Part shown: piece after piece, positions 1 through 64,000 of the stretch
How the letters are laid out: each line of letters opens with the position of its first letter
Position numbering within the stretch: the first letter of the stretch is position 1
Source: Algibacter lectus
GTDB taxonomy: Bacteria > Bacteroidota > Bacteroidia > Flavobacteriales > Flavobacteriaceae
Assembly (NCBI RefSeq): GCF_900112395.1
Contig: NZ_FOLN01000003.1
Location: 558,001-622,000, forward strand
Length of the DNA stretch: 64,000 bases
Reading direction: 5' to 3'
The notes under the pieces: generated by a model
The model's input: only the letters and a program-made list of their open reading frames with translations
Told to the model about the DNA's origin: nothing
Database searches by the model: none
Position numbers and translations under genes: made by a program

Positions 1-23
1 GGGTTCAAATCCCGTCTTTCGCT
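1..23 (+). tRNA. tRNA 3' end, truncated by window start (probably tRNA-Gly)
   Basis: The window opens inside a tRNA. Bases 1-15 are the T loop with its flanking stem (GGG TTCAAAT CCCGT), 16-22 (CTTTCGC) the 3' acceptor strand and base 23 (T) the discriminator. No CCA is encoded. The anticodon lies outside the window. A U73 discriminator and an acceptor that would begin GCGAAAG suggest tRNA-Gly, but that identity is inference. It lies 30 bases before tRNA-Leu and is probably cotranscribed with it. Confidence 0.75.
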
Positions 24-53
24 CTGAGAATTTTTGCCTTAAAATATTCCAAT

Positions 54-137
54 GCTGAAGTGGTGGAATTGGTAGACACGTTGGACTTAAAATCCAATGT
101 CCATTAGGACGTACGGGTTCAAGTCCCGTCTTCAGTA
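54..137 (+). tRNA. tRNA-Leu (anticodon UAA)
   Basis: The acceptor strand GCTGAAG (54-60) pairs with CTTCAGT (130-136, G-U at the top) and A137 is the discriminator. The anticodon stem TTGGA/TCCAA (81-85/93-97) encloses the TAA anticodon at 88-90. A long variable arm, typical of class II tRNAs, precedes the T arm ACGGG TTCAAGT CCCGT. CCA is not encoded. Confidence 0.97.
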
Positions 138-138
138 C

Positions 139-173
139 AAAAGCCTTATCTTTTATTAGATAAGGCTTTTTTT
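139..173 (+). terminator. Rho-independent terminator after tRNA-Leu
   Basis: AAGCCTTATCT and AGATAAGGCTT form a perfect stem with a short T-rich loop. The stem is followed by a run of seven or more T. It closes the tRNA transcript. Confidence 0.9.
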
Positions 174-263
174 ATGCGCCATATTTAAAATAACATGTTT
201 TTTAAACGTATTGTAAAAGAGGTTGTGTAAGCGGGTTTTACTTCCGATAGTAAGGCCATTGTC

Positions 264-286
264 GCGCTACAGAATATAGGTAGCGC
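264..286. other. Isolated 7-bp hairpin, function unknown
   Basis: GCGCTAC (264-270) and GTAGCGC (280-286) are perfect inverted arms around a 9-base loop. They lie in the 178-base gap between the tRNA terminator and the end of the LytTR regulator gene. Neither strand has a T-run after the stem, so it is not a classical terminator. It could mark the 3' end of the minus-strand operon or be a protein site. Nothing else was recognised in this gap. Confidence 0.35.
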
Positions 287-351
287 AGTTAGGCTCTAAA
301 TATGTGTGTTTAGGTTTTAAAAGTTGTTTAATAAGAAGTGTGAATCGCTAA

Positions 352-1077
352 TTAGACACCTAATCGTTTCATAACGGTATCCTTATAGGTTTCTCCAACA
401 GGAATACGCATGTCTGCCACCAAAATTTTAGATTTTTGAATAGCTTTTATGTGTTCTATACTCACAACGTAAGATTTATGAACTCTTATAAATTTTGAAG
501 GAGGAAGTTTGTCTAATATGTCCTTAAAACTAGATAAGGTTAATATAGGTTTTTGAGTATCTGAGGTGTAAATTTTAATATAATCTTTTAAGCCTTGTAA
601 ATAAATAATCGTGTCTATGTTTATTTTAATGTTTTCATATTCCGATTTAACGAAAATAAAATTATTAACCGCAACAGGTGCTGCTGTTTCTGTTACTTGC
701 GGACTTACAACTACTTTATTCTCCAGCTCATACTTTTCTTTTGCACGAGAAATGGCTTTTAAAAATCTATGAAACGGAATAGGTTTTACTAAATAATCTG
801 TAGCATTTAAGTTAAAACCATCTAGTGCGTATTCTGGATATGCCGTTGTAAATATAAATTGTGGCATATTGTCAATTGTTTTTACAAGATCGATACCGGT
901 TAAGTTTGGCATTTCAATATCTAAAAACACTAAATCTACTTGGTGTTTGTTTAAAAGAATAATGGCTTCTAGTGGGTTTGTGCACTTTGCGACAATTTCT
1001 ATACCGCCAACTTGCTGCACATAAGATTCTACTACATCAATAGCTAGAGGTTCGTCGTCTATAATTACACATTTCAT
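352..1077 (-). CDS. LytTR-family DNA-binding response regulator
   Basis: This is the cytoplasmic output partner of the adjacent histidine kinase. Residues 1-120 are a receiver domain with acidic pocket D7/D8, phospho-acceptor D53 (in FLDIEMP) and the conserved K of DYLVKP. Residues about 140-241 form a LytTR domain, the beta-rich DNA-binding fold that binds direct repeats, with KDYIKIY and FIRVHKSYVV signatures. The length of 241 residues is normal for the LytR/AgrA type. It lies 14 bases after the kinase and is the last gene of a three-gene minus-strand operon. The target genes are not known. The facing secreted-protein genes are candidates because LytTR systems often regulate neighbours. 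Confidence 0.93.
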   Translation of the reverse strand: MKCVIIDDEPLAIDVVESYVQQVGGIEIVAKCTNPLEAIILLNKHQVDLVFLDIEMPNLTGIDLVKTIDNMPQFIFTTAYPEYALDGFNLNATDYLVKPIPFHRFLKAISRAKEKYELENKVVVSPQVTETAAPVAVNNFIFVKSEYENIKINIDTIIYLQGLKDYIKIYTSDTQKPILTLSSFKDILDKLPPSKFIRVHKSYVVSIEHIKAIQKSKILVADMRIPVGETYKDTVMKRLGV

Positions 1078-1091
1078 CTTAAATAGTTTTA

Positions 1092-2156
1092 CTAGAGTTT
1101 TAACGTCAAATTTACAACAAACTCATTATCGATTTCTTTAATAGTTAACCAATGACTGTCTGGGTATAGTAAACTCAAGCGGTCTTTTGTGTTTTGTAAT
1201 CCAATTCCAGAACTAGTTTTATCGTTCTTTCTACTGCCTATCAAGTTAATACATGTAAATTGAAGTTCATCATCTTTAACATAAATTTCAATTTTAATTT
1301 TAGTGTGTCCTTTAAAATCGGTGCCATATTTAAAGGCGTTTTCGATAAAAGAAATAAGTAAAAGTGGTCTTATTTTTTGGCTGTTAATTCCGCCATGAAT
1401 GTTTATGGTAACATGTTCGTTGTTGGCAATACGTAAACGCTGAAGTTTTAAATAATTTTGAACATAGTCGAGTTCGTTACTTAGTAATACAAAATCTTGA
1501 TTGGTTTGGTACAACATATATCTCAACAATTCAGAAAGTGTGATAACGGCTTCTGGTGCGTCGTTAGATTTTTTTGTAGTGAGCGAATAGATGCTGTTTA
1601 AAGAGTTAAATAGAAAGTGAGGGCTAATTTGATTTTTCAGAAAATGTAATTCTGATGACGATTTTTGCGCCTCTATTTGTTTTGTCGCTATTTCATTGCT
1701 GCTCCATTCGGTATACATCCTTATTATAGTGCCAATCGCTAATATTAAAAAGCTGTTAATAGCAATCATGGCGCCTTTTAGTCCCCAGAAAAAATGTCTG
1801 GACCTGGCACCTCTATAAGGCATAGGGCCTCTGTTGAAAACATTATAATTTTTATTAAACTCATAGTTTAGTTCTCTAAACAAGAAGGTGAAAAAAGCAA
1901 TAAAAACAATAGCACAAAAAATATATAGACCTGTTTTTTTATGAAGTAATAACCTTGGGACTAATATTAAATAGTTGAGGTAGAATAAAATAATATTTAT
2001 TACAAAAAGAGAGCTATTGCTGAAGTTTATTAAATCTTCTCCCGGTCTGGACTGAATTAAATGCATAAAAACAAAAATGGTCCATATAGAGATATGAAGC
2101 ATAATTTGTTTCCGGCTCTTTACGCCAAAAAAAGAAGATTGTATTGTTGTTTCCAT
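1092..2156 (-). CDS. Sensor histidine kinase, LytS/YehU type (His_kinase domain)
   Basis: This is a membrane histidine kinase for the following LytTR regulator. Four hydrophobic segments lie at about residues 18-35, 50-70, 78-96 and 128-148 and leave little extracellular sequence. A short linker leads to the His_kinase motif with phospho-acceptor H180 in NQISPHFLFNSLN. The C-terminal HATPase region contains LLLISFIENAFKYG (N box) and SSGIGLQNTKDRL (G box). Its ATG directly abuts the stop codon of the upstream DUF4907 gene (TAA-ATG), so the two are translationally linked. There is no recognisable periplasmic sensor domain, so the signal is probably sensed in the membrane or through a partner protein. 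Confidence 0.93.
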   Translation of the reverse strand: METTIQSSFFGVKSRKQIMLHISIWTIFVFMHLIQSRPGEDLINFSNSSLFVINIILFYLNYLILVPRLLLHKKTGLYIFCAIVFIAFFTFLFRELNYEFNKNYNVFNRGPMPYRGARSRHFFWGLKGAMIAINSFLILAIGTIIRMYTEWSSNEIATKQIEAQKSSSELHFLKNQISPHFLFNSLNSIYSLTTKKSNDAPEAVITLSELLRYMLYQTNQDFVLLSNELDYVQNYLKLQRLRIANNEHVTINIHGGINSQKIRPLLLISFIENAFKYGTDFKGHTKIKIEIYVKDDELQFTCINLIGSRKNDKTSSGIGLQNTKDRLSLLYPDSHWLTIKEIDNEFVVNLTLKL

Positions 2157-2495
2157 TTAATTGTTACAGTTAAGTGCTATGTTTAACTGGTTTAAGTTTT
2201 CTAGCGTTATCTGTGGATTTTCTTTATTATATAGTTTTTTACTAACCAATTGAGCCACACTATTTGCATCTTGCTCTGTGCAAAACGTTTTGTTTAATTG
2301 AACGGCCGGAATGTATTCTTGTTTAATGAGTAATTTGGAATTATAATTTATTTGATATCCAAAACCATTTTCAACTTTAAAAACTTCAGTCTTATAAGGG
2401 TTAGATGTTTCAAATATATCGGAATTAGCCATATACAATCCACTAGTTAGCACCAAAGCTACCACTAAAACTAATATTATTTTTCTTCTAAACAT
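2157..2495 (-). CDS. DUF4907 domain protein, membrane-anchored or exported
   Basis: The protein has 112 residues. A hydrophobic N-terminus (about residues 5-23) may be an uncleaved anchor or a signal peptide. The rest matches my recollection of DUF4907: a GFGYQI motif, a KQEYIPAVQ motif, and an AQLVSKKL helix followed by an ITLENLNQL segment. Two cysteines (FCTEQ and the C-terminal NCNN) could form a disulfide. The biochemical function is unknown. It is the first gene of the operon with the kinase and response regulator and lies downstream of the Kelch lipoprotein gene on the same strand. A role in signal input to the kinase is a reasonable inference but untested. Confidence 0.75.
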   Translation of the reverse strand: MFRRKIILVLVVALVLTSGLYMANSDIFETSNPYKTEVFKVENGFGYQINYNSKLLIKQEYIPAVQLNKTFCTEQDANSVAQLVSKKLYNKENPQITLENLNQLNIALNCNN

Positions 2496-2518
2496 TATTT
2501 ATATTTTTTTTAAACAAG

Positions 2519-2563
2519 AAAAACCAAAGTAATTGCTATAAAATAATGAGCAAGTTACTTTGG
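2519..2563 (-). terminator. Terminator of the Kelch lipoprotein gene
   Basis: CCAAAGTAA (2524-2532) pairs with TTACTTTGG (2555-2563), and the stem extends inward through TTGCT/AGCAA past one bulged G. Read on the minus strand it is followed by TTTTT. It separates the Kelch gene from the DUF4907-kinase-regulator operon, so that operon needs its own promoter in the short A/T-rich stretch around 2496-2518. Confidence 0.75.
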
Positions 2564-2595
2564 AATTTAACTAATGGATGATATAAAATTTGCTA

Positions 2596-3582
2596 TTAAT
2601 CTTCATCATCATAATCATCCTGAGGGAACACTTCGAATGTATCATCTAAGTACAAAGTACCTGTTTTTCCTAAGCTTACAAAAGCACGGCTTCCTGTAGA
2701 AAAGGCAACAGCGTCTTGTCTTGCAGTAGCTTCTAGGTTTGTAATTTCTTCCCAATCGTCATTAATTGGGTCGTACTCCCAAATAGAGGTCATGGCGCCA
2801 CCGTAATAACCAGTAGCAATATATCCTAATCCACCCATGCTAAAACCTACAGCGTTAGAGCGTACTACATTGTAATCATCGTCATCGTCTAAATCGGTTA
2901 AGCTAGACCAAACTTCAGTTGTAGGATCGAAAACCCAGAAATCAGTTTTGTAAGCACCATTGCTAACTCCTGTACCTAAGTAAACTTTATCATCTATAGT
3001 AAAGGTTGTTGCATCTCTTCTTTTATCTCCGCCAAAACCTACAAGTTCGCTCCATGTATCGGTTCCTGGAGTGTATTTCCAAAAATCTTTTAAATCGTTA
3101 TCGCCATCATAACCTGTACCAACATAGCCATTACCGTTAACGCCAAAACTTACAGCAGCACGTCTAACACCACCACCAAAGTCTGCTATTTGCGACCATG
3201 AGTTAGAGGCAACATCATATTTATAAAAATCACTTAATTCATCTAAACCATCATAACCAACACCAATGTAACCATCGCCGTCAATTTCCATTCCAGAAGC
3301 AGAACTACGTGTGCTACCAGGAAAACTTGCTTTTTGAGACCAATAGTTTCCTTCAATATTATATTGCCAAAAATCGTTTAAGTAATCGTCTCCATCATAT
3401 CCAGTACCCATGTAGCCTAAATTGTCTATCACAAAACTAGCTGCATTACTTCTTGGAACACCATCAAAAATTGAGCGTTCTATCCAGTTCCCTCGTTCTT
3501 CGTCATCATCATCGCTACTGCAACTTACAAATAGACCTATAAAAACACCTAAACCTAAAAGGACTTTTAATTTATTTTTCAT
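2596..3582 (-). CDS. Kelch-repeat (galactose-oxidase-like) beta-propeller lipoprotein
   Basis: The protein is an exported lipoprotein with a hydrophobic signal and lipobox ending at C21 (LFVSC), followed by an acidic SSDDDDEE stretch typical of surface-exposed flavobacterial lipoproteins. The rest is six Kelch-type blades of about 48-50 residues. Each carries a GYxGxGYDG-like strand and a DFWxYD..TxxWSQ strand, for example GYMGTGYDG, GYIGVGYDG and GYVGTGYDG. No catalytic copper site of galactose oxidase is evident, so a binding or scaffold role is more likely than oxidase activity. It has its own terminator and is divergent from the DUF4270 gene. Kelch and DUF4907 genes are, as I recall, often adjacent in Bacteroidota. 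Confidence 0.9.
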   Translation of the reverse strand: MKNKLKVLLGLGVFIGLFVSCSSDDDDEERGNWIERSIFDGVPRSNAASFVIDNLGYMGTGYDGDDYLNDFWQYNIEGNYWSQKASFPGSTRSSASGMEIDGDGYIGVGYDGLDELSDFYKYDVASNSWSQIADFGGGVRRAAVSFGVNGNGYVGTGYDGDNDLKDFWKYTPGTDTWSELVGFGGDKRRDATTFTIDDKVYLGTGVSNGAYKTDFWVFDPTTEVWSSLTDLDDDDDYNVVRSNAVGFSMGGLGYIATGYYGGAMTSIWEYDPINDDWEEITNLEATARQDAVAFSTGSRAFVSLGKTGTLYLDDTFEVFPQDDYDDED

Positions 3583-3678
3583 AATTCGTTATCTCTTCTT
3601 TTTGTTAATCTTTTCAGCAAAACTATCTGTTACTAGCGCCATATAAAAACATAATTGATATTCTCGGGATTAGTCTAT

Positions 3679-3724
3679 ACCAACACGGCTATTTTCTAGA
3701 CCAACGGGCTTCTACCGTGTTGGT
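3679..3724. promoter_or_regulatory. Inverted repeat in the divergent Kelch/DUF4270 promoter region
   Basis: ACCAACACGG (3679-3688) and CCGTGTTGGT (3715-3724) are perfect 10-base inverted arms. The 26-base spacer contains a third related copy, GACCAACGGG. The element is in the 242-base gap between divergent genes, about 100 bases from either start. It may be a regulator site or an RNA hairpin. No clear TTG-TAnnTTTG promoter was seen in the gap. Confidence 0.5.
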
Positions 3725-3824
3725 CGGTTAAATCAGGCTATTGGCATACTAAAACAAGGTCTTTGTATAACATGTTTTATTTAAATGAAGTGTTTATTTA
3801 GGTTCGCATAAAAAAAGATTTTAT

Positions 3825-5132
3825 ATGAAAATGAAACAGTTCTTTTCTGTGTCATTAATTTTTATGGGCCTAGCATTTTTTATGGCTTGTGAAGGAGATG
3901 ATACCGCAGTTCCCGTGGGAGAAGATTGGATAAAAGTAGATACTAAAGTCTATTTTATCGATTCTATGACGGTAAATGCTTCTACTTTTAAGTTCGATTC
4001 TATTGCGGTTTCTAATACGAGTAGACTTTTAGTTGGTGCTTATACCGATGACGTTTTCGGGAAAACTAAAGCAAAAAGTTATTTGCAATTGGCATACCCT
4101 TTTGAAAGTATTGATAATGAAGCAATTTACGATTCTATCGCGTTAATTTTAAAGTACGACAACTACTTTTATAACGACACTACACAAACGCAAACCATTA
4201 ACGTTTTTAATATTTTAGATGATATTAAAAGTGATGATGATTATTTTTATAACACAACCAATTTTGAGGCTAGTGAAACGGCTATCGGAACAAAAACATT
4301 TCAGCCTTACCCAATAAAAGAAGATTCGCTTCATATTACTATTAGCGACGTTTTTGGAAAGGAGTTATATGAAAAAATAAGAGATAATGAAATCACTACG
4401 AGCGATGAGTTTTTAAATCAATATAAAGGACTTTTAGTAAGTCCAGACGATAACAACACGAGTGTTTTAGGATTTGCGACTAGTAGTTTTTTACGCTTAT
4501 ACTACTCGGAAGATGATGAGGTTGAAGTTGAGGATAGCCAGACTATGGAGTTTTACTTAAACTCTACCAACAGCTTTCATAATGTTTCTAGCGATTATAC
4601 CGGAACTTATTTTTCAGATCTAGAAAGTGAAGAAACACAACTTTTTAGTACAGATACCGATGATAATAGTTTTTCACAATCGGGGACAGGTTTAGCAACT
4701 CGAATTGATATTCCTTATGTGGAACGAATTAATGATATTGAAGGAAATGGAAGCATTTTAAATGCCAGTTTAAAGATTTCTATTAAGCAAAATTCATCTA
4801 CCGATAACTTATCTATTCGCGATTCGTTAAGTGTATTTTTAATTGATAGAAAAGGCGATATTTACAGCACGCTTACCAATGCTGCAGGTGAAACTACTTA
4901 TGGTCTTTTAGAGGCTTATGATGAAGAATTTAAAACCTTAACCTATTCTATTCCTGTTACGTATTTTCTAAACTTAAAGTTAGATGCCACGTATAATGAT
5001 AATTTATATTTAGCTATTTACGGACAAGATTTCAATCAATCTGTAGATCGCTATATTTTTAATGGAGAAGAAACTTCCAGCGACGATTTAAAACTGAAAC
5101 TAGAATTAACTTATGCCATTTATGAAGACTAA
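3825..5132 (+). CDS. DUF4270 family lipoprotein
   Basis: The protein has 435 residues with a lipoprotein signal ending at the cysteine of FFMACEGDD. The mature part resembles DUF4270: FKFDSIAVSNTSRLLVGAYTD near the N-terminus, a YDSIALILKYD strand, and a C-terminal stretch with a YLAIYG strand and a lipid-exposed-like LKLKLELTY ending. DUF4270 proteins are Bacteroidota-specific, predicted outer-membrane-anchored and of unknown function. The downstream outer-membrane barrel gene overlaps its last codons, indicating coupled translation and a likely functional pair. Confidence 0.85.
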   Translation: MKMKQFFSVSLIFMGLAFFMACEGDDTAVPVGEDWIKVDTKVYFIDSMTVNASTFKFDSIAVSNTSRLLVGAYTDDVFGKTKAKSYLQLAYPFESIDNEAIYDSIALILKYDNYFYNDTTQTQTINVFNILDDIKSDDDYFYNTTNFEASETAIGTKTFQPYPIKEDSLHITISDVFGKELYEKIRDNEITTSDEFLNQYKGLLVSPDDNNTSVLGFATSSFLRLYYSEDDEVEVEDSQTMEFYLNSTNSFHNVSSDYTGTYFSDLESEETQLFSTDTDDNSFSQSGTGLATRIDIPYVERINDIEGNGSILNASLKISIKQNSSTDNLSIRDSLSVFLIDRKGDIYSTLTNAAGETTYGLLEAYDEEFKTLTYSIPVTYFLNLKLDATYNDNLYLAIYGQDFNQSVDRYIFNGEETSSDDLKLKLELTYAIYED

Positions 5133-6372
5133 ATATATAGCACTTTACACCGTTTTACTTGTTTTTTCTGGTCAGGTTTTTGCTCAATCTAATGCCTTAT
5201 CGAGTTCGCCTTATTCACTTTATGGCTTAGGCTTAACCAACGATATTGGTACAGGTAAAATAAATGGTTTAGGAAAATCGGGCATTGCCATACCATCAAG
5301 CACGTTTATAAATAACTCGAATCCAGCATCATTTGGGGCAATTCCTAAAAATGCGTTTTTCTACGACTTTGGTTTTAAAGGAGAAACAAATATCTCGGCA
5401 GAAGGGGCAAGTTCTAATTCTAGTATTACAGCCAATTTTTCCAACATTGGTATTGCTTTTCCTATTAACGAGAAATCAGGATTCGGTATAACCTTAATTC
5501 CGTTTACAAGTGTGGGATATACCATTTCTGGAATAGAAAGTTATATTGAGGGTAGTACAAATTTGTTTAACACAACGGTTGAAGGTGAGGGAGGAATAAA
5601 CGATTTAAAGATGAATTACGGTTACTCGTTAACCGATAATTTTAGATTAGGAATAACTGCATCTGCACTTTTTGGAAAAATTACAGAAACAGAAACCAAC
5701 TATATTTTTGCAGACAGTTACAGTTCTATTTTAATAGATGAAGATAATCGCTATTCTGGACTACGTTTAGGTGCAGGATTTCAATATGATATAGCCAAAA
5801 ATCTCTCCGTTGGTGGGGTGGTCAATTTACCAGCAATACTTAGCGGTGATACAATTGGGACAACCACCATTTCCACCGACGTTACTACCGAGATTTTTGA
5901 AACCGATTCTGATTTAGATGACTTTAAGTTGCCTTTAGAATTTGGTTTTGGTTTGCAAACTACACTTCAAGAGGCTTTTACGGTGAGTTTAGATTATAAG
6001 AAAAGTTTTTGGGATGATACTAATCAATCAGATCAAATAGGAACTTTTGTAGATCAGGATTTCTTCGGAGCTGGTTTACAATTTAAGAGTACAGGAAATC
6101 AATTAAAGTTTTTTAATCGCTTGGAGTATCGCGCAGGGTTTAATTACGATAACGGAAATATTGAAATAGATAATACCCGAATTAGTAATTCTGCGATAAA
6201 CTTTGGTATTGGTGTGCCATTAAAACGTGATACAAGTTCTATGATTAATTTTAGTTATTCTTATGGAAATAAAGGCACTATTTCAAGCGGTTTAATTAAG
6301 GAAAATTACCATTTATTTTCTATAAACTTAAGTTTAGAAGGTATTTGGTTTCAGAAACGTAAAATCTATTAA
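5122..6372 (+). CDS. FadL/OmpP1-like outer-membrane beta-barrel protein
   Basis: A signal peptide (MKTKYIALYTVLLVFSGQVFA) precedes a mature region with SNALSSSPYSLYGLG and the NNSNPASFG segment common to FadL-like flavobacterial proteins. Many alternating hydrophobic strands follow, ending with a C-terminal strand. The likely role is a transport channel or assembly partner in the outer membrane. I chose the ATG at 5122 because it gives a canonical signal peptide. An in-frame ATG at 5113 adds three residues. Either start overlaps the DUF4270 gene (11 or 20 bases). It has no plug domain, so it is not TonB-dependent. Confidence 0.8.
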   Translation: MKTKYIALYTVLLVFSGQVFAQSNALSSSPYSLYGLGLTNDIGTGKINGLGKSGIAIPSSTFINNSNPASFGAIPKNAFFYDFGFKGETNISAEGASSNSSITANFSNIGIAFPINEKSGFGITLIPFTSVGYTISGIESYIEGSTNLFNTTVEGEGGINDLKMNYGYSLTDNFRLGITASALFGKITETETNYIFADSYSSILIDEDNRYSGLRLGAGFQYDIAKNLSVGGVVNLPAILSGDTIGTTTISTDVTTEIFETDSDLDDFKLPLEFGFGLQTTLQEAFTVSLDYKKSFWDDTNQSDQIGTFVDQDFFGAGLQFKSTGNQLKFFNRLEYRAGFNYDNGNIEIDNTRISNSAINFGIGVPLKRDTSSMINFSYSYGNKGTISSGLIKENYHLFSINLSLEGIWFQKRKIY

Positions 6373-6467
6373 AAGGCTTCTTTTATCGTTTTTTATTAGG
6401 AAGGTACATCAGGAAATTCTACTTCAATTTATAGGTTGCATATTTAAGCGCAAGCTTACTTAATAGC

Positions 6468-6509
6468 AAAAAAACGCACAAAGACAACTACTGCCTTTGT
6501 GCGTTTTTT
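6468..6509. terminator. Bidirectional terminator between convergent genes
   Basis: ACGCACAAAG (6474-6483) and CTTTGTGCGT (6495-6504) form a 10-bp stem with an 11-base loop. It is flanked by an A-run on the left and a T-run on the right, so it can end both the plus-strand barrel gene and the minus-strand DUF5686 gene. Confidence 0.92.
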
Positions 6510-6526
6510 GTATATATAATAAGGTT

Positions 6527-9031
6527 CTAGAAGTTAAAACCGAAGCTTCCTGTAACTCCAAACTTTCTAGCGTCTGGATATTCAACTTCATTTAAATAAT
6601 TACCTCTAAAATTAAAGTCTATTCTAAATACTTTAAAAATGTTTCCAATACCAAAACCATATTCGTAGTATGGCTTTTTAGATGGCGCTGCTAACGGAAT
6701 GCTGTTTGGTAAGCCTGTGTTGCTTAATGCAAAGTTCTCATCAGATAGCTCGCCTATAACACCACGGAAACTCACTATTTCTCTTAAATTTAGTTTACGT
6801 AAAAACGGGATTCTAGAAAATAAACGTCCGTTAAAATTATGTTCTAAATGTACAGATCCATAAGTGTCTGAAACAAACTCGTAAAAGTCCAATTGAGAAA
6901 AGGTATTGTATATTGAAAAATACGATTGGTTTCCTGGAATAACGCTTAATAAACCTAATGGTACTTCACCAAAGGTTTTACCAGCTTCTACCGTTGTGGT
7001 TAAGCGGCCAAAGCCACCAATTTGCCAAGGTTGAATATATGAAAACTGAAGTTTAGTGTAGTTAAAATCACCATCGAATATGGCTTTATCTCCACGTGTT
7101 ATTTGCGCAAAAAGACGTGCGTAATCATCGTTAGCATTTAAACGCTCTACACCAAAACCTGTCATTTTTCGCTTCGGGAAATAAGACATTGATAGAGACG
7201 ATTCGAACTGTTTAATTTCCGATTCCAATCCATCAGGCGTATTGTAATCTAAACTAAAAGTTGGCGATGCCGACTCTAAAGTACGGTAGTTACCGCCTAA
7301 CCTAAAAATAACATTGCGCCATGGTTCTGCTTCAACAGCTAAACTGGTTAAGTTTATAGAGGTTAACTTATCGTTAGTGCTAGTGCCTACTACAGAAGAT
7401 GATGCTAAGCTTCGTCCTAAAACATCAGAACTTGTGGTTAAGCTCGCCCCAATTTGTTCTACATCGCGTCTGTTTCCTCCGGAAATAATTAAACGACTCT
7501 TTTTATCAACTAGCCATTTTCCAGAAATGCCATACTTTACTTTGTCATCTCTAAAACCATAAGCCATAAAACCTTCTAAACGCCATAAATCGTTTTTTCC
7601 AAAATATGTTCTACCACCTGCACGCAAGCGTAAACCTTCAACTTCATTAAATCCAAAAGTTGAAAATATTGGTCCGTAATCTAAAGGTAATGAGTTAAAC
7701 TCGATATAACCTGAGGTTAAAATACTTCCTAAGTTATATAGGCGTTTAAATTTTTTAACTGTTTTTAAAGTATCGAGCATTTTGTAAACACCTTGCTCAT
7801 CTTTATTTAAACTTTCTAAACGATTTTCTGACCAAAAGGTATCATCACGATCGTAAACATCTTTATCGAAATTGTAAACTTCAACATCGTAGAATTTTTT
7901 ATCTTTCTCTTTATCAAATACGTAATTGTTGTACAAAGTAGTACGCTTTCCGTAAACACCACGCGATTTCTCTTTTTTACTAAAAGCAAAATCACTCATC
8001 ATGTAGTCACGTTTTACTAAAAATAAAGAATCGTTTAGTACTTCAAATTCTTGTTCAATGTAAATGTCTTTTACCCAGTTTATATTTGCGCTTTTTGAAG
8101 CTTGTAAATTAATTTCTTTAATAGCATAGGTAGTATCGGCAACCCAAAAATCTCCTTTAAAAGTCAGTTCGTTTTTTCTACGCGGATAGTAAATAATGTT
8201 GTAACACCATTTATTATCAATAAAGGAGCTATCGGATAACACATAGTTGTAAGTGTTAATCCCTGTTTTAGATAAAGGACTTACAAAACTTTTATCGAAA
8301 AACTTAAGGTAGTTATCGTAAACATTAAAGTCGTTATAAAGGTCGTCTACAAAATCGATTATTATTTGGTTATCACTAAACCCAGAGTTTTTGTTTCCTT
8401 TTAAATCGTTTTTTTCTTTGTTTATAATATTGTCGCCATAAACGGTAGATACAGCTTCGTTTATAAACATAGGTAAATAGGTTTTACCTGTAACATTAGA
8501 AGTGTCGACTTGGTCGAAAACAAATTCCATACCTCTAAATAGCTTACTTTTAATTAAGGCGCTGTCTATGGTGTTAATATCGAATTCTACTTTTTCGTAT
8601 TTATCGTATTGGTATTGTTTAAACTGTTTTAAGCCATTGCTACGTTTGTTTTCCCAAATTTTACGAAGTAAATCTATGGCGGGGTTGTTTTTTTTAGATT
8701 GCTTGCCTGTAACAATCAATACTTGGTCTAGAGCAGAGGCTTCTTCTTTTAACGTGAAATTTAAGTCGTAATTTACTCTTTTAGCTAAAGGTACATCTAG
8801 AGTTTCGTAACCTATAAAGGATACAATAAGGTTACTCCAAGTTTCGTCAGATTCTAAATAGAATTTGCCGTTTTCATCGGTTATGGTTCCTTGGGTCGAT
8901 CCTTTAAATAAAACGTTAGCAAAAGATACGGGCTCTTTATATTCATCAAAAATATAACCGCTCACTTTGGTTTGCGCTGCTATGGAAAGCAATCCAAAAA
9001 AGAAAAATATTAAAACTAATTTCGTTTTCAT
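6527..9031 (-). CDS. DUF5686 outer-membrane protein with N-terminal carboxypeptidase-regulatory-like domain
   Basis: The protein has about 834 residues. A signal peptide (MKTKLVLIFFFFGLLSIAAQ) precedes a CarboxypepD_reg-like domain (residues about 22-110: VSGYIFDEYKEPVSFANVL, GTITDENGKF, VSFIGYET). The long remainder matches the DUF5686 family, with an outer-membrane barrel-like second half ending in a C-terminal VTGSFGFNF strand. There is no TonB plug, so it is not a classical receptor. Its function is unknown, presumably surface-associated. The ATG at 9031 gives the standard signal peptide; an in-frame ATG lies at 9040. It is the only gene between the terminator at 6468 and that of pdhB. 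Confidence 0.85.
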   Translation of the reverse strand: MKTKLVLIFFFFGLLSIAAQTKVSGYIFDEYKEPVSFANVLFKGSTQGTITDENGKFYLESDETWSNLIVSFIGYETLDVPLAKRVNYDLNFTLKEEASALDQVLIVTGKQSKKNNPAIDLLRKIWENKRSNGLKQFKQYQYDKYEKVEFDINTIDSALIKSKLFRGMEFVFDQVDTSNVTGKTYLPMFINEAVSTVYGDNIINKEKNDLKGNKNSGFSDNQIIIDFVDDLYNDFNVYDNYLKFFDKSFVSPLSKTGINTYNYVLSDSSFIDNKWCYNIIYYPRRKNELTFKGDFWVADTTYAIKEINLQASKSANINWVKDIYIEQEFEVLNDSLFLVKRDYMMSDFAFSKKEKSRGVYGKRTTLYNNYVFDKEKDKKFYDVEVYNFDKDVYDRDDTFWSENRLESLNKDEQGVYKMLDTLKTVKKFKRLYNLGSILTSGYIEFNSLPLDYGPIFSTFGFNEVEGLRLRAGGRTYFGKNDLWRLEGFMAYGFRDDKVKYGISGKWLVDKKSRLIISGGNRRDVEQIGASLTTSSDVLGRSLASSSVVGTSTNDKLTSINLTSLAVEAEPWRNVIFRLGGNYRTLESASPTFSLDYNTPDGLESEIKQFESSLSMSYFPKRKMTGFGVERLNANDDYARLFAQITRGDKAIFDGDFNYTKLQFSYIQPWQIGGFGRLTTTVEAGKTFGEVPLGLLSVIPGNQSYFSIYNTFSQLDFYEFVSDTYGSVHLEHNFNGRLFSRIPFLRKLNLREIVSFRGVIGELSDENFALSNTGLPNSIPLAAPSKKPYYEYGFGIGNIFKVFRIDFNFRGNYLNEVEYPDARKFGVTGSFGFNF

Positions 9032-9125
9032 TAGGGGCATTTAGTATGTTTCATTTAAAAGAAGCTAATAGTCTGTCTGTAACAGCGTTCCTTTCAAAAA
9101 AACGAATATGTTATTTTATTATACG

Positions 9126-9161
9126 AAAAAACTTCACTAACAGTTGTGCTAATGAAGTTTT
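9126..9161 (-). terminator. Terminator downstream of pdhB
   Basis: AAAACTTCA (9128-9136) pairs with TGAAGTTTT (9153-9161) around a 16-base loop. On the minus strand the stem runs into six T. It ends the E1-beta transcript before the DUF5686 gene. Confidence 0.75.
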
Positions 9162-9182
9162 AATAACGTAAAATATGTTGTT

Positions 9183-10160
9183 TTATTTGTATAAAACTTT
9201 TTTCACAGCCTTTATAACCTCGTCTTTATTCGGTAACCATTCTTCTAAAAGAACAGGAGAATAAGGTGCAGGTGTGTCTGCGGTGTTTATTTTGATAATT
9301 GGTGCATCTAAATAATCGAAAGCTTCACTTTGTACTAAGTAAGTAATTTCAGTAGCAACACTTCCAAAAGGCCATGCTTCTTCTAAAATAACTAATCTGT
9401 TTGTTTTCTTAACAGATTCTACAATTGCTTTTCTATCCATTGGACGAACGGTACGTAAATCGATAATTTCACAAGAAATACCTTCTTTCTCTAATTCGTC
9501 TGCAGCTTTATAAGCTTCTTTAATAATTTTACCAAAAGATACAATAGTAACATCGGTACCTTCACGCTTGATGTCGGCAACACCTAATGGAATAATGTAT
9601 TCGCCTTCTGGCACTTCACCTTTATCACCATACATTTGCTCACTTTCCATAAAAATAACCGGATCGTCGTCGCGAATAGATGCTTTTAAAAGTCCTTTTG
9701 CATCATAAGGATTAGATGGTACAACAACTTTTAAACCAGGTGTATTAGCAAACCAGTTCTCAAAAGCTTGTGAGTGTGTTGCTCCTAATTGTCCTGCAGA
9801 ACCTGTTGGTCCACGAAAAACAATAGGGCAGTTAAATTGCCCACCAGACATTTGTCTAATTTTTGCTGCGTTGTTTATAATTTGATCAATTCCTACTAAA
9901 GAGAAGTTAAATGTCATGTATTCTACAATCGGGCGGTTACCTGTCATGGTAGAACCAATTGCTATACCTGCAAAACCAAGCTCTGCAATTGGTGTATCAA
10001 TAACACGTTTTGCTCCAAACTCATCTAGCATTCCTTTCGATGCTTTGTAAGCACCATTATATTCAGCTACTTCCTCGCCCATTAAGTAAATGCTTTCGTC
10101 ACGACGCATTTCTTCACTCATGGCTTCACAAATGGCTTCTCTAAATTGAATTGTCTTCAT
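9183..10160 (-). CDS. pdhB: Pyruvate dehydrogenase complex E1 component, beta subunit
   Basis: This is the 325-residue beta subunit of heterotetrameric E1. With E1-alpha it decarboxylates pyruvate with thiamine diphosphate and reductively acetylates the lipoyl E2. Family signatures run in order: MGEEVAEYNGAYKASKG, RVIDTPIAELGFAGIAIG, PIVEYMTFNF, a QMSGGQFNCPIVFRGPTG stretch and SHSQ-like THSQAFE. The C-terminal transketolase fold has VIDLRTVRPMD and VILEEAWPFGSV. The alpha subunit and E2 genes are not in this window, so the gene is separate from them, as is common in flavobacteria. It stands alone on the minus strand, divergent from etfBA. Confidence 0.96.
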   Translation of the reverse strand: MKTIQFREAICEAMSEEMRRDESIYLMGEEVAEYNGAYKASKGMLDEFGAKRVIDTPIAELGFAGIAIGSTMTGNRPIVEYMTFNFSLVGIDQIINNAAKIRQMSGGQFNCPIVFRGPTGSAGQLGATHSQAFENWFANTPGLKVVVPSNPYDAKGLLKASIRDDDPVIFMESEQMYGDKGEVPEGEYIIPLGVADIKREGTDVTIVSFGKIIKEAYKAADELEKEGISCEIIDLRTVRPMDRKAIVESVKKTNRLVILEEAWPFGSVATEITYLVQSEAFDYLDAPIIKINTADTPAPYSPVLLEEWLPNKDEVIKAVKKVLYK

Positions 10161-10701
10161 TCTATCTATTTTAAATCAAGTTGCTAAATTAAAAATTTTC
10201 TACGAGAAAAATATTGTTTTTTTCACTTTGATTTATGGAAATTTTCAAGTCGGAAGTAAGTGCTGTGTTTTTTTATCAAATTAACAGAAGAAAAACGTTT
10301 TTAGATGAAACTCAAGAATGAGAAAAGGAGATTATTGCGGATTGCACTAAGAAGGATGGGGTAATCCTCCCTTTAATATGGTGTTTTAAATCATGATTGC
10401 TTCAGTTTTCGATTTAAATCTTTTCTTTAAGTAGGTTTTTTATTACTTTTCATGATGTGAAATTTTAATAAAACCTGATAGGGTGTTAATATTGTGTGAA
10501 CTAAAACCAGCGGTCTAAATAATTGTTTATACCTTTGTTTAAAGGTGTTTATAAATAGTTTAAGGTTTGTTTCGAGATAAATACTTGTTGATTTCTAAAA
10601 AATAAAAACAAAAATTTATTATGCGTGCATAGTATTTTTCGAAATAAAATAATTAACTTCGTAAACTCAAACAAACATATTCTTACTAAATAGCGATTAT
10701 T
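10161..10701. other. Long intergenic region between pdhB and etfB (divergent promoters)
   Basis: This is 541 bases with no convincing ORF. It must hold the pdhB promoter (minus) and the etfBA promoter (plus). One -7-like box, TACCTTTG, lies at 10530-10537 on the plus strand but has no well-spaced TTG. A GGAT/ATCC mini-hairpin lies near 10355-10373 with no clear role. A palindrome at 10620-10631 is listed separately. Confidence 0.6.
10620..10631. promoter_or_regulatory. Candidate operator upstream of etfBA
   Basis: TATGC-GT-GCATA is a 12-base element with perfect 5-base arms around a 2-base centre. It lies 71 bases before the etfB start in otherwise A/T-rich sequence. Its symmetry is that expected for a dimeric TetR/FadR-type regulator of fatty-acid or amino-acid oxidation genes. 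No such regulator gene is adjacent, so this is a candidate only. Confidence 0.45.
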
Positions 10702-11448
10702 ATGAAAATATTAGTGTGCATTAGCCACGTTCCCGATACCACTTCTAAGATTAATTTTACAGAAGACAATACTAAGTTTGATGCCAATGGCGTACAATTT
10801 GTGATAAACCCTTATGATGAATTTGGATTAACACGTGCCATGTGGTTTAAGGAAAAACAAGGTGCCAGTGTAGATGTTGTAAATGTTGGTGGTCCAGAAA
10901 CCGAGCCTACATTACGTAAAGCTTTGGCTATTGGTGCAGATGCTGCAATACGCATAAATACAGTAGCTACCGATGCTTTTTCTGTAGCTAAGCAATTAGC
11001 CCATGTTGTTAGTAATGGTGGTTACGATTTAGTTATTGCTGGTCGTGAATCTATTGATTACAATGGCGGAATGGTGCCTGGTATGCTTGCTGCTTTAACT
11101 AATGCAAATTTTGTAAATAGCTGTATTGGTTTAGAAATAGACGGTACAAGCGCTAAAGCGGTTAGAGAAATCGATGGTGGTAAAGAAACCGTTTCTACAA
11201 GTTTACCATTAGTAGTTGGTGGACAAAAAGGATTGGTAGAAGAAAGTGATTTACGTATTCCAAATATGCGTGGTATTATGATGGCTCGTAAAAAACCATT
11301 AACAGTATCAGAACCTGTAGAAGCTTCTCCGGAAACACAATCTGTTTCTTTTGAAAAACCAGCTCCAAAAGGTGCAGTTACTTTGGTTTCTCCAGATAAT
11401 TTAGACGAGTTGGTAAGCTTACTTCATAATGAAGCTAAGGTTATTTAG
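10702..11448 (+). CDS. etfB: Electron transfer flavoprotein, beta subunit
   Basis: This is the 248-residue small ETF subunit that holds AMP and docks dehydrogenases. With EtfA it carries electrons from acyl-CoA and related dehydrogenases toward the quinone pool. Signatures are MKILVCISHVPDTTSKI at the N-terminus, NPYDEFGLTRA, LRKALAIGADAAIRI and the AGRESIDYNGGMVPGMLA nucleotide-binding segment. The C-terminal recognition loop region has LRIPNMRGIMMARKKPL. Order is etfB then etfA, 104 bases apart. No acyl-CoA dehydrogenase or quinone-bifurcating partner lies next to it, which favours a housekeeping ETF. Confidence 0.96.
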   Translation: MKILVCISHVPDTTSKINFTEDNTKFDANGVQFVINPYDEFGLTRAMWFKEKQGASVDVVNVGGPETEPTLRKALAIGADAAIRINTVATDAFSVAKQLAHVVSNGGYDLVIAGRESIDYNGGMVPGMLAALTNANFVNSCIGLEIDGTSAKAVREIDGGKETVSTSLPLVVGGQKGLVEESDLRIPNMRGIMMARKKPLTVSEPVEASPETQSVSFEKPAPKGAVTLVSPDNLDELVSLLHNEAKVI

Positions 11449-11552
11449 AGAAAAGGAGTTAGTCTGAGTTTAATTTCAGAGTCTTTTCAAGTTTACAAAA
11501 TCATTAATGAGATTTTCACTTCCGTGGAAATTAAAAAAATAAAGAATATATT

Positions 11553-12512
11553 ATGTCAGTTTTAGTATATACAGAATCAGAACAAGGTCACTTTAAAAAA
11601 GCAGCGTTAGAAGTTGCTTCTTATGCAAAAGCCGTTGCAGACCAATTAGGCACAACTGTTACAGCTATTAGCGTAAATGCCGCAGATACATCTGTTTTAG
11701 GGAATTACGGAGTAGATAAAGTGTTACATGTTAATAATGATAAATTAAATAGTTTTAATGCCAATGCTTATGCAAATGTTATTAAGCAAGCGGCCGAAAA
11801 CGAAAGTGCTAAAGTTATTATTATCAGCTCTAGTGCCGATAGTAAATATTTAGCACCACTTTTAGCGGTAGGGTTAAATGCAGGTTACGCTTCTAATGTT
11901 GTAGCAGCACCATCTAGCACAAGTCCGTTTACTGTTAAACGTCCCGCTTTTACAAATAAAGCTTTCGAAAACACGCAAATAAACACCGAAGTTAAAATTA
12001 TTGGAGTTTCTAATAATGCATTTGGTTTAGTAGAAAATAGTGGTAGCGCTTCCGCGGAAGATTTTTCACCTGCCATTCCAGAATTTGCTGTAAACGTTGA
12101 GTCTGTAGATAAAGCTACAGATAAAGTAACTATTGCAGATGCAGAAATTGTAGTCTCTGGTGGTCGTGGATTAAAAGGTCCTGAAAATTGGGGTATGATT
12201 GAAGAATTGGCCGAAGTTTTAGGTGCAGCAACAGCTTGCTCTAAACCAGTGTCAGATTTAGGGTGGAGACCACATAGTGAACACGTTGGGCAAACAGGAA
12301 AACCTGTAGCGTCTAATTTGTATATCGCTATCGGAATCTCTGGTGCTATTCAACATTTAGCAGGTATTAATGCCTCTAAAGTGAAAGTTGTAGTTAATAC
12401 AGATCCAGAAGCACCATTTTTTAAAGCGGCCGATTACGGAGTAGTTGGAGATGCTTTTCAGGTTATTCCAGAACTCATCGAGAAATTAAAAGCTTTTAAA
12501 GCGCAGCAATAA
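11553..12512 (+). CDS. etfA: Electron transfer flavoprotein, alpha subunit
   Basis: This is the 319-residue large ETF subunit that binds the redox-active FAD. The N-terminal domain is the usual adenine-nucleotide-like fold. The C-terminal FAD domain begins at about residue 200 with VVSGGRGLKGPENW. It continues with LGAATACSKPVSDLGWRP, the HVGQTGK motif, YIAIGISGAIQHLAGI and VNTDPEAPFFKAADYGVVGD, all diagnostic for EtfA. It is cotranscribed with etfB. A strong hairpin follows before the next gene. Confidence 0.96.
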   Translation: MSVLVYTESEQGHFKKAALEVASYAKAVADQLGTTVTAISVNAADTSVLGNYGVDKVLHVNNDKLNSFNANAYANVIKQAAENESAKVIIISSSADSKYLAPLLAVGLNAGYASNVVAAPSSTSPFTVKRPAFTNKAFENTQINTEVKIIGVSNNAFGLVENSGSASAEDFSPAIPEFAVNVESVDKATDKVTIADAEIVVSGGRGLKGPENWGMIEELAEVLGAATACSKPVSDLGWRPHSEHVGQTGKPVASNLYIAIGISGAIQHLAGINASKVKVVVNTDPEAPFFKAADYGVVGDAFQVIPELIEKLKAFKAQQ

Positions 12513-12543
12513 CATATTTTTTTTTAAATTGTAATAATATTCA

Positions 12544-12604
12544 GAACTGATTAAATTAGAATTTATCCATCATGCAGTTGGTAAAGTCCTAATTTAAACA
12601 GTTC
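12544..12604 (+). terminator. Long hairpin between etfA and the bifunctional-nuclease gene
   Basis: GAACTG-A-TTAAATTAG (12544-12559) pairs with CTAATTTAA-A-CAGTTC (12589-12604), giving 15 base pairs interrupted by one A-A mismatch, with a 29-base loop. A T-rich tail (TTTGCGTTTTT) follows. It ends 18 bases before the next start codon. It could be an etfBA terminator, or a leader structure controlling the downstream gene. Confidence 0.55.
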
Positions 12605-12622
12605 TTTGCGTTTTTATTAATT

Positions 12623-13240
12623 ATGAGTTTAGTAAGATTAAACATAAAGGGGATTTCCTATAGTCAAACCCAAAATGGTGCGTATGCATTAATTTTAAAT
12701 GAAGTAGATGGCGACCGCAAACTCCCTATAGTTATTGGGGCTTTCGAGGCGCAATCTATTGCTATTGCTTTAGAGAAAGAAATTAGTCCTCCAAGACCCT
12801 TAACACATGATTTATTTAAAAATTTTGCAGACCGCTTCGATATTGTTGTAAAACAAGTTATTATCCACAAGCTTGTAGATGGCGTTTTTTATTCAAGTTT
12901 AATTTGCGAACGCGATAAAATTGAAGAAATAATTGATGCCAGAACTAGTGATGCTATAGCTTTAGCACTTCGCTTTCAAGCTCCTATTTTTACGTTTAAA
13001 AACATTCTTGACAAAGCCGGTATTTACTTAAAAGTGAATCCTAAAAAAGAGGATGATGATACGGAAGATAATATTTTGATGGATGAGTTGGTTGCAAATG
13101 AGCTTGAGCCTCAAGAGCCAGGTGAAAACTACAAAGCAAAATCTATCGAAGAGCTTCACAACTTACTAGAAGAAGCCGTTTCGAATGAAGATTATGAAAA
13201 GGCAGCACATATTCGTGATGAAATTTCTAAAAGAGAATAA
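12623..13240 (+). CDS. Bifunctional nuclease family protein (DUF151) with C-terminal UVR motif
   Basis: The protein has 205 residues. Residues 1-140 form the BFN/DUF151 domain: GAYALILNEVDGDRKLPIVIG, a FEAQSIAIALE helix and ARTSDAIALALRF. After an acidic linker (KKEDDDTEDN) comes a UvrB/UvrC interaction motif at about 172-205 (ELHNLLEEAVSNEDYEKAA). Plant BFN proteins cleave RNA and DNA. Bacterial members are largely uncharacterised, so a nuclease or protein-interaction role is inferred from the family. It is followed 16 bases later by the nucleoside transporter, suggesting an operon for nucleic-acid breakdown and nucleoside uptake. Confidence 0.85.
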   Translation: MSLVRLNIKGISYSQTQNGAYALILNEVDGDRKLPIVIGAFEAQSIAIALEKEISPPRPLTHDLFKNFADRFDIVVKQVIIHKLVDGVFYSSLICERDKIEEIIDARTSDAIALALRFQAPIFTFKNILDKAGIYLKVNPKKEDDDTEDNILMDELVANELEPQEPGENYKAKSIEELHNLLEEAVSNEDYEKAAHIRDEISKRE

Positions 13241-13256
13241 TACCTAAGTCTATAAT

Positions 13257-14792
13257 ATGAATAAGTTGTTTTTGATTACTGTTGCTTTTTTTTTAGTTCT
13301 AACTACAACACTAACGGCGCAGGATGTAAACGAAACAATAACTGCCAAAATTACCCAAACTACAGATTCTGTTAGTAATGCTCTGCAAGATTCGTTAGTG
13401 GTTACTAAAGCAGAATTAAATGTCGCTCAAGTTGCCGAGTCTGTGCAACCAGAACCGCAAGTAGCAACGGCAACTATCATACCTAGCCAAGGGTTTACTT
13501 TAAACAGTTTATGGCGTGGTGTTTTAGGTATGGTTACGCTTATTTTTGTAGCGTTTCTTTTTAGTAGTAATAGAAAGGCAATCGACTGGAAAATTGTTGT
13601 TGTCGGTTTAGCTTTTCAACTTTTAATTGCTATTGGTGTTTTAAAAGTAGAATTTATAAAAACTATTTTTGAATTTATTGGAGGCTTATTTGTAAACGTA
13701 CTCGATTTTACAAGAGCTGGAAGTAAGTTTCTTTTCGAAGGTTTAGTGGTAGATATGGATACATTCGGATTTATTTTCGCGTTCCAAGTGCTACCAACTA
13801 TTATATTCTTTTCTGCATTAACATCTGTTTTATTTTATTTAGGCATTATCCAACGCGTCGTAAAGGCTATGGCTTGGTTGCTTTCTAAAACATTAAAAAT
13901 TTCGGGAGCCGAAAGTTTAAGTGTTGCCGGAAACATCTTTTTAGGTCAAACCGAGGCGCCACTTTTAATTAAGGCGTATTTGGAGAAAATGAATAAATCT
14001 GAAATGTTATTGGTAATGATTGGTGGTATGGCAACCGTTGCGGGAGCTGTATTAGCAGCATACATTGGCTTTTTAGGTGGAGATGATGCTGATTTAAGAT
14101 TATTCTATGCAAAACACTTGTTGGCGGCCTCAGTGATGGCGGCACCAGGAGCTATTGTAATTTCAAAAATATTATTCCCTCAAACCGAAGATGTAAATAC
14201 CGATGTTTCTGTTTCTCAAGAAAAAATAGGATCTAACTTTTTAGATGCTATTGCAAACGGAACTACCGAAGGCTTAAAATTAGCGGTTAATGTTGGTGCT
14301 ATGTTATTAGTGTTTGTGGCTTTTATAGCTATGTTTAACGGTATTCTTGGCTGGGTTGGAGATGTAACATCTGTAAACAGTTGGATTGCCAGTAACACAT
14401 CATACGCTAAATTATCTATCGAACTTATTTTAGGTTATGCTTTTGCACCGCTTATGTGGCTTATCGGTGTAGCTAAAGAAGATATGGCTTTAATGGGGCA
14501 GCTTTTAGGTATTAAATTGGCAGCCAGCGAATTTATTGGATACATACAATTGCGCGATTTAAAAAATGCGGCAAATGCTACGCATTTAAGTTACGAGAAA
14601 TCGATAATCATGGCAACTTACATGCTTTGTGGTTTTGCTAACTTTGCTTCTATAGGTATCCAAATTGGTGGTATTGGTTCTCTTGCTCCAGGGCAACGTA
14701 AAACCTTATCTAAATTTGGTATGAAAGCACTTGTTGGTGGTACTATTGCTTCTTTAATTTCGGCGACTATTGCTGGAATGATTATTGGGTAA
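13257..14792 (+). CDS. Concentrative nucleoside transporter (NupC/CNT family) with exported N-terminal extension
   Basis: This is an inner-membrane cation/nucleoside symporter. The transporter core starts at about residue 85 and contains the CNT signatures SALTSVLFYLGIIQ, GAESLSVAGNIFLGQTEAPLLI, MATVAGAVLAAYIG, APLMWLIGV and LCGFANFASIGIQIGGIG. The total of 511 residues exceeds the roughly 400 of E. coli NupC. The extra N-terminus is a signal-peptide-like segment (MNKLFLITVAFFLVLTTTLTAQ) plus about 60 Thr/Gln/Val-rich hydrophilic residues. Uptake of nucleosides fits the preceding nuclease-family gene and the thyA gene that follows. Confidence 0.93.
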   Translation: MNKLFLITVAFFLVLTTTLTAQDVNETITAKITQTTDSVSNALQDSLVVTKAELNVAQVAESVQPEPQVATATIIPSQGFTLNSLWRGVLGMVTLIFVAFLFSSNRKAIDWKIVVVGLAFQLLIAIGVLKVEFIKTIFEFIGGLFVNVLDFTRAGSKFLFEGLVVDMDTFGFIFAFQVLPTIIFFSALTSVLFYLGIIQRVVKAMAWLLSKTLKISGAESLSVAGNIFLGQTEAPLLIKAYLEKMNKSEMLLVMIGGMATVAGAVLAAYIGFLGGDDADLRLFYAKHLLAASVMAAPGAIVISKILFPQTEDVNTDVSVSQEKIGSNFLDAIANGTTEGLKLAVNVGAMLLVFVAFIAMFNGILGWVGDVTSVNSWIASNTSYAKLSIELILGYAFAPLMWLIGVAKEDMALMGQLLGIKLAASEFIGYIQLRDLKNAANATHLSYEKSIIMATYMLCGFANFASIGIQIGGIGSLAPGQRKTLSKFGMKALVGGTIASLISATIAGMIIG

Positions 14793-14959
14793 ACAATTCC
14801 TGCGAAGACAGTAACTTTACAAAAGTATACAGCTTAATTTTTACAGAAGATTAAATAAACAATTGTTTTTACTAATTTTGTTGCTAACTATTTGTAGTTA
14901 TTTCAAGGTAATAAACAATCACTAAATAATAGAACCCTGTTTCTGCAGGAGCGATAATT

Positions 14960-15784
14960 ATGAAACAATATCACGACTTAGTAAAACACGTTTTAGAAAA
15001 CGGAAACGAAAAGGGAGACCGCACGGGTACAGGCACAAAAAGTGTTTTTGGATACCAAATGCGCTTCGATTTAAGTGAAGGTTTTCCGATGGTAACCACC
15101 AAAAAACTGCATTTAAAATCTATCATTTATGAGCTGCTTTGGTTCTTAAAAGGTGATACCAATACCAAATATTTAACCGAAAACGGTGTGCGCATTTGGA
15201 ATGAATGGGCCGATGAAAATGGAGATCTGGGGCCTGTTTACGGGCATCAATGGCGTAACTGGAATAGTGATGAAATTGATCAAATTAAACAAGTAATCCA
15301 TAGTTTAAAAACCAACCCAAACAGTCGTAGAATGTTGGTTTCTGCTTGGAATCCTTCTGTTTTACCAGATAATTCAAAATCTTTTAGTGAAAATGTGGCG
15401 AACGGAAAAGCTGCGTTGCCTCCATGTCACGCGTTTTTTCAATTTTATGTGGCTAATGGTAAATTGTCTTGTCAGCTTTATCAGCGTAGTGCAGATATCT
15501 TTTTAGGTGTACCATTCAATATTGCTTCTTATGCCTTATTCACCATGATGATGGCTCAGGTTTGCGGTTACGAGGCTGGTGAGTTTATTCATACCTTTGG
15601 AGATGCGCATATTTATAGTAATCATTACGAGCAATTAGAGCTGCAATTATCTAGAGATATTCGTCCGTTGCCAACAATGAAGATGAATCCTGAAATTAAA
15701 GACATTTTTGATTTCGATTTTGATGATTTCACTTTAGAAGATTACGATCCACATCCACATATAAAAGGAAAAGTAGCGATTTAA
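14960..15784 (+). CDS. thyA: Thymidylate synthase
   Basis: The enzyme methylates dUMP to dTMP using methylene-tetrahydrofolate, releasing dihydrofolate. Signatures include [34 protein letters not shown] and [11 protein letters not shown]. Catalytic C156 lies in [13 protein letters not shown], then [20 protein letters not shown] and HIYSNHYEQ follow. At 274 residues it is slightly longer than E. coli ThyA (264) because of a small insertion (about 137-150) before the active-site cysteine. The DHFR fusion that recycles its folate product lies about 700 bases downstream. Confidence 0.98.
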
Positions 15785-15805
15785 GATTCGTGAGAGATAA
15801 AACAT

Positions 15806-15846
15806 AAAAAAAGGGCTTCTAAAATTTTTTAGAAGCCCTTTTTTTA
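15806..15846. terminator. Bidirectional terminator between thyA and the CBM48 gene
   Basis: AAAAGGGCTTCTAAAA and TTTTAGAAGCCCTTTT form a nearly perfect stem with a 2-base centre. It is flanked by A-run and T-run and serves both convergent genes. Confidence 0.92.
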
Positions 15847-15865
15847 TACCGTATTGATATGGTAA

Positions 15866-16162
15866 TTAAACACTAACAACGCTATTCTCAGCAGAAGCGT
15901 AATCGCTCCAAACATAAGAGTCTGCAGCAGAGTCGTTAACGTAATCTCCGTCAACTATATATTTGAATTCATAAGAATTCTCAGCATCTAAATCAACAGT
16001 GCCTTTAAATGTTCCGTTCTTTAATTTTTTTAACGGTGTTGCTTTTTCGTTCCATTCATTAAAGCTCCCAACAATAGAAACTTTTTTTGCCTCCTCAGCT
16101 TCAATAGTAAAAGTTACTTTACAAACTGGTTTGCTTTTTAAATATTGTTTTTTAATAGCCAT
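15866..16162 (-). CDS. Small isoamylase-early-set / AMPK1-type glycogen-binding (CBM48) protein
   Basis: This 98-residue cytoplasmic protein consists almost entirely of one CBM48/E-set domain: VTFTIEAEEAKKVSIVGSFN, the GSFNEWN motif, LKKLKNGTFKGTVDLD, and YEFKYIVDGDYVNDSAAD with the aromatic residues that stack on glucan. No catalytic domain is attached. Stand-alone copies are common in flavobacteria, and their physiological partner is unknown; glycogen binding is inferred from the fold. It is monocistronic with a terminator at 15806. Confidence 0.88.
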   Translation of the reverse strand: MAIKKQYLKSKPVCKVTFTIEAEEAKKVSIVGSFNEWNEKATPLKKLKNGTFKGTVDLDAENSYEFKYIVDGDYVNDSAADSYVWSDYASAENSVVSV

Positions 16163-16459
16163 AGTAAAATATGTTGTTTTATTCTACAAATTTATAAAAG
16201 TTTATTAACTCATAATCATTTAAACGCCTTAACATCAAAAAATTATCAATTTAATAATATGGGTTCTAATTATTTCATGGTAAATAATAAAATTAGGCTG
16301 AATTTTATATTATTAGCAATCGTTAAATCGGCTTTTTGCTTGATTTTCAATTAGTTTTAGAGCTTATTAAGCTATAGTGTTTCTCTAAAATATGACTAAT
16401 TAAATAAACTTCGGCATATCATTAAAATGTTATAACTTTACATCTATTATTTTTACATC
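16163..16459. other. A/T-rich intergenic region with no recognised gene
   Basis: This is about 297 bases between divergent genes. A weak -7-like TAACTTTA lies near 16431-16438 before the DHFR fusion gene. A 31-codon ORF starting at 16260 has no family features and is probably chance. I see no structured RNA. Confidence 0.5.
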
Positions 16460-17386
16460 ATGTTCGGAAAAAAAAGACCCACTCCACAAATAGATAAAGA
16501 CCAATTAGAGCTTATAGAAAATGCTCAAAAACGCATTAGGCAAAAGAAAGGATTGTACATTCATTTTGTTATATTTCTTCTTGGTGCTGTTTTTTTAATA
16601 ATTGCTAATACCGTTTTAGGTATTGGTAAAGAGGTTACTTTTTTTGGTAAAGAATGGTTTTTATACGCTATTCTAGCGTGGTCGTTTTTCTTTGTATATC
16701 ATTTAATTACTGTGTTTGTTACTCATAAATTTATGGGTAAAGCTTGGGAAAAAGAACAATTAGAAAAACTTGTAGCAAAACAGCAAGTACGTATTGAAGC
16801 TTTAAAAAGCACTTTAGATAAAGAAGAGAAACTTATTGTGAAAAGTGAGGTTTTTAAAAGTGAACAGAAGGTAAAAGAAGCTATAAGTACAGGTAATCAA
16901 GAGCTTACTGTTATTGTCGCTGCAGCGGAAAACGATGCTATAGGAAAAGATAATAAACTTATTTGGCATTTAAGTGACGATTTAAAACGATTTAAAAGTT
17001 TAACAAATGGCCATCATATCATTATGGGGCGCAAAACATTTGAGAGTTTCCCAAAGCCATTACCAAACCGTACACATGTTGTAATTACAAGACAAACAGA
17101 TTACAAAGCGCCAGAAGGTGTAATATTAGTTAATAGTTTAGAAGAAGCTATTGAGGCTTCTAAAAGCGATGTGCAACCCTACATTATTGGTGGTGGTGAA
17201 ATCTATAAGCAAGCCATGGCAGTTGCTGATAAAATTGAATTAACACGTGTACATGAAAGCTTTGATGCCGATACTTTTTTTCCGGAAGTAGATACTTCAA
17301 TTTGGAAAGAAACAGCGAATAAATTTCATAATAAAGATGATAAGCACGATTATGAATTTACGTTTTTAACTTACGAAAGAAAATAG
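16460..17386 (+). CDS. folA: 2TM-domain / dihydrofolate reductase fusion, membrane-anchored DHFR
   Basis: The protein has 308 residues in two modules. Residues about 15-100 are a 2TM domain with segments near 32-52 and 65-88 (YIHFVIFLLGAVFLIIAN, WFLYAILAWSFFFVYHLI). A charged coiled-coil-like linker (about 95-145) follows. Residues about 148-308 are a complete DHFR: LTVIVAAAENDAIGKDNKLIW, the acidic active-site D in WHLSDDLKRFK, IIMGRKTFESFPKPLPNR and the NADPH-binding IIGGGEIYKQAM. DHFR regenerates tetrahydrofolate after ThyA. Bacterial DHFR is normally a soluble protein of about 160 residues, so the fusion is unusual. The reading frame is continuous. Confidence 0.93.
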   Translation: MFGKKRPTPQIDKDQLELIENAQKRIRQKKGLYIHFVIFLLGAVFLIIANTVLGIGKEVTFFGKEWFLYAILAWSFFFVYHLITVFVTHKFMGKAWEKEQLEKLVAKQQVRIEALKSTLDKEEKLIVKSEVFKSEQKVKEAISTGNQELTVIVAAAENDAIGKDNKLIWHLSDDLKRFKSLTNGHHIIMGRKTFESFPKPLPNRTHVVITRQTDYKAPEGVILVNSLEEAIEASKSDVQPYIIGGGEIYKQAMAVADKIELTRVHESFDADTFFPEVDTSIWKETANKFHNKDDKHDYEFTFLTYERK

Positions 17387-17426
17387 AAAAGCAAAAGGTT
17401 TGTTGCTTTAGAGAACTTCAATATTT

Positions 17427-18983
17427 ATGGTGAAAGAAATTCAACTTCGTATTACATTAAAAGAAGAAGAACGTAGTGATATTCTAGTTTTAAAGGCTGC
17501 TTTAAAGTTAGAGATAGATCGAAAAGATATTACAGGAGTAAAAGTTTTAAGAAAGTCTATCGATGCGCGAAAGGCTAAAATTATGCTGAACTATAAAGTA
17601 GCTGTTTATATTCGCGAAGCTCTGCCAAAAACATCCGATTATACTTTTAACTATAAAGATGTATCTAAGGCGAAACCAGTTCATATTATTGGTTTCGGAC
17701 CAGCAGGAATGTATGCGGCATTGCGTTGTATTGAACTTGGCTTTAAGCCTATTGTTTTAGAGCGCGGAAAAAATGTGAAAGATCGTCGTCGCGATTTAAA
17801 AGCAATAAATCAAGATCATTTTGTAAACGAAGATTCTAACTATTGCTTTGGTGAAGGTGGAGCAGGAACTTACAGCGATGGTAAACTTTACACCCGAAGT
17901 TTAAAGCGTGGTGATGTACGCCGTATTTTTGAGAATTTAGTTTTTCATGGCGCAACCGATCAAATTTTGGTCGATGCACATCCGCATATAGGAACAAATA
18001 AACTCCCGAAAGTGGTTCAAAATATTCGAGAAACCATATTGAATTATGGTGGAGAAGTTCATTTTGAAACCCGAGTTACCGATTTTGTTATTAAAGATAA
18101 TAGCATAAAGGCCATTCAGCTTTTAAATAAAGAAGAAATGCCTGTTGATAAGGTTATTCTAGCAACAGGGCATTCGGCTAGAGATATTTTTTATTTATTA
18201 GATAAAAAGGACATCGCTTTAGAGGCCAAATCCTTTGCTATGGGCGTTCGTGTAGAACATCCGCAACATATTATAGATTCTATCCAATACCACTGTTCTG
18301 GTCCTCGTCATGAACTTTTACCAGCTGCATCTTACGGGTTAGTACAGCAAGTTAACGAACGTGGTGTTTACTCATTTTGTATGTGTCCTGGCGGATTTAT
18401 TGTGCCGGCTGCTACTGCAAATGGAGAAGTTGTTGTAAATGGTATGTCGCCGTCTAAGCGGAATAATCTATATGCCAATTCTGGTATTGTAGTAGAAATA
18501 GATGTTAATAAAGATTTACCTAAATACGAGCAATTTGGAGCGTTAAAAGGTTTGGAATATCAGAAGAATTTAGAACGTTTGGCCTTTACGGCTGGCGGAA
18601 GAAGTCAGGTAGCGCCAGCACAACGTTTAACTGATTTTGTGGAAGGTAATTTATCTTCAAGTTTAAATGATACATCATACCAACCGGGATTAAATTCGGC
18701 GCCTTTACATTCGCTTTTACCGAAATTAATTGGAAGTAGATTGCGAAAAGGGTTTCAGGCGTTCGGACAAAAAATGAATGGCTATTACACCGAAGAAGCC
18801 AATGTGGTTGGTGTAGAGTCTAGAACATCATCACCAGTTTCTATTCCTCGAAAAGAGAGTTTAGCACATCCTCAAATTTCCAACTTATTTCCTTGTGGAG
18901 AAGGTGGAGGTTATGCAGGTGGTATTGTGTCTGCGGCTATGGATGGTGAACGTTGTGCGGAAGCAGCAACAGATAATTTGTAG
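17427..18983 (+). CDS. FAD-dependent oxidoreductase of the COG2509 family
   Basis: This 518-residue predicted flavoprotein starts with a small alpha/beta domain (residues 1-75: LRITLKEEERSDILVLKAAL). A Rossmann FAD motif follows at about 85-115 (VHIIGFGPAGMYAALRCIE, then VLERG). FGEGGAGTYSDGKLYTR, ILATGHSARDIFYLL, a VCPGG-like SFCMCPGGFIVPAA and a C-terminal FPCGEGGGYAGGIVSAAMDG complete the family pattern. The substrate is unknown. It lies 40 bases behind the DHFR fusion and may be cotranscribed with it. FabD has its own promoter. Confidence 0.88.
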   Translation: MVKEIQLRITLKEEERSDILVLKAALKLEIDRKDITGVKVLRKSIDARKAKIMLNYKVAVYIREALPKTSDYTFNYKDVSKAKPVHIIGFGPAGMYAALRCIELGFKPIVLERGKNVKDRRRDLKAINQDHFVNEDSNYCFGEGGAGTYSDGKLYTRSLKRGDVRRIFENLVFHGATDQILVDAHPHIGTNKLPKVVQNIRETILNYGGEVHFETRVTDFVIKDNSIKAIQLLNKEEMPVDKVILATGHSARDIFYLLDKKDIALEAKSFAMGVRVEHPQHIIDSIQYHCSGPRHELLPAASYGLVQQVNERGVYSFCMCPGGFIVPAATANGEVVVNGMSPSKRNNLYANSGIVVEIDVNKDLPKYEQFGALKGLEYQKNLERLAFTAGGRSQVAPAQRLTDFVEGNLSSSLNDTSYQPGLNSAPLHSLLPKLIGSRLRKGFQAFGQKMNGYYTEEANVVGVESRTSSPVSIPRKESLAHPQISNLFPCGEGGGYAGGIVSAAMDGERCAEAATDNL

Positions 18984-19023
18984 TTTGCTAATTGGGTTTA
19001 TTTTGCTAAAATCATTAAAACTA

Positions 19024-19052
19024 TTGATAATAGCCAATAATTGTTATTTTTG
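19024..19052 (+). promoter_or_regulatory. Promoter for fabD-lspA
   Basis: TTG at 19024-19026, an 18-base spacer and TATTTTTG at 19045-19052 match the Bacteroidota consensus (TTG, then TAnnTTTG). The likely transcription start is about 4 bases after the box, giving a leader of about 20 bases to the fabD ATG at 19076. Confidence 0.65.
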
Positions 19053-19075
19053 CAGCACTAATAAAAGAACCAATT

Positions 19076-19969
19076 ATGAACGCATATATTTTTCCAGGCC
19101 AAGGAGCACAATTTTCAGGAATGGGTTTAGACCTTTATGAAAACTCTCCTTTAGCGCAAAGTTTATTTGAAAAGGCAAATGAGATTTTAGGATTTCCTAT
19201 TACAGACATTATGTTTGAAGGAACTGCAGAAGCTTTAAAAGAAACTAAAGTAACACAACCGGCTATATTTTTACATTCAGTAATTTTAGCAAAAACGTTA
19301 GGTGAAAGCTTTAAACCAGATATGGTTGCAGGACATTCTTTAGGTGAATTTTCAGCATTAGTAGCGAGTGGCGCATTAACTTTTGAAGACGGATTAAAAT
19401 TGGTTTCTCAACGTGCGATTGCGATGCAAAAAGCTTGCGAATTACAACCAAGTACTATGGCTGCCGTTTTAGGTTTAGAAGATGCTGTAGTAGAAAAAGT
19501 ATGTGAAGAGATTGATGGTGTTGTTGTTGCTGCAAATTATAACTGCCCTGGTCAATTAGTGATTTCGGGAGAAGTTGAAGCAATAAATAAAGCTTGTGAG
19601 GCTTTAAAAGAAGCTGGTGCAAGACGCGCTTTAGTATTACCGGTTGGTGGAGCATTTCACTCACCAATGATGGAGCCTGCTCGTGAGGAGTTGGCAGCAG
19701 CTATAGAAAATACAACATTTAGCAAGCCAAATTGTCCAATTTATCAAAACGTAACGGCAACTGCTATTACCGATGAGGCGGAAATAAAAGCAAATTTAAT
19801 TTCACAACTTACAGCTCCTGTACGTTGGACACAATCTGTACAACAAATGATAAACGATGGTGCTACCTTATTTACTGAAGTTGGCCCAGGTAAAGTTTTA
19901 CAAGGTTTAGTTAAAAAAATAAATAGAGCTTCGGAAACAGCTTCTGCAACGTTAGATACAAATAAGTAG
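19076..19969 (+). CDS. fabD: Malonyl-CoA:ACP transacylase
   Basis: The enzyme transfers malonyl groups from CoA to acyl carrier protein for fatty-acid synthesis. It shows FPGQGAQFSGMG at the N-terminus, the nucleophile S88 in VAGHSLGEFSALV, catalytic-region VGGAFHSPMM, and the C-terminal QNVTA and FTEVGPGKVLQGLV signatures. Length (297) is normal. The stop codon abuts the lspA start (TAG-ATG), so the two are one transcript. Confidence 0.97.
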   Translation: MNAYIFPGQGAQFSGMGLDLYENSPLAQSLFEKANEILGFPITDIMFEGTAEALKETKVTQPAIFLHSVILAKTLGESFKPDMVAGHSLGEFSALVASGALTFEDGLKLVSQRAIAMQKACELQPSTMAAVLGLEDAVVEKVCEEIDGVVVAANYNCPGQLVISGEVEAINKACEALKEAGARRALVLPVGGAFHSPMMEPAREELAAAIENTTFSKPNCPIYQNVTATAITDEAEIKANLISQLTAPVRWTQSVQQMINDGATLFTEVGPGKVLQGLVKKINRASETASATLDTNK

Positions 19970-20482
19970 ATGAAACTTACAAAACGCTCAATTTACATTA
20001 TTCTAGTCATTGTTTTAACCATTGCTGTCGATCAAATTTCGAAAATATGGGTTAGAAATACTATTGTTGGTCGTACAGATATTCATCCGGGTGAACGTAT
20101 TTCTTTAATTGGAGATGCTTTTATTTTAATGAATGTTGAAAATACCGGTGCTTTTTTAGGTATGGGTAGCGATTTAAATCCAACCTTAAGAATCATTTTA
20201 TTGTTAATTCTACCTATTGTTGTTTTAGCATTTGTACTTCGTCATATTTTAAAAGATACAAGTTTAGATAATTTATCACTTTTTGCTTTTGCTAGTATTA
20301 TAGGTGGTGGTATTGCTAATGTTTACGACCGTGTAGTTTACGGCTCTGTAACCGATTTTTTCTTTATTGATTTAGGAGGTGTTTTTAGAACAGGTGTTTT
20401 TAATATGGCCGATTTATCGGTTACTACCGGAATGATAATTTTGGTAATTATGAGTTTTAAGAAGAAAGAAAAAGAAGCTTAG
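19970..20482 (+). CDS. lspA: Lipoprotein signal peptidase (signal peptidase II)
   Basis: This inner-membrane aspartic protease cleaves prolipoproteins before the lipidated cysteine. The window encodes many such substrates. Hydrophobic segments lie near residues 7-25, 74-90, 104-116 and 150-163. Catalytic aspartates are D120 (IANVYDRVVYG) and D148 (VFNMADLSV), and the VENTGAFLGMG motif corresponds to the conserved NxGxxxG region. Length 170 is typical. It is translationally linked to fabD, and a terminator follows. Confidence 0.96.
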   Translation: MKLTKRSIYIILVIVLTIAVDQISKIWVRNTIVGRTDIHPGERISLIGDAFILMNVENTGAFLGMGSDLNPTLRIILLLILPIVVLAFVLRHILKDTSLDNLSLFAFASIIGGGIANVYDRVVYGSVTDFFFIDLGGVFRTGVFNMADLSVTTGMIILVIMSFKKKEKEA

Positions 20483-20506
20483 AGTTAAGCTATATTTTAA
20501 GATTAT

Positions 20507-20545
20507 AAAAAAAAGCCAACTAAATTATTTAGTTGGCTTTTTTTT
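20507..20545. terminator. Bidirectional terminator between lspA and the M1 peptidase gene
   Basis: GCCAACTAAA (20515-20524) and TTTAGTTGGC (20528-20537) enclose a 3-base loop, with eight A before and eight T after. It serves both convergent genes. Confidence 0.93.
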
Positions 20546-20564
20546 ATTCGATGTATTTTAAAAT

Positions 20565-22796
20565 TTATTTAGTTTGATTTGCTTTAAAGCGATCGAAGTC
20601 GGAAGTTGAATCTGCTTTCGGGAATGTATTGTTACTCATATCCGTATCGGCAAGCTCAAAGTTAGGATCTAAATTTACCTTAACAACCGTTTTGGCTTTT
20701 ACGAATGTCTTTTTAATTTCATATTCATTTCGTCTCCAAATTTGAGCAGGAATTCTATCAATTTCCGAAGAACCATCAGAGTAAATCCATTCAATAATAA
20801 CAGGCATAATTAAGCCGCCTATATTTTTTACAGTAACCTCGTAAATGTTTTTACCAGAAAGTTGTTTGCGTAATTCTTTTTCATCTAAGCGAGATGTAAA
20901 TTGACCATATCCTCGATCTGGTGTAGATGTCATATTTATAACTTGTGGCCCGTTCGAGAAATCTGTAAAAACATCCTCCGTCATTTCTGCTTCAGTATTA
21001 TTGTTTTTAGAAGTTTTTGTGTTTTCCTCTTTTACTGTAAACCATTTTACATTATGTAGTTGTTGGTTAACGTGGTCGGTTGTAAAAAACCATCCTTTAT
21101 AAAACCAATCTAAATCGGTAGCAGTTGCATCTTCTAAGGTTCTAAATAAATCTCCTGGGTTTGGATGTTTGTATTTCCAACGGTTAGCATATTCTCTGAA
21201 AGCTTCGTCAAATAAATCTTTACCTATAATAGAGTTACGTAACATTTGTAATCCTACAGTTGGTTTCATGTAGAAATTCGCTCCAAATTGGTTGAATAGT
21301 TCATTATCTGAATTTGTCATAATTGGGCGTAGTATGTTTTTATCACCCATCATAAAAGGAACAATTTTTTTGGGAGTTACGTGGCTGTAAGAAGGGTATC
21401 TTTCTTTTAACGTGCGTTGGTGTAAAAAGGTGTTTAAACCTTCGTCCATCCACATCCATTTACGCTCATCAGAACTTACAATCATAGGGAACCAGTTGTG
21501 TCCTACTTCATGTATAATAGTGCCAATCATACTTGCCTTAGCTTTTTCGCTTATTTTTCCATCCGTTGGGCGGCCTCCGTTGAAACTAATCATTGGGAAT
21601 TCCATACCTATGTTAGATGTGTTAACCGAAATGGCAACAGGATAAGGGTAATCGAAAGTAGCGTTAGAGTAAACCTCCAAGGCGTTTTTCACTGCTTTTG
21701 TAGAGACTTCTTGCCAAACAGGTAAACCTTCTTTTGGGTAAAGTGACATAGCCATAACTGTATGGCTTGGTAATTTTACAGCTTGTGCATCCCACATAAA
21801 TTTTCTAGATGAAGCAAAAGCAAAATCGCGTACATTTTTAGCTTTAAACTTCCAAGTTTTTTTATTGTTAGATTTTGTTTTCTTATTAAGGTCGGCTTCT
21901 TCTTCAGTAATAATGATTACCGGTTTGTCAAAGGAAGTTTTGGCTTGTTTTAAGCGTTTAAGTTGTGTTTTGTTTAATACAGATTCGCTGTTCTCTAGCG
22001 TGCCAGTTGCAGCAACAACATGATCGGCAGGTACTGTAATTTCAACATCGTAATCTCCAAATTCTAAAGCAAACTCACCAAGTTTTTGAAATTGTTGGTT
22101 TTGCCAACCTTCAGTATCGCTATATACGGCCATTCTAGGAAACCAGTGCGCAATTAAAAATGCACTGTTATCATCTTCCGGAAAGTATTCATACCCTTCT
22201 CGCGAAAGCGTATACATACTTCTATCTGTTATTGGGTAAGACCAAGAAATTGAAAAACTAATTTGTTCACCAGATTTTAAAGGTGTATTCAATTTAACCT
22301 TCATCATGGTGTTGTTAATAAGTATTTTTAGATTGTTATTATTTGCATCTTTTACTTCTTTTATAGAGTAGCCAGCAGGAAAATCGATAGCGCGGGTTAG
22401 AAATTGCATTTTCCGAGTGGTAATAAAATCTTTTACTTCATTATTAATACTACCAAAATCTTCGTTTTCTTTTTTGTTTACGTTTTGCTCTAATTGAAGC
22501 CATAAGTATGATAATTCATCTGGAGAATTATTAAAATAGGTTATGGTTTCTTCCCCCGAAAGGGTATTTGTTTTTTCGTCTATAGTTGCTTTAATGTTAT
22601 AGTTAGCACGTTGTTGCCAATAATCTTTCCCCGGAGCACCACTAGCTGTTCTGTACGTGTTTGGTGGGGCAATTAAATTATCGATAGGTTCGAATTTACC
22701 TTGCCACGGCTGGGTTTGTGCTGTTAAGTTGAAATTAACTAAAATAGTTATGATTAAAACAGGGAGTAGTCTCATAATATGACGCTTATATATCAT
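20565..22796 (-). CDS. M1 family zinc metallopeptidase (aminopeptidase-like), exported
   Basis: This is a secreted gluzincin. The N-terminal signal segment is RLLPVLIITILVNFNLTAQ. Numbering from the ATG at 22796, the zinc site is H429-E-V-G-H433 with E452, that is HEXXH-x18-E. The substrate-binding exopeptidase motif is NIGMEFPMI (GAMEN-like, degenerate to GMEFP). The C-terminal part is beta-rich. Loss of strict GAMEN leaves the exact exopeptidase specificity open. ATGs at 22796 and 22775 are both plausible. An upstream TTG is less likely. Confidence 0.92.
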   Translation of the reverse strand: MIYKRHIMRLLPVLIITILVNFNLTAQTQPWQGKFEPIDNLIAPPNTYRTASGAPGKDYWQQRANYNIKATIDEKTNTLSGEETITYFNNSPDELSYLWLQLEQNVNKKENEDFGSINNEVKDFITTRKMQFLTRAIDFPAGYSIKEVKDANNNNLKILINNTMMKVKLNTPLKSGEQISFSISWSYPITDRSMYTLSREGYEYFPEDDNSAFLIAHWFPRMAVYSDTEGWQNQQFQKLGEFALEFGDYDVEITVPADHVVAATGTLENSESVLNKTQLKRLKQAKTSFDKPVIIITEEEADLNKKTKSNNKKTWKFKAKNVRDFAFASSRKFMWDAQAVKLPSHTVMAMSLYPKEGLPVWQEVSTKAVKNALEVYSNATFDYPYPVAISVNTSNIGMEFPMISFNGGRPTDGKISEKAKASMIGTIIHEVGHNWFPMIVSSDERKWMWMDEGLNTFLHQRTLKERYPSYSHVTPKKIVPFMMGDKNILRPIMTNSDNELFNQFGANFYMKPTVGLQMLRNSIIGKDLFDEAFREYANRWKYKHPNPGDLFRTLEDATATDLDWFYKGWFFTTDHVNQQLHNVKWFTVKEENTKTSKNNNTEAEMTEDVFTDFSNGPQVINMTSTPDRGYGQFTSRLDEKELRKQLSGKNIYEVTVKNIGGLIMPVIIEWIYSDGSSEIDRIPAQIWRRNEYEIKKTFVKAKTVVKVNLDPNFELADTDMSNNTFPKADSTSDFDRFKANQTK

Positions 22797-22824
22797 TGAT
22801 TTAAAAAAACACAAGATACTAATT

Positions 22825-22941
22825 ATGGTTAAGTTTTGTAATAATTGTAAGGGTTTTGTAGAGAAAGAGGCCGGATTTTTGAATAAAAAAGGAATTGAAT
22901 TACAATGTGTATCTTTTTATTTCTTAATTAATATAAGGTAA
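22825..22941 (+). CDS. Possible small CxxC peptide (38 aa)
   Basis: A short ORF begins at an ATG and reads MVKFCNNCKGFVEKEAGFLN and onward to a third cysteine (LQC), then a hydrophobic end. It carries a CxxC pair plus a third cysteine, as in zinc-binding miniproteins. It lies in the divergent gap between the M1 peptidase and ppa, upstream of the ppa promoter. No family is recognised and no clear promoter or ribosome site was seen. It may be chance. Confidence 0.2.
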   Translation: MVKFCNNCKGFVEKEAGFLNKKGIELQCVSFYFLINIR

Positions 22942-22988
22942 AAGTAGAATTAAGCTTTCAATTTAGTGTTAAAACAGGCGTTTTTATC

Positions 22989-23019
22989 TTGTTTACTGCT
23001 TTCGTGTTCAGTACATTTG
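22989..23019 (+). promoter_or_regulatory. Promoter for ppa
   Basis: TTG (22989-22991), a 20-base spacer and TACATTTG (23012-23019) match the Bacteroidota promoter consensus. The expected transcription start near 23023 leaves a leader of about 58 bases to the ATG at 23082. Confidence 0.7.
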
Positions 23020-23081
23020 TACCTTGATTACAGAAAATTAAGATTCTTCTCTTGAAGAAGAAAAATAAAATAAGATTTAAT

Positions 23082-23612
23082 ATGAGCAAGAAACAACAAC
23101 CGTTAACTTTTGATGTTTTAATTGAAATACCTAAAGGAAGTAGAAATAAATACGAATACGATTTTACATTACACAAAATCCGTTTTGATCGTATGTTATT
23201 TTCTTCAATGATGTATCCTGGTGATTATGGATTTATTCCAGAAACTCTAGCGTTAGATAAAGATCCTTTAGATGTGTTAGTTTTAGGTCATCAGCCAACA
23301 TTTCCAATGGTTGTAATGGAAGTTCGTCCAATTGGTGTGTTTTACATGACGGATGAAAAAGGACCAGATGAAAAAATTATTTGTGTACCGGTATCAGATC
23401 CTATTTGGAGTAATAAAATGGATATTGCTGATTTAAACCCACACAGATTAAAAGAAATAGAACATTTTTTCCAAGTTTATAAAGATTTAGAGAAGAAAAA
23501 AGTTGATACAGGTGGTTGGGGAAATGCTGAACAAGCAATTAAAATTTACCACGAATGTGTAGATCGTTATGATAAAAGTGAGCACAAGAAAAAACGCACT
23601 TTTACTATCTAA
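23082..23612 (+). CDS. ppa: Soluble inorganic pyrophosphatase, family I
   Basis: The enzyme hydrolyses pyrophosphate to phosphate in the cytoplasm. The 176-residue protein has LIEIPKGSRNKYEYD, the core YPGDYGFIPETL, the metal-binding DKDPLDVLVL (D-x-D-P-x-D) and YKDLEKKKVDTGGW near the C-terminus. I chose the ATG at 23082. The frame is open back to a TTG at 23052, but family alignment begins after SKKQQPLTF. A membrane pyrophosphatase gene follows directly. Confidence 0.96.
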   Translation: MSKKQQPLTFDVLIEIPKGSRNKYEYDFTLHKIRFDRMLFSSMMYPGDYGFIPETLALDKDPLDVLVLGHQPTFPMVVMEVRPIGVFYMTDEKGPDEKIICVPVSDPIWSNKMDIADLNPHRLKEIEHFFQVYKDLEKKKVDTGGWGNAEQAIKIYHECVDRYDKSEHKKKRTFTI

Positions 23613-23645
23613 TTAGTATATTCTTAAAATATTGCAAAATAAATG

Positions 23646-23676
23646 AGTCATCTTTAACTAAAGGTGACTTTTTTTA
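23646..23676 (+). terminator. Terminator of ppa
   Basis: AGTCATCTTTA (23646-23656) pairs with TAAAGGTGACT (23659-23669) with one T-G wobble and a 2-base centre. A run of seven T follows. It separates ppa from the membrane pyrophosphatase gene. Confidence 0.85.
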
Positions 23677-23740
23677 TTAATTATATTTCCTTATTTTTAG
23701 CTTGGTAAAATTAACAACAACCAAAAATCAACTAACTCTT

Positions 23741-26149
23741 ATGGAATTAATAATCAAATTATTACCGCTCTTCGGGGTAGGTGCATTAGTGTTCGTTTTT
23801 ATTAAAAGTGCTTGGGTAACTAATCAGGATCAAGGCGATGAAAAAATGATTCGGATAGCCAAAAATATTGCCGATGGCGCCATGTCTTTTTTAAAAGCTG
23901 AATACAAAATTTTATCAATTTTTGTGGTAGCCGTGGCTATTTTGTTATACTTCAAAGGTGTATCAGAAGTTGGATCGAGTGGTATTGTAGCTGTTTCGTT
24001 TATTATAGGAGCCATATGTTCTGCACTCGCAGGGTTTATAGGAATGAAAGTTGCTACTAAAGCTAATGTTAGAACCACGCAAGCTGCTAGAACATCATTA
24101 GGGCGAGCCTTAGAAGTTGCCTTTGCTGGTGGTGCCGTAATGGGACTTGGAGTTGTAGGTTTAGGAATTCTCGGCTTAAGTGGCTTATTTATGATTTATC
24201 AAAACCTCTGGCCTGGTGCAGAAAATTTAGCGATGGTATTAAATGTGCTTTCAGGGTTTTCTTTGGGAGCTTCATCTATTGCTTTATTCGCTCGTGTTGG
24301 TGGTGGTATTTATACTAAAGCAGCCGATGTTGGTGCCGATCTTGTAGGTAAGGTTGAAGCAGGTATTCCTGAAGATCATCCATTAAACCCAGCAACTATT
24401 GCAGATAATGTTGGTGATAATGTTGGTGATGTTGCAGGTATGGGGGCCGATTTATTTGAATCTTATGTAGGATCTATTATCGGAACCATGGTTTTAGGAG
24501 CATTTATTTTAACTCCAGATTTTAATGGTTTAGGTGCTGTGTATCTTCCCTTAGTATTAGGTGCTGTTGGTATTGTGATGTCTATTTTAGGAACCTTTTT
24601 TGTAAAAGTAAAAGATGGAGGAAATCCACAAACAGCATTAAACATTGGAGAATTTGGTTCTGCGGGTTTAATGGTTATAGCATCTTATTTTATTATAAAT
24701 GCCTTGTTGCCTGAATCTGTAGAAGGATTGCCATTTGGGGCTATGGGTGTATTTTGGGCAACTATTGCTGGTTTAGTGGCTGGTTTAGCCGTTGGTAAAA
24801 TAACAGAATATTACACAGCTACAGGTAAAAGACCCGTAATGTCTATAGTAGAACAATCGGAAACGGGAGCTGCAACAAATATTATTGCAGGTTTAGGTGT
24901 GGGTATGATGTCTACAGCTATTCCAATTCTTTTAATTGCAGCGGCCATTATTGTGTCACATCATTTTGCTGGATTATATGGTATTGCAATTGCAGCGGTT
25001 GGTATGTTAGCAAATACAGGCATCCAGTTAGCGGTAGATGCTTACGGACCAATTTGTGATAATGCCGGTGGAATTGCAGAAATGGCAGAGTTGCCAAGTG
25101 AAGTACGTGAACGTACAGATAAACTGGATGCTGTTGGTAATACAACTGCAGCAGTAGGTAAAGGTTTTGCTATTGCTTCTGCAGCCTTAACAGCGTTAGC
25201 ATTATTTGCGGCTTTCATGAAAACGGCTAATGTAATTGCAATTGATGTCTCTCAGCCAACAATTATGGCAGGGTTATTAGTTGGTGGTATGCTACCTTTT
25301 GTATTTTCGGCCTTGTCAATGAATGCGGTTGGTCGTGCTGCAATGGCTATGATTGAAGAGGTGCGTCGTCAGTTTAGAGATATTCCGCAGTTAAAAGCAG
25401 CTTTAGCTGTGATGCGTAAATACGATTCGGATATGACGAAGGCTACCAAAGAAGATCGTGCTATTTTTGATGCGGCCGATGGTTATGCCGAATACGATAA
25501 ATGTGTAGATATTTCTACAAAAGCATCTATAAAAGAAATGGTTTTTCCTGGTTTATTAGCTATTGCAGTGCCTGTTGCTGTAGGTTTTATTGGCGGAGCC
25601 GAAATGTTAGGTGGTCTGCTAGCGGGTGTAACCACTTGTGGTGTGCTTATGGCTATTTTTCAATCTAACGCTGGTGGTGCATGGGATAATGCTAAAAAAA
25701 CTATAGAGGAGCAAGGTAAAAAGGGTACTGATGCGCATAAAGCTGCTGTTGTAGGTGATACCGTTGGAGACCCTTTTAAAGATACCTCCGGACCATCGCT
25801 AAATATTCTTTTAAAATTGATGTCGGTTGTAGCTTTAGTTATCGCACCAAGTATTGCATTATCTGCCGATAGTGTTGTGGCTCATGTAAATAATACAGAA
25901 GTTATAGAAAAGGTTGAGGTTAAAAAAGAAGTGAATGTCGAGGTTCATAAAAATGATGATGGTACGGTTAAGGCTATAGTAAAAACGGTAACAACAAAAA
26001 ATGGTGAAGGTTCTACAACTTACGAAAATTTTGAAGGAACCAAAGCTGAGGTGAAGAAAAGTCTTGCTGCTTTAGGTGCAGATGCTAAAGATGTTTTAAT
26101 TGAATTAGAAAAAGATATAAATAAAGTTGAAGAAGAGGTTTTAAATTAG
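23741..26149 (+). CDS. hppA: Membrane-bound ion-pumping pyrophosphatase (K+-dependent type) with C-terminal extension
   Basis: This integral membrane enzyme couples pyrophosphate hydrolysis to ion export. It has about 16 hydrophobic segments. Substrate-site motifs are [39 protein letters not shown] and a C-terminal [29 protein letters not shown] carries Ala where K+-independent enzymes have Lys, which indicates K+ dependence. Whether it pumps H+ or Na+ cannot be decided by eye. After the last membrane segment (about residue 712) the protein continues for about 90 hydrophilic residues, which typical enzymes lack. The start is the ATG at 23741, not an upstream TTG at 23702. Confidence 0.95.
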
Positions 26150-26176
26150 GTTAGACTTCTTTTTTTAGTAATTTTG

Positions 26177-26203
26177 AAAAACCACGTGGAAGCGTGGTTT
26201 TTT
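26177..26203 (+). terminator. Terminator of hppA
   Basis: AAAAACCACG (26177-26186) pairs with CGTGGTTTTT (26193-26202) around a 6-base loop, with more T after it. It ends only 17 bases before the next start codon. Readthrough, or a promoter overlapping it, would be needed to express the following gene. Confidence 0.85.
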
Positions 26204-26220
26204 GTATTTTTACAATCTAT

Positions 26221-27219
26221 ATGTTTAAAAAAGACCCTGTCCAAATTATAGCATTTCAAACTTACGGTACTTTCAACCGTGTGTATTTGCGTGGGCGAGC
26301 TATAGAAGATGAAAGTATTAATTTAGAACAAAAAAGTGTTTTAAAACTGCTGATTAATGCTTGGAAACGTTTTGAAACAGATGAAGTAAAACATGCAGAA
26401 CTCAGTGTTAGGCTCGGAGATGATCACGTGTTTTATACTAAAACCGACGAGAGAGGTTATTTTTTGCTAGATGAAACTGTTGATGATATTAGTAAATATC
26501 AGGATGATGAAGGTTGGGTTGAGTTTGAGTTTTCTTTTAAAAATAAAATTGTTAAACGTTTAATTCAATCGGAGAATAAGTTTTCTGCTCATATGCTTAT
26601 TCCTTGTAAAAGTGCTGAATTTGGAGTTATTAGCGATATAGATGATACTATTTTACACACCGGTATTGTGTCTATGTTTAAATGGCGTGTGCTTTTTAAT
26701 ACGTTTTTAAAATCCGCAGGAAAGCGATTGCCTTTAGAAGGTGCCGCTGCATTTTATAAGTTATTACATCAAGGTAAAAAGGAACATGAAGCAAATCCTA
26801 TTTTTTATGTAAGTCATAGCCCTTGGAACTTGTATCGATATTTGGATTACTTTTTAAAGCAAAATAATTTCCCAAACGGACCAATTATCCTTAGAAAGTT
26901 TCCGAGTGTTTTTAAACGAAAACCTAAAGACGAGAAGCCCGAGAAGCAAAAAGAGATCATTAATTTACTGGAATCTTACCCAAACTTAAAGTTTATTCTA
27001 ATTGGTGATTGTGGAGAGCATGATCCTGATATTTATATAGAAATAGCACAGGTATTCCCTAATAGAATTTTAGCTATTTATTTGCGCAGTGTTAAGCACA
27101 AAAAGAAAATGCTTCGTGTTTCTGGGTTGTTTAATGATTACAAAACTACACCAGTTTTATTGGTAGAAACAAGCGAAGAAGCTATTGAGCATGCTCGAAA
27201 AAGTGGATTTGTATTGTAG
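26221..27219 (+). CDS. App1-type phosphatase domain protein (DUF2183)
   Basis: The protein has 332 residues. An N-terminal beta-rich region (about 1-130: VQIIAFQTYGTFNRVYLRG) precedes the HAD-like App1 catalytic domain. The nucleophile motif D139-I-D-D-T143 lies in FGVISDIDDTILHTG. YVSHSPWNLYRYLDYFL, GPIILRKF and the late acidic motif ILIGDCGEHDPDIY follow. Yeast App1 is a Mg2+-dependent phosphatidate phosphatase; bacterial substrates are unproven. The ATG at 26221 is chosen. An in-frame GTG at 26194 would lie inside the hppA terminator. Confidence 0.88.
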   Translation: MFKKDPVQIIAFQTYGTFNRVYLRGRAIEDESINLEQKSVLKLLINAWKRFETDEVKHAELSVRLGDDHVFYTKTDERGYFLLDETVDDISKYQDDEGWVEFEFSFKNKIVKRLIQSENKFSAHMLIPCKSAEFGVISDIDDTILHTGIVSMFKWRVLFNTFLKSAGKRLPLEGAAAFYKLLHQGKKEHEANPIFYVSHSPWNLYRYLDYFLKQNNFPNGPIILRKFPSVFKRKPKDEKPEKQKEIINLLESYPNLKFILIGDCGEHDPDIYIEIAQVFPNRILAIYLRSVKHKKKMLRVSGLFNDYKTTPVLLVETSEEAIEHARKSGFVL

Positions 27220-27279
27220 TGCAAACAATAAAATCAACAACAGTTTAAAATAAATTCAGGTTTTAAGAAATAGGTTGTT

Positions 27280-27894
27280 CTAAAACAGCCCATTTATTTC
27301 AGCATCAATAGTGTTTATTACAAAACCTAAATCTTCAGGATTATCAACAAAATCTAAGTGGTCTACATCAATTATTAAAAGTTTTCCTTTGTTGTAACCG
27401 TGTATCCAAGCTTCGTAACGTTCGTTTAATCGGCTTAAATAATCTATACTTATAGAGTTTTCGTAATCACGACCACGTTTTTGTATTTGGGATACTAAGT
27501 TTGGTATGGTACTACGCAGGTAAATTAATATGTCCGGACCTTGCACAAGAGATTCCATTAACTCGAAAAGCGACTTGTAATTTTCAAAATCACGATTCGT
27601 CATTAAGCCCATAGCATGTAAGTTAGGAGCAAAAATATGAGCGTCTTCATAAATAGTACGATCTTGTATAATGGCTTTTCCGCTTTCGCGAATTTGTAAA
27701 ACTTGACGAAAACGACTATTCAAAAAATATACTTGCAGGTTAAAACTCCAGCGTTCCATTTGGTTGTAAAAGTCGTCTAGGTACGGGTTATCTACCACAT
27801 CTTCCAATTGAGCTTCCCAATTGTAATGTTTTGCTAACAGTTTTGTGAGAGTGGTTTTTCCAGCGCCTATATTTCCGGCAATAGCAATATGCAT
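27280..27894 (-). CDS. Deoxynucleoside kinase (deoxyadenosine/deoxyguanosine kinase family)
   Basis: The enzyme phosphorylates salvaged deoxynucleosides with ATP. The 204-residue protein has a P-loop G7-N-I-G-A-G-K-T14 and the E of QLEDVVDNPYLDDFY for sugar contact. The family DR(S/T) motif is present as QDRTIYEDAHIF, and the lid-region LVSQIQKRGRDYENSISIDYL follows. Length fits bacterial dAK/dGK. The exact base preference cannot be fixed by eye. The unknown exported protein gene lies 4 bases upstream, so the two are cotranscribed. Confidence 0.93.
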   Translation of the reverse strand: MHIAIAGNIGAGKTTLTKLLAKHYNWEAQLEDVVDNPYLDDFYNQMERWSFNLQVYFLNSRFRQVLQIRESGKAIIQDRTIYEDAHIFAPNLHAMGLMTNRDFENYKSLFELMESLVQGPDILIYLRSTIPNLVSQIQKRGRDYENSISIDYLSRLNERYEAWIHGYNKGKLLIIDVDHLDFVDNPEDLGFVINTIDAEINGLF

Positions 27895-27898
27895 AGTG

Positions 27899-28678
27899 TT
27901 ATTTTATTTTTAATTGAAACTCGTATAAAGTTTTATGGGTGTAAATATACAAGGTTTCATTGATTACAAAAAACTGATTTATTATTATATTAGGAAGAAT
28001 AATATGTGCAGGTTGTTCATCGTTTTTATTCAGGTAGAGTAAATTGTTATCCTTTTTTAGTACCAAGTTTTCACCGTCTGCCGCAATAGCTGTGTAACCC
28101 TTGTTATCTAGTTTTTTTATTAAACTCCCAAAATAATTATAAGTATACAGTTGGTTTTTAGTAAGTAACCAACAATAATTAAAGTTACTTTTTAGGTCTA
28201 AAACTTGGCTTTGTACGGGCTGTGTTTGGGCTCTAGAGGTTTTTTGTTTATAATCGAAAAGTTCAAGGTTTTGAATGTCTTGGTTAAAAATCCAAACCGT
28301 GTTATCATGTCCGGTAGAAACATGAGAAACATTTTTGTAGTCGTTAATGGCATTAAAATCGGTTTTAAAAATTTCCGATAAGCGGTTGTCTAGAATTATT
28401 AAGGTATTGAAGTCTTTATAGAAGATATTAATTTTTAACGGGTTAAAAGTGTTAGCACTTTCAATATTTCCTAATTGTAGGTTGTTGTAATTTAAAGTTT
28501 TATTGTTATGGTTTTTGTAGAGTACATTATTGTTTATATAACATGTAGTGCTAAAGTTATTAACCGACACTAAATGTTCTACATCTAGTAAAGTTTTTTT
28601 GACTAACGTTGCTTCAATAGGTTCTTGAGAGAAAATTGAAAGGGTAAATAAAAAAAGTAGAAATGTAGCGTGTTTCAT
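27899..28678 (-). CDS. Uncharacterised exported protein, possibly beta-propeller-like
   Basis: The protein has 259 residues with a signal peptide (MKHATFLLFLFTLSIFSQ). I recognise no family. The mature sequence is rich in Asn, Tyr and Leu and shows repeated strand pairs of the type NTVWIFNQDIQNLELFDY and YCWLLTKNQLYTYNYFG at spacing of about 40 residues. That spacing resembles a degenerate propeller. It forms a two-gene operon with the deoxynucleoside kinase, 4 bases apart. No functional link is apparent between an exported protein and a cytoplasmic kinase. Confidence 0.75.
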   Translation of the reverse strand: MKHATFLLFLFTLSIFSQEPIEATLVKKTLLDVEHLVSVNNFSTTCYINNNVLYKNHNNKTLNYNNLQLGNIESANTFNPLKINIFYKDFNTLIILDNRLSEIFKTDFNAINDYKNVSHVSTGHDNTVWIFNQDIQNLELFDYKQKTSRAQTQPVQSQVLDLKSNFNYCWLLTKNQLYTYNYFGSLIKKLDNKGYTAIAADGENLVLKKDNNLLYLNKNDEQPAHIILPNIIINQFFVINETLYIYTHKTLYEFQLKIK

Positions 28679-28840
28679 TCGATTGGGAAATTACAAAAAT
28701 TGAATCAATTTTTCAGGCATTAAAAACTGTATTTGTTTTAAGAGTATTTTAACATTTCAAGATTAAACTATTGGGTATCTCTTTAAGTCTAAGCTAAAAT
28801 TAAAGTTTAATTTTAGTAACAAAACAAAAATATAAGAATA

Positions 28841-29689
28841 ATGAATTTTAAGATTTTAAAACCAGCATTAACCGCATGTTTACTTTTTGTAACGGTATTA
28901 TCTTTTGCTCAAAAAGACTTTCAAGGTAAAGCATACTACGAGTCTAAAACTACTGTAGATATGAGTAATTTTGGTGGAGGGCAACTAAGTGAAGAGCGTA
29001 AAAAAGAAATTGCTGGTCGAATGAAAAGTATGCTAGAGAAAACTTTTATTCTAACTTTTAATCAATCGGAATCTGTATATAAGGAAGAAGAACGATTAGA
29101 GGCGCCAAGTACAGGTAGAGGTCCTCGTTTTGGAGCTATGAGTTTTACTGGTGGCGATCAATATAAAAATGTAAGTAATAAAGAGCTATTGCAAGAGCAA
29201 GAATTTTTTGGAAAACAGTTTTTAATTAAAGATGAATTACAACAGTTGAAATGGGAGTTAGGCTCGGAAACCAAAACCATTGGACAATATACTTGTTTTA
29301 AAGCTACAGCAGTAAAGGAGGTTTCAGGATTTGATTTTAGTAATTTTGGAAGAAGACCATCTGGAGATGACGATAAAAAAGACGAAGAAGAAAAACCTAA
29401 AGAAGTTGTTGTTACAGCTTGGTATACACCACAGATTCCTGTAAACCAAGGACCAGATACATATTGGGGGTTGCCTGGTTTAATTTTAGAAGTTAGTGCA
29501 GGCAAAACTACAATTTTGTGTTCTAAAATTGTTTTAAATCCTTCGGAAAAAGATGAAATGAAAGTGCCGTCTAAAGGAAAAGAAGTAACGCAAGCAGAAT
29601 ACGACGCCATTGTGAAGAAAAAAATGGAAGAAATGCAAGCTATGCGTGGTGGTAGAGGAGGAAACCGTGGTGGTGGCGGAAGACGCTAA
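28841..29689 (+). CDS. GLPGLI family exported protein
   Basis: The protein has 282 residues with a signal peptide ending VLSFAQ. The family signature is present as YWGLPGLILEV, preceded by QYTCFKATA and VTAWYTPQIPVNQGP. Function of the family is unknown. An outer-membrane receptor gene lies 43 bases downstream on the same strand, a pairing seen repeatedly in Bacteroidota. The C-terminus ends in a Gly/Arg-rich tail (MRGGRGGNRGGGGRR), which is presumably disordered. Confidence 0.92.
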   Translation: MNFKILKPALTACLLFVTVLSFAQKDFQGKAYYESKTTVDMSNFGGGQLSEERKKEIAGRMKSMLEKTFILTFNQSESVYKEEERLEAPSTGRGPRFGAMSFTGGDQYKNVSNKELLQEQEFFGKQFLIKDELQQLKWELGSETKTIGQYTCFKATAVKEVSGFDFSNFGRRPSGDDDKKDEEEKPKEVVVTAWYTPQIPVNQGPDTYWGLPGLILEVSAGKTTILCSKIVLNPSEKDEMKVPSKGKEVTQAEYDAIVKKKMEEMQAMRGGRGGNRGGGGRR

Positions 29690-29732
29690 TAGCAATCATT
29701 TTATTATAAGTAATTAATCGAAAATTTATTCT

Positions 29733-32483
29733 GTGAAAAATTTAATCGTTTTTGCACTGCTTTTAGCGGTAAGTACAACCTTTGCTCAAGTTAAACTGGA
29801 AGGTGTTGTTAGAGATAGTATTGGTGACCCGTTAGAATTAGCAAATGTTATTGCTATAAATCAAGATACGCAAAAGCTAGATGCTTATGGTATTACAAAC
29901 CCAGATGGTCGTTACAAACTTTCAGTAGAGAAAAATGCCAAGTATAATATTCAAGTGAGTTATATCGGCATGAGAACGGGACAGGCTGAGGTGATTACAA
30001 AAGAAAGCGCAATAATTCAAGATTTTGTTTTAGTTGAAGATAATACGCTAGATGCTGTAGAGTTAGTTTACGAAATGCCTGTAACCATTAAAGGTGATAC
30101 TATTGTTTATAATGCAGATTCTTTTAAATCAGGTACAGAACGAAAACTAGGAGATGTTTTAGATAAACTACCAGGAGTAGAGATTAATGATGATGGTGAA
30201 ATTGAAGTAGAAGGCGTAAAAGTTGGTAAAGTTATGGTTGAGGGTAAAGAGTTTTTTGATGGAGACTCTAAGTTGGCCACTCAAAACATTCCTGCAAATG
30301 CTATTGATAAAGTTGAGGTGCTTAAAAATTATGCCGAAGTTGGCCAATTAGGTGGAGTAACCAATAACCAAGATAACATTGCTATAAATATTAGACTTAA
30401 ACAAGGTAAAAAGAATTTTTGGTTCGGAAATGTTACTGCCGGTGGTGGTACTTCAGATAATGATTTATTGTATTTATTTCAGCCAAAATTGTTTTACTAC
30501 AGTCCGGAATACAGTATAAATGTAATTGGAGATTTAAATAATATTGGCGAAATAGCGTTTACACGTCGCGATTATTTCAACTTTACTGGTGGTTTTAGAG
30601 CTCCAAGCAGAAGTAGTGGAACAAACATAGATTTAGGCAGTAATAATTTAGGGTTCTTATCACTTCAGAATAATAGAGCCAAAAATATTAACACCAAATT
30701 TGGAGCAGCCAATTTTAGTTATTCACCTAAACCAACTTTAGATTTAAGTGGTTTCGCGATTCTGTTAAGTAACCGAACAGATTTAACAGAAATTAGCGAT
30801 GTGCAATTTTTAGATGATGCTTCTCGTGATGAAAATAAAGAAAGCAATACACGCCAACGTAGCGATATGGCTATGTTGAAGTTTAGTGCCAAGTACAAAC
30901 CAAACGGAAGTAATCAATTAGATTATGATGTGTTGGCTAGAACATCTAAGGAATCGCAAGATCAGTTTGTATTATCATCTCGAGTTGGAGATGTTAGTGA
31001 GCTAGAAAGTTCTTCACCATTTAGTATTAATCAAAACTTGAATTATTATTACACGTTAAACGAGAAGAATATTTTTGCTTTAGAAGTGCAACATTTATGG
31101 CAAGATGAAGATCCTTTTTACAATGCTATTCTAGAAAACGACCCGACTAATAACGATAATGATTTAGACGACCCTATTAACCCGAGTGATGCTTATGATG
31201 AAACAGCTAGTGATTTAGGTTTCGATAGAGATCAAATTCAATATGATATCAATCAGGATAAGCGCGTAAAATCTAATCAAATGGATGCTAAGGTTGATTA
31301 TTGGAATATTCTAAATCAAAAAAGTGATGTTAATTTTACTGTGGGAACCATCTATAGTAAACAAGATTTCGATTCTAATATATTTCAAACTTTAGATGAT
31401 GATACCGATTTTAACTCCACTCCAACCATTAACGATGGTTTAGATACAAATGATATTGCTTACACATTTACCGATGTTTATGCAGGAGCGCATTACCGCT
31501 TAAAATCTGGAATTTTTACATTTACGCCTGGTTTTTCTGCACATGCTTATAGTGCGAAAAATGATCAGTTTGATTTAGATTATACCGATAACTTTTTTAG
31601 ATTACTACCAGATTTTAATATGTTGATTCAGTTAAAAAAGAGTGAGCGTATTATTTTTAATTACGATATGCAAACTAACTTTACCGATGTTAATCAATTA
31701 GCTAGAGGTTTAGTTTTAAACGATTATAGTTCTGTTTTTTCTGGAAATCAGGAATTAGAAAGTGCTTTGGCTCATAACTTCAATTTATCTTATTTCAGTT
31801 TTAATATGTTTAATTACACCAATGTTTCGGCGCGATTAAATTATAGCAAAACAGTAGATAGAATTAGAACAAATTCCGAATTACCTCTCGGAAGTGTTAT
31901 TAGAGTTAGTAGTCCTTATAATTCAAATCTAGCCGATGAAAGCGCTAGTGCTAATGCTCGAGTTCAAAAAACAATGGGTAAGTTTAGAGCAACAGCTACG
32001 GGTAACTTAAGTTATACCAAATACAACCAGCTTGTAAACGATTTGCCATTTGCTAACGAAACTTATTCGCAAACTTATAGAGGGGAATTAAGAACTAATT
32101 TTAAAGAAGCGCCAAATTTTGAATTAGGGTACCGTTACAGTATTCAAGATAATGACCAAGGCACACAAAGAACAAAGTTTTTTACTAAGGCACCATCGGT
32201 AGAATTTGATGCTTTAATCTTAAAAAGTTTCACTTTTAAGACCGATTATTCATATAATGACTTTTCAGATGAAGAAAAAACAATAAATTCTTATGAGTTT
32301 TGGGATGCGTCTTTAGCTTATAAAAAAGATGAGGACAGCAAATGGGAATACGAAGTTAAAGCAACTAACTTATTAAATACCAGGTCTCAAAACCAGAGTA
32401 GTGTGGGCACAATTTCTGTAAGCGCAACCGAATATTATATACAACCACGCTTTTTAACTTTTAGAATTAGATACGAATTGTAA
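29733..32483 (+). CDS. TonB-receptor-like outer-membrane protein (CarboxypepD_reg-like, plug, OMP_b-brl_3)
   Basis: The protein has 916 residues. A signal peptide (MKNLIVFALLLAVSTTFAQ) is followed by a carboxypeptidase-regulatory-like domain (about 20-105: LEGVVRDSIGDPLELANVI, VSYIGMRT). A plug-like region (about 125-220) has LGDVLDKLPGVEINDDGEIEV-type features and VEVLKNYAEV. The outer-membrane barrel runs to the C-terminal strand TFRIRYEL. It starts at GTG (29733), which gives an exact signal peptide; no suitable ATG is nearby. No SusD partner is present. The upstream GLPGLI protein is its likely partner. Confidence 0.9.
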   Translation: MKNLIVFALLLAVSTTFAQVKLEGVVRDSIGDPLELANVIAINQDTQKLDAYGITNPDGRYKLSVEKNAKYNIQVSYIGMRTGQAEVITKESAIIQDFVLVEDNTLDAVELVYEMPVTIKGDTIVYNADSFKSGTERKLGDVLDKLPGVEINDDGEIEVEGVKVGKVMVEGKEFFDGDSKLATQNIPANAIDKVEVLKNYAEVGQLGGVTNNQDNIAINIRLKQGKKNFWFGNVTAGGGTSDNDLLYLFQPKLFYYSPEYSINVIGDLNNIGEIAFTRRDYFNFTGGFRAPSRSSGTNIDLGSNNLGFLSLQNNRAKNINTKFGAANFSYSPKPTLDLSGFAILLSNRTDLTEISDVQFLDDASRDENKESNTRQRSDMAMLKFSAKYKPNGSNQLDYDVLARTSKESQDQFVLSSRVGDVSELESSSPFSINQNLNYYYTLNEKNIFALEVQHLWQDEDPFYNAILENDPTNNDNDLDDPINPSDAYDETASDLGFDRDQIQYDINQDKRVKSNQMDAKVDYWNILNQKSDVNFTVGTIYSKQDFDSNIFQTLDDDTDFNSTPTINDGLDTNDIAYTFTDVYAGAHYRLKSGIFTFTPGFSAHAYSAKNDQFDLDYTDNFFRLLPDFNMLIQLKKSERIIFNYDMQTNFTDVNQLARGLVLNDYSSVFSGNQELESALAHNFNLSYFSFNMFNYTNVSARLNYSKTVDRIRTNSELPLGSVIRVSSPYNSNLADESASANARVQKTMGKFRATATGNLSYTKYNQLVNDLPFANETYSQTYRGELRTNFKEAPNFELGYRYSIQDNDQGTQRTKFFTKAPSVEFDALILKSFTFKTDYSYNDFSDEEKTINSYEFWDASLAYKKDEDSKWEYEVKATNLLNTRSQNQSSVGTISVSATEYYIQPRFLTFRIRYEL

Positions 32484-32500
32484 AAAAAACGAAATTTGTT

Positions 32501-32530
32501 TTGTAGAATTAATAAACAGTAATATATTTG
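32501..32530 (+). promoter_or_regulatory. Promoter for tRNA-Tyr
   Basis: TTG (32501-32503), a 19-base spacer and TATATTTG (32523-32530) match the Bacteroidota consensus closely. The predicted transcription start is a few bases before the tRNA 5' end at 32542. Confidence 0.8.
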
Positions 32531-32541
32531 CGGTCAGTTTT

Positions 32542-32623
<82 letters not shown>

Positions 32624-32633
32624 CTTAAAACCG

Positions 32634-32659
32634 AAAAGCCTGCTATTAGCAGGCTTTTT
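32634..32659 (+). terminator. Terminator after tRNA-Tyr
   Basis: AAAAGCCTGC pairs with GCAGGCTTTT (GC core 32638-32643/32649-32654) around a 5-base loop and ends in T. No other feature was recognised between it and the FKBP gene start at 32812, apart from a -7-like TAATTTTG at 32769-32776. Confidence 0.88.
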
Positions 32660-32811
32660 AATTTTAGATACTTTCTAGATTAAATTAGTTATCATTTCTT
32701 AAGTGTTGTGTAAGTATCGGCCTAATGTTTTTTGTTAAATAGAGCTTAAAGCTATTTTGTAGCTATTATAATTTTGTTACATTTGACTGCAAATTAATTT
32801 AACACAAAAAA

Positions 32812-33537
32812 ATGAAAACAATTAAAGTTTTAAGCCTAGTTGCTCTTACAGCATTAATGGCATCTTGTAATAACACAGGAGTTACAAAAAAGCCTGTAAA
32901 AACAGAATTAGATTCAGTAAGTTATGCTATCGGTATGGATGTTGCTAGAAATGTAAAAACTAGTTTCTCTGAATTTGATAACGAGTTGTTTATTCAAGGG
33001 TTTATGAACGCTATTGATTCTACTGATATTTTAATAGATCAAGCAGAAGCTCAAAAAGTAGTACAAGCTTATTTCCAAAAGAAACAACAAGCTGATATCG
33101 CTAAACAAAAAGAAGAAGCTGCTAAAAAAGCAGAAGCTGAGTTTGGTGAAGTTAAATTAGCTGGTGAGAAATTTTTAGAAGAAAACAAATCTAAAGATGG
33201 TGTTCAGGTAACAGAAAGTGGTTTACAATATATTGTTGAGAAAGAAGGAACAGGTGAAAAACCAACAACAGCTTCTCAAGTAAAAGTACATTACCATGGT
33301 ACCTTAACCGATGGAACTATTTTTGATAGTTCTGTAGATCGTGGAACTCCAGCTACTTTTGGTGTAACACAAGTTATTCCAGGGTGGACAGAAGGTTTAC
33401 AGTTAATGTCTGTAGGTTCTAAATATAAATTCTTTGTACCGCAAGAATTAGGTTACGGAGCAACTCCAAGAGGTGGAAAAATTAAGCCTTTCGATGTTTT
33501 AGTATTCGATGTTGAATTGTTAGAAATCATTAAGTAA
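32812..33537 (+). CDS. FKBP-type peptidyl-prolyl cis-trans isomerase, lipoprotein
   Basis: The protein has 241 residues with a lipobox ending at the cysteine of LMASCNN. An N-terminal FkpA/FklB-like dimerisation domain (about 33-100: VSYAIGMDVARNVK, ELFIQGFMNAID) leads into a charged helix. The FKBP domain spans about 140-241 (ESGLQYIVEKEGTG, VHYHGTLTDGTIFDSS, VIPGWTEGLQLM, VFDVELLEI). It probably assists folding of periplasmic or outer-membrane proteins. It is followed by a terminator. Confidence 0.95.
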   Translation: MKTIKVLSLVALTALMASCNNTGVTKKPVKTELDSVSYAIGMDVARNVKTSFSEFDNELFIQGFMNAIDSTDILIDQAEAQKVVQAYFQKKQQADIAKQKEEAAKKAEAEFGEVKLAGEKFLEENKSKDGVQVTESGLQYIVEKEGTGEKPTTASQVKVHYHGTLTDGTIFDSSVDRGTPATFGVTQVIPGWTEGLQLMSVGSKYKFFVPQELGYGATPRGGKIKPFDVLVFDVELLEIIK

Positions 33538-33610
33538 TTTAAAACATTATTCTTTCAATTGTAATGTTGAGGTTTTCAACTTGTAATTAGAATGAAATGT
33601 TTAAATATAT

Positions 33611-33643
33611 AAAAAAGACTGCCTGAAAATGGCAGTCTTTTTT
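33611..33643 (+). terminator. Terminator of the FKBP gene
   Basis: AAAAAAGACTGCC (33611-33623) pairs with GGCAGTCTTTTTT (33631-33643) around a 7-base loop. Confidence 0.92.
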
Positions 33644-33673
33644 GTTTTAGTAAATTCAAAAAAATAAAGGTTG

Positions 33674-33681
33674 TAACTTTG
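33674..33681 (+). promoter_or_regulatory. Probable -7 box for era
   Basis: TAACTTTG matches TAnnTTTG and lies 21 bases before the era ATG. No TTG is found at the usual spacing, so only the -7 element is supported. Confidence 0.45.
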
Positions 33682-33702
33682 CAACTTAATAAATTGAAGA
33701 CT

Positions 33703-34584
33703 ATGAACCATAAAGCAGGTTTTGTAAATATTATTGGTAATCCAAACGTTGGAAAATCAACACTAATGAATGCCTTTATAGGTGAAAAATTATCTATCAT
33801 CACTTCTAAGGCACAAACTACACGCCATAGAATTTTAGGTATTGTAAATGGAGACGATTTTCAGGTTGTATTAAGTGATACTCCTGGTATTATTAAGCCA
33901 GCTTACGAGTTGCAAGAATCTATGATGGGGTTTGTAAAATCGGCCTTTGAAGATGCGGATATATTAATTTATATGGTAGAAATTGGAGAACAAGCTTTAA
34001 AAGATGAAGCATTCTTTAATAAAATTAAAGCGTCTAAAATCCCTGTTTTATTACTTTTGAATAAAATTGATATATCAGATCAGGAACAATTAGAGACTCA
34101 AGTGCAACTTTGGGCAGAGAAAGTGCCAAATGCAGAAATTATTCCTATTTCGGCTTTACAAGGTTTTCAAGTGAAAGAAGTATTTCATAGAATTATCGAG
34201 TTATTGCCAGAATCTCCAGCCTTTTATCCAAAAGATCAATTAACGGATAAACCAGAGCGTTTCTTTATAAATGAAACTATTCGCGAAAAAATCCTTCTTC
34301 ATTACAAAAAAGAAATTCCTTATGCTGTAGAAATAGAAACAGAGGAGTTTTTCGAGGAAGAAAAAATTATTAGAATGCGATCTGTAATTATGGTAGAGCG
34401 CGAAACTCAAAAAGGTATCATAATTGGCCATAAAGGCACAGCTTTAAAACGCGTAGGTGTAGAAGCTAGAAAAGATTTAGAAAAGTTTTTCGGTAAACAA
34501 ATTCACTTAGAACTGTATGTAAAAGTGAATAAAAACTGGAGAAGTAACCAAAAGCAGTTAAGACGTTTTGGATATAACCAGTAA
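33703..34584 (+). CDS. era: GTPase Era
   Basis: This essential GTPase assists 16S rRNA maturation and small-subunit assembly. It has G1 GNPNVGKST (about residues 12-20), G3 DTPGI, G4 NKID and a C-terminal KH domain (about 210-285). The KH domain has GIIIGHKGTALKRVGVEAR and the ending NWRSNQKQLRRFGY. Length 293 is normal. The ATG at 33703 is chosen; the open frame extends back to a TTG at 33679 inside the presumed promoter. Confidence 0.97.
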   Translation: MNHKAGFVNIIGNPNVGKSTLMNAFIGEKLSIITSKAQTTRHRILGIVNGDDFQVVLSDTPGIIKPAYELQESMMGFVKSAFEDADILIYMVEIGEQALKDEAFFNKIKASKIPVLLLLNKIDISDQEQLETQVQLWAEKVPNAEIIPISALQGFQVKEVFHRIIELLPESPAFYPKDQLTDKPERFFINETIREKILLHYKKEIPYAVEIETEEFFEEEKIIRMRSVIMVERETQKGIIIGHKGTALKRVGVEARKDLEKFFGKQIHLELYVKVNKNWRSNQKQLRRFGYNQ

Positions 34585-34694
34585 AAAAAACTAACGTTAT
34601 CTTTTTAATTAGGTAACCTTTAGTTAAAACTTGAGTCGCATCTTTGTACCATTCAAAAAATTGGTATTTTGAAAAGTTTGAGTTAGTTTAGTTT

Positions 34695-34729
34695 AAAAGC
34701 TTTGGTTGGTAGCAATTAGAGCTTTTTTT
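34695..34729 (+). terminator. Probable terminator of era
   Basis: AAAAGCT (34695-34701) pairs with AGCTTTT (34720-34726) around an 18-base loop and continues into T. It touches the stop codon of the convergent gene at 34728. Confidence 0.6.
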
Positions 34730-35225
34730 ATGCCTTACAAATACTATTCATAAAATTGTATAAGGCATTCATTTCTTTTTGGTTAGAAAATTTACTCACT
34801 CTACCAGCAAAGTATAATGCAAACCAAATTCCTGTTAAAACAACCAACCCTATTATTTGCGTTTGGTAAGAGGCTTTTAAAGCCCAATTGCTATAAGCCC
34901 AAATGCTAAACACAATAAAAAGCATAGCAACGGCAAAATGAAAAAACATAAACATAGTCCAAACGGTTGGACTTGGCCCAAACAAACCACGTAATAAACA
35001 GTTGTTTTCATCGACTTCATTAATCTCTAAATGTAGTTGCGGTGACCAAAAATGTTGTTTTTCTTTAGGAAGTTTGATAAATACATGATCGTCAACTGTA
35101 GATACAATAAAATCAGACTGTAGGGTCCTGCTGTCTTCAAAGTCCTTTAAAACCGAGGTATTTGTTCTTGGTAGTTGCATTTTAAACCGAGGTCTAAGTA
35201 CAATTTCGTTTAGTGGTGTATTCAT
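34728..35225 (-). CDS. Uncharacterised protein with two membrane segments
   Basis: The protein has 165 residues. The N-terminal 85 residues are soluble and beta-rich (FIVSTVDDHVFIKLPKE, SPQLHLEINEVDEN, LLRGLFGPSPTVWTMFMFFH). Two hydrophobic helices follow at about 92-110 and 121-140. The C-terminal tail has a YNFMNSICK ending. No family or catalytic motif is recognised. It is conserved between era and der in flavobacteria as far as I recall, and has no G-motifs, so any GTP-binding label would be wrong. It is divergent from der. Confidence 0.75.
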   Translation of the reverse strand: MNTPLNEIVLRPRFKMQLPRTNTSVLKDFEDSRTLQSDFIVSTVDDHVFIKLPKEKQHFWSPQLHLEINEVDENNCLLRGLFGPSPTVWTMFMFFHFAVAMLFIVFSIWAYSNWALKASYQTQIIGLVVLTGIWFALYFAGRVSKFSNQKEMNALYNFMNSICKA

Positions 35226-35274
35226 AATTAATTCATTAGGAAAGTAAAATACTCTTTTCTATCGAACTAAACAC

Positions 35275-35282
35275 TATATTTG
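35275..35282 (+). promoter_or_regulatory. Probable -7 box for der
   Basis: TATATTTG matches TAnnTTTG and lies 40 bases before the der start at 35323. The -33 region (CTTTTC) is only a partial match. Confidence 0.5.
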
Positions 35283-35322
35283 CAGCCGCTTACAGGATAT
35301 GTAATGCATAAAAACAAAACTT

Positions 35323-36627
35323 ATGAGTAATATAGTAGCAATAGTAGGAAGACCAAATGTTGGCAAATCAACTTTTTTCAATCGTTTAATACAACGCCGT
35401 GAGGCTATTGTAGATGCCGTTAGTGGTGTTACAAGAGATCGCCATTACGGTAAAAGTGACTGGAACGGTAAAGAATTTTCGTTAATTGATACCGGCGGAT
35501 ACGTTTTAGGTAGTGATGATGTTTTTGAAGCAGAAATTGATAAACAAGTTGAATTAGCAATAGATGAAGCCGATGCCATTATTTTTATGGTAGATGTTGA
35601 AACTGGTGTTACTGGAATGGATGAGGATGTTGCAGAGTTGTTACGTAAAGTAAATAAACCTGTTTTTCTTGTTGTAAATAAAGTTGATAACGGTAAACGT
35701 GCTGCAGATGCTGTAGAGTTTTATTCTTTAGGTTTAGGTGAATATTTTACCATTGCAAGTATAAATGGTAGTGGAACCGGAGAGTTATTAGATGCTTTAG
35801 TTGAAGCTTTACCTGAAAAGGAAGAAGTAGAAGAGGAAGTATTACCTCGTTTTGCGGTAGTTGGCCGTCCTAATGCAGGAAAATCATCATTCATAAATGC
35901 TTTAATAGGAGAAGATAGATATATTGTTACAGATGTTGCAGGAACAACTCGTGATTCTATTGATACAAAATATAATCGTTTTGGATTTGAATTTAATTTA
36001 GTAGATACTGCTGGGATTAGAAGAAAATCTAAAGTGAAAGAAGATTTAGAGTTTTATTCTGTAATGCGATCTGTTCGTGCTATTGAACATGCCGATGTCT
36101 GTTTATTAGTTTTAGATGCCACTCGTGGTTTCGATGGTCAGGTTCAAAATATTTTTTGGCTAGCCCAAAGAAACAGAAAAGGTATTGTTATTCTTGTAAA
36201 TAAGTGGGATTTAGTAGAGAAAGACCACAAATCAATGAAAGAGTACGAGCGCGTTATTAAACAACAAATGGAGCCGTTTACAGATGTGCCTGTTGTTTTT
36301 ATTTCTGTATTAACAAAGCAACGTATTTTTAAAGCTATTGAAACGGCTGTTGAGGTTTACCATAACAGATCTAAAAAAATAAAAACAAGTAAGCTTAACG
36401 AGGTGTTTTTACCACTTATTGAAAACTATCCACCACCAGCATACAAAGCAAAATACGTTAAAATTAAATACATTATGCAGTTGCCAACACCGCAGCCGCA
36501 GTTTGCATTTTTCTGTAACTTGCCGCAATATGTAAAAGAACCTTATAAACGTTTTTTAGAAAATAAACTTCGTGAAAAGTTTGATTTTAAAGGCGTTCCA
36601 ATTAGTGTTTACATGCGTAAAAAGTAA
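35323..36627 (+). CDS. der: GTPase Der (EngA), tandem G domains
   Basis: This is a ribosome-assembly GTPase of the large subunit. The first G domain has GRPNVGKST (about 8-16), DTGG and NKVD. The second, from about residue 178, has [20 protein letters not shown] and NKWD. The C-terminal KH-like domain ends [15 protein letters not shown]. Length 434 is typical. It is followed 80 bases later by the M3 peptidase gene. Confidence 0.98.
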
Positions 36628-36707
36628 ATCAAAAAACTGATAATTTTATAGCGTTGTTTTTAGATTAAGTTATGTATTTTTATATACTAATAACTTAATC
36701 TAAAACA

Positions 36708-38828
36708 ATGATAAATCACCTTACAAAGCACCACGCTATATGCTTGGTTCTAGTTAATGTTGTCTTATTTTCTTGTACGTCTAAAACCAAAGAAAAAATA
36801 GATGAAATCCAGAATCCTTTAGTTCAAAAAAGTATATTACAATATCAGGCTCCTCAATTTGATTTAATTAAAGATGAAGATTTTGTGCCTGCTTTTAAAG
36901 AAGGTCTAAAAATACACGATTCTGAAATTGATGCGATAACCAACAATACAGAAGCTCCAACATTCGAAAATACCGTATTGGCACTCGAATTAAGTGGAGA
37001 GGTGTTGGATAGAGCAACAAATGTATTTTACAATCTTACAGGCTCTAGTACCAACCCTACATTACAAGCCATAGAGAAGGAGTATGCACCTATATTTTCT
37101 TCGCATTCCGATAATATTTATCTTAATTCTAAAATTTATAATCGTATAAAAGCATTAGATCTTTCAACCTTAAAGGGAGAAGATTTAAAGTTAGTCGATT
37201 ACTATTTAAAGCGTTTTGAAATGGCAGGCGCCAGTTTATCTAGTGAAGACAAGGAGAAGATGATGGAAATTAATAAAAAACTTTCCGTTTTAAAAACCGA
37301 GTTTAATAGTAGGTTGTTAAAAGCGCGTAAAGAAGCGGCTTTGGTTGTTGATACTGTTGAAGAATTAGATGGCTTAAGTTCTGATGATATTGAAAGAGCA
37401 AAGCTAAAAGCTGAAGAAGCTGGACTTGAAGGGAAATATGTTCTTGGATTGTCTAATACTACTCAGCAACCTTTGTTAGCGGTGCTAAAAAATAGAGAAA
37501 CCCGTAGAAAGTTATTTGAGGCTTCATTTACAAGAGCTGAAAAGAATAACGCTGCAGATACTAGGCAAGTTGTAGAAGAGATAGCGCTTTTACGTATGCA
37601 AAAAGCCCAATTAATGGGAAAGAAAAATTACGCAGAATGGAAACTTCAAAACCAAATGGCTAAAACTCCAGATCGTGCTTTAAATCTGTTATCAGAATTA
37701 GGCAAAGCATCCGTGGCTCAAGCAAAAAAAGAAGCTGCCAATATACAAAGTATTATAGATGCTCAAAATGGTGGTTTTAAATTAGAACCATGGGATTGGA
37801 GTTTTTATGCAGAACAAGTTAAAAAAGCTAAGTACGATTTAGATCAAAAAGAACTTGAACCTTATTTCGAATTAAATTCGGTTTTAGAGAATGGTGTGTT
37901 TTATGCTGCGGAACGTATGTATGGTATTACGTTTAAAAAACGTACAGATTTACCGGTTTACAATCCAGATGTTATTACTTATGAAGTTTTTGATAAAGAT
38001 GGGTCTAGCTTAGCATTGTACTACTTAGATTTTTACACACGCGACACTAAAAAAGGCGGTGCTTGGATGAATAGTTTTGTTAATCAGTCTCATTATTTAA
38101 AGCAAAAACCAGTAATTGTTAATGTATTTAATTACATAAAACCTACTGAAGGTAACCCCAGTTTAATAAGTTTCGATAATGTAACCACTATGTTTCATGA
38201 GTTTGGCCATACATTACATGGTTTATTTGCTAACCAACAATATGTGTCTTTATCTGGTACAAGCGTACCTAGAGATTATGTTGAATTTCCTTCTCAAATA
38301 AATGAGCACGCGGCTTTAGAGCCAGATGTTTTAAAAAACTACGCAATACATTACGAAACTAAAGAAACCATTCCTCAGGCTTTAATTGATAAGTTAATGA
38401 AGGCTGAAATGTTTAATAAAGGTTATGATGTAACAGAATTATTAGCAGCATCTGTTATTGATATGATGTGGCATACTGTAGAAAACGAAGCAGATTTTAA
38501 ACCTGTTTTAGAATTTGAAAAAGAAGCTTTAGCTAAAAATGGATTACTAGTAAGTGAAGTGCCTTCTAGATACCATACACCTTACTTTGCACATGTTTGG
38601 GGTAGTGGTTATTCTGCAGGATATTATGCTTACACGTGGAGTAAAACATTGGATTATAATACTTACGATTGGATTAAAGCAAACGGTGGTATGAATCGTG
38701 AAAACGGAGAACGTTTTAGAAAACATATATTATCTGTTGGTAATAGTGTTGACTTAAATAAAGCCTTTACCGATTTTGTTGGACATGATATGGAAGTGGA
38801 TGCTTACATTAATAATGTAGGCTTCTAA
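36708..38828 (+). CDS. M3 family metallopeptidase (peptidyl-dipeptidase Dcp type), lipoprotein
   Basis: The protein has 706 residues with a lipoprotein signal ending at the cysteine of VLFSCTSK. The zinc site is H497-E-F-G-H501 in MFHEFGHTLHGLF, with the downstream glutamate in FPSQINEHAALEPDVL. The typical Dcp C-terminal motif YHTPYFAHVWGSGYSAGYYAY is present. Dcp removes C-terminal dipeptides. Here the enzyme would be tethered in the cell envelope. Confidence 0.95.
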   Translation: MINHLTKHHAICLVLVNVVLFSCTSKTKEKIDEIQNPLVQKSILQYQAPQFDLIKDEDFVPAFKEGLKIHDSEIDAITNNTEAPTFENTVLALELSGEVLDRATNVFYNLTGSSTNPTLQAIEKEYAPIFSSHSDNIYLNSKIYNRIKALDLSTLKGEDLKLVDYYLKRFEMAGASLSSEDKEKMMEINKKLSVLKTEFNSRLLKARKEAALVVDTVEELDGLSSDDIERAKLKAEEAGLEGKYVLGLSNTTQQPLLAVLKNRETRRKLFEASFTRAEKNNAADTRQVVEEIALLRMQKAQLMGKKNYAEWKLQNQMAKTPDRALNLLSELGKASVAQAKKEAANIQSIIDAQNGGFKLEPWDWSFYAEQVKKAKYDLDQKELEPYFELNSVLENGVFYAAERMYGITFKKRTDLPVYNPDVITYEVFDKDGSSLALYYLDFYTRDTKKGGAWMNSFVNQSHYLKQKPVIVNVFNYIKPTEGNPSLISFDNVTTMFHEFGHTLHGLFANQQYVSLSGTSVPRDYVEFPSQINEHAALEPDVLKNYAIHYETKETIPQALIDKLMKAEMFNKGYDVTELLAASVIDMMWHTVENEADFKPVLEFEKEALAKNGLLVSEVPSRYHTPYFAHVWGSGYSAGYYAYTWSKTLDYNTYDWIKANGGMNRENGERFRKHILSVGNSVDLNKAFTDFVGHDMEVDAYINNVGF

Positions 38829-38861
38829 AATAAGTAGATTAATTTTTTTTAATAAATATAG

Positions 38862-38898
38862 AAAAGGAGGGCGTTAATAAATGCCTTCCTTTTTTTTA
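38862..38898. terminator. Terminator between convergent M3 and TPM genes
   Basis: AAAAGGAGGGC (38862-38872) pairs with GCCTTCCTTTT (from 38883) with one wobble around a 10-base loop. A run of T follows on the plus strand, and the A-run allows weak use on the minus strand. Confidence 0.85.
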
Positions 38899-38908
38899 TG
38901 GTATAAAT

Positions 38909-39721
38909 TTACCAGCCACCAGAAGCACCGCCTCCACCAAAGCCTCCGCCACCGAAGCCTCCGCCAAAACCACCTCCGCTAGAGCTTCCGCCTCCAAAGC
39001 CACCACCAAAACCTCCAGAAGAGCCTCTTCGGTAGTTGCCACGGCCCATATTACTCAAAATAATAGCTTCGAGTATATCGGATCCTGCAGATCTATTTCC
39101 TCTGTTATTTCCACCGCCACCGCGATTGTTTTTGGAAATAGAGATAAGTATAACGATAAAAATAAATACCAATAGCATAATAAAACCAACAGGAATACCT
39201 TCTTGATTAGAAGCTTGTCTTGTTCCTTTGTATTCACCTGTTAGTACTTCAAAAATAGCATCGGCACCTTTGTTTAATCCACCGTAATAATCATTCTGTT
39301 TAAAATATGGAATAATATCAAGGTTAATAATTCTGTTAGACATCGCATCGGTTAGTAAATGCTCTACGCCGTAACCCGTGTTAATGGCAATACGTCTATC
39401 ATCACGAGCTAATAGAATAAGCACGCCGTTATCTTCTTTCGCTTGTCCAATTCCCCAGGCTTGTCCCCATTTAGCGCCTAAATAGTTAATGTTTTCACCT
39501 TCGGTGGAAGCAATAATAGCTACTACTATTTGGGTTGAAGTCGTGTCGGAATATTTTATAAGTTTTTGCTCTAAGTTGCTTTTTTGTGATGCACTTAAAA
39601 GATTGTAGTAGTCGTAAACACTCGTTTGAAAATCCGGTGTTTTAGGAATTTCATATTGTGCAAAAGAAAAGTTAGTGCATAAAAGTGTAGTGAGTAAAAC
39701 AACGAAAAAAAGATTTTTCAT
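38909..39721 (-). CDS. TPM domain protein with Gly/Ser-rich C-terminus (YgcG-like)
   Basis: The protein has about 270 residues. A signal peptide (MKNLFFVVLLTTLLCTNFSFAQ) precedes a TPM domain (about 25-165: QTSVYDYYNLLSASQKSNLE, QIVVAIIAS, NGVLILLARDDRRIAINTGYG). A hydrophobic segment (about 180-200) and a Gly/Ser/Phe-rich low-complexity tail follow. TPM proteins are known for photosystem repair in plants and for membrane roles in bacteria; the bacterial function is unclear. The start is the ATG at 39721, which gives the signal peptide; an upstream GTG at 39769 would not. It is third in the LemA operon. Confidence 0.88.
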   Translation of the reverse strand: MKNLFFVVLLTTLLCTNFSFAQYEIPKTPDFQTSVYDYYNLLSASQKSNLEQKLIKYSDTTSTQIVVAIIASTEGENINYLGAKWGQAWGIGQAKEDNGVLILLARDDRRIAINTGYGVEHLLTDAMSNRIINLDIIPYFKQNDYYGGLNKGADAIFEVLTGEYKGTRQASNQEGIPVGFIMLLVFIFIVILISISKNNRGGGGNNRGNRSAGSDILEAIILSNMGRGNYRRGSSGGFGGGFGGGSSSGGGFGGGFGGGGFGGGGASGGW

Positions 39722-39768
39722 TTTAAACTGCGACCGAATACTAGATGCTGAGTGCTGCATGTTTTTCA

Positions 39769-40209
39769 CTATCCTTTTGAGATTTCGTTAGATAATTCGT
39801 CGATATCATCATGTTTCCAAGGGAAAAAAGATTCTAACTGTTCGCCGGCTTTTTGAATACCTTCAATAATACCTTGCTTAAAATTACCAGATTTAAAGTG
39901 CGATTGCATCACATCTTTTGTGCTGTCCCAAAAGTTTTTTGGAACAACTTTGTTTATACCTTCATCACCATAAATTACAAACGTTTTATCATCTATGGCG
40001 ACGTAAATAAGTACACCGTTTTGCAATTTTGTGTTGTCCATTTTTAAATAATGAAACACTTCTAAAGCTCGATGTGCAGCATCGCCATTAGAAGTGTTTT
40101 CAATATGAACTCTTATTTCTCCAGATGTATTTAATTCGGCTAAACGAATAGCTTCAACAATGTCTTGTTCTTCTTCGCTTGTTAAAAATGCTTCAACTTT
40201 ATTAGACAT
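39769..40209 (-). CDS. TPM domain protein, cytoplasmic or non-secreted
   Basis: The protein has 146 residues with no signal peptide. A single TPM domain shows AIRLAELNTSGEIRVHIEN, RALEVFHYLKMDNTKLQNGV and LIYVAIDDKTFVIYGDEGIN. It ends with a charged tail. It lies 49 bases after lemA and 47 bases before the second, exported TPM gene. The LemA-TPM-TPM order is common in Bacteroidota and suggests one functional unit at the membrane. Confidence 0.9.
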   Translation of the reverse strand: MSNKVEAFLTSEEEQDIVEAIRLAELNTSGEIRVHIENTSNGDAAHRALEVFHYLKMDNTKLQNGVLIYVAIDDKTFVIYGDEGINKVVPKNFWDSTKDVMQSHFKSGNFKQGIIEGIQKAGEQLESFFPWKHDDIDELSNEISKG

Positions 40210-40258
40210 GCTCGTTTTGTTTACTTTGGTGAAATATTAAATATAATAGATGCGTTTA

Positions 40259-40852
40259 TTAGAATTCAAAGTCTACGTCTGGCGCTTTTTCACTTCCAGC
40301 TTCAGCTTTGAAATAATTTAATGGTTCAAAATTGAATAAACCTGCTAATATGGAATTAGGAAACGTTTTAATATGCATATTGTATGGCTCTACGGTTTCG
40401 TTAAAGCGATCTCTAGCAACGTTAATTCTGTTTTCTGTACCTTCTAATTGACTTTGTAATTCTAAAAAGTTTTGATTTGCTTTTAAATCAGGATAGCGCT
40501 CTACAGTTACTAATAAACTTTTTAAAGCTCCAGATAAGCCGCCTTGTGCTTGGTTGAATTTTGCTAATTGTTCCGGTGTAATATTTGTTGGGTCTATAGT
40601 AATAGAAGTTGCTTTAGCTCGTGCTTCTATAACGGCTTGTAATGTCCCTTTTTCAAAATCGGCTGCACCTTGTACTGTTTTTACTAAGTTGCCAATTAAA
40701 TCGTTTCTACGTTGGTAGCTACTTTCTACATTTGCCCAAGTTTTAGTTGCTGTTTCTTTTAAAGTTACAGCGGTATTGTTAAATCCTTTACCCCAAGAGT
40801 ATGCGCCAATGGCAAGAATTGCAATTATAATTAATGGTAAAAATTTTTTCAT
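40259..40852 (-). CDS. LemA family protein
   Basis: The protein has 197 residues. One N-terminal transmembrane segment (FLPLIIIAILAIGAYSWG) precedes a helical domain with the family signatures VESSYQRRNDLIGNLVKTVQG, RYPDLKANQNFLELQSQLEGTENRI and ARDRFNETVEPYNMHIKTFPN. The function of LemA is unknown; it is a membrane protein with a soluble helical bundle. It is the first gene of the LemA-TPM-TPM operon. Confidence 0.96.
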   Translation of the reverse strand: MKKFLPLIIIAILAIGAYSWGKGFNNTAVTLKETATKTWANVESSYQRRNDLIGNLVKTVQGAADFEKGTLQAVIEARAKATSITIDPTNITPEQLAKFNQAQGGLSGALKSLLVTVERYPDLKANQNFLELQSQLEGTENRINVARDRFNETVEPYNMHIKTFPNSILAGLFNFEPLNYFKAEAGSEKAPDVDFEF

Positions 40853-40970
40853 GATAAAATAATTTGAATGTTGATTTTAGTTCTCAATATGTTAGACCCA
40901 ATATTTCTTAAAAAGTTACTGTTTTAAGAAATAAAATTTAGTTTAACTTCAGTACATCTTTAGTTGAAAC

Positions 40971-41300
40971 TTAAAGATGTTCTTTTATTTTGATAAGTTG
41001 CGTTTTAATATTCTCTAAAGTATTAATAATTTCAAAGTTGCTTAGTGCTTCTTTTTTTTCTTCCTTTAAATGTGTTTTCGCACCTTCTAGCGTAAAGCCT
41101 CGCTCTTTCACCAAATGATAGATAAATTTTAAGTTTTTAACATCTTCTGGTGTAAATTTACGGTTGCCTTTTGCATTTTTTTTAGGTTTAAGGACATCAA
41201 ATTCTTTTTCCCAAAAACGTATTAAAGAGGTGTTCACGCCAAAGGCTTTGGCCACTTCTCCAATAGCATAGTATCGCTTTTCTGGTAAATCTATATGCAT
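40971..41300 (-). CDS. MerR-type transcriptional regulator, short
   Basis: The protein has 109 residues: a MerR winged helix-turn-helix (YYAIGEVAKAFGVNTSLIRFW, FDVLKPKKNAKGNRKFT) and a short coiled-coil C-terminus without an effector domain. It lacks the N-terminal metal-binding cysteines of metal sensors. Its ATG overlaps the last base of the M23 stop codon (TAATG), so it is translationally coupled to that peptidase gene. Target genes are unknown. Confidence 0.93.
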   Translation of the reverse strand: MHIDLPEKRYYAIGEVAKAFGVNTSLIRFWEKEFDVLKPKKNAKGNRKFTPEDVKNLKFIYHLVKERGFTLEGAKTHLKEEKKEALSNFEIINTLENIKTQLIKIKEHL

Positions 41301-42271
41301 TAATCTAAAGATTGATTTTCTAATGAAGCGTGTTCTAAAAGTTTACTGTATTCTTCCGCAGTTAAACTTCCGTAGTAGAAGTTCATTGGGTTTATGCGGT
41401 CGCCGTCTTTAAAAATTTCGTAATGTAAATGTGGTGCTTCCGATCGTCCAGTACTACCAACAAATCCAATTAAATCACCACGTTGTACTTTTTGATTTTT
41501 TCGCACATTGTATTTGTATAAATGCGCATATAAACTAATGTATCCAAAGCCATGATCTATTCTAATATGGTTTCCATAACCTGTAGATCCAGAATCTGCA
41601 CGAACCACAATACCATCACCTGAAGCGTAAACAGGCGTGCCACGTGGAGCTGTAAAATCCATACCCCAGTGCATTTTTCGAGCCTTTGTAAAAGGATCCG
41701 ATCTCATACCATAACCAGAGGCCATACGTTTCAAATCTTTGTTATTCACGGGCTGAATAGCTGGTATTGCTGCTAGCAGTTTTTCTTTTTCTTTAGCAAG
41801 TACAGCAATTTCATCTAGCGATTTAGATTGCACAACAATTTGCTTTTGTAAAATATCTAAACGCTTATTACTTTCAATAATAAGTTTAGAGTTATCAAAG
41901 CCTTCTAAGTTTTTATATCTGTTAATTCCACCAAAACCAGCGCGTCGTTGTGCTTCCGGAATTGGGTTAGCTTCAAAATAAACACGATAAATATTGTTGT
42001 CTCTATCGGCAACATTAGCCAAAACGTTTTCGGCTTCGTTCATTTTTTTATTCAGCAATTCATACTGCAATTGCATGTTATGTAATTCTCTTGCGAGAGA
42101 CCGTTCTTTGGGCGATTCTACGTATTGACTTGCTATAAAAACGAACAAAAAACCAAAGAGTGCCGATGCTAAAATAAACATAAAAGCATACTTAAACGTC
42201 GTTCTTTTTCGGCGCTCAATCTTTCTGTAAGAAAGTGAATCAGAATCGTAATAATATTTTACCTTACTCAT
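41300..42271 (-). CDS. M23 family peptidoglycan endopeptidase, membrane-anchored
   Basis: The protein has 323 residues. A cytoplasmic basic N-terminus (RKIERRKRTTFKYAF) is followed by one transmembrane segment (about 29-48) and a periplasmic coiled coil (about 55-165). The LytM/M23 domain spans about 180-300, with zinc ligands in MHWGMDFTAP (HxxxD) and HLHYEIF (HxH) and YGNHIRIDHGFGYISLYAHL between. It cuts peptide cross-links in the cell wall. It is upstream of and coupled to the MerR gene. Confidence 0.95.
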   Translation of the reverse strand: MSKVKYYYDSDSLSYRKIERRKRTTFKYAFMFILASALFGFLFVFIASQYVESPKERSLARELHNMQLQYELLNKKMNEAENVLANVADRDNNIYRVYFEANPIPEAQRRAGFGGINRYKNLEGFDNSKLIIESNKRLDILQKQIVVQSKSLDEIAVLAKEKEKLLAAIPAIQPVNNKDLKRMASGYGMRSDPFTKARKMHWGMDFTAPRGTPVYASGDGIVVRADSGSTGYGNHIRIDHGFGYISLYAHLYKYNVRKNQKVQRGDLIGFVGSTGRSEAPHLHYEIFKDGDRINPMNFYYGSLTAEEYSKLLEHASLENQSLD

Positions 42272-42467
42272 TACTATTTTTATACTATTTTTGCGCTTTA
42301 CAATTTTTGTTTCAGTGCTTTAAATTTTAAAAGCAGAACGAACAAAGCTAATCATTTATTATTAATAGAATAATAAAACCGCTGTTTGTAGTTTTTTTAA
42401 CTGAAAAGTAAAGATAAAAATTGTTTTGTAATTAATAGAAAATAACTGAAAAGAGAATATTTTATAT

Positions 42468-45083
42468 ATGAAGTCTCAAGACATCCGCGCTAAGTTTTTA
42501 AGTTTTTTTGAAGATAAAAAGCATAGTATTGTGCCATCGGCTCCCATGGTTTTAAAAGATGATCCAACCCTTATGTTTGTAAATGCAGGGATGGCGCCTT
42601 TTAAAGAATATTTTCTTGGAAACGCCCAGCCTAAAAATAATAGAATTACCGATTCGCAAAAATGTTTGCGTGTTTCTGGAAAGCATAACGATTTAGAAGA
42701 AGTTGGTTATGATACTTACCACCATACATTATTCGAAATGCTTGGTAACTGGAGTTTTGGCGATTACTTTAAAAAAGAAGCTATTGCTTGGGCTTGGGAA
42801 CTTTTAGTTGATGTTTATGGCATAGATAAAGATATCTTGTACGTTACTGTTTTTGAAGGTAGTGACGACGACGATAATTTAGGTATGGATACCGAAGCTT
42901 ACGATTTTTGGAAACAATATATTTCTGAAGATCGTATATTAAAAGGTAACAAAAAGGATAACTTTTGGGAAATGGGCGATCAAGGACCATGTGGTCCTTG
43001 TAGTGAAATACACGTAGATATTCGTTCTGCGGAAGAAAAAGCTAAAATTTCGGGTAAAGATTTGGTAAACATGGATCATCCACAAGTGGTTGAAATATGG
43101 AACCTAGTTTTTATGCAATACAATAGAAAAGCGAACGGAAGTTTAGAGGCTTTACCAGATAAGCATATTGATACAGGTATGGGGTTTGAACGTCTTTGTA
43201 TGGTTTTACAAGGTGTTCAATCTAATTATGATACCGATGTGTTTACGCCAATTATTCGCGAAATTGAAGCGGTTACTAATAAAACATATAATAAGGACGA
43301 AGAGGTAGATGTTGCCATTCGTGTGATTTCCGATCACGTTCGTGCCGTAGCGTTTTCAATTGCAGATGGCCAGTTGCCAAGTAATACTGGAGCAGGTTAT
43401 GTAATTCGAAGAATTTTACGTCGTGCTGTACGTTACGGATTTACATTTTTAGAGAAAAAAGAACCTTTTATTTATAGATTAGTTACTGTTTTAAGCGAAA
43501 AAATGGGAGATGCTTTCCCGGAATTGAAAGCTCAAAAACAACTTATTGAAAATGTTGTAAAAGAAGAAGAACAATCATTTTTAAGAACATTAGATCAAGG
43601 TTTGGTGTTATTAAATAGAATTGTAGAAACTACAAAAGGTGATACAGTTTCGGGAGAGAAAGCTTTCGAATTATATGATACTTATGGTTTTCCTATAGAT
43701 TTAACGGCGCTTATTCTTTCTGAAAAAGGATTGAAGTTAGATGAAAAGGGCTTTAATGAAGAATTACAAAAGCAAAAGAATCGTTCGCGTGCAGCTAGTG
43801 AAATGTCTACAGACGATTGGACGATTTTAAGTAACGATTCTGAAGAAGAATTTGTTGGTTATGATTCGCTTGAAGCTAATGTAAAATTAACAAGATACCG
43901 TAAAGTTGTTTCTAAAAAAGATGGCGAAATGTATCAGTTAGTATTTAACTTAACACCGTTTTACCCAGAAGGCGGAGGGCAAGTTGGAGATAAAGGTTAT
44001 TTGGAAGACGCCCATGGCGATGTGGTTTATATTTTAGATACTAAAAAAGAAAGTAACGTTATTATTCACTTTGCTAAAAATTTACCAAAGCATATTAACG
44101 AAAACTTTAAAGCGGTAGTAGATGAAAAACAGCGTAATCGTACGGAGAGTAACCATACAGCAACACACTTATTACATCAGGCCTTAAGAGAGATTTTAGG
44201 AACTCATGTAGAACAAAAAGGATCGGCTGTAAACTCTAAGTATTTGCGTTTTGATTTCTCGCATTTTTCTAAATTAACAACAGAAGAATTGCAAGATGTA
44301 GAGAACTTTGTAAATGCCAGAATAGAAGGTAAGTTGCCTTTAGTTGAAAAAAGAAATGTACCAAAAGAAGAAGCTATTGCTGATGGTGCAATGAGTTTGT
44401 TTGGAGAGAAATATGGCGATACGGTTCGTGCTATTCGTTTTGGACAATCTATTGAGCTTTGTGGTGGAACACACGTTAAAAATACAGGTGATATTTGGCA
44501 TTTTAAAATAGTTTCGGAAGGTGCTGTTGCAGCTGGAATTAGAAGAATTGAAGCTATCACTAACGATGCTGTAAAAGATTTTTATTCTGAAAACAACAGA
44601 ACATTCTTCGAAATGAAAGATTTACTTAACAATGCAAAAGAGCCTGTAAAAGCACTTCAGAATTTACAAGATGAAAACAACAATCTTAAAAAGCAAATTG
44701 AAGGTTTATTAAAAGATAAAGCTAAAAATATAAAAGGTGAATTAAGAAGTGAATTAGCCGAAATTAACGGCATTCAGTTTTTAGCCAAAAAATTAGATTT
44801 GGATGCTGGCGGATTAAAAGATGTTGCTTTCGATTTAGGATCGCAGTTTGATAATTTATTTTTATTATTTGCAACCGAACAAAACGGAAAAGCATTATTA
44901 TCTTGTTACATCTCGAAAGAACTAGTTGCGAGTAAAGGCTTAAATGCTGGGAAAGTAGTTCGTGAACTTGGTAAACATATTCAAGGTGGTGGTGGTGGAC
45001 AACCATTTTTTGCAACTGCTGGAGGTAAAAATCCAGATGGTATTACAAAAGCATTAGATGGGGCAAAGGCTTATATTGTATAA
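42468..45083 (+). CDS. alaS: Alanyl-tRNA synthetase
   Basis: This class II synthetase charges tRNA-Ala. The 871-residue protein has the aminoacylation domain (residues about 1-440: [48 protein letters not shown]). The editing domain carries zinc ligands in [11 protein letters not shown] (about residue 563) and CGGTHV (about 665). The C-terminal domain ends in [20 protein letters not shown]. Length is normal. The gap to the divergent M23 gene (196 bases) has no clear consensus promoter. Confidence 0.98.
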
Positions 45084-45115
45084 AACAGAACAGTTTTAGT
45101 CCATTGTTAATAATG

Positions 45116-45155
45116 AAAAAGCGCTAAACCTTAATTAAGGGTTTAGCGCTTTTTT
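45116..45155. terminator. Bidirectional terminator between alaS and the photolyase operon
   Basis: GCGCTAAACC (45121-45130) pairs with GGTTTAGCGC (45140-45149), extended by AAAAA/TTTTT. The photolyase stop codon (45135-45137) sits in the loop, so the last residues of that protein are encoded inside the terminator. Confidence 0.92.
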
Positions 45156-46424
45156 GTATGTAGAAATAGCACGTTCTCGTGCAAATTTATGTTCGACCAT
45201 AGGTTGCGGATAGGTTAATTCATCATAATCTTCAACCCAACGGCGTATGTAAATAGCATCTTTATCAAATTTTTTCAACTGTTCGGCAGGATTAAAAACT
45301 CTAAAATAAGGTGCGGCATCGCAACCTGTGCCAGCAGCCCATTGCCAATTTCCGTTATTTGCAGAGAGTTCGTAATCTAGTAGTTTTTCAGCGAAATATG
45401 CTTCGCCCCAACGCCAATCTATTAAAAGGTGTTTACATAGAAATCCGGCAGTAATCATGCGTACACGATTATGCATATATCCCGTTTTGTTTAATTCGCG
45501 CATACCGGCATCAACCATGGGGTAGCCCGTTCTTCCTTCGCACCAAGCTTTAAAGTCTGCTGCGTTATTCCTCCAAGGTATCGCATCGTATTTTTGTTTG
45601 AAATTTTCGGTAACTACTTTAGGAAAATGAAAGAGGATTTGCATGAAAAATTCGCGCCAAATAAGTTCACTTAAGAATATAGCATTTGTTTTTAATGCTA
45701 TATTCACCATGTTTCTGGTGCTAACAAGTCCAAATCTTAAATGTGGTGAAAGGTATGATGTTTGATCTTGTGCTGGAAAATTTCGGACTTCATCATAGCG
45801 ATCTAAAGCCGTTAAATTATATGGTTTTACTAGTATTTTACTTTTAGTAAATCCAATATCTTCTAAAGAAGGAAAAGTTAAATTAATCTTGTGAAATCGA
45901 GTGTTATCAATCTCATAATTTAATACATCTGCTTTCTCATCGAATTTTTTTAACCACTTATTTTTAAATGGTGTATATATTGTATATGGGGTATTATCGT
46001 TTTTTAGAATATCGTTTTCTTCAAAAATTACTTGGTCTTTGAACGACTTTGTTTCTATGCCCTTAGATTTTAATAATTTTGAGATTTCAAGGTCTCTTTT
46101 TATGGCGTAAGGTTCGTAATCTTTATTAAAAAATACACGCTCAATGTTATGCTCTTCAATTAGAGCTTTCCAAACTACTAGAGTCGAGCCTTTTTTTACA
46201 ACAAGGCTCGATCTAAACTCGGTAAGTTCTTTGTTTATGTTTTCTAGAGTGTTGTGAATAAAGGAAACCCTAGCATCGTCTTTAGGTAGTGAGTCTAAAA
46301 TATCATCATCAAAAATAAAAATAGGTAATACATTATTACTCGATTTTAGAGCATAATGTAAAGCCGTGTTATCTTCTAGTCTTAAGTCGCGTCGAAACCA
46401 AAATAGAGTTATTTTATTTTCCAT
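45135..46424 (-). CDS. phr: Deoxyribodipyrimidine photolyase (class I cryptochrome/photolyase family)
   Basis: The enzyme uses light and FAD to split pyrimidine dimers. The 429-residue protein has an N-terminal photoantenna fold (LFWFRRDLRLEDN) and a C-terminal FAD domain with LSELIWREFFMQIL and the classical TGYPMVDAGMRELNKTGYMHN. DWRWGEAYFAEKLLDYE and NNGNWQWAAGTGCDAAPYF follow. The tryptophans of WQWAAG and the FRVFNP ending favour a CPD photolyase over a cryptochrome. It is the last gene of the carotenoid operon and overlaps the SRPBCC gene by 11 bases. Confidence 0.95.
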   Translation of the reverse strand: MENKITLFWFRRDLRLEDNTALHYALKSSNNVLPIFIFDDDILDSLPKDDARVSFIHNTLENINKELTEFRSSLVVKKGSTLVVWKALIEEHNIERVFFNKDYEPYAIKRDLEISKLLKSKGIETKSFKDQVIFEENDILKNDNTPYTIYTPFKNKWLKKFDEKADVLNYEIDNTRFHKINLTFPSLEDIGFTKSKILVKPYNLTALDRYDEVRNFPAQDQTSYLSPHLRFGLVSTRNMVNIALKTNAIFLSELIWREFFMQILFHFPKVVTENFKQKYDAIPWRNNAADFKAWCEGRTGYPMVDAGMRELNKTGYMHNRVRMITAGFLCKHLLIDWRWGEAYFAEKLLDYELSANNGNWQWAAGTGCDAAPYFRVFNPAEQLKKFDKDAIYIRRWVEDYDELTYPQPMVEHKFARERAISTYKKALNP

Positions 46425-46899
46425 TAAAGTAGGTTTCTAAGGTTTTATAACGGTATTCGAAAATACCTTTTAATTGTTTTTTTATGAAAAGAGTTTGAGC
46501 TAAATCACCTAAAATTCCAAAAGGTATTTTATATGAGATTTTATCTTTCATTAATGTTTTTCCGTCAGGTTGGCTGTAAAACCAATGTTCATGATGCCAC
46601 ATTCTGTATGGACCAAAACGCTGTTCGTCTATAAAGAAAGATTCGTGTTCAACTTGTGTTATTTCTGTAACCCAATTTGTTTTTATACCTGGAAGAATAC
46701 CAACTTTATAAGTTATTATTTGTCCGGCATAAGCCTTTTTATCAACTTCAGATGTGATTTTAAAACCCATTTCTGAAGGAGTGATTTTTTCTAGATTATT
46801 AGGAGAGCTAAAAAAAGACCAAGCTTCATGTAGCGGAATGTCGATTTCTTGTGTAGCCTCTAAGGTGTAAATTCCAGAATGTTTTTTTATATTAATCAT
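46414..46899 (-). CDS. SRPBCC family ligand-binding-like protein
   Basis: This 161-residue single START/Bet v1-like domain contains DIPLHEAWSFFSSPNNLEKITP (N-terminal strand and helix), VTEITQVEHESFFIDEQRFGPYRMWHHEHWF and the C-terminal helix FEYRYKTLETYF. The ligand is unknown. Homologues of this type (COG4276-like) sit beside photolyase and short-chain dehydrogenase genes in LitR-linked clusters of other phyla, as I recall. It lies between the SDR and photolyase genes. Confidence 0.88.
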   Translation of the reverse strand: MINIKKHSGIYTLEATQEIDIPLHEAWSFFSSPNNLEKITPSEMGFKITSEVDKKAYAGQIITYKVGILPGIKTNWVTEITQVEHESFFIDEQRFGPYRMWHHEHWFYSQPDGKTLMKDKISYKIPFGILGDLAQTLFIKKQLKGIFEYRYKTLETYFNGK

Positions 46900-46908
46900 A
46901 ATAAAAAC

Positions 46909-47586
46909 TTAGAGTTTTAGACTAGTTATTCCCGCATCTATTGGGAATGTTTGTCCGGAAATTGATTTAGCATCGCTAGATAACAAGTATTTGGTTAGTG
47001 CAGCTACTTCATTAGGATCTAAAATAGATTTTAATGGGTGGCGTTCGGTCATGGTTTCTCTTTGTTTTTCATTACGTAATAGTCTGGAAGCTAATGGTGT
47101 GTCTGTAATAGTTGGCGCAATAATATTGAAACGTATTTTTGTTGCATATTCTGCTGCTAACGATTTTGTTAAACCTTCTAAAGCCGCTTTACTTGTTGCA
47201 ATACTAGCGTGAAAAGGCATGCCCATTTGTGTGGCTACACTACTGAATAAAACCACGCTTCCACGACCTTCTATTAGAGCTTTTTCATAATGTTTAATAG
47301 TTTTTATAGCGCCTAAAACGTTAATGTTGAAATCGTTTTTAAAGTCGTCTAATTCTAAGCGAGATAGTGCTTTTAGATTGATACTTCCTGGGCAATAAAC
47401 TAAAGCGTCTATGCTATCTATTTCTGGTAACTCATCTTCTAAAACATCTAAAGTGTGTTGCGTAATTGTAGAAGATGTTTCTATTGCCGTACGGCTTATG
47501 TTTACAATGCTATACGTGTCTTTTAAGATGTTTATAATGGCTTGGCCAATACCTTTACTGCCACCAATAATGACTAGTTTTTTCAT
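46909..47586 (-). CDS. Short-chain dehydrogenase/reductase-like protein lacking the catalytic Tyr
   Basis: This 225-residue Rossmann protein has GGSKGIG (8-14) for NAD(P) and a CPG segment at about 65-67 where NAG is usual. Ser is present at S116 (LFSSVA). The active-site position normally Tyr (S-x12-Y-x3-K) is Ile129, followed by the conserved K133 (SIATSKAALEGL). Without Tyr, ordinary SDR catalysis is unlikely, so a regulatory, epimerase-like or altered chemistry is possible. The DNA codon is ATT, so a single-base sequencing error would not give TAT from it without changing the first base. Confidence 0.88.
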   Translation of the reverse strand: MKKLVIIGGSKGIGQAIINILKDTYSIVNISRTAIETSSTITQHTLDVLEDELPEIDSIDALVYCPGSINLKALSRLELDDFKNDFNINVLGAIKTIKHYEKALIEGRGSVVLFSSVATQMGMPFHASIATSKAALEGLTKSLAAEYATKIRFNIIAPTITDTPLASRLLRNEKQRETMTERHPLKSILDPNEVAALTKYLLSSDAKSISGQTFPIDAGITSLKL

Positions 47587-47592
47587 AATTAT

Positions 47593-48204
47593 TTATTTAG
47601 GTCTTTGGTAGGTTAATCTTTTATTTTTAGTTGGTATGGCGTAAGTGTCTAAGCCATTAATAACAGCTGTGTTAGCTTTCATTAAGTCTGCAAAACCATC
47701 ATGCTCCACAAGATCATCGTTAATGTATAAATCTGTTATTTCACCTAAAATTAAAATAGTACCATTTGCTTCTATATCTATTTTTTGTAAAAATGTCATA
47801 CCCATTTTTATTGTCGATTGCTTTACAAAAGGCGCATAAAAATCGTTATTGTATTCCTCCTCTAATCCTGTTTTATTAAACTCTGAAACATCTTTAGGGT
47901 ACTTGGCAGATGTATGATGAGCATCTTCAACTATCGCTTCGTTAATATGATTAATGGTGTAATAACCTGTTTCTATAATATTATCGAAAGTATGGCGCCT
48001 TACCGTAGTTGGTCTCAGTACAAAACCTAAAATAGGTGGGGCAGAACCGTAATGCACTACGGAGCTAAAAACAGCAACATTTGTTACTCCTGATTTAGAT
48101 TTTGTCGCTATTAAATTTGCAGGTTTATAGCCCGTAATACTATTAATCAGGTTTATTTTATAAATGTGATCGAGTTGGTCTATATCTTTACGGCTAAAAT
48201 ACAT
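47593..48204 (-). CDS. Flavin reductase-like FMN-binding protein
   Basis: The protein has 203 residues. It has a flavin-reductase-like split-barrel: NSITGYKPANLIATKSKSG, FSSVVHYGSAPPILGFVLRP (flavin-phosphate region) and HTFDNIIETGYYTINHINE. An AHHTSAKYPKDVSEFNKTGL segment and a final strand ILGEITDLYI follow. It may supply reduced flavin to an oxygenase or photolyase-related reaction; that partner is speculative. It abuts the ABC1 kinase gene without a gap. Confidence 0.9.
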   Translation of the reverse strand: MYFSRKDIDQLDHIYKINLINSITGYKPANLIATKSKSGVTNVAVFSSVVHYGSAPPILGFVLRPTTVRRHTFDNIIETGYYTINHINEAIVEDAHHTSAKYPKDVSEFNKTGLEEEYNNDFYAPFVKQSTIKMGMTFLQKIDIEANGTILILGEITDLYINDDLVEHDGFADLMKANTAVINGLDTYAIPTKNKRLTYQRPK

Positions 48205-49515
48205 TTATAAGGTTTTATAATTGTTTATTATAATATGGTTTGGTTGTAAATCGTGCATTAAATTATACAATCCGAAAAATGTTCTATTGATATATATGAA
48301 ATGTTTCGAGCCACGATTACCATTCATTTTTTTAAGTTCTGTGCTTTGTGCGTATTTAGTGCTTAGCTCTGCTATTTTGTTGAAAAATGTAGGATTTGAA
48401 AAATCGAAAACCTCTTGTTGCAAAGGCGTTGTGAAAAGCGATAGCATTTCGTGAAATAAGGTTTTAAAAAACACAATTTCTTCGGGTGTATCCGTTGGTT
48501 TTAAAATTTCTAATTCATATAATTTCGCTTCAAAAAAAGCTGGATCTTCGATGTTTTCTTTTTCAGCTAACTCAAAATAAGGCGTGTAAAAAGTTAGCGG
48601 AACTTCTTTCATACAACCAAAATCGATAGCGACTAACTCATTTTCTGGCGATACTAAAAAGTTACCAGGATGGGGATCTGCATGTACTTTTTTTAAGGTA
48701 TGCATTTGGAACATGTAAAAATCCCATAAAGCCTGACCAAGTTTATTTGAAACCGCAGGATCATTATTCTGTTTTGTGAATTCTGAAATATGAAGTCCGT
48801 CCATCCAGTCCATTGTTAAGATTTTGTTAGATGAAAATTCTTCGTAATATTTCGGGAATTTTAAATTAGGAATATGTTTGCAAGCTTCAGATATTTCAAT
48901 ACTTTGTTCAAGTTCGAGCGTATAGTTTGTTTCTTCTATAAGTTTGTTCTCGATTTCTTTAAAATAATCGTCGGTACCTTCACCTTTAATATTGAACATA
49001 CGTAAGGCGATAGGTTTTACAAGGGCTAAATCTGATGAAATACTATCTGCAACACCTGGGTATTGAATTTTAACGGCAAGTTTTTTGTCTCCTTTTGTGG
49101 CCTTGTGTACTTGACCAATACTGGCTGCATTTACAGATTCTGCTGTAAACGTATCGAAAACTTCCGAAGGTGTTTTTTTGAAATATTTTTTAAATGTTTT
49201 AGCAACTAGTGGTGCTGATAAAGGCGGAACAGAAAATTGCGACAAAGAAAACTTCTCTACATATGCATTGGGTAAAATGTTTTTCTCCATGCTTAGCATT
49301 TGTGCTACTTTTAGAGCGGAGCCTTTCAGGTTTTTTAAACCATCATATATATCGGTAGCATTGGCTTCATTTAAATTATCTTTAGCTTCAGCCTCTGTTT
49401 TTACCATTTTCTCACCATAATATTTCGCATAATTTACGCCAACCTTTAGGCCTGTACTCACTAGTTTAGTGGCACGTTGTATTTTTGATGTCGGTATTTT
49501 ATCTATTGTTTTCAT
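48205..49515 (-). CDS. ABC1/UbiB/AarF family atypical kinase-like protein
   Basis: The protein has 436 residues with the UbiB/ABC1K signatures KGSALKVAQMLS (KxGQ-like motif), AASIGQVHKA, KLAVKIQYPG (nucleotide-binding Lys), VHADPHPGNFLV (catalytic loop) and AIDFGCMKEV (metal-binding DFG). The family acts in quinone and isoprenoid lipid metabolism. In plastids several ABC1K proteins control prenylquinone and carotenoid metabolism under light stress, which fits this operon. The ATG at 49515 overlaps the tetR stop codon as ATGA; an upstream TTG at 49539 is less likely. Confidence 0.93.
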   Translation of the reverse strand: MKTIDKIPTSKIQRATKLVSTGLKVGVNYAKYYGEKMVKTEAEAKDNLNEANATDIYDGLKNLKGSALKVAQMLSMEKNILPNAYVEKFSLSQFSVPPLSAPLVAKTFKKYFKKTPSEVFDTFTAESVNAASIGQVHKATKGDKKLAVKIQYPGVADSISSDLALVKPIALRMFNIKGEGTDDYFKEIENKLIEETNYTLELEQSIEISEACKHIPNLKFPKYYEEFSSNKILTMDWMDGLHISEFTKQNNDPAVSNKLGQALWDFYMFQMHTLKKVHADPHPGNFLVSPENELVAIDFGCMKEVPLTFYTPYFELAEKENIEDPAFFEAKLYELEILKPTDTPEEIVFFKTLFHEMLSLFTTPLQQEVFDFSNPTFFNKIAELSTKYAQSTELKKMNGNRGSKHFIYINRTFFGLYNLMHDLQPNHIIINNYKTL

Positions 49516-50171
49516 GTGGACATTGTTTTTTCTTTCCAAAGAAACTTCGCAAAATCTAAAACGCTTTCTAGTGGTTTTATTTCTTTTAAATCGAAACTAA
49601 CTTGTACCGATTTTTCTATGAAAATATCTGTTTTTTCAAAATTTGGAGATGTGTCTTCTAGCCAAAACTGTATGGTGAATAATAATTGTGCCCAAGCGGT
49701 TTCGTTGGCGCCCTTTTTATTTAGAGAATTCAGTGTTTTGTTTTTTAGATCTACGCTATGGGTGTAAATCTCACTTTCTATATATTTAAGAAAAGTTGAC
49801 CTAAGTTTAGATAATAGCTTTAAGGCTTCTAGCTTATTTTTATTTTGTGCTAATTTTAAATAAACATAAGATCTGTTTGCGTTTAGCATTTCGAAAAAGG
49901 TGAAATAAAAGCTTAATAACTTATCCTTTGGTGCGTAATGCGTATAATCTTCATTTTCTACTAATAGCGCCAAAGTGTTTTCGCAAAAAAGTGAAAATAT
50001 ATGTTTTTCTAAAACATCAAAATTGCTAAAATATTTATAGAAATCGTTTTCTTCAAAATTGTTAGCATGTGCAAATGCATACACCGTTTTGGGTATGTTA
50101 TCGTCTATCAATAAAGTAGACATGTATAAATCTATTATTTTTTCTGCTGTAATGTTTTTTTTTCTAGCCAT
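49512..50171 (-). CDS. TetR-family transcriptional regulator
   Basis: The protein has 219 residues. The N-terminal helix-turn-helix reads TAEKIIDLYMSTLLIDDNIP then TVYAFAHANNFEENDFYKYF, a TetR pattern with the usual F-x-x-Y-F end. The remaining helices (about 60-210) form the ligand domain and no effector is predictable. It overlaps the ABC1 kinase gene by 4 bases and follows tspO by 11 bases, so it is coexpressed with the operon that it may help control. Confidence 0.88.
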   Translation of the reverse strand: MARKKNITAEKIIDLYMSTLLIDDNIPKTVYAFAHANNFEENDFYKYFSNFDVLEKHIFSLFCENTLALLVENEDYTHYAPKDKLLSFYFTFFEMLNANRSYVYLKLAQNKNKLEALKLLSKLRSTFLKYIESEIYTHSVDLKNKTLNSLNKKGANETAWAQLLFTIQFWLEDTSPNFEKTDIFIEKSVQVSFDLKEIKPLESVLDFAKFLWKEKTMST

Positions 50172-50182
50172 GAGTTTTTGTT

Positions 50183-50656
50183 TTAATTGTTAAATACAAT
50201 GTAGGCGTTTAGACTTGCTGCAATCGTCATCCATATTAAATATGGAGCTATAAATATGGTGTAATACTTTACCGTTTTTATATAGTTGAAGGTGAAATAA
50301 CCTATTAATAACCATAGTGAAACAATAAAAATTAAAGCTATTAGCGTTTGGTGCTGATTAAAGAATAGGTAATTCCATGATACATTTAAAAACCATTGCA
50401 AAGCGTAGAGCTTCATTAAAGGTTTAAAACCAAACGGGAAATTAAGGCTTAGTGCTGCCATGTAAATAGCAAAACTTATCATAACTGTGGTCCAAGCAGC
50501 TCCAAAAACCCAACCTTCTGGTGTCCAAGGGGCTTTGTTTAGGGAGGCGTACCAAGGTGATGTTTGTCCGTTATCCATCAAGAGGACACCAACACCAAGT
50601 GCTAAAATGTTTATGCACAAAAAAATAGTGAATCTTACTAGTTTGTTATTTTCCAT
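50183..50656 (-). CDS. tspO: TspO/MBR family protein (tryptophan-rich sensory protein)
   Basis: This 157-residue membrane protein has five hydrophobic segments. Family motifs are SPWYASLNKAPWTPEGWVFGAAWT and LQWFLNVSWNYLFFN, with the aromatic residues that line the ligand site. TspO binds porphyrins and, in Rhodobacter, tunes photopigment genes to oxygen. In this operon it sits between crtYcd and tetR, overlapping the lycopene cyclase gene by 11 bases. A role in porphyrin photo-oxidation or sensing is inferred. Confidence 0.95.
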   Translation of the reverse strand: MENNKLVRFTIFLCINILALGVGVLLMDNGQTSPWYASLNKAPWTPEGWVFGAAWTTVMISFAIYMAALSLNFPFGFKPLMKLYALQWFLNVSWNYLFFNQHQTLIALIFIVSLWLLIGYFTFNYIKTVKYYTIFIAPYLIWMTIAASLNAYIVFNN

Positions 50657-51341
50657 GTGCTTTTTGTTTAAATGAATTGAAAATTAATTGTACTGAAAAT
50701 AATAAGGTAAAGGCGTAAAAAATATCTTCAAATGGTATCGTGAAAATTCTAAAACCTAAGTTTTCGTTGTTATTATACCATACAATGGGTTCGTCTATAA
50801 AGCTTCCTGTTAGTATTCCGTTTACTAAAAGAAACGGTAATAAAATGATTAAAAAACTTAAGAAGTAACGTTGTAATACTTCCAAATGAAATTTTAAACC
50901 ATAAATTAAAAGCACCATAAAAAATATAAAATTTAAAGTTGTGTACCATTTCCCGAAATGAAATAATAATAAAACAAATACTAGAATGAGTATTAAACCT
51001 CCACTTATTATGGTTGCTGTTTTCGAGAGTTTAAAATTTGGTAAATAATAGGCTAAAACTTCGTGCGTAAACAAACAGGCATAAGGAATACAGAAGAAAA
51101 ATAACCACTCTTCTATTGGCATACCTAAAATTGCAATTGGTAAATGGTAGGAATCGTTAAATCCCCAAATGCCAAATTTTGTAAAAAGAACATCCCAAAT
51201 TATAAAAGGTATTGCCACTATTAAAATGCTTAAAAAGGCACTTTTAGCGTATTGTATAAAGTGAAATTTTTTTTCAAAAATACTATATAGCAAAGGAATA
51301 CTTAAACTCCCTAATGTTAATATGAGATATAGGTATGGCAT
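50646..51341 (-). CDS. crtYcd: Lycopene beta-cyclase, fused CrtYc-CrtYd type
   Basis: This 231-residue membrane protein has about seven hydrophobic helices. The two PxE(E/D) active-site motifs of heterodimer-type cyclases appear once in each half: GMPIEEWLFFF (about 85-95) and TIPFEDIFYAF (about 207-217). The halves that are separate CrtYc and CrtYd in actinobacteria are therefore joined here. The enzyme converts lycopene to beta-carotene. It overlaps crtZ by one base. Confidence 0.93.
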   Translation of the reverse strand: MPYLYLILTLGSLSIPLLYSIFEKKFHFIQYAKSAFLSILIVAIPFIIWDVLFTKFGIWGFNDSYHLPIAILGMPIEEWLFFFCIPYACLFTHEVLAYYLPNFKLSKTATIISGGLILILVFVLLLFHFGKWYTTLNFIFFMVLLIYGLKFHLEVLQRYFLSFLIILLPFLLVNGILTGSFIDEPIVWYNNNENLGFRIFTIPFEDIFYAFTLLFSVQLIFNSFKQKAHGK

Positions 51342-51796
51342 TATTGTACTTTTTTAAAGTATTTTAAAGGAACAAAAAGCATCCCGAAGCATTCGCCGTC
51401 TGGTTTGTCTAAGTGTTTGTGGTGTATTTTATGCGCTTTTCTTAAGCCGCGTAAGTACCAATTTTGAGTGTTTTTAAACCAACTAAAACGTCTATGTATT
51501 AACACATCATGGATTAAAAAATAAGCTAAGCCATATAATAAAATACCTAAGCCAATAAAGAATAAAAAATTAAGTTCTGGTCGAATCCCGAAAAAGAACA
51601 ATAGAATACTAGGCGTTGCAAAAATGATGAAGAACGCATCGTTTTTTTCGAAAACATGTGGGTATCCCGGTTGGTGGTGGTCTTCGTGTAAAAACCAACC
51701 AAACCCATGCATAATATATTTGTGTGTGCACCAAGTAACACCTTCCATAATTATAAAGGTGATTAATGTTGTGAGTATATAGGTTAAAATGATCAT
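51341..51796 (-). CDS. crtZ: Beta-carotene hydroxylase (CrtZ, fatty-acid-hydroxylase superfamily)
   Basis: This 151-residue membrane diiron hydroxylase has the four histidine motifs of CrtZ: HKYIMHG, HEDHH, HDVLIHRR and HKIHHKH. It adds 3- and 3'-hydroxyls to beta-carotene, giving zeaxanthin. Together with crtB, crtI and crtYcd the cluster predicts zeaxanthin as end product. No ketolase (crtW) is present here. It is linked to the neighbouring genes by overlaps of 4 and 1 bases. Confidence 0.96.
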   Translation of the reverse strand: MIILTYILTTLITFIIMEGVTWCTHKYIMHGFGWFLHEDHHQPGYPHVFEKNDAFFIIFATPSILLFFFGIRPELNFLFFIGLGILLYGLAYFLIHDVLIHRRFSWFKNTQNWYLRGLRKAHKIHHKHLDKPDGECFGMLFVPLKYFKKVQ

Positions 51797-52221
51797 AGGG
51801 TTGTGTAATTTAAAATGTATGTATCCAAATAATCGCTGTTGTCTTTAATTTTTAATAGTTCTGATAAAAACTGTTTGTCATGTTCTATATCCGAATTGTA
51901 ATTTAACATCTTGGGTAATTGTTCTTGTATAACCAAACGCACATATATTAAGTTCGCGTTTTTTGGCTCTTTTATTATTAATTGCTCAAGCTTAGTTTTT
52001 CCCTTGTTAAAGGTGTTAAGTTTTTGCCATGGTAATACTTTATATTCTGCTTGTTTCATTTCTAAAGAAATAACATAGGCTTGAATATCTGTACTATTGC
52101 TTTTTTTATATTTTGTTATGTATTCTATTTCTTGAGTTTTATTTTTAATATCATGATACTCAACAATGTGTTCTGGTGTCGAGTTCTGAAATAAAAAGAG
52201 TAAAACACACAAATAGTACAT
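51793..52221 (-). CDS. Unknown exported protein within the carotenoid operon
   Basis: The protein has 142 residues with a short hydrophobic N-terminus (MYYLCVLLFLFQNS), probably a signal or anchor. The mature part is a helical, charged region (KNKTQEIEYITKYKKSNSTD, YVISLEMKQAEYKVLPWQKL, NANLIYVRLVIQEQLPKMLN). I recognise no family. Its genes overlap crtB by 1 base and crtZ by 4 bases (ATGA), so it is an integral part of the operon rather than an insertion. Confidence 0.8.
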   Translation of the reverse strand: MYYLCVLLFLFQNSTPEHIVEYHDIKNKTQEIEYITKYKKSNSTDIQAYVISLEMKQAEYKVLPWQKLNTFNKGKTKLEQLIIKEPKNANLIYVRLVIQEQLPKMLNYNSDIEHDKQFLSELLKIKDNSDYLDTYILNYTTL

Positions 52222-53063
52222 TACATTAAATTTAGCTTATATTTTACGTAGCTTCGAGCTAGTAGATTCATCTTCATTGGGTTAGATACTCTGATTCGTG
52301 TATTTATAATTTTTTCTGAAGGCGTGTTTTTAAGTTTTTTAAGTAATTTTCTATAGTATCTATAAGCCATGTACACTCCAAATTTAGCTTCAACAGGTAG
52401 GTTTAAGATGCCGTTTTTATAAGCAAATTCAAAATCAGATTCAATATCTTGAATAATGATATTTTTTGAAATGGCATCGAGCTCTTTAAGGTTTATGTTC
52501 GGAAAATATGAACGGTTTAAAACGTTAATATCATCTTTTAAATCTCTTAAGAAATTTACTTTTTGAAATGCAGAACCTAAACGTTTTGCGGCTTCTTTTA
52601 GATCTTCATATTGCTCGTCGTTTCCATTTACAAAAACTTTTAAACACATAAGGCCAACAACATCGGCAGAACCATAGATATAAGCTTTGTATTCTTCGTC
52701 GGTAGTATATTCGGTTTTATGCAAATCGGCACGCATACTTTTTAAAAATGCCTGAGTTAAATGATCGGGAATTTTATATTGATTCACCGTATGGATAAAT
52801 GCATTCAAAATAGGGTTAAGGCTAATGCCTTGCGCTTTAGATGCGTAATAATCTTCTTCAAATTTATTTAATAGAAGTTCCTTGTCATATTCATGGAAAG
52901 AGTCTACTATTTCGTCAGCAAAACGGACAAAACCATAAATATTATAAATAGCCGATCGTATTTTTGGTGAAAGCATTTTTGTAGCTAACGAAAACGAAGT
53001 GCTATACTTTTGGGTTACCAACTTACTACAAGAGTAAGAAACCTCGTCAAACAGTTGTTTCAT
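52221..53063 (-). CDS. crtB: Phytoene synthase
   Basis: The enzyme joins two geranylgeranyl diphosphates into phytoene, the committed step to C40 carotenoids. The 280-residue protein has the squalene/phytoene-synthase motifs YNIYGFVRFADEIVDSFHEY (first Asp-rich), YIYGSADVVGLMCL and LGSAFQKVNFLRDLKDDINV (second Asp-rich). No geranylgeranyl diphosphate synthase gene is in the window. It lies 13 bases behind crtI. Confidence 0.96.
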   Translation of the reverse strand: MKQLFDEVSYSCSKLVTQKYSTSFSLATKMLSPKIRSAIYNIYGFVRFADEIVDSFHEYDKELLLNKFEEDYYASKAQGISLNPILNAFIHTVNQYKIPDHLTQAFLKSMRADLHKTEYTTDEEYKAYIYGSADVVGLMCLKVFVNGNDEQYEDLKEAAKRLGSAFQKVNFLRDLKDDINVLNRSYFPNINLKELDAISKNIIIQDIESDFEFAYKNGILNLPVEAKFGVYMAYRYYRKLLKKLKNTPSEKIINTRIRVSNPMKMNLLARSYVKYKLNLM

Positions 53064-53076
53064 AGTTGTTGTGTTT

Positions 53077-54543
53077 CTAGTTATCGTTTTTCAAAATTAA
53101 ATCAGAAGCTATTTTTCCAGAAATTAATGCTGGAGGAACTCCTGGTCCAGGAACTGTTAGCTGCCCTGTAAAATATAAGTTCTTAACTTTTTTACTTTTT
53201 ATTTTTGGTCTTAAAAATGCGGTTTGTGTCAAAATGTTAGCCAAACCATAAGCGTTTCCTTTATAAGAGTTGTAATCTTTTTTAAAGTCGTTAACACAGA
53301 AACTTTCTTTAAATAGAATATGATCTGTAACGTTTTGGCCGGTTAATTTTTCTAGCCTTTTTATTATAATGTTGAAATATTCCTCTCTTAATTCTGGTGT
53401 ATCCTCTAAATCTGGAGCTAACGGAATTAAAAATGTAGCCGCTTCTTGGTGTTCCGGAGCAAAAGTATCATCCGTTATGGACGGAAAACTTGCATAGAAT
53501 AAAGGTTCTTTTGGCCAACTCGGATTGTCATAAATGGTTTTTGCATGGGTATCAAAATCTGTATCAAAAAATAAAGTGTGATGACATACATTCTTTAATT
53601 TTTTATCTAACCCTACATAAAACAATAAAGACGATGGAGCAAAAACTTTCTTATCCCAATATTTTTCCGAATATTGACGGTGAGATTGTGGTAATAATGT
53701 TTCTGTATGGTGGTAATCTGCGCCACTTAAAATTAATGTCGAAGGAATAAATTCGCCATTAACTGTAAGTCCTTTTATGTTTTTGGTTGCATCCACTTCA
53801 ATAGATTCTACGTTAGCATTTGTTTTGAATGAAACACCTAAGCTTTTTGCTAGTAATTCCATAGCTTCAATGACTTTATGCATGCCACCTTTTGGGTGCC
53901 AGGTACCTAAACCAAAATCGGCATAATTCATAAAGTTATAAAAAGCTGGCGTATTACTTGGCTTAGCACCGAGAAATAATACGGGAAATTCTAAGATTTC
54001 GATTAATTTAGGGCTTTTTATATCTTTTCTTACCTGAGTTCTTATGCTCGAGAAGAACTGAGTAATTTTACTAATGGTTGTTGGAGTCACCAACTCTAAA
54101 GGAGAAACACCTGGTTTGTAAACCAAATCGTTAATAGAAACATCGTAATTAAACTTAGCCGATTTTAAAAAGGCTTTTAAGTGTTTAGAGCTTCCTGCTT
54201 CTTCGCGCTCAAAAAGTTCGTAAATTTCTTTTAAAGTTCCTGGGATTGTAAGAGCTTCGCCGTCTTCAAAGTAAGCTTTGTAAGCTGGGCCTAATTTCTC
54301 TAACTCGTAGTAATCTGATGGTTTTTTGCCAAAATCGGCAAAGAATTTTTCGAATACATCCGGCATCCAGTACCAAGTTGGTCCCATGTCGAATGTAAAA
54401 CCATCCTTTTTTAATTGGCGTGCTCTGCCTCCAATTAATTCGTTTTTTTCTAACACTTCAACGTTGTATCCTGCTTGTGCAAGATAGCACGCCGCCGATA
54501 AGGCAGAGAACCCGGATCCGATAATATGTATTTGTTTTTCCAT
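53077..54543 (-). CDS. crtI: Phytoene desaturase (CrtI type)
   Basis: This FAD-dependent enzyme desaturates phytoene to lycopene. The 488-residue protein begins MEKQIHIIGSGFSALSAACY with the Rossmann GxGxxx, then VEVLEKNELIGGRARQL and FDMGPTWYWMPDVFEKFF. The C-terminal FAD motif is NLYFTGQLTVPGPGVPPALI with SGKIASDLI. It is the first gene of a 12-gene operon. The start is the ATG at 54543; a TTG at 54555 would fall within the operator. A -7 box ends only 9 bases before this ATG. Confidence 0.96.
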   Translation of the reverse strand: MEKQIHIIGSGFSALSAACYLAQAGYNVEVLEKNELIGGRARQLKKDGFTFDMGPTWYWMPDVFEKFFADFGKKPSDYYELEKLGPAYKAYFEDGEALTIPGTLKEIYELFEREEAGSSKHLKAFLKSAKFNYDVSINDLVYKPGVSPLELVTPTTISKITQFFSSIRTQVRKDIKSPKLIEILEFPVLFLGAKPSNTPAFYNFMNYADFGLGTWHPKGGMHKVIEAMELLAKSLGVSFKTNANVESIEVDATKNIKGLTVNGEFIPSTLILSGADYHHTETLLPQSHRQYSEKYWDKKVFAPSSLLFYVGLDKKLKNVCHHTLFFDTDFDTHAKTIYDNPSWPKEPLFYASFPSITDDTFAPEHQEAATFLIPLAPDLEDTPELREEYFNIIIKRLEKLTGQNVTDHILFKESFCVNDFKKDYNSYKGNAYGLANILTQTAFLRPKIKSKKVKNLYFTGQLTVPGPGVPPALISGKIASDLILKNDN

Positions 54544-54578
54544 TTTGTTTAACAAATATACAAAATAAGTTAAACAAA
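54544..54578 (-). promoter_or_regulatory. crtI promoter with two operator copies
   Basis: Read on the minus strand, TATATTTG (54560-54553) is a perfect -7 box. Its last four bases begin TTTGTTAAACAAA (54556-54544), a near-palindrome that touches the crtI ATG. A second copy, TTTGTTTAACTTA (54578-54566, 11 of 13 identical to the merR copy), is centred 22 bases upstream and covers the only TTG, which stands 14 bases from the -7 box. The first 17 bases match the element before the merR gene at 15 of 17 positions. Confidence 0.7.
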
Positions 54579-54589
54579 AATTAAATTAA

Positions 54590-55483
54590 TTAAACTTCTT
54601 TTAAAAGAGGAAGTATATTCGGAAAGAATTTAATGTCCGATTTAAATGCCGATTCATCAAGTTCCTGTAATTTATAACCTGCTGCTAGTAGTTTGTGTTG
54701 TGTTGGTGCTAAGTTTTTGTCTAAATCTTTAAAGTATCCTTCTACTAGATCTACACTCGGGCTTACGGTAATAGACGTTATAAAACACATTTTAGAGTCG
54801 CTATTAAAAAAGGAATTTAAGTTGTCCATTGGTAAGCTTCGTCCTAAATATATGGTTTTGTATCCTTTTAATAATAATTCGTAGTTAATATAGAGTAAGC
54901 CAATTTCGTGTATTTCATTTTCTGGCAAAAAGAGCACATAAGTTGTAGTGTCGCTTAAGTTAGAATAGCCTAGTTTTTCGGTTTCAATTAATATTTTCTG
55001 TGTTATTAAATTTGATATAAAGTGTTCGTGTGCAGGTATTAAAGTGTTAGTTTGCCAGAGCAGTCCAATAAAATTTAATAAGGGTATTAAGTTTGTTTTT
55101 ATAACTTCACTAAAGGTGTTTTGTTGAAGGAGTTTAGCGTATGTGGTGTTAAATAATACGCTGTCAAATTGTATCATGGCAAGTTTAAAAGCTTGCGTAG
55201 AATGTTGGTTTAGGGCATTTTTGTTGGCTAGTTCTCTTGCGGTGTGTTGAATAACATCGTAAGGCATTTCTGCAATTTTAGAAATTTTATAGTTATTATC
55301 CTTTAGTAATACAATGTTTAAGAGCTTTTTTAAGCTTTCGGTAGTGTAGTATCTTATATTGGTATCTGTTCGCTTTGGAGCTAATAAATTGTATCGTTTT
55401 TCCCAAATACGAATAGTATGCGCTTTAATTCCTGAAATATTTTCAAGGTCTTTTATTGTAAAGTTGTCTTTAATTTCGTTCAA
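54590..55483 (-). CDS. CarH/LitR-like MerR regulator with cobalamin-binding domain
   Basis: The protein has 297 residues. The N-terminal MerR helix-turn-helix (about 8-75) has FTIKDLENISGIKAHTIRIW and EKRYNLLAPKRT. Next comes a B12-binding helical cap (about 95-165) containing W143-x9-E153-H154, the motif that contacts the adenosyl group in Thermus CarH. The Rossmann B12 domain follows with E190-I-H192-E-I-G, where H192 matches the lower cobalt ligand, then SITVS and AAGYKL (GG reduced to AG). The base-on light-state His after W is Gln144 here. The only usable start is TTG at 55483; an in-frame TAA lies 9 bases upstream. The likely role is dark repression of the crt operon. Confidence 0.88.
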   Translation of the reverse strand: MNEIKDNFTIKDLENISGIKAHTIRIWEKRYNLLAPKRTDTNIRYYTTESLKKLLNIVLLKDNNYKISKIAEMPYDVIQHTARELANKNALNQHSTQAFKLAMIQFDSVLFNTTYAKLLQQNTFSEVIKTNLIPLLNFIGLLWQTNTLIPAHEHFISNLITQKILIETEKLGYSNLSDTTTYVLFLPENEIHEIGLLYINYELLLKGYKTIYLGRSLPMDNLNSFFNSDSKMCFITSITVSPSVDLVEGYFKDLDKNLAPTQHKLLAAGYKLQELDESAFKSDIKFFPNILPLLKEV

Positions 55484-55495
55484 CGTATTTTAGTT

Positions 55496-55512
55496 TTTGT
55501 TAAACAAATGTA
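55496..55512 (-). promoter_or_regulatory. Operator and -7 box of the CarH-like regulator gene
   Basis: On the minus strand, TACATTTG (55512-55505) is a -7 box whose TTTG begins TTTGTTTAACAAA (55508-55496). The 13-base element is the exact reverse complement of the copy at crtI. It ends 12 bases before the TTG start, which suggests autoregulation. No TTG -33 element is found at normal spacing. Confidence 0.65.
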
Positions 55513-55587
55513 AGCTTTTTAAATAAACTAGCGACATAGGTTTGTTCATTTATGTTTACTTTTGAAGCATAGAATTATAATATTAGT

Positions 55588-56532
55588 ATGAAATTGAAAA
55601 CGGAAATACCTTTTGTCTCGAATGAAATTGGTTTAGTAGATTATAGTTCTGAAGTGCTTTTGTTTGGTAGTTGTTTTTCTGAAAACATCGGAGAAAAGTT
55701 AGAGTATTTCAAATTTAAGAGTCATCAAAATCCATTTGGAATTCTTTTTCATCCGCAGGCAATTTATAATTTAATTGAAAACGCCATTCAACATAAAATA
55801 TACACAGAAAGTGATGTGTTTTTTCATAACGAACAATGGCATTGTTTCGATGCACATTCAAAGTTAAGTCATTCATCTAAAACTAATTTAATAAACCAAC
55901 TTAATACACAAGTAGTAGCTACTGGAAATTATGTAAAAAACGCGTCGCATATTATTATTACGCTAGGCACAGCTTGGGTTTATAGTTTTATTAAAAGTGA
56001 TAATGTAGTTGCTAATTGTCATAAAGTTTCTCAAAAACAATTCAAAAAAGTGTTATTGTCTGTAGACGAAATTTCGAATACACTTAGAAATATATTAACG
56101 CAAATTAGATCGGTAAACTATAACGCAACAGTAATTTTTACGGTATCGCCAGTAAGGCATTTAAAAGATGGTTTTATTGAAAACTCGCAAAGTAAAGCAC
56201 ATTTGTTAGCGGCTATTCATGCTGTAGTATCTAATAAATCTTATTATTTTCCTTCCTATGAAATTATGATGGATGAACTGAGAGATTATCGTTTTTACGC
56301 GGAAGATATGATTCACCCGAATACAACAGCAATCAACTATATTTGGGAGAAGTTTCAAAAGGTTTGGTTGTCTCCAGATACTTCAAAAATAATGAATAAT
56401 GTAGCTGTTGTTCAAAAAGGGATGAAGCATAAACCTTTTAATCCTAGTTCCGAAGCTCATTTAAAGTTTTTAAAACAGCTAGAAATAAAAAAAGAGCAGC
56501 TTCAAAATCAGTTTGCACATATGGTTTTTTAG
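55588..56532 (+). CDS. GSCFA family protein
   Basis: The 314-residue protein is named for its own motif, seen here as VLLFGSCFSENIGEKLEYF, followed by HQNPFGILFHPQAIY, IITLGTAWVY, VSPVRHLKDGFIENSQSKAHL and FPSYEIMMDELRDYRFYAEDMIHPN. The pattern GSCF-N-H resembles SGNH-type hydrolases (Ser in GSCF, His in MIHPN). The substrate is unknown. It is divergent from the CarH-like gene and shares its promoter region (104 bases). Confidence 0.93.
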   Translation: MKLKTEIPFVSNEIGLVDYSSEVLLFGSCFSENIGEKLEYFKFKSHQNPFGILFHPQAIYNLIENAIQHKIYTESDVFFHNEQWHCFDAHSKLSHSSKTNLINQLNTQVVATGNYVKNASHIIITLGTAWVYSFIKSDNVVANCHKVSQKQFKKVLLSVDEISNTLRNILTQIRSVNYNATVIFTVSPVRHLKDGFIENSQSKAHLLAAIHAVVSNKSYYFPSYEIMMDELRDYRFYAEDMIHPNTTAINYIWEKFQKVWLSPDTSKIMNNVAVVQKGMKHKPFNPSSEAHLKFLKQLEIKKEQLQNQFAHMVF

Positions 56533-56953
56533 TTTATCATTCACTTATTTACGTAGTCTAAGTCTAACATTCTTCTGTAATTATTTTTTTTAGAAGCTAA
56601 GAGGGTACTGTTTGTCGGGAAACTAGATTGCTTTTAAACTTATTTAAATAACGTTTTGTCGAAAAATTACCACAAATAAAGATGATTCAGTTAATTTTAG
56701 ATTGCTATTAATCAGTTCATTTAGAAACACCATTCTTGCAGATTTTTTATAATTTTTGCAGATGGTGTTTTTTATTTCTATATTTTTCAGAATAGTGAAT
56801 TATGTTTTTATTAATTTAAAAGACTGTTAACCTTAATGTAACACCAGTGAAACGGTAGTTGTCTATATTTGTACCGTTAGCAATTGCTAACATAAATTAC
56901 ATTAGTTAGGCTTCATATGTCGAAGTAAACTGATGTTTTTTTATTTTAGCCAT
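56533..56953. other. Intergenic region between the GSCFA and DUF4230 genes
   Basis: This is about 420 bases without a credible ORF. It contains a terminator-like hairpin at 56725-56773 and a -7-like TATATTTG at 56864-56871, about 80-90 bases before the DUF4230 start, with no well-spaced TTG. No structured RNA family was recognised. Confidence 0.5.
56725..56773 (+). terminator. Probable terminator of the GSCFA gene
   Basis: AAACACCAT (56725-56733) pairs with ATGGTGTTT (56762-56770) around a 28-base A/T-rich loop and runs into T. The loop and arms also contain a direct repeat TTGCAGAT. It lies about 190 bases after the GSCFA stop, so it may instead end a longer transcript. Confidence 0.5.
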
Positions 56954-57568
56954 ATGCGAAAAATTCTATTTGGTGTTGTTATTACTTTAGTTGTGTTATT
57001 CACCTTTAAATATTGTGGTGAAAAACAAGAAGATAAAATGGTTCTTAAAGAGAGCTCGGCACTTATACAAGAGCAAATAAAAAATGTTGGAAAACTAATA
57101 GTAACCGAAGGGCATTTTAGTGAGGTATTTAATTACAAAAACTCTAAAGACATTTTTGGAGCCTACTTAACTTCAGAAAAAAAGGCACTCGTAGTTGTTA
57201 ATGCCGATGTTACTATTGCTTACGATTTGAGTAAAATTGAATTTCAGGTCGATGAGGCTACTAAAACATTAACTATTATTAGTATTCCAAAAGAAGAAAT
57301 CAAAATTAGTCCAGATTTTGAATACTACGATATACAAGCCGATTTTTTAAACCCCTTCGAAGCTAAAGATTATAATGATATTAAAGCTATTGTCAATAAA
57401 TCTTTAGACAAAAAACTAGAAAAATCAGATTTAAAAAGTAATGCGCAAAACCGTTTAATAAGCGAGCTTTCTAAATTCTATATTTTAACCAATTCTTTGG
57501 GCTGGACACTGCAATATAATAGTACGCCAATTACCAAAACAGAAGAACTACTTAATCTAAAATTATAG
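56954..57568 (+). CDS. DUF4230 domain protein, membrane-anchored
   Basis: The protein has about 204 residues. A hydrophobic N-terminus (MRKILFGVVITLVVLFTFKYC) anchors or exports it, possibly as a lipoprotein at the cysteine of KYCGE although the lipobox is poor. The DUF4230 body has KNVGKLIVTEGHFSEVFNY, KKALVVVNADVTIAYDLSKI, ISPDFEYYDIQADFLNPFEA and a final LGWTLQYN strand. The function is unknown. An ATG at 56933 would add seven residues. Its end overlaps the convergent rhodanese gene by 6 bases. Confidence 0.85.
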   Translation: MRKILFGVVITLVVLFTFKYCGEKQEDKMVLKESSALIQEQIKNVGKLIVTEGHFSEVFNYKNSKDIFGAYLTSEKKALVVVNADVTIAYDLSKIEFQVDEATKTLTIISIPKEEIKISPDFEYYDIQADFLNPFEAKDYNDIKAIVNKSLDKKLEKSDLKSNAQNRLISELSKFYILTNSLGWTLQYNSTPITKTEELLNLKL

Positions 57569-57868
57569 TTTCCCCTGTAGGCTTTTCCAGCCGCCGCCAT
57601 TAGTAGCTTCTATGTTGTTTGTTTTTAAAATTTTTGCAGCATTTGCAGAGCGTCCGCCGCTTGCACAACATGTAATAACGGGCTTGTTAAGCTTTTTTAT
57701 GTAATCTATTTTAGTATTTATAGTTTGTAACGGTATGTTTTTAGAACCTACAATAGCGCCTTGTTGGTATTCGCCAGGTGTGCGCACATCAATAATTATC
57801 GCACCTTTTTCTTTAAACTCGGTTATAGCGTTGTTTTTGTTTCCAAAAAGAAAATTTAATAGTCCCAT
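57563..57868 (-). CDS. Single-domain rhodanese-like protein
   Basis: The 101-residue protein has AIIIDVRTPGEYQQGAI (family D-R motif) and the active-site loop C68-A-S-G-G-R73, with an additional Cys67 next to the nucleophile. It ends GGWKSLQGKL. No signal peptide is seen; the first helix (GLLNFLFGN) is short. It probably transfers sulfane sulfur in the cytoplasm. Convergent genes overlap by 6 bases with no terminator between. Confidence 0.93.
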   Translation of the reverse strand: MGLLNFLFGNKNNAITEFKEKGAIIIDVRTPGEYQQGAIVGSKNIPLQTINTKIDYIKKLNKPVITCCASGGRSANAAKILKTNNIEATNGGGWKSLQGKL

Positions 57869-57971
57869 TTTTTATAATTTTAAGCAAATATGGTTATGTT
57901 TTATTAAAAGAATGTAACTGCTGTTACTTAATAATTTTATGTATATTCAAATCTTAATTTATTAAATAAAC

Positions 57972-58721
57972 ATGGAACCATACGTAACGTTAAATATAGA
58001 GAATAAAGTTGGATATGTGGAGTTTTATCATCCCAATAGAAATTCTATGCCAAGCGATATTTTAGATTTACTGGCGCAAACTATCAAAGGTGCTGGTGAA
58101 AATGATGATGTAAATGTAATTGTTTTAAAAAGTGGAGGCGATAGAACATTTTGTGCCGGAGCAAGTTTTAATGAAATAATAGCGATTGAAGATGAAGAAA
58201 CAGGTTTTCAGTTTTTCTCTGGTTTTGCAAAAGTGATTAATGCCATGCGAAAATGCCCAAAGTTTATTATTGGCAGAGTGCAAGGTAAAAGTGTTGGTGG
58301 AGGTGTTGGTTTGGCGGCAGCGACCGATTATTGTTTAGCAACCCAATATGCTTCTATTAAATTAAGTGAATTAAGTATTGGTATTGGTCCATTTGTGATT
58401 GAGCCTGCTGTTTCTAGAAAAATTGGCAAGAATGCCATGTCGCAAATGACTATAGATGCAGAAACGTTTTTTTCTTCGGAATTTGCAAAAGAAAAAGGCT
58501 TGTTTTCTGAAGTGTTTGAAACCGTAGAAGAACTCGATAATGCTGTTAAAGTGTTGGTGACTAAGTTAGCAAGTTATAACCAAGAAGCAGTAAAGGAAAT
58601 GAAAAAAGTGATGTGGGTCGGTACCGATCACTGGGACGATTTACTAAGCGAACGCGCTAAAATTAGCGGAAAGTTAGTGCTTAGTGAGTTCACAAAAAAC
58701 ACATTAAAACGCTTTCGTTAA
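57972..58721 (+). CDS. Enoyl-CoA hydratase/isomerase family protein
   Basis: This 249-residue crotonase-fold protein has NVIVLKSGGDRTFCAGASFNEI (first oxyanion segment) and IIGRVQGKSVGGGVGLAAATDY (second), followed by the trimerisation helices. The catalytic-glutamate positions of true hydratases (usual xxE in FGxPE) are replaced here by IGIGPFVIEPAVSRKIG, so the reaction (hydratase, isomerase or other CoA chemistry) is not fixed. It is convergent with the hydroxylase gene, 2 bases apart. Confidence 0.9.
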   Translation: MEPYVTLNIENKVGYVEFYHPNRNSMPSDILDLLAQTIKGAGENDDVNVIVLKSGGDRTFCAGASFNEIIAIEDEETGFQFFSGFAKVINAMRKCPKFIIGRVQGKSVGGGVGLAAATDYCLATQYASIKLSELSIGIGPFVIEPAVSRKIGKNAMSQMTIDAETFFSSEFAKEKGLFSEVFETVEELDNAVKVLVTKLASYNQEAVKEMKKVMWVGTDHWDDLLSERAKISGKLVLSEFTKNTLKRFR

Positions 58722-58723
58722 GT

Positions 58724-60484
58724 TTAAGCGAGCTGTTTAGTTGTTCTAACAATTTCTAATCCGTCGTCAATTAATTGCCCAACGTTTGGTCTGTTTTGTT
58801 TTACGGTTTCTAAGTGTTTAACAATACTGTTACAAAGCTTGGTTTCATTTTCAATAGAAGCCAATTCAAAAATTTCTATAGCTAGAAGCCAATCTGTCGG
58901 GTGGTTTTCTATAAGTTCTTCTAGTACTTTTGTTCTCGAAATGGTCTTGTTTTTTTCTTCACGATAGTCTCTAATTTGTTGATAGAGATTTTCGAGTTCT
59001 AATCGTCTTTTAGATTTTTTAATATGAATAGTTTTAGATGAAGGTTTATGTGTTATTAAATCAAAACTATTTAAATCGGCAGGACCAGAAAAAGCAGAAA
59101 CAACCGTTTTACCCACGGCCATATGATAGATGCCAAATTCTGGTTTAAATAATATAGAATCTAAGTGCGTTACAGTACAATTATTAAAACTGATAAGAAT
59201 TATTTTACCTTGAAGATTGCGTTTGCCGGTAATAATTTCTCCAGAAACGGTTACGCCACCTTCAAATTCTAGTGTGGTTACTTTTTCTTCATATATATTG
59301 TAGGCGCTTAAATCACGCGGACTCATATCTTCAATGGCAATGTTTATACCTTTTAATTTTCCGATAGGCGAACCAAAACCGTTAGTATGATTTTTGGTGC
59401 CGTGACCAACCAATTCTTTTTCTCGGTAAGCTAAAGCTGTTTTGCCTTTGGTTTGTATGTAAATTACTTGTCCGTCACTATCTTTTACATCAGAGAAAAC
59501 GCCTGAAATTTGAAGTCCTGTACTCAGTTCTATAGATCCTAAAGCTTCAGATTCAATAAGCTTTTTTACACCCAAAAGACCGCCTTTTCTAACAGACATG
59601 GTATTGGCAAATTCTTCTAAAATTAAGCTTAAATGCGCAAAATTAGGTGTTACAAAAAGTTGAGGCTGTGGTTTTGTAATATCAAAATCTTGATAAGTTG
59701 CGTTGATTGTGTACGGTAATTTTTTTACTTTATCGGTAATGCACCATGCGCTTTCCCCAATAGAAGATAGTAAGCCGGCTCCATAAATCTTGGGGTTTTC
59801 AATGCTACCAATTAATCCATACTCTACTGTCCACCAATGTAAATTTCGTATTAAAGACATTTCGCTTGGTGTACCCATATTTTGCTGTAGATGTTCTACC
59901 TTTTTTTCCGCGGAAGCAATATCGTCTTCGTTAGCATTCGATGCTTCTTTTATAATAGACAAGTGTCTAACGGCTTCGTAGAGTTCGTAATCTTTAGCTG
60001 AAGAAATAGCTTTACAACCAATTTCTCCAAAACGACGTAAGTATTCGGCATATTCTGGGTTTGCAATAATAGGAGCGTGGCCTGCACCTTCATGAATAAT
60101 GTCGGGAGCGGGAGTATATTCAATATGCTCCAATTGTCTAATGTTACTGGCAATAACCAAAACATTATAAGCTTGAAATTCCATAAAAGCATTTGGCGGA
60201 ATAAACCCATCTACGGCTACAGCGGCCCAACCAATATCTTTTAAAATACGATTCATGCCATACATGTTGGGTATACTATCAATAGAGATTCCTGTAAGTT
60301 TTAGTCCGTCTAAATACGATTTGTGTGCTACCGTTTTTAAGAAACTAACATTTTTACGCATCACATAGCGCCAAACTGCTTGATCTATTGCTGAGTAATC
60401 GGTATAGTTTTGTGGCTTTATAAATTGCTTTAGATGCTTTGGTAAACGATTTAAAATAGCGTTTGGTTCTATTGATGTATCCAT
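58724..60484 (-). CDS. Aromatic amino acid hydroxylase (phenylalanine 4-monooxygenase-like), extended form
   Basis: This pterin- and iron-dependent hydroxylase has an iron site of two His and one Glu: H131 and H136 in IIHEGAGHAPI, and E221 in WWTVEYGLIGS. Residues about 20-345 form the catalytic domain (PPNAFMEFQAYNVL, YGAGLLSSIGESAWC). The remaining ~240 residues are beta-rich and then helical, with a YQQIRDYREEKNKT segment, and match no domain I recognise. Typical bacterial enzymes have about 260-300 residues in total. It probably converts Phe to Tyr; the role of the extension is unknown. Confidence 0.92.
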   Translation of the reverse strand: MDTSIEPNAILNRLPKHLKQFIKPQNYTDYSAIDQAVWRYVMRKNVSFLKTVAHKSYLDGLKLTGISIDSIPNMYGMNRILKDIGWAAVAVDGFIPPNAFMEFQAYNVLVIASNIRQLEHIEYTPAPDIIHEGAGHAPIIANPEYAEYLRRFGEIGCKAISSAKDYELYEAVRHLSIIKEASNANEDDIASAEKKVEHLQQNMGTPSEMSLIRNLHWWTVEYGLIGSIENPKIYGAGLLSSIGESAWCITDKVKKLPYTINATYQDFDITKPQPQLFVTPNFAHLSLILEEFANTMSVRKGGLLGVKKLIESEALGSIELSTGLQISGVFSDVKDSDGQVIYIQTKGKTALAYREKELVGHGTKNHTNGFGSPIGKLKGINIAIEDMSPRDLSAYNIYEEKVTTLEFEGGVTVSGEIITGKRNLQGKIILISFNNCTVTHLDSILFKPEFGIYHMAVGKTVVSAFSGPADLNSFDLITHKPSSKTIHIKKSKRRLELENLYQQIRDYREEKNKTISRTKVLEELIENHPTDWLLAIEIFELASIENETKLCNSIVKHLETVKQNRPNVGQLIDDGLEIVRTTKQLA

Positions 60485-60657
60485 AAAGATAAACGGTTTT
60501 ACTTATGTAAAAATACGAATTATTCATTGGTATAGTGTTTTGTTTCATTTATTTTGATTGTGTAGAGTGTAATAATGGTCTTCTTTCATTTCTACTATAT
60601 GTATTGGTGGTAAGCTAATAATAGTTTTATTTTCGCTCAAATTTAAAAATCACCTAT

Positions 60658-61278
60658 ATGAAATTTAATAAACTACTTTGTGTATTTGCCTTTGTTCTAT
60701 CTTTCTTTAATTGTGCATCACGCTACAGAGTGATTGAGCCAAATAACTTAAATTACGTATCTAAAGCTGAAGCGGAAGGAGTAACATTAGAATATAAATA
60801 CGATTTGCTCGATAAGAAGTACTCTAAGAAAGAAGATAAAAAAGGTATACGATTGGTAGCTGTAAAAATTTCTAATAATTCTGAAAGAGATTTAGTTTTC
60901 GGAAGAGATTTAAACTTGGTTTATGCAAACGGAAATGAAATTTATGTTTTAGATAAAGAGAAAACTTTCAAAACTTTAAAACAAAGCCCGGCAACACATT
61001 TGTTTTATTTGTTATTAACTCCGGTTAATTTTTACACAACTAAAACAAACGAGTATGGGTTACAAGAAACAACGAGTTCAACGCCTGTAGGCTTAATTTT
61101 AGGACCTGGTTTAGCAGCAGGAAACTTAATAGCAGCAAGTTCTGCTAATAAAAAGTTTAAAACTGAATTAGAAAATTTTGATATAAAGGGATCGGTAATA
61201 AAGCAAGGCGAAGTGAAATACGGGTTAGTAGGTATTGATTCTCAATCTTATGATGCTTTAAAGCTAAGCTTACAATAG
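60658..61278 (+). CDS. Uncharacterised lipoprotein
   Basis: The protein has 206 residues. The signal ends at the cysteine of SFFNCAS. The mature part has a beta-rich domain (GVTLEYKYDLLDKKYSKKED, RLVAVKISNNSERDLVFGRD). A hydrophobic Gly-rich helix follows (PVGLILGPGLAAGNLIAAS), then a C-terminal strand pair. No family is recognised with confidence. It is divergent from the hydroxylase gene (173 bases), and a strong terminator follows. Confidence 0.8.
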   Translation: MKFNKLLCVFAFVLSFFNCASRYRVIEPNNLNYVSKAEAEGVTLEYKYDLLDKKYSKKEDKKGIRLVAVKISNNSERDLVFGRDLNLVYANGNEIYVLDKEKTFKTLKQSPATHLFYLLLTPVNFYTTKTNEYGLQETTSSTPVGLILGPGLAAGNLIAASSANKKFKTELENFDIKGSVIKQGEVKYGLVGIDSQSYDALKLSLQ

Positions 61279-61297
61279 GAATTCAAAAGTGAGATAT

Positions 61298-61337
61298 AAA
61301 AAAAGGCGATTCTAATATTAGAATCGCCTTTTTTTAT
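61298..61337. terminator. Bidirectional terminator
   Basis: GGCGATTCTAAT and ATTAGAATCGCC form a perfect 12-bp stem with essentially no loop bases (the centre bases form the loop). It is flanked by seven A and seven T and serves both convergent lipoprotein genes. Confidence 0.93.
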
Positions 61338-61339
61338 AA

Positions 61340-61897
61340 TTATTTATTCGCTTCCGGAGGATATTTCATCATAATTTCCGAAACAAACTCTTTAATGCGC
61401 TCATCTTTCTTTTCCATATTTTGGGTTAAATAACCGCTACCCATACCTTGCCAAACTAATTCTTTTTTCTTGGCATCGATTAAATCAATAAATAAAACAC
61501 CTTGTGTAGATGTTGATACGCTTGGTTGATTAAAACCCCAGCCCCATCCAGGACCAAAGCCACCGTAACCGCCCCAACCCCAGGCGCCTCTACCCCAAGA
61601 GTTATTGTAAACGTCAACACGTTGGTTTGCTTTTGTAAATAAGCTAATTAATAAGTCTGGATCTTCAGATTTAGTAAAGCCTTTTGCAATAAGTTCGGCT
61701 TCAATAGCTCGTAAAATACGTCGTTTATCTAAATCGCTAATTTCAGCTTTGTCAATACCTGTTTTAAAAAAGGCAAATGTTTTATAGCTATTAAAGTTAG
61801 CGTCTTTGTCATAATCGGCAGCAACTTTAACCGAACTACACGAAGTAACCACGATCAACAAGGCTAAAAGCGGTAATGTTTTTAAAAATGTTTTCAT
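61340..61897 (-). CDS. DUF4136 domain lipoprotein
   Basis: The protein has 185 residues with a lipobox ending at the cysteine of VVTSCSSV. The DUF4136 pattern is present: YDKDANFNSYKTFAFFKTG, RRILRAIEAELIAKGFT and PDLLISLFTKA, then a Gly/Trp-rich insert (RGAWGWGGYGGFGPGWGWGF). GVLFIDLIDAKKKELVWQGM and a final helix follow. The family is of unknown function in the cell envelope. Confidence 0.92.
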   Translation of the reverse strand: MKTFLKTLPLLALLIVVTSCSSVKVAADYDKDANFNSYKTFAFFKTGIDKAEISDLDKRRILRAIEAELIAKGFTKSEDPDLLISLFTKANQRVDVYNNSWGRGAWGWGGYGGFGPGWGWGFNQPSVSTSTQGVLFIDLIDAKKKELVWQGMGSGYLTQNMEKKDERIKEFVSEIMMKYPPEANK

Positions 61898-62031
61898 AAG
61901 GAAGCGTTTTTTTGGTTTTTATTGTCAATGTACAACTTTTAGTTATTTCATTGATTTTAAGTTGGTTTTGTGTTTTTTAAAAGTATCAATAATCATACCA
62001 ATATATTGTTTTTTAATCGGCTGTGATTATT

Positions 62032-62196
62032 TTAACGTTTACTATTCTTTGTTTTCTCATTAAATCCATAAGGGCAATGGCGGCATCCGCTTTCGCAACA
62101 ATATTCTCGTTTTAGTAAGTATTGCGCTGTAAAACAACGGTAACCTTCCGGTGTCCAGTAAAAATCGCCATCTTCAATTGGGATAATTTTTTTCAT
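62032..62196 (-). CDS. DUF5522 family small cysteine-rich protein (54 aa)
   Basis: A short gene encodes MKKIIPIEDGDFYWTPEGYR and then C21, C33, C34, C38 and C41 in a YCCESGCRHCPYGF motif. The pattern is the one I know for DUF5522 (metal-binding-like, unknown function). The ATG is at 62196 and the TAA at 62032-62034. A perfect -7 box TATCTTTG lies on the minus strand at 62210-62203, only 6 bases before the ATG, which would give an almost leaderless mRNA. Confidence 0.85.
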   Translation of the reverse strand: MKKIIPIEDGDFYWTPEGYRCFTAQYLLKREYCCESGCRHCPYGFNEKTKNSKR

Positions 62197-62278
62197 AGAT
62201 TACAAAGATAGCGTAAAATCAAATTATTTATTTCTGAAAACTTTTATATCTTGGATTGGTTTTTGTTTCCTCTATAAT

Positions 62279-62602
62279 ATGGTTTTCATTTTTAAATATT
62301 TAGTTCCAAAAGGGTATTCTGGTATTACCTTATATCCATTCGTGTTTTTGAAAACTAAAAAAATGAAGAATGATACTGTGTTACTTAATCACGAAAAAAT
62401 TCATTTAAAGCAACAACTAGAGCTGCTTATTCTTCCTTTCTATATATGGTATGTTTTAGAGTTTGTGTTTCGTTTTATTCAACATAAAAATTGGCACGTG
62501 GCTTACATAAATATTTCCTTTGAAAAAGAAGCTTATGTAAACGAAAGGAACTTACAATATTTAAATGAACGCCGGTTTTGGAGATTTTTAAAGTATCTTT
62601 GA
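62279..62602 (+). CDS. Small membrane protein with HEXXH motif
   Basis: The protein has 107 residues. H38-E39-K-I-H42 in LLNHEKIHLKQQLELL is followed by one hydrophobic helix (ILPFYIWYVLEFVFRFI, about 50-67). FEKEAYVNE (about 81-89) follows, in the place where M48- and M56-type enzymes carry their third glutamate ligand (E-x-E-A). It is therefore a possible minimal zincin, but the fold cannot be confirmed by eye. The stop lies 4 bases before the next gene, so they are probably cotranscribed. Confidence 0.75.
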   Translation: MVFIFKYLVPKGYSGITLYPFVFLKTKKMKNDTVLLNHEKIHLKQQLELLILPFYIWYVLEFVFRFIQHKNWHVAYINISFEKEAYVNERNLQYLNERRFWRFLKYL

Positions 62603-62606
62603 GACC

Positions 62607-63518
62607 ATGATTTTTCAACTGGAAAATAGCGTAAATCAAAGGGTGAAGTTGCCTGATAATAGTACTGTAGAGCTTTATTTAAAGCGAGAAGATGCTATTC
62701 ACGATTTTGTTTCAGGAAATAAATACCGGAAGCTTAAATATAATATTCTTGAAGCTCAGGGTTTAGGTTGTAAAACGCTGCTTACTTTTGGTGGAGCTTA
62801 TTCTAATCATATTGCAGCTGTAGCTTCTGCGGGTCAAATTTATGGACTTAAAACTATTGGTGTTATTCGTGGTGAGGAGCTAATTGATAAAATTGATAGC
62901 AATGCGACTTTAAGCTATGCTAAGGCATCTGGTATGCAGTTTAAGTTTGTATCGCGTGAAGCTTATAGAAATAAAACGTCTACAGATTTTATAAATAGCT
63001 TAAAAGAAGAATTTAAAGATTTCTACAATATTCCGGAAGGAGGTACAAATACTTTAGCTGTAAAAGGTTGTGAGGAAATTTTAACCGCTGAAGACGCTAG
63101 TTTCGATTATATCTGTTGTGCTGCTGGAACTGGAGGGACAATCTCAGGACTTATCAATGCTTCAAAATCAAATCAACAAATTTTGGGTTTTCCGGCTTTA
63201 AAAGGCGACTTTTTACAAGAAGATATTAGTAAATTTGCAACCAAAACAAATTGGGAATTAATTCTAGAGTATCATTTTGGAGGTTATGCTAAAATAAATT
63301 CAGAATTAGTAAGTTTTATTAATCAGTTTAAGTTAGAAAATAACATCGCACTAGATCCTGTTTATACAGGAAAAATGCTATATGGTATTTTCGATTTAAT
63401 TGAAAAAGGAAAATTCCCGAAAGGTTCAAAAATATTAGCGATACATACTGGAGGTTTACAAGGTATTAAAGGAATGAACGTTAATTTGAAAAAGAAAAAT
63501 TTACCATTAATTGAATAG
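62607..63518 (+). CDS. ACC deaminase / D-cysteine desulfhydrase family PLP enzyme
   Basis: The protein has 303 residues of fold-type II PLP chemistry. The cofactor lysine lies in SGNKYRKLKY. TFGGAYSNHIAAVASAG follows, and the phosphate-binding AAGTGGTISGL comes later. A C-terminal LAIHTGGLQGIKGM ends the pattern. Members act on D-cysteine or 1-aminocyclopropane-1-carboxylate. D-cysteine desulfhydrase activity is more likely in bacteria of this type, but substrate cannot be fixed. It is preceded by the HEXXH protein and followed by the glucosaminidase gene. Confidence 0.9.
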   Translation: MIFQLENSVNQRVKLPDNSTVELYLKREDAIHDFVSGNKYRKLKYNILEAQGLGCKTLLTFGGAYSNHIAAVASAGQIYGLKTIGVIRGEELIDKIDSNATLSYAKASGMQFKFVSREAYRNKTSTDFINSLKEEFKDFYNIPEGGTNTLAVKGCEEILTAEDASFDYICCAAGTGGTISGLINASKSNQQILGFPALKGDFLQEDISKFATKTNWELILEYHFGGYAKINSELVSFINQFKLENNIALDPVYTGKMLYGIFDLIEKGKFPKGSKILAIHTGGLQGIKGMNVNLKKKNLPLIE

Positions 63519-63525
63519 AGAAAGA

Positions 63526-64000
63526 ATGAAGAAGTTTTTAATGTTGCTATGTGTTGTAGCTGTGTGTTTTAGTTGTAAATCTAAAAAAACAGTAGTTACT
63601 AAAAAGAAGAAGACTAAAACCGAGCGTGTTGTAAAAAACAATGAAAAGGAAGCGGTTAGAACAACATCTGGTAATACAGTTTCCACTACAACATATGCAA
63701 ATGCTACAGACGAATATATAGCAACTTATGCACGAGTTGCTGTTGACGAAATGGAACGTTATAATATACCAGCAAGTATTACTTTAGCACAAGGTATATT
63801 AGAATCGGCCTCAGGAAATGGACGTCTTGCTAAAGAAGCCAATAATCATTTTGGTATAAAATGCCATACTTGGGATGGAGATAGAATTTATCATGATGAT
63901 GATGCCGCACAAGAATGTTTTAGAAAATATGACGATGCTAGCAATTCTTTTCGCGATCACTCATTATTTTTATCAGAACGTAGTCGTTATGCTGGTTTAT
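63526..64000 (+). CDS. Glucosaminidase-domain lipoprotein (GH73-like), 3' end outside the window
   Basis: The partial gene starts at the ATG at 63526 and runs off the end. The signal MKKFLMLLCVVAVCFSC has a lipobox cysteine. A basic Lys-rich linker (KSKKTVVTKKKKTKTERVV) precedes the catalytic domain. The domain begins YARVAVDEMERYNIPASITL and carries catalytic Glu in QGILESASGNGRLAKEANNH, then FGIKCHTWDGD. The family cleaves the N-acetylglucosamine side of peptidoglycan; LysM repeats may follow outside the window. Confidence 0.9.
   Translation, partial: MKKFLMLLCVVAVCFSCKSKKTVVTKKKKTKTERVVKNNEKEAVRTTSGNTVSTTTYANATDEYIATYARVAVDEMERYNIPASITLAQGILESASGNGRLAKEANNHFGIKCHTWDGDRIYHDDDAAQECFRKYDDASNSFRDHSLFLSERSRYAGL

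Follow-up and report, generated by a model that had tools for sequence, protein, structure and literature searches.

A conserved photoprotection regulon behind a CarH-type regulator in Flavobacteriaceae and its predicted control by light and B12

The regulator described here shares its domain plan and the motifs Wx9EH and ExHxxG with CarH from pTT27 of Thermus thermophilus HB8 (TtCarH). Genes for crtB, photolyase, flavin reductase and SDR lie around carH as they do in the Algibacter lectus locus; no TspO, TetR or ABC1 gene is annotated in the 8.8 kb of pTT27 examined around carH. The Algibacter regulator differs from TtCarH by a Gln in place of His132, a palindrome in place of tandem direct repeats and an identity of only about 20–25%. 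CarA and CarH of Myxococcus xanthus and relatives are likewise MerR-B12 repressors of crt genes; the excerpts available describe direct-repeat operators and a CarA without the Trp of Wx9EH (PMC8156234, PMC9304148). Class II LitR proteins of Pseudomonas (PplR/PmlR) have photolyase among their light-inducible targets, as here, and according to the source excerpt retain no more than the four-helix bundle for B12 binding and answer to a LOV protein (PMC9758184). MliR of Bizionia, presented in the accessible part of its description without an effector domain, is another MerR type and was set aside as a counterpart. The photo-oxidative stress response of Rhodobacter is under RpoE/ChrR control. Its genes include an SDR and the fasciclin RSP_1409, and the part of the gene table available contains no B12 regulator, unlike the present case (PMC7074977).

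A MerR gene at crtI has been mentioned for Nonlabens (PMC11855829) and Sediminicola (PMC4732338); in the accessible parts of both reports its function was not assayed. Chryseobacterium lacus has a yellow colour in the light and a white one in the dark, and its crtI-crtB-hyp-crtZ-crtY genes are light-induced; car or lit genes were not detected by its authors, as excerpted, who surmised that a new regulator is involved (PMC7064467). Induction of carotenoids by light thus occurs in bacteria of this kind, not necessarily via a CarH-type protein.

The window, i.e., the whole stretch of 64,000 nucleotides of A. lectus DNA that was analysed, carries merR followed by twelve genes from crtI to phr; all thirteen are co-directional. 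An earlier note on this DNA had described twelve minus-strand genes with gaps of at most 13 bases and overlaps of 1–11 bases, 46 bases behind a MerR gene. Recomputed coordinates agree in every respect. All twelve ORFs are present, the merR-crtI gap measures 46 bp, and the consecutive gaps from crtI to phr are 13, -1, -4, -1, -11, 11, -4, 0, 6, 9 and -11 bp, i.e., none exceeds 13 bp and six are overlaps of 1–11 bp (computed with the crtI ATG at 54543 and the abc1 ATG at 49515). In 5' to 3' order the genes are:

54590..55483, minus strand: merR, CarH-type regulator of 297 aa, TTG start at 55483 (MerR_1 and B12-binding_2; TtCarH is the top PDB match by sequence and fold)
53077..54543, minus strand: crtI, phytoene desaturase (NF058655, 734.6 bits versus a cut-off of 640)
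52221..53063, minus strand: crtB, phytoene synthase (SQS_PSY)
51793..52221, minus strand: 142-aa protein with no assigned function (no Pfam or NCBIfam match)
51341..51796, minus strand: crtZ-like carotene hydroxylase (His-box motifs HEDHH, HD and HKIHH, and position in the row)
50646..51341, minus strand: crtYcd, lycopene cyclase (PF18916, Lycopene_cyc; TIGR03462)
50183..50656, minus strand: tspO (PF03073, TspO_MBR)
49512..50171, minus strand: tetR (PF17931, TetR_C_23)
48205..49515, minus strand: abc1, ABC1/UbiB-like kinase, ATG at 49515 (PF03109)
47593..48204, minus strand: flvR, flavin reductase (PF01613, Flavin_Reduct)
46909..47586, minus strand: sdr, SDR oxidoreductase (PF13561)
46414..46899, minus strand: srpb, SRPBCC-like protein (PF10604, E 5e-4, under the Pfam cut-off)
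45135..46424, minus strand: phr, DNA photolyase (PF03441, PF00875)

The crtZ-like gene has no family match in Pfam or NCBIfam; we take its His boxes to be the crtZ hydroxylase motif. The 142-aa gene holds the same cluster position as the light-induced hypothetical gene in the excerpted description of C. lacus. The row is more than a chance arrangement because the complete train is found again in Algibacter miyuki (L033) and in a further genome from this genus (L113).

Of 199 Flavobacteriaceae genomes sampled, 172 contain a match to the merR protein at E ≤1e-3, some of these matches being weak. At E 1e-20 matches are present in 67 of 148 sampled genomes of the order and absent in 81. One hundred loci were compared, the 80 best matches plus 20 from drawn genomes, and one genome may count in both. 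Downstream of merR we find crtI in 98, crtB in 97 and crtZ in 95 of them. Further, tspO-tetR-abc1-flvR is found at several Tenacibaculum loci, tspO accompanies srpb-phr at two Polaribacter loci, in one MAG and at one Tamlana locus, and other families of the class have similar regulators in the neighbourhood of crt genes. The interpretation in the earlier note thus stands in part. A CarH/LitR-type regulator and a co-regulated unit are upheld below, whereas the arrangement as something special does not survive the synteny comparison: merR-crtI-crtB-crtZ is near-universal in the 100 loci, TspO and ABC1 stand inside the row also in A. miyuki and several Tenacibaculum, and the full train in A. miyuki and its congener rules out uniqueness.

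The merR protein comprises a MerR-type DNA-binding domain (PF13411, 59.7 bits versus a cut-off of 21.6) and a four-helix B12-binding domain (PF02607, B12-binding_2, 31.5 versus 23 bits); the Rossmann B12-binding model is absent among its Pfam matches. Against the NCBIfam CarH equivalog NF052513 it scores 72.1 bits, far below the cut-off of 400; therefore, we term it CarH-type, not a member of that equivalog. The closest solved chain by sequence is Thermus CarH (E 6.6e-14). The structural search against this protein which the earlier note had proposed points the same way: with an AlphaFold model (pLDDT 86, pTM 0.82) the 12 best Foldseek matches are full-length TtCarH chains, at an only moderate full-length TMq of 0.46–0.55. 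Cobalamin-binding-domain entries rank next with a TMt of up to 0.81, i.e., the domain alone superposes well.

Ligand-contacting residues were compared in 101 flavobacterial proteins (the window protein and the 100 loci). The residues W143-x9-E153-H154 and H192, already pointed out earlier, are numbered exactly and are near-invariant: W and E are present in all 101 and H in 98; in the lower-axial His motif ExHxxG, E190 and H192 are found in 101/101 and G195 in 100/101. The GG of the classic B12 motif is xG in this set. From its x41 SxT/V part the window protein has S237-x-T239; position 237 is Tyr in 70 of the 101. A second B12-binding domain with the axial His is present, unlike in class II LitR. 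Further, a cobalamin adenosyltransferase (PF01923) is encoded in the own genome and in 54 of 60 family genomes searched. The best reading of sequence and model is a CarH-type regulator which is predicted to bind AdoCbl. The xG in place of GG and the absent Rossmann match would also suit a regulator that acts without B12, either as CarA does or driven by a partner as class II LitR is, and that kept the pocket by descent. This is improbable considering that W143 and H192 are present in 101/101 proteins, whereas CarA, as excerpted, is without the Trp (PMC9304148) and class II LitR has, from the pair of B12-binding domains, just the four-helix bundle (PMC9758184, in part). We consider it likely that the merR product represses a photoprotection regulon in the dark as a CarH-type, AdoCbl-dependent protein, that its own gene and the twelve-gene operon are among the targets, and that it is released by light.

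Position 144 corresponds to His132 of TtCarH. It is Gln in 96 of the 101 proteins, that of the window included, and His in 5. This Gln, the palindromic operator and the fasciclin arm had escaped the earlier note. In the available part of a TtCarH study His132 is critical for tetramer disassembly, and the H132A variant is mostly tetrameric still in light (PMC10442372). Such a protein might be a B12 sensor and not a light switch, i.e., with Gln for His132 it would stay on DNA after photolysis and report the AdoCbl supply. We regard this as unlikely, because the target genes are light-protection genes and the position varies among cobalamin photoreceptor-type proteins, with Arg in CtMerR and Gln in SasPcob according to the source excerpt (PMC11796333). 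A dark repressor released by light is still the preferred reading.

Two dyads mark the putative sites of action of the regulator:

55476..55507, minus strand: merR operator, sequence dyad TTGTTTAAC-N14-GTTGAACGA, right arm across the start codon
54545..54577, minus strand: crtI operator, sequence dyad TTGTTTAAC-N15-GTTAAACAA, which encloses a -7-like TATATTTG

The general palindrome is TTGTTTAAC-N14/15-GTTAAACAA with a length of 32–33 bp. One pattern for both operators finds only these two sites in the 4.8-Mb own genome; the reversed control finds 0. Weak dyads with up to 3 mismatches are no commoner in the own genome than the reversed control, and the C-type pattern of the fasciclin genes (see below) has 3 matches there with up to 2 mismatches versus 7 in the control; therefore, only near-exact sites were used in the own genome. 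Dyads were scored as matched arm bases out of 18, usually with a threshold of at least 15. The crtI dyad attains this in 52 of 53 loci with a 40–160 bp gap (shuffles 2/1060). The merR-start dyad does so in 83 of 100 loci (shuffles 6/2000) and scores at least 14 in 93 (shuffles 62/2000), a second right-arm form being admitted in loci and shuffles alike. Of 1104 regions upstream of other genes at the same loci, 2 score at least 15 and 41 at least 14; the sole region scoring at least 16 lies upstream of a fasciclin gene. The exact pattern is present in 76 of 299 genomes and the reversed pattern in 4 (hand count of the table). The merR-crtI gap is below 40 bp in 39 loci. An apparent loss of the crtI operator there is trivial, 29 of these gaps being too short for the dyad; the merR dyad (at least 14) is retained in 38 of the 39. 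In viral contigs the pattern occurs in 95 stretches among 2.9 million contigs, which was taken as chance. For other exact sites, at GLPGLI-TonB (twice) and at KatG, CIA30-SDR and a photolyase run (once each), regulon membership is not claimed.

The -7-like consensus is TAnnTTTG. It is enclosed by the crtI dyad in 38 of 47 cases and abuts the left arm of the merR dyad in 88 of 93; the start codon, ATG or TTG, falls within the right arm of the merR dyad in 87 of 93. These positions suit blocking of RNA polymerase and therefore argue for repression and autoregulation, favouring promoter occlusion as the probable mode of control. Known CarH operators are, in the source excerpt, tandem 11-bp direct repeats nAnnTnnACAn (PMC8156234). 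Compared with those of Thermus, Bacillus and Myxococcus the arm TTAAACA shares the TnnACA core, whereas the repeat here is inverted with a spacer of 14 or 15. The open-literature matches listed contain no description of this operator in Flavobacteriaceae. It appears to be a new element at merR and crtI, with binding by the regulator as the prediction.

Modules which are unlinked to merR provide a further view of the operon. An srpb homologue is present in 168 of 199 genomes, of which the best-scoring 70 were surveyed. When no recognised module gene stands in front of srpb, i.e., srpb-phr stands alone, a dyad is found upstream in 25 of 34 loci; behind tspO, sdr, flvR or crtY it is found in 1 of 36. 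This split was made by hand from the rows, and the automatic flag for the same rows gives 20/24 versus 6/46. Genome G025 has an exact dyad whose end is some 30 bp ahead of tetR-abc1-flvR; sdr comes farther on, and the gene order equals that of the window. In G154 an exact dyad lies within an unlinked tetR-abc1...sdr-GPx-tspO-srpb-phr run (GPx was named by eye). As the G025, G053 and G154 sites were picked up by an exact-pattern search, they are a selected set. The window operon resembles a fusion of units which bear the same site separately elsewhere. The earlier proposal of one co-regulated unit gains from this because parts standing alone elsewhere carry the same operator; the operator on separated modules is the best evidence that the window operon acts as a unit, and the twelve genes are presumably cotranscribed.

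Exact sites away from crt genes lead to genes for multi-fasciclin (FAS1) lipoproteins. A dyad of at least 15/18 precedes the fasciclin gene in 73 of 90 genera (25/30 plus 48/60), the query having been picked since its gene carried the site. The survey covers 90 of the 94 genomes with the protein, with G004, G015, G064 and G157 outside the count; the site was observed in G015 and G157. If an arm of either type is accepted, 79 of 90 FAS1 genes score at least 15 in a scoring without a background set. At four Tenacibaculum loci and one Tamlana locus the fasciclin gene is located between merR and crtI with a dyad of 16–17/18, and in G084 it adjoins merR.

In eleven genera, with that of A. lectus among them, the fasciclin gene and a gene for a CarH paralogue are divergently oriented, and the arms of the site differ by one base. 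At least one TTGTCTAA-type (C-type) arm is present in 11/11 FAS1 genes beside a paralogue versus 3 of 72 others with a site (Fisher p 2e-11, without correction for shared descent); 7 of 90 FAS1 genes have no site. The fasciclin gene is the only place in the own genome with the exact C-type pattern. Thirteen weaker CarH-type proteins, these eleven and two not beside a fasciclin gene, have W, E, H, E and H in 13/13. In a tree the eleven paralogues, one of the two others and two other-family sequences form one group with moderate support (98/78), whereby L316 and L321 were lost and a long-branch warning applies. The recognition helix is RKWE(T/S)RY in 9 of 11 paralogues and RIWEKRY in the crt-type proteins of the tree. 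Paralogue type and half-site go together, apparently a natural case of a regulator and its operator changing jointly. The divergent pair is found in two more genomes of the class (L313, L315), and the betaproteobacterium Eleftheria terrae has a fasciclin gene and a CarH-like gene in divergent orientation. No merR was detected in two genomes with a FAS1 dyad, G079 and G147, with assemblies 81% and 73% complete, respectively, as would be expected if the dyad were the site of another transcription factor and merR a mere neighbour. Such a coincidence is the least probable of the alternatives, given that the dyad lies on merR itself in 83 of 100 loci and that the C-type arm goes with the paralogue in 11/11 versus 3/72 FAS1 genes. 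The site is more plausibly that of the CarH-type regulators.

What might a fasciclin protein do in such a regulon? An Azospirillum study reportedly tied one to photo-oxidative stress. According to the excerpts at hand, RSP_1409 of R. sphaeroides is induced in photo-oxidative stress (PMC7074977), and algal AstaP is a carotenoid-binding fasciclin protein with a cyanobacterial homologue that does not bind (PMC10147662). By sequence the own fasciclin protein is closer to periostin-type domains (E 9e-34) than to AstaP (E 4.7e-10), so carotenoid binding is hypothetical. Quite tentatively, and with more doubt than confidence, we suggest a Bacteroidota B12-light regulon with a carotenoid-binding surface fasciclin lipoprotein as a second arm, a bacterial counterpart of AstaP which would be co-produced with its pigment and would answer, in some of the genera, to a dedicated CarH paralogue with a one-base-shifted operator. 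Among the open-literature matches listed no report joins CarH/LitR with fasciclin.

A conserved photoprotection regulon behind a CarH-type regulator we regard as real; its control by light and B12 we infer. In the dark the AdoCbl-bound regulator would sit on the 32–33 bp palindrome over its own start and the crtI promoter and keep merR and the operon of twelve genes off. On illumination the Co-C bond would be broken and the regulator released, upon which carotenoid synthesis, photolyase repair and the redox, quinone and porphyrin genes would be turned on together. Counted against this explanation were the NF052513 score, the xG, the missing Rossmann match, Gln for His132, the palindrome versus direct repeats, the full-length TM of about 0.5, the 81 of 148 order genomes without a match and C. 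lacus without car/lit genes.

CarH has been characterised in a few model bacteria; the regulon described here is conserved within a major group of pigmented heterotrophs. The defined operator predicts regulon members genome by genome. Further, this CarH variant lacks the His to which a critical role in the light switch is ascribed, and its operator geometry is unlike that of known CarH sites. The repeated appearance of fasciclin proteins in photo-oxidative responses invites an explanation, and a light-response network is now open to testing in Flavobacteriaceae.

About 10 bases separate the end of the -7-like box from the crtI ATG downstream of it (crtI start 54543), which suggests, from the sequence, that the crtI message is leaderless or nearly so. 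Further into the train lies a gene to which no function is assigned:

51793-52221, between crtB and crtZ, 142-aa protein

Its position in the cluster equals that of a light-induced unknown gene of Chryseobacterium lacus (PMC7064467).

Exact copies of the dyad, the putative palindromic operator, also precede other genes in other genomes. At L190:4486-8951 one stands ahead of a photolyase gene, a gene for a photolyase-related protein and another that is photolyase-like. Two small-protein genes (L192:5164-5613 and L196:4745-5164) each have one upstream; their products begin similarly, MILNTTY and MVLNTTY, and the former has no Pfam match.

An exact copy of the C-type variant of the dyad, differing by one arm base, lies in the own genome in the interval that separates this pair:

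G000:C18:53801-56234 (L308, L221), second CarH-type gene and three-fasciclin lipoprotein gene, divergent

In the genomes G025 and G014 (L297, L300) crtI, a fasciclin gene and a CarH-type gene are mutually adjacent, in differing order. On a plasmid of the betaproteobacterium Eleftheria terrae (L232) a single-domain fasciclin gene is divergent from a CarH-like MerR gene; judging from this pair, the CarH-fasciclin link may extend past Bacteroidota.
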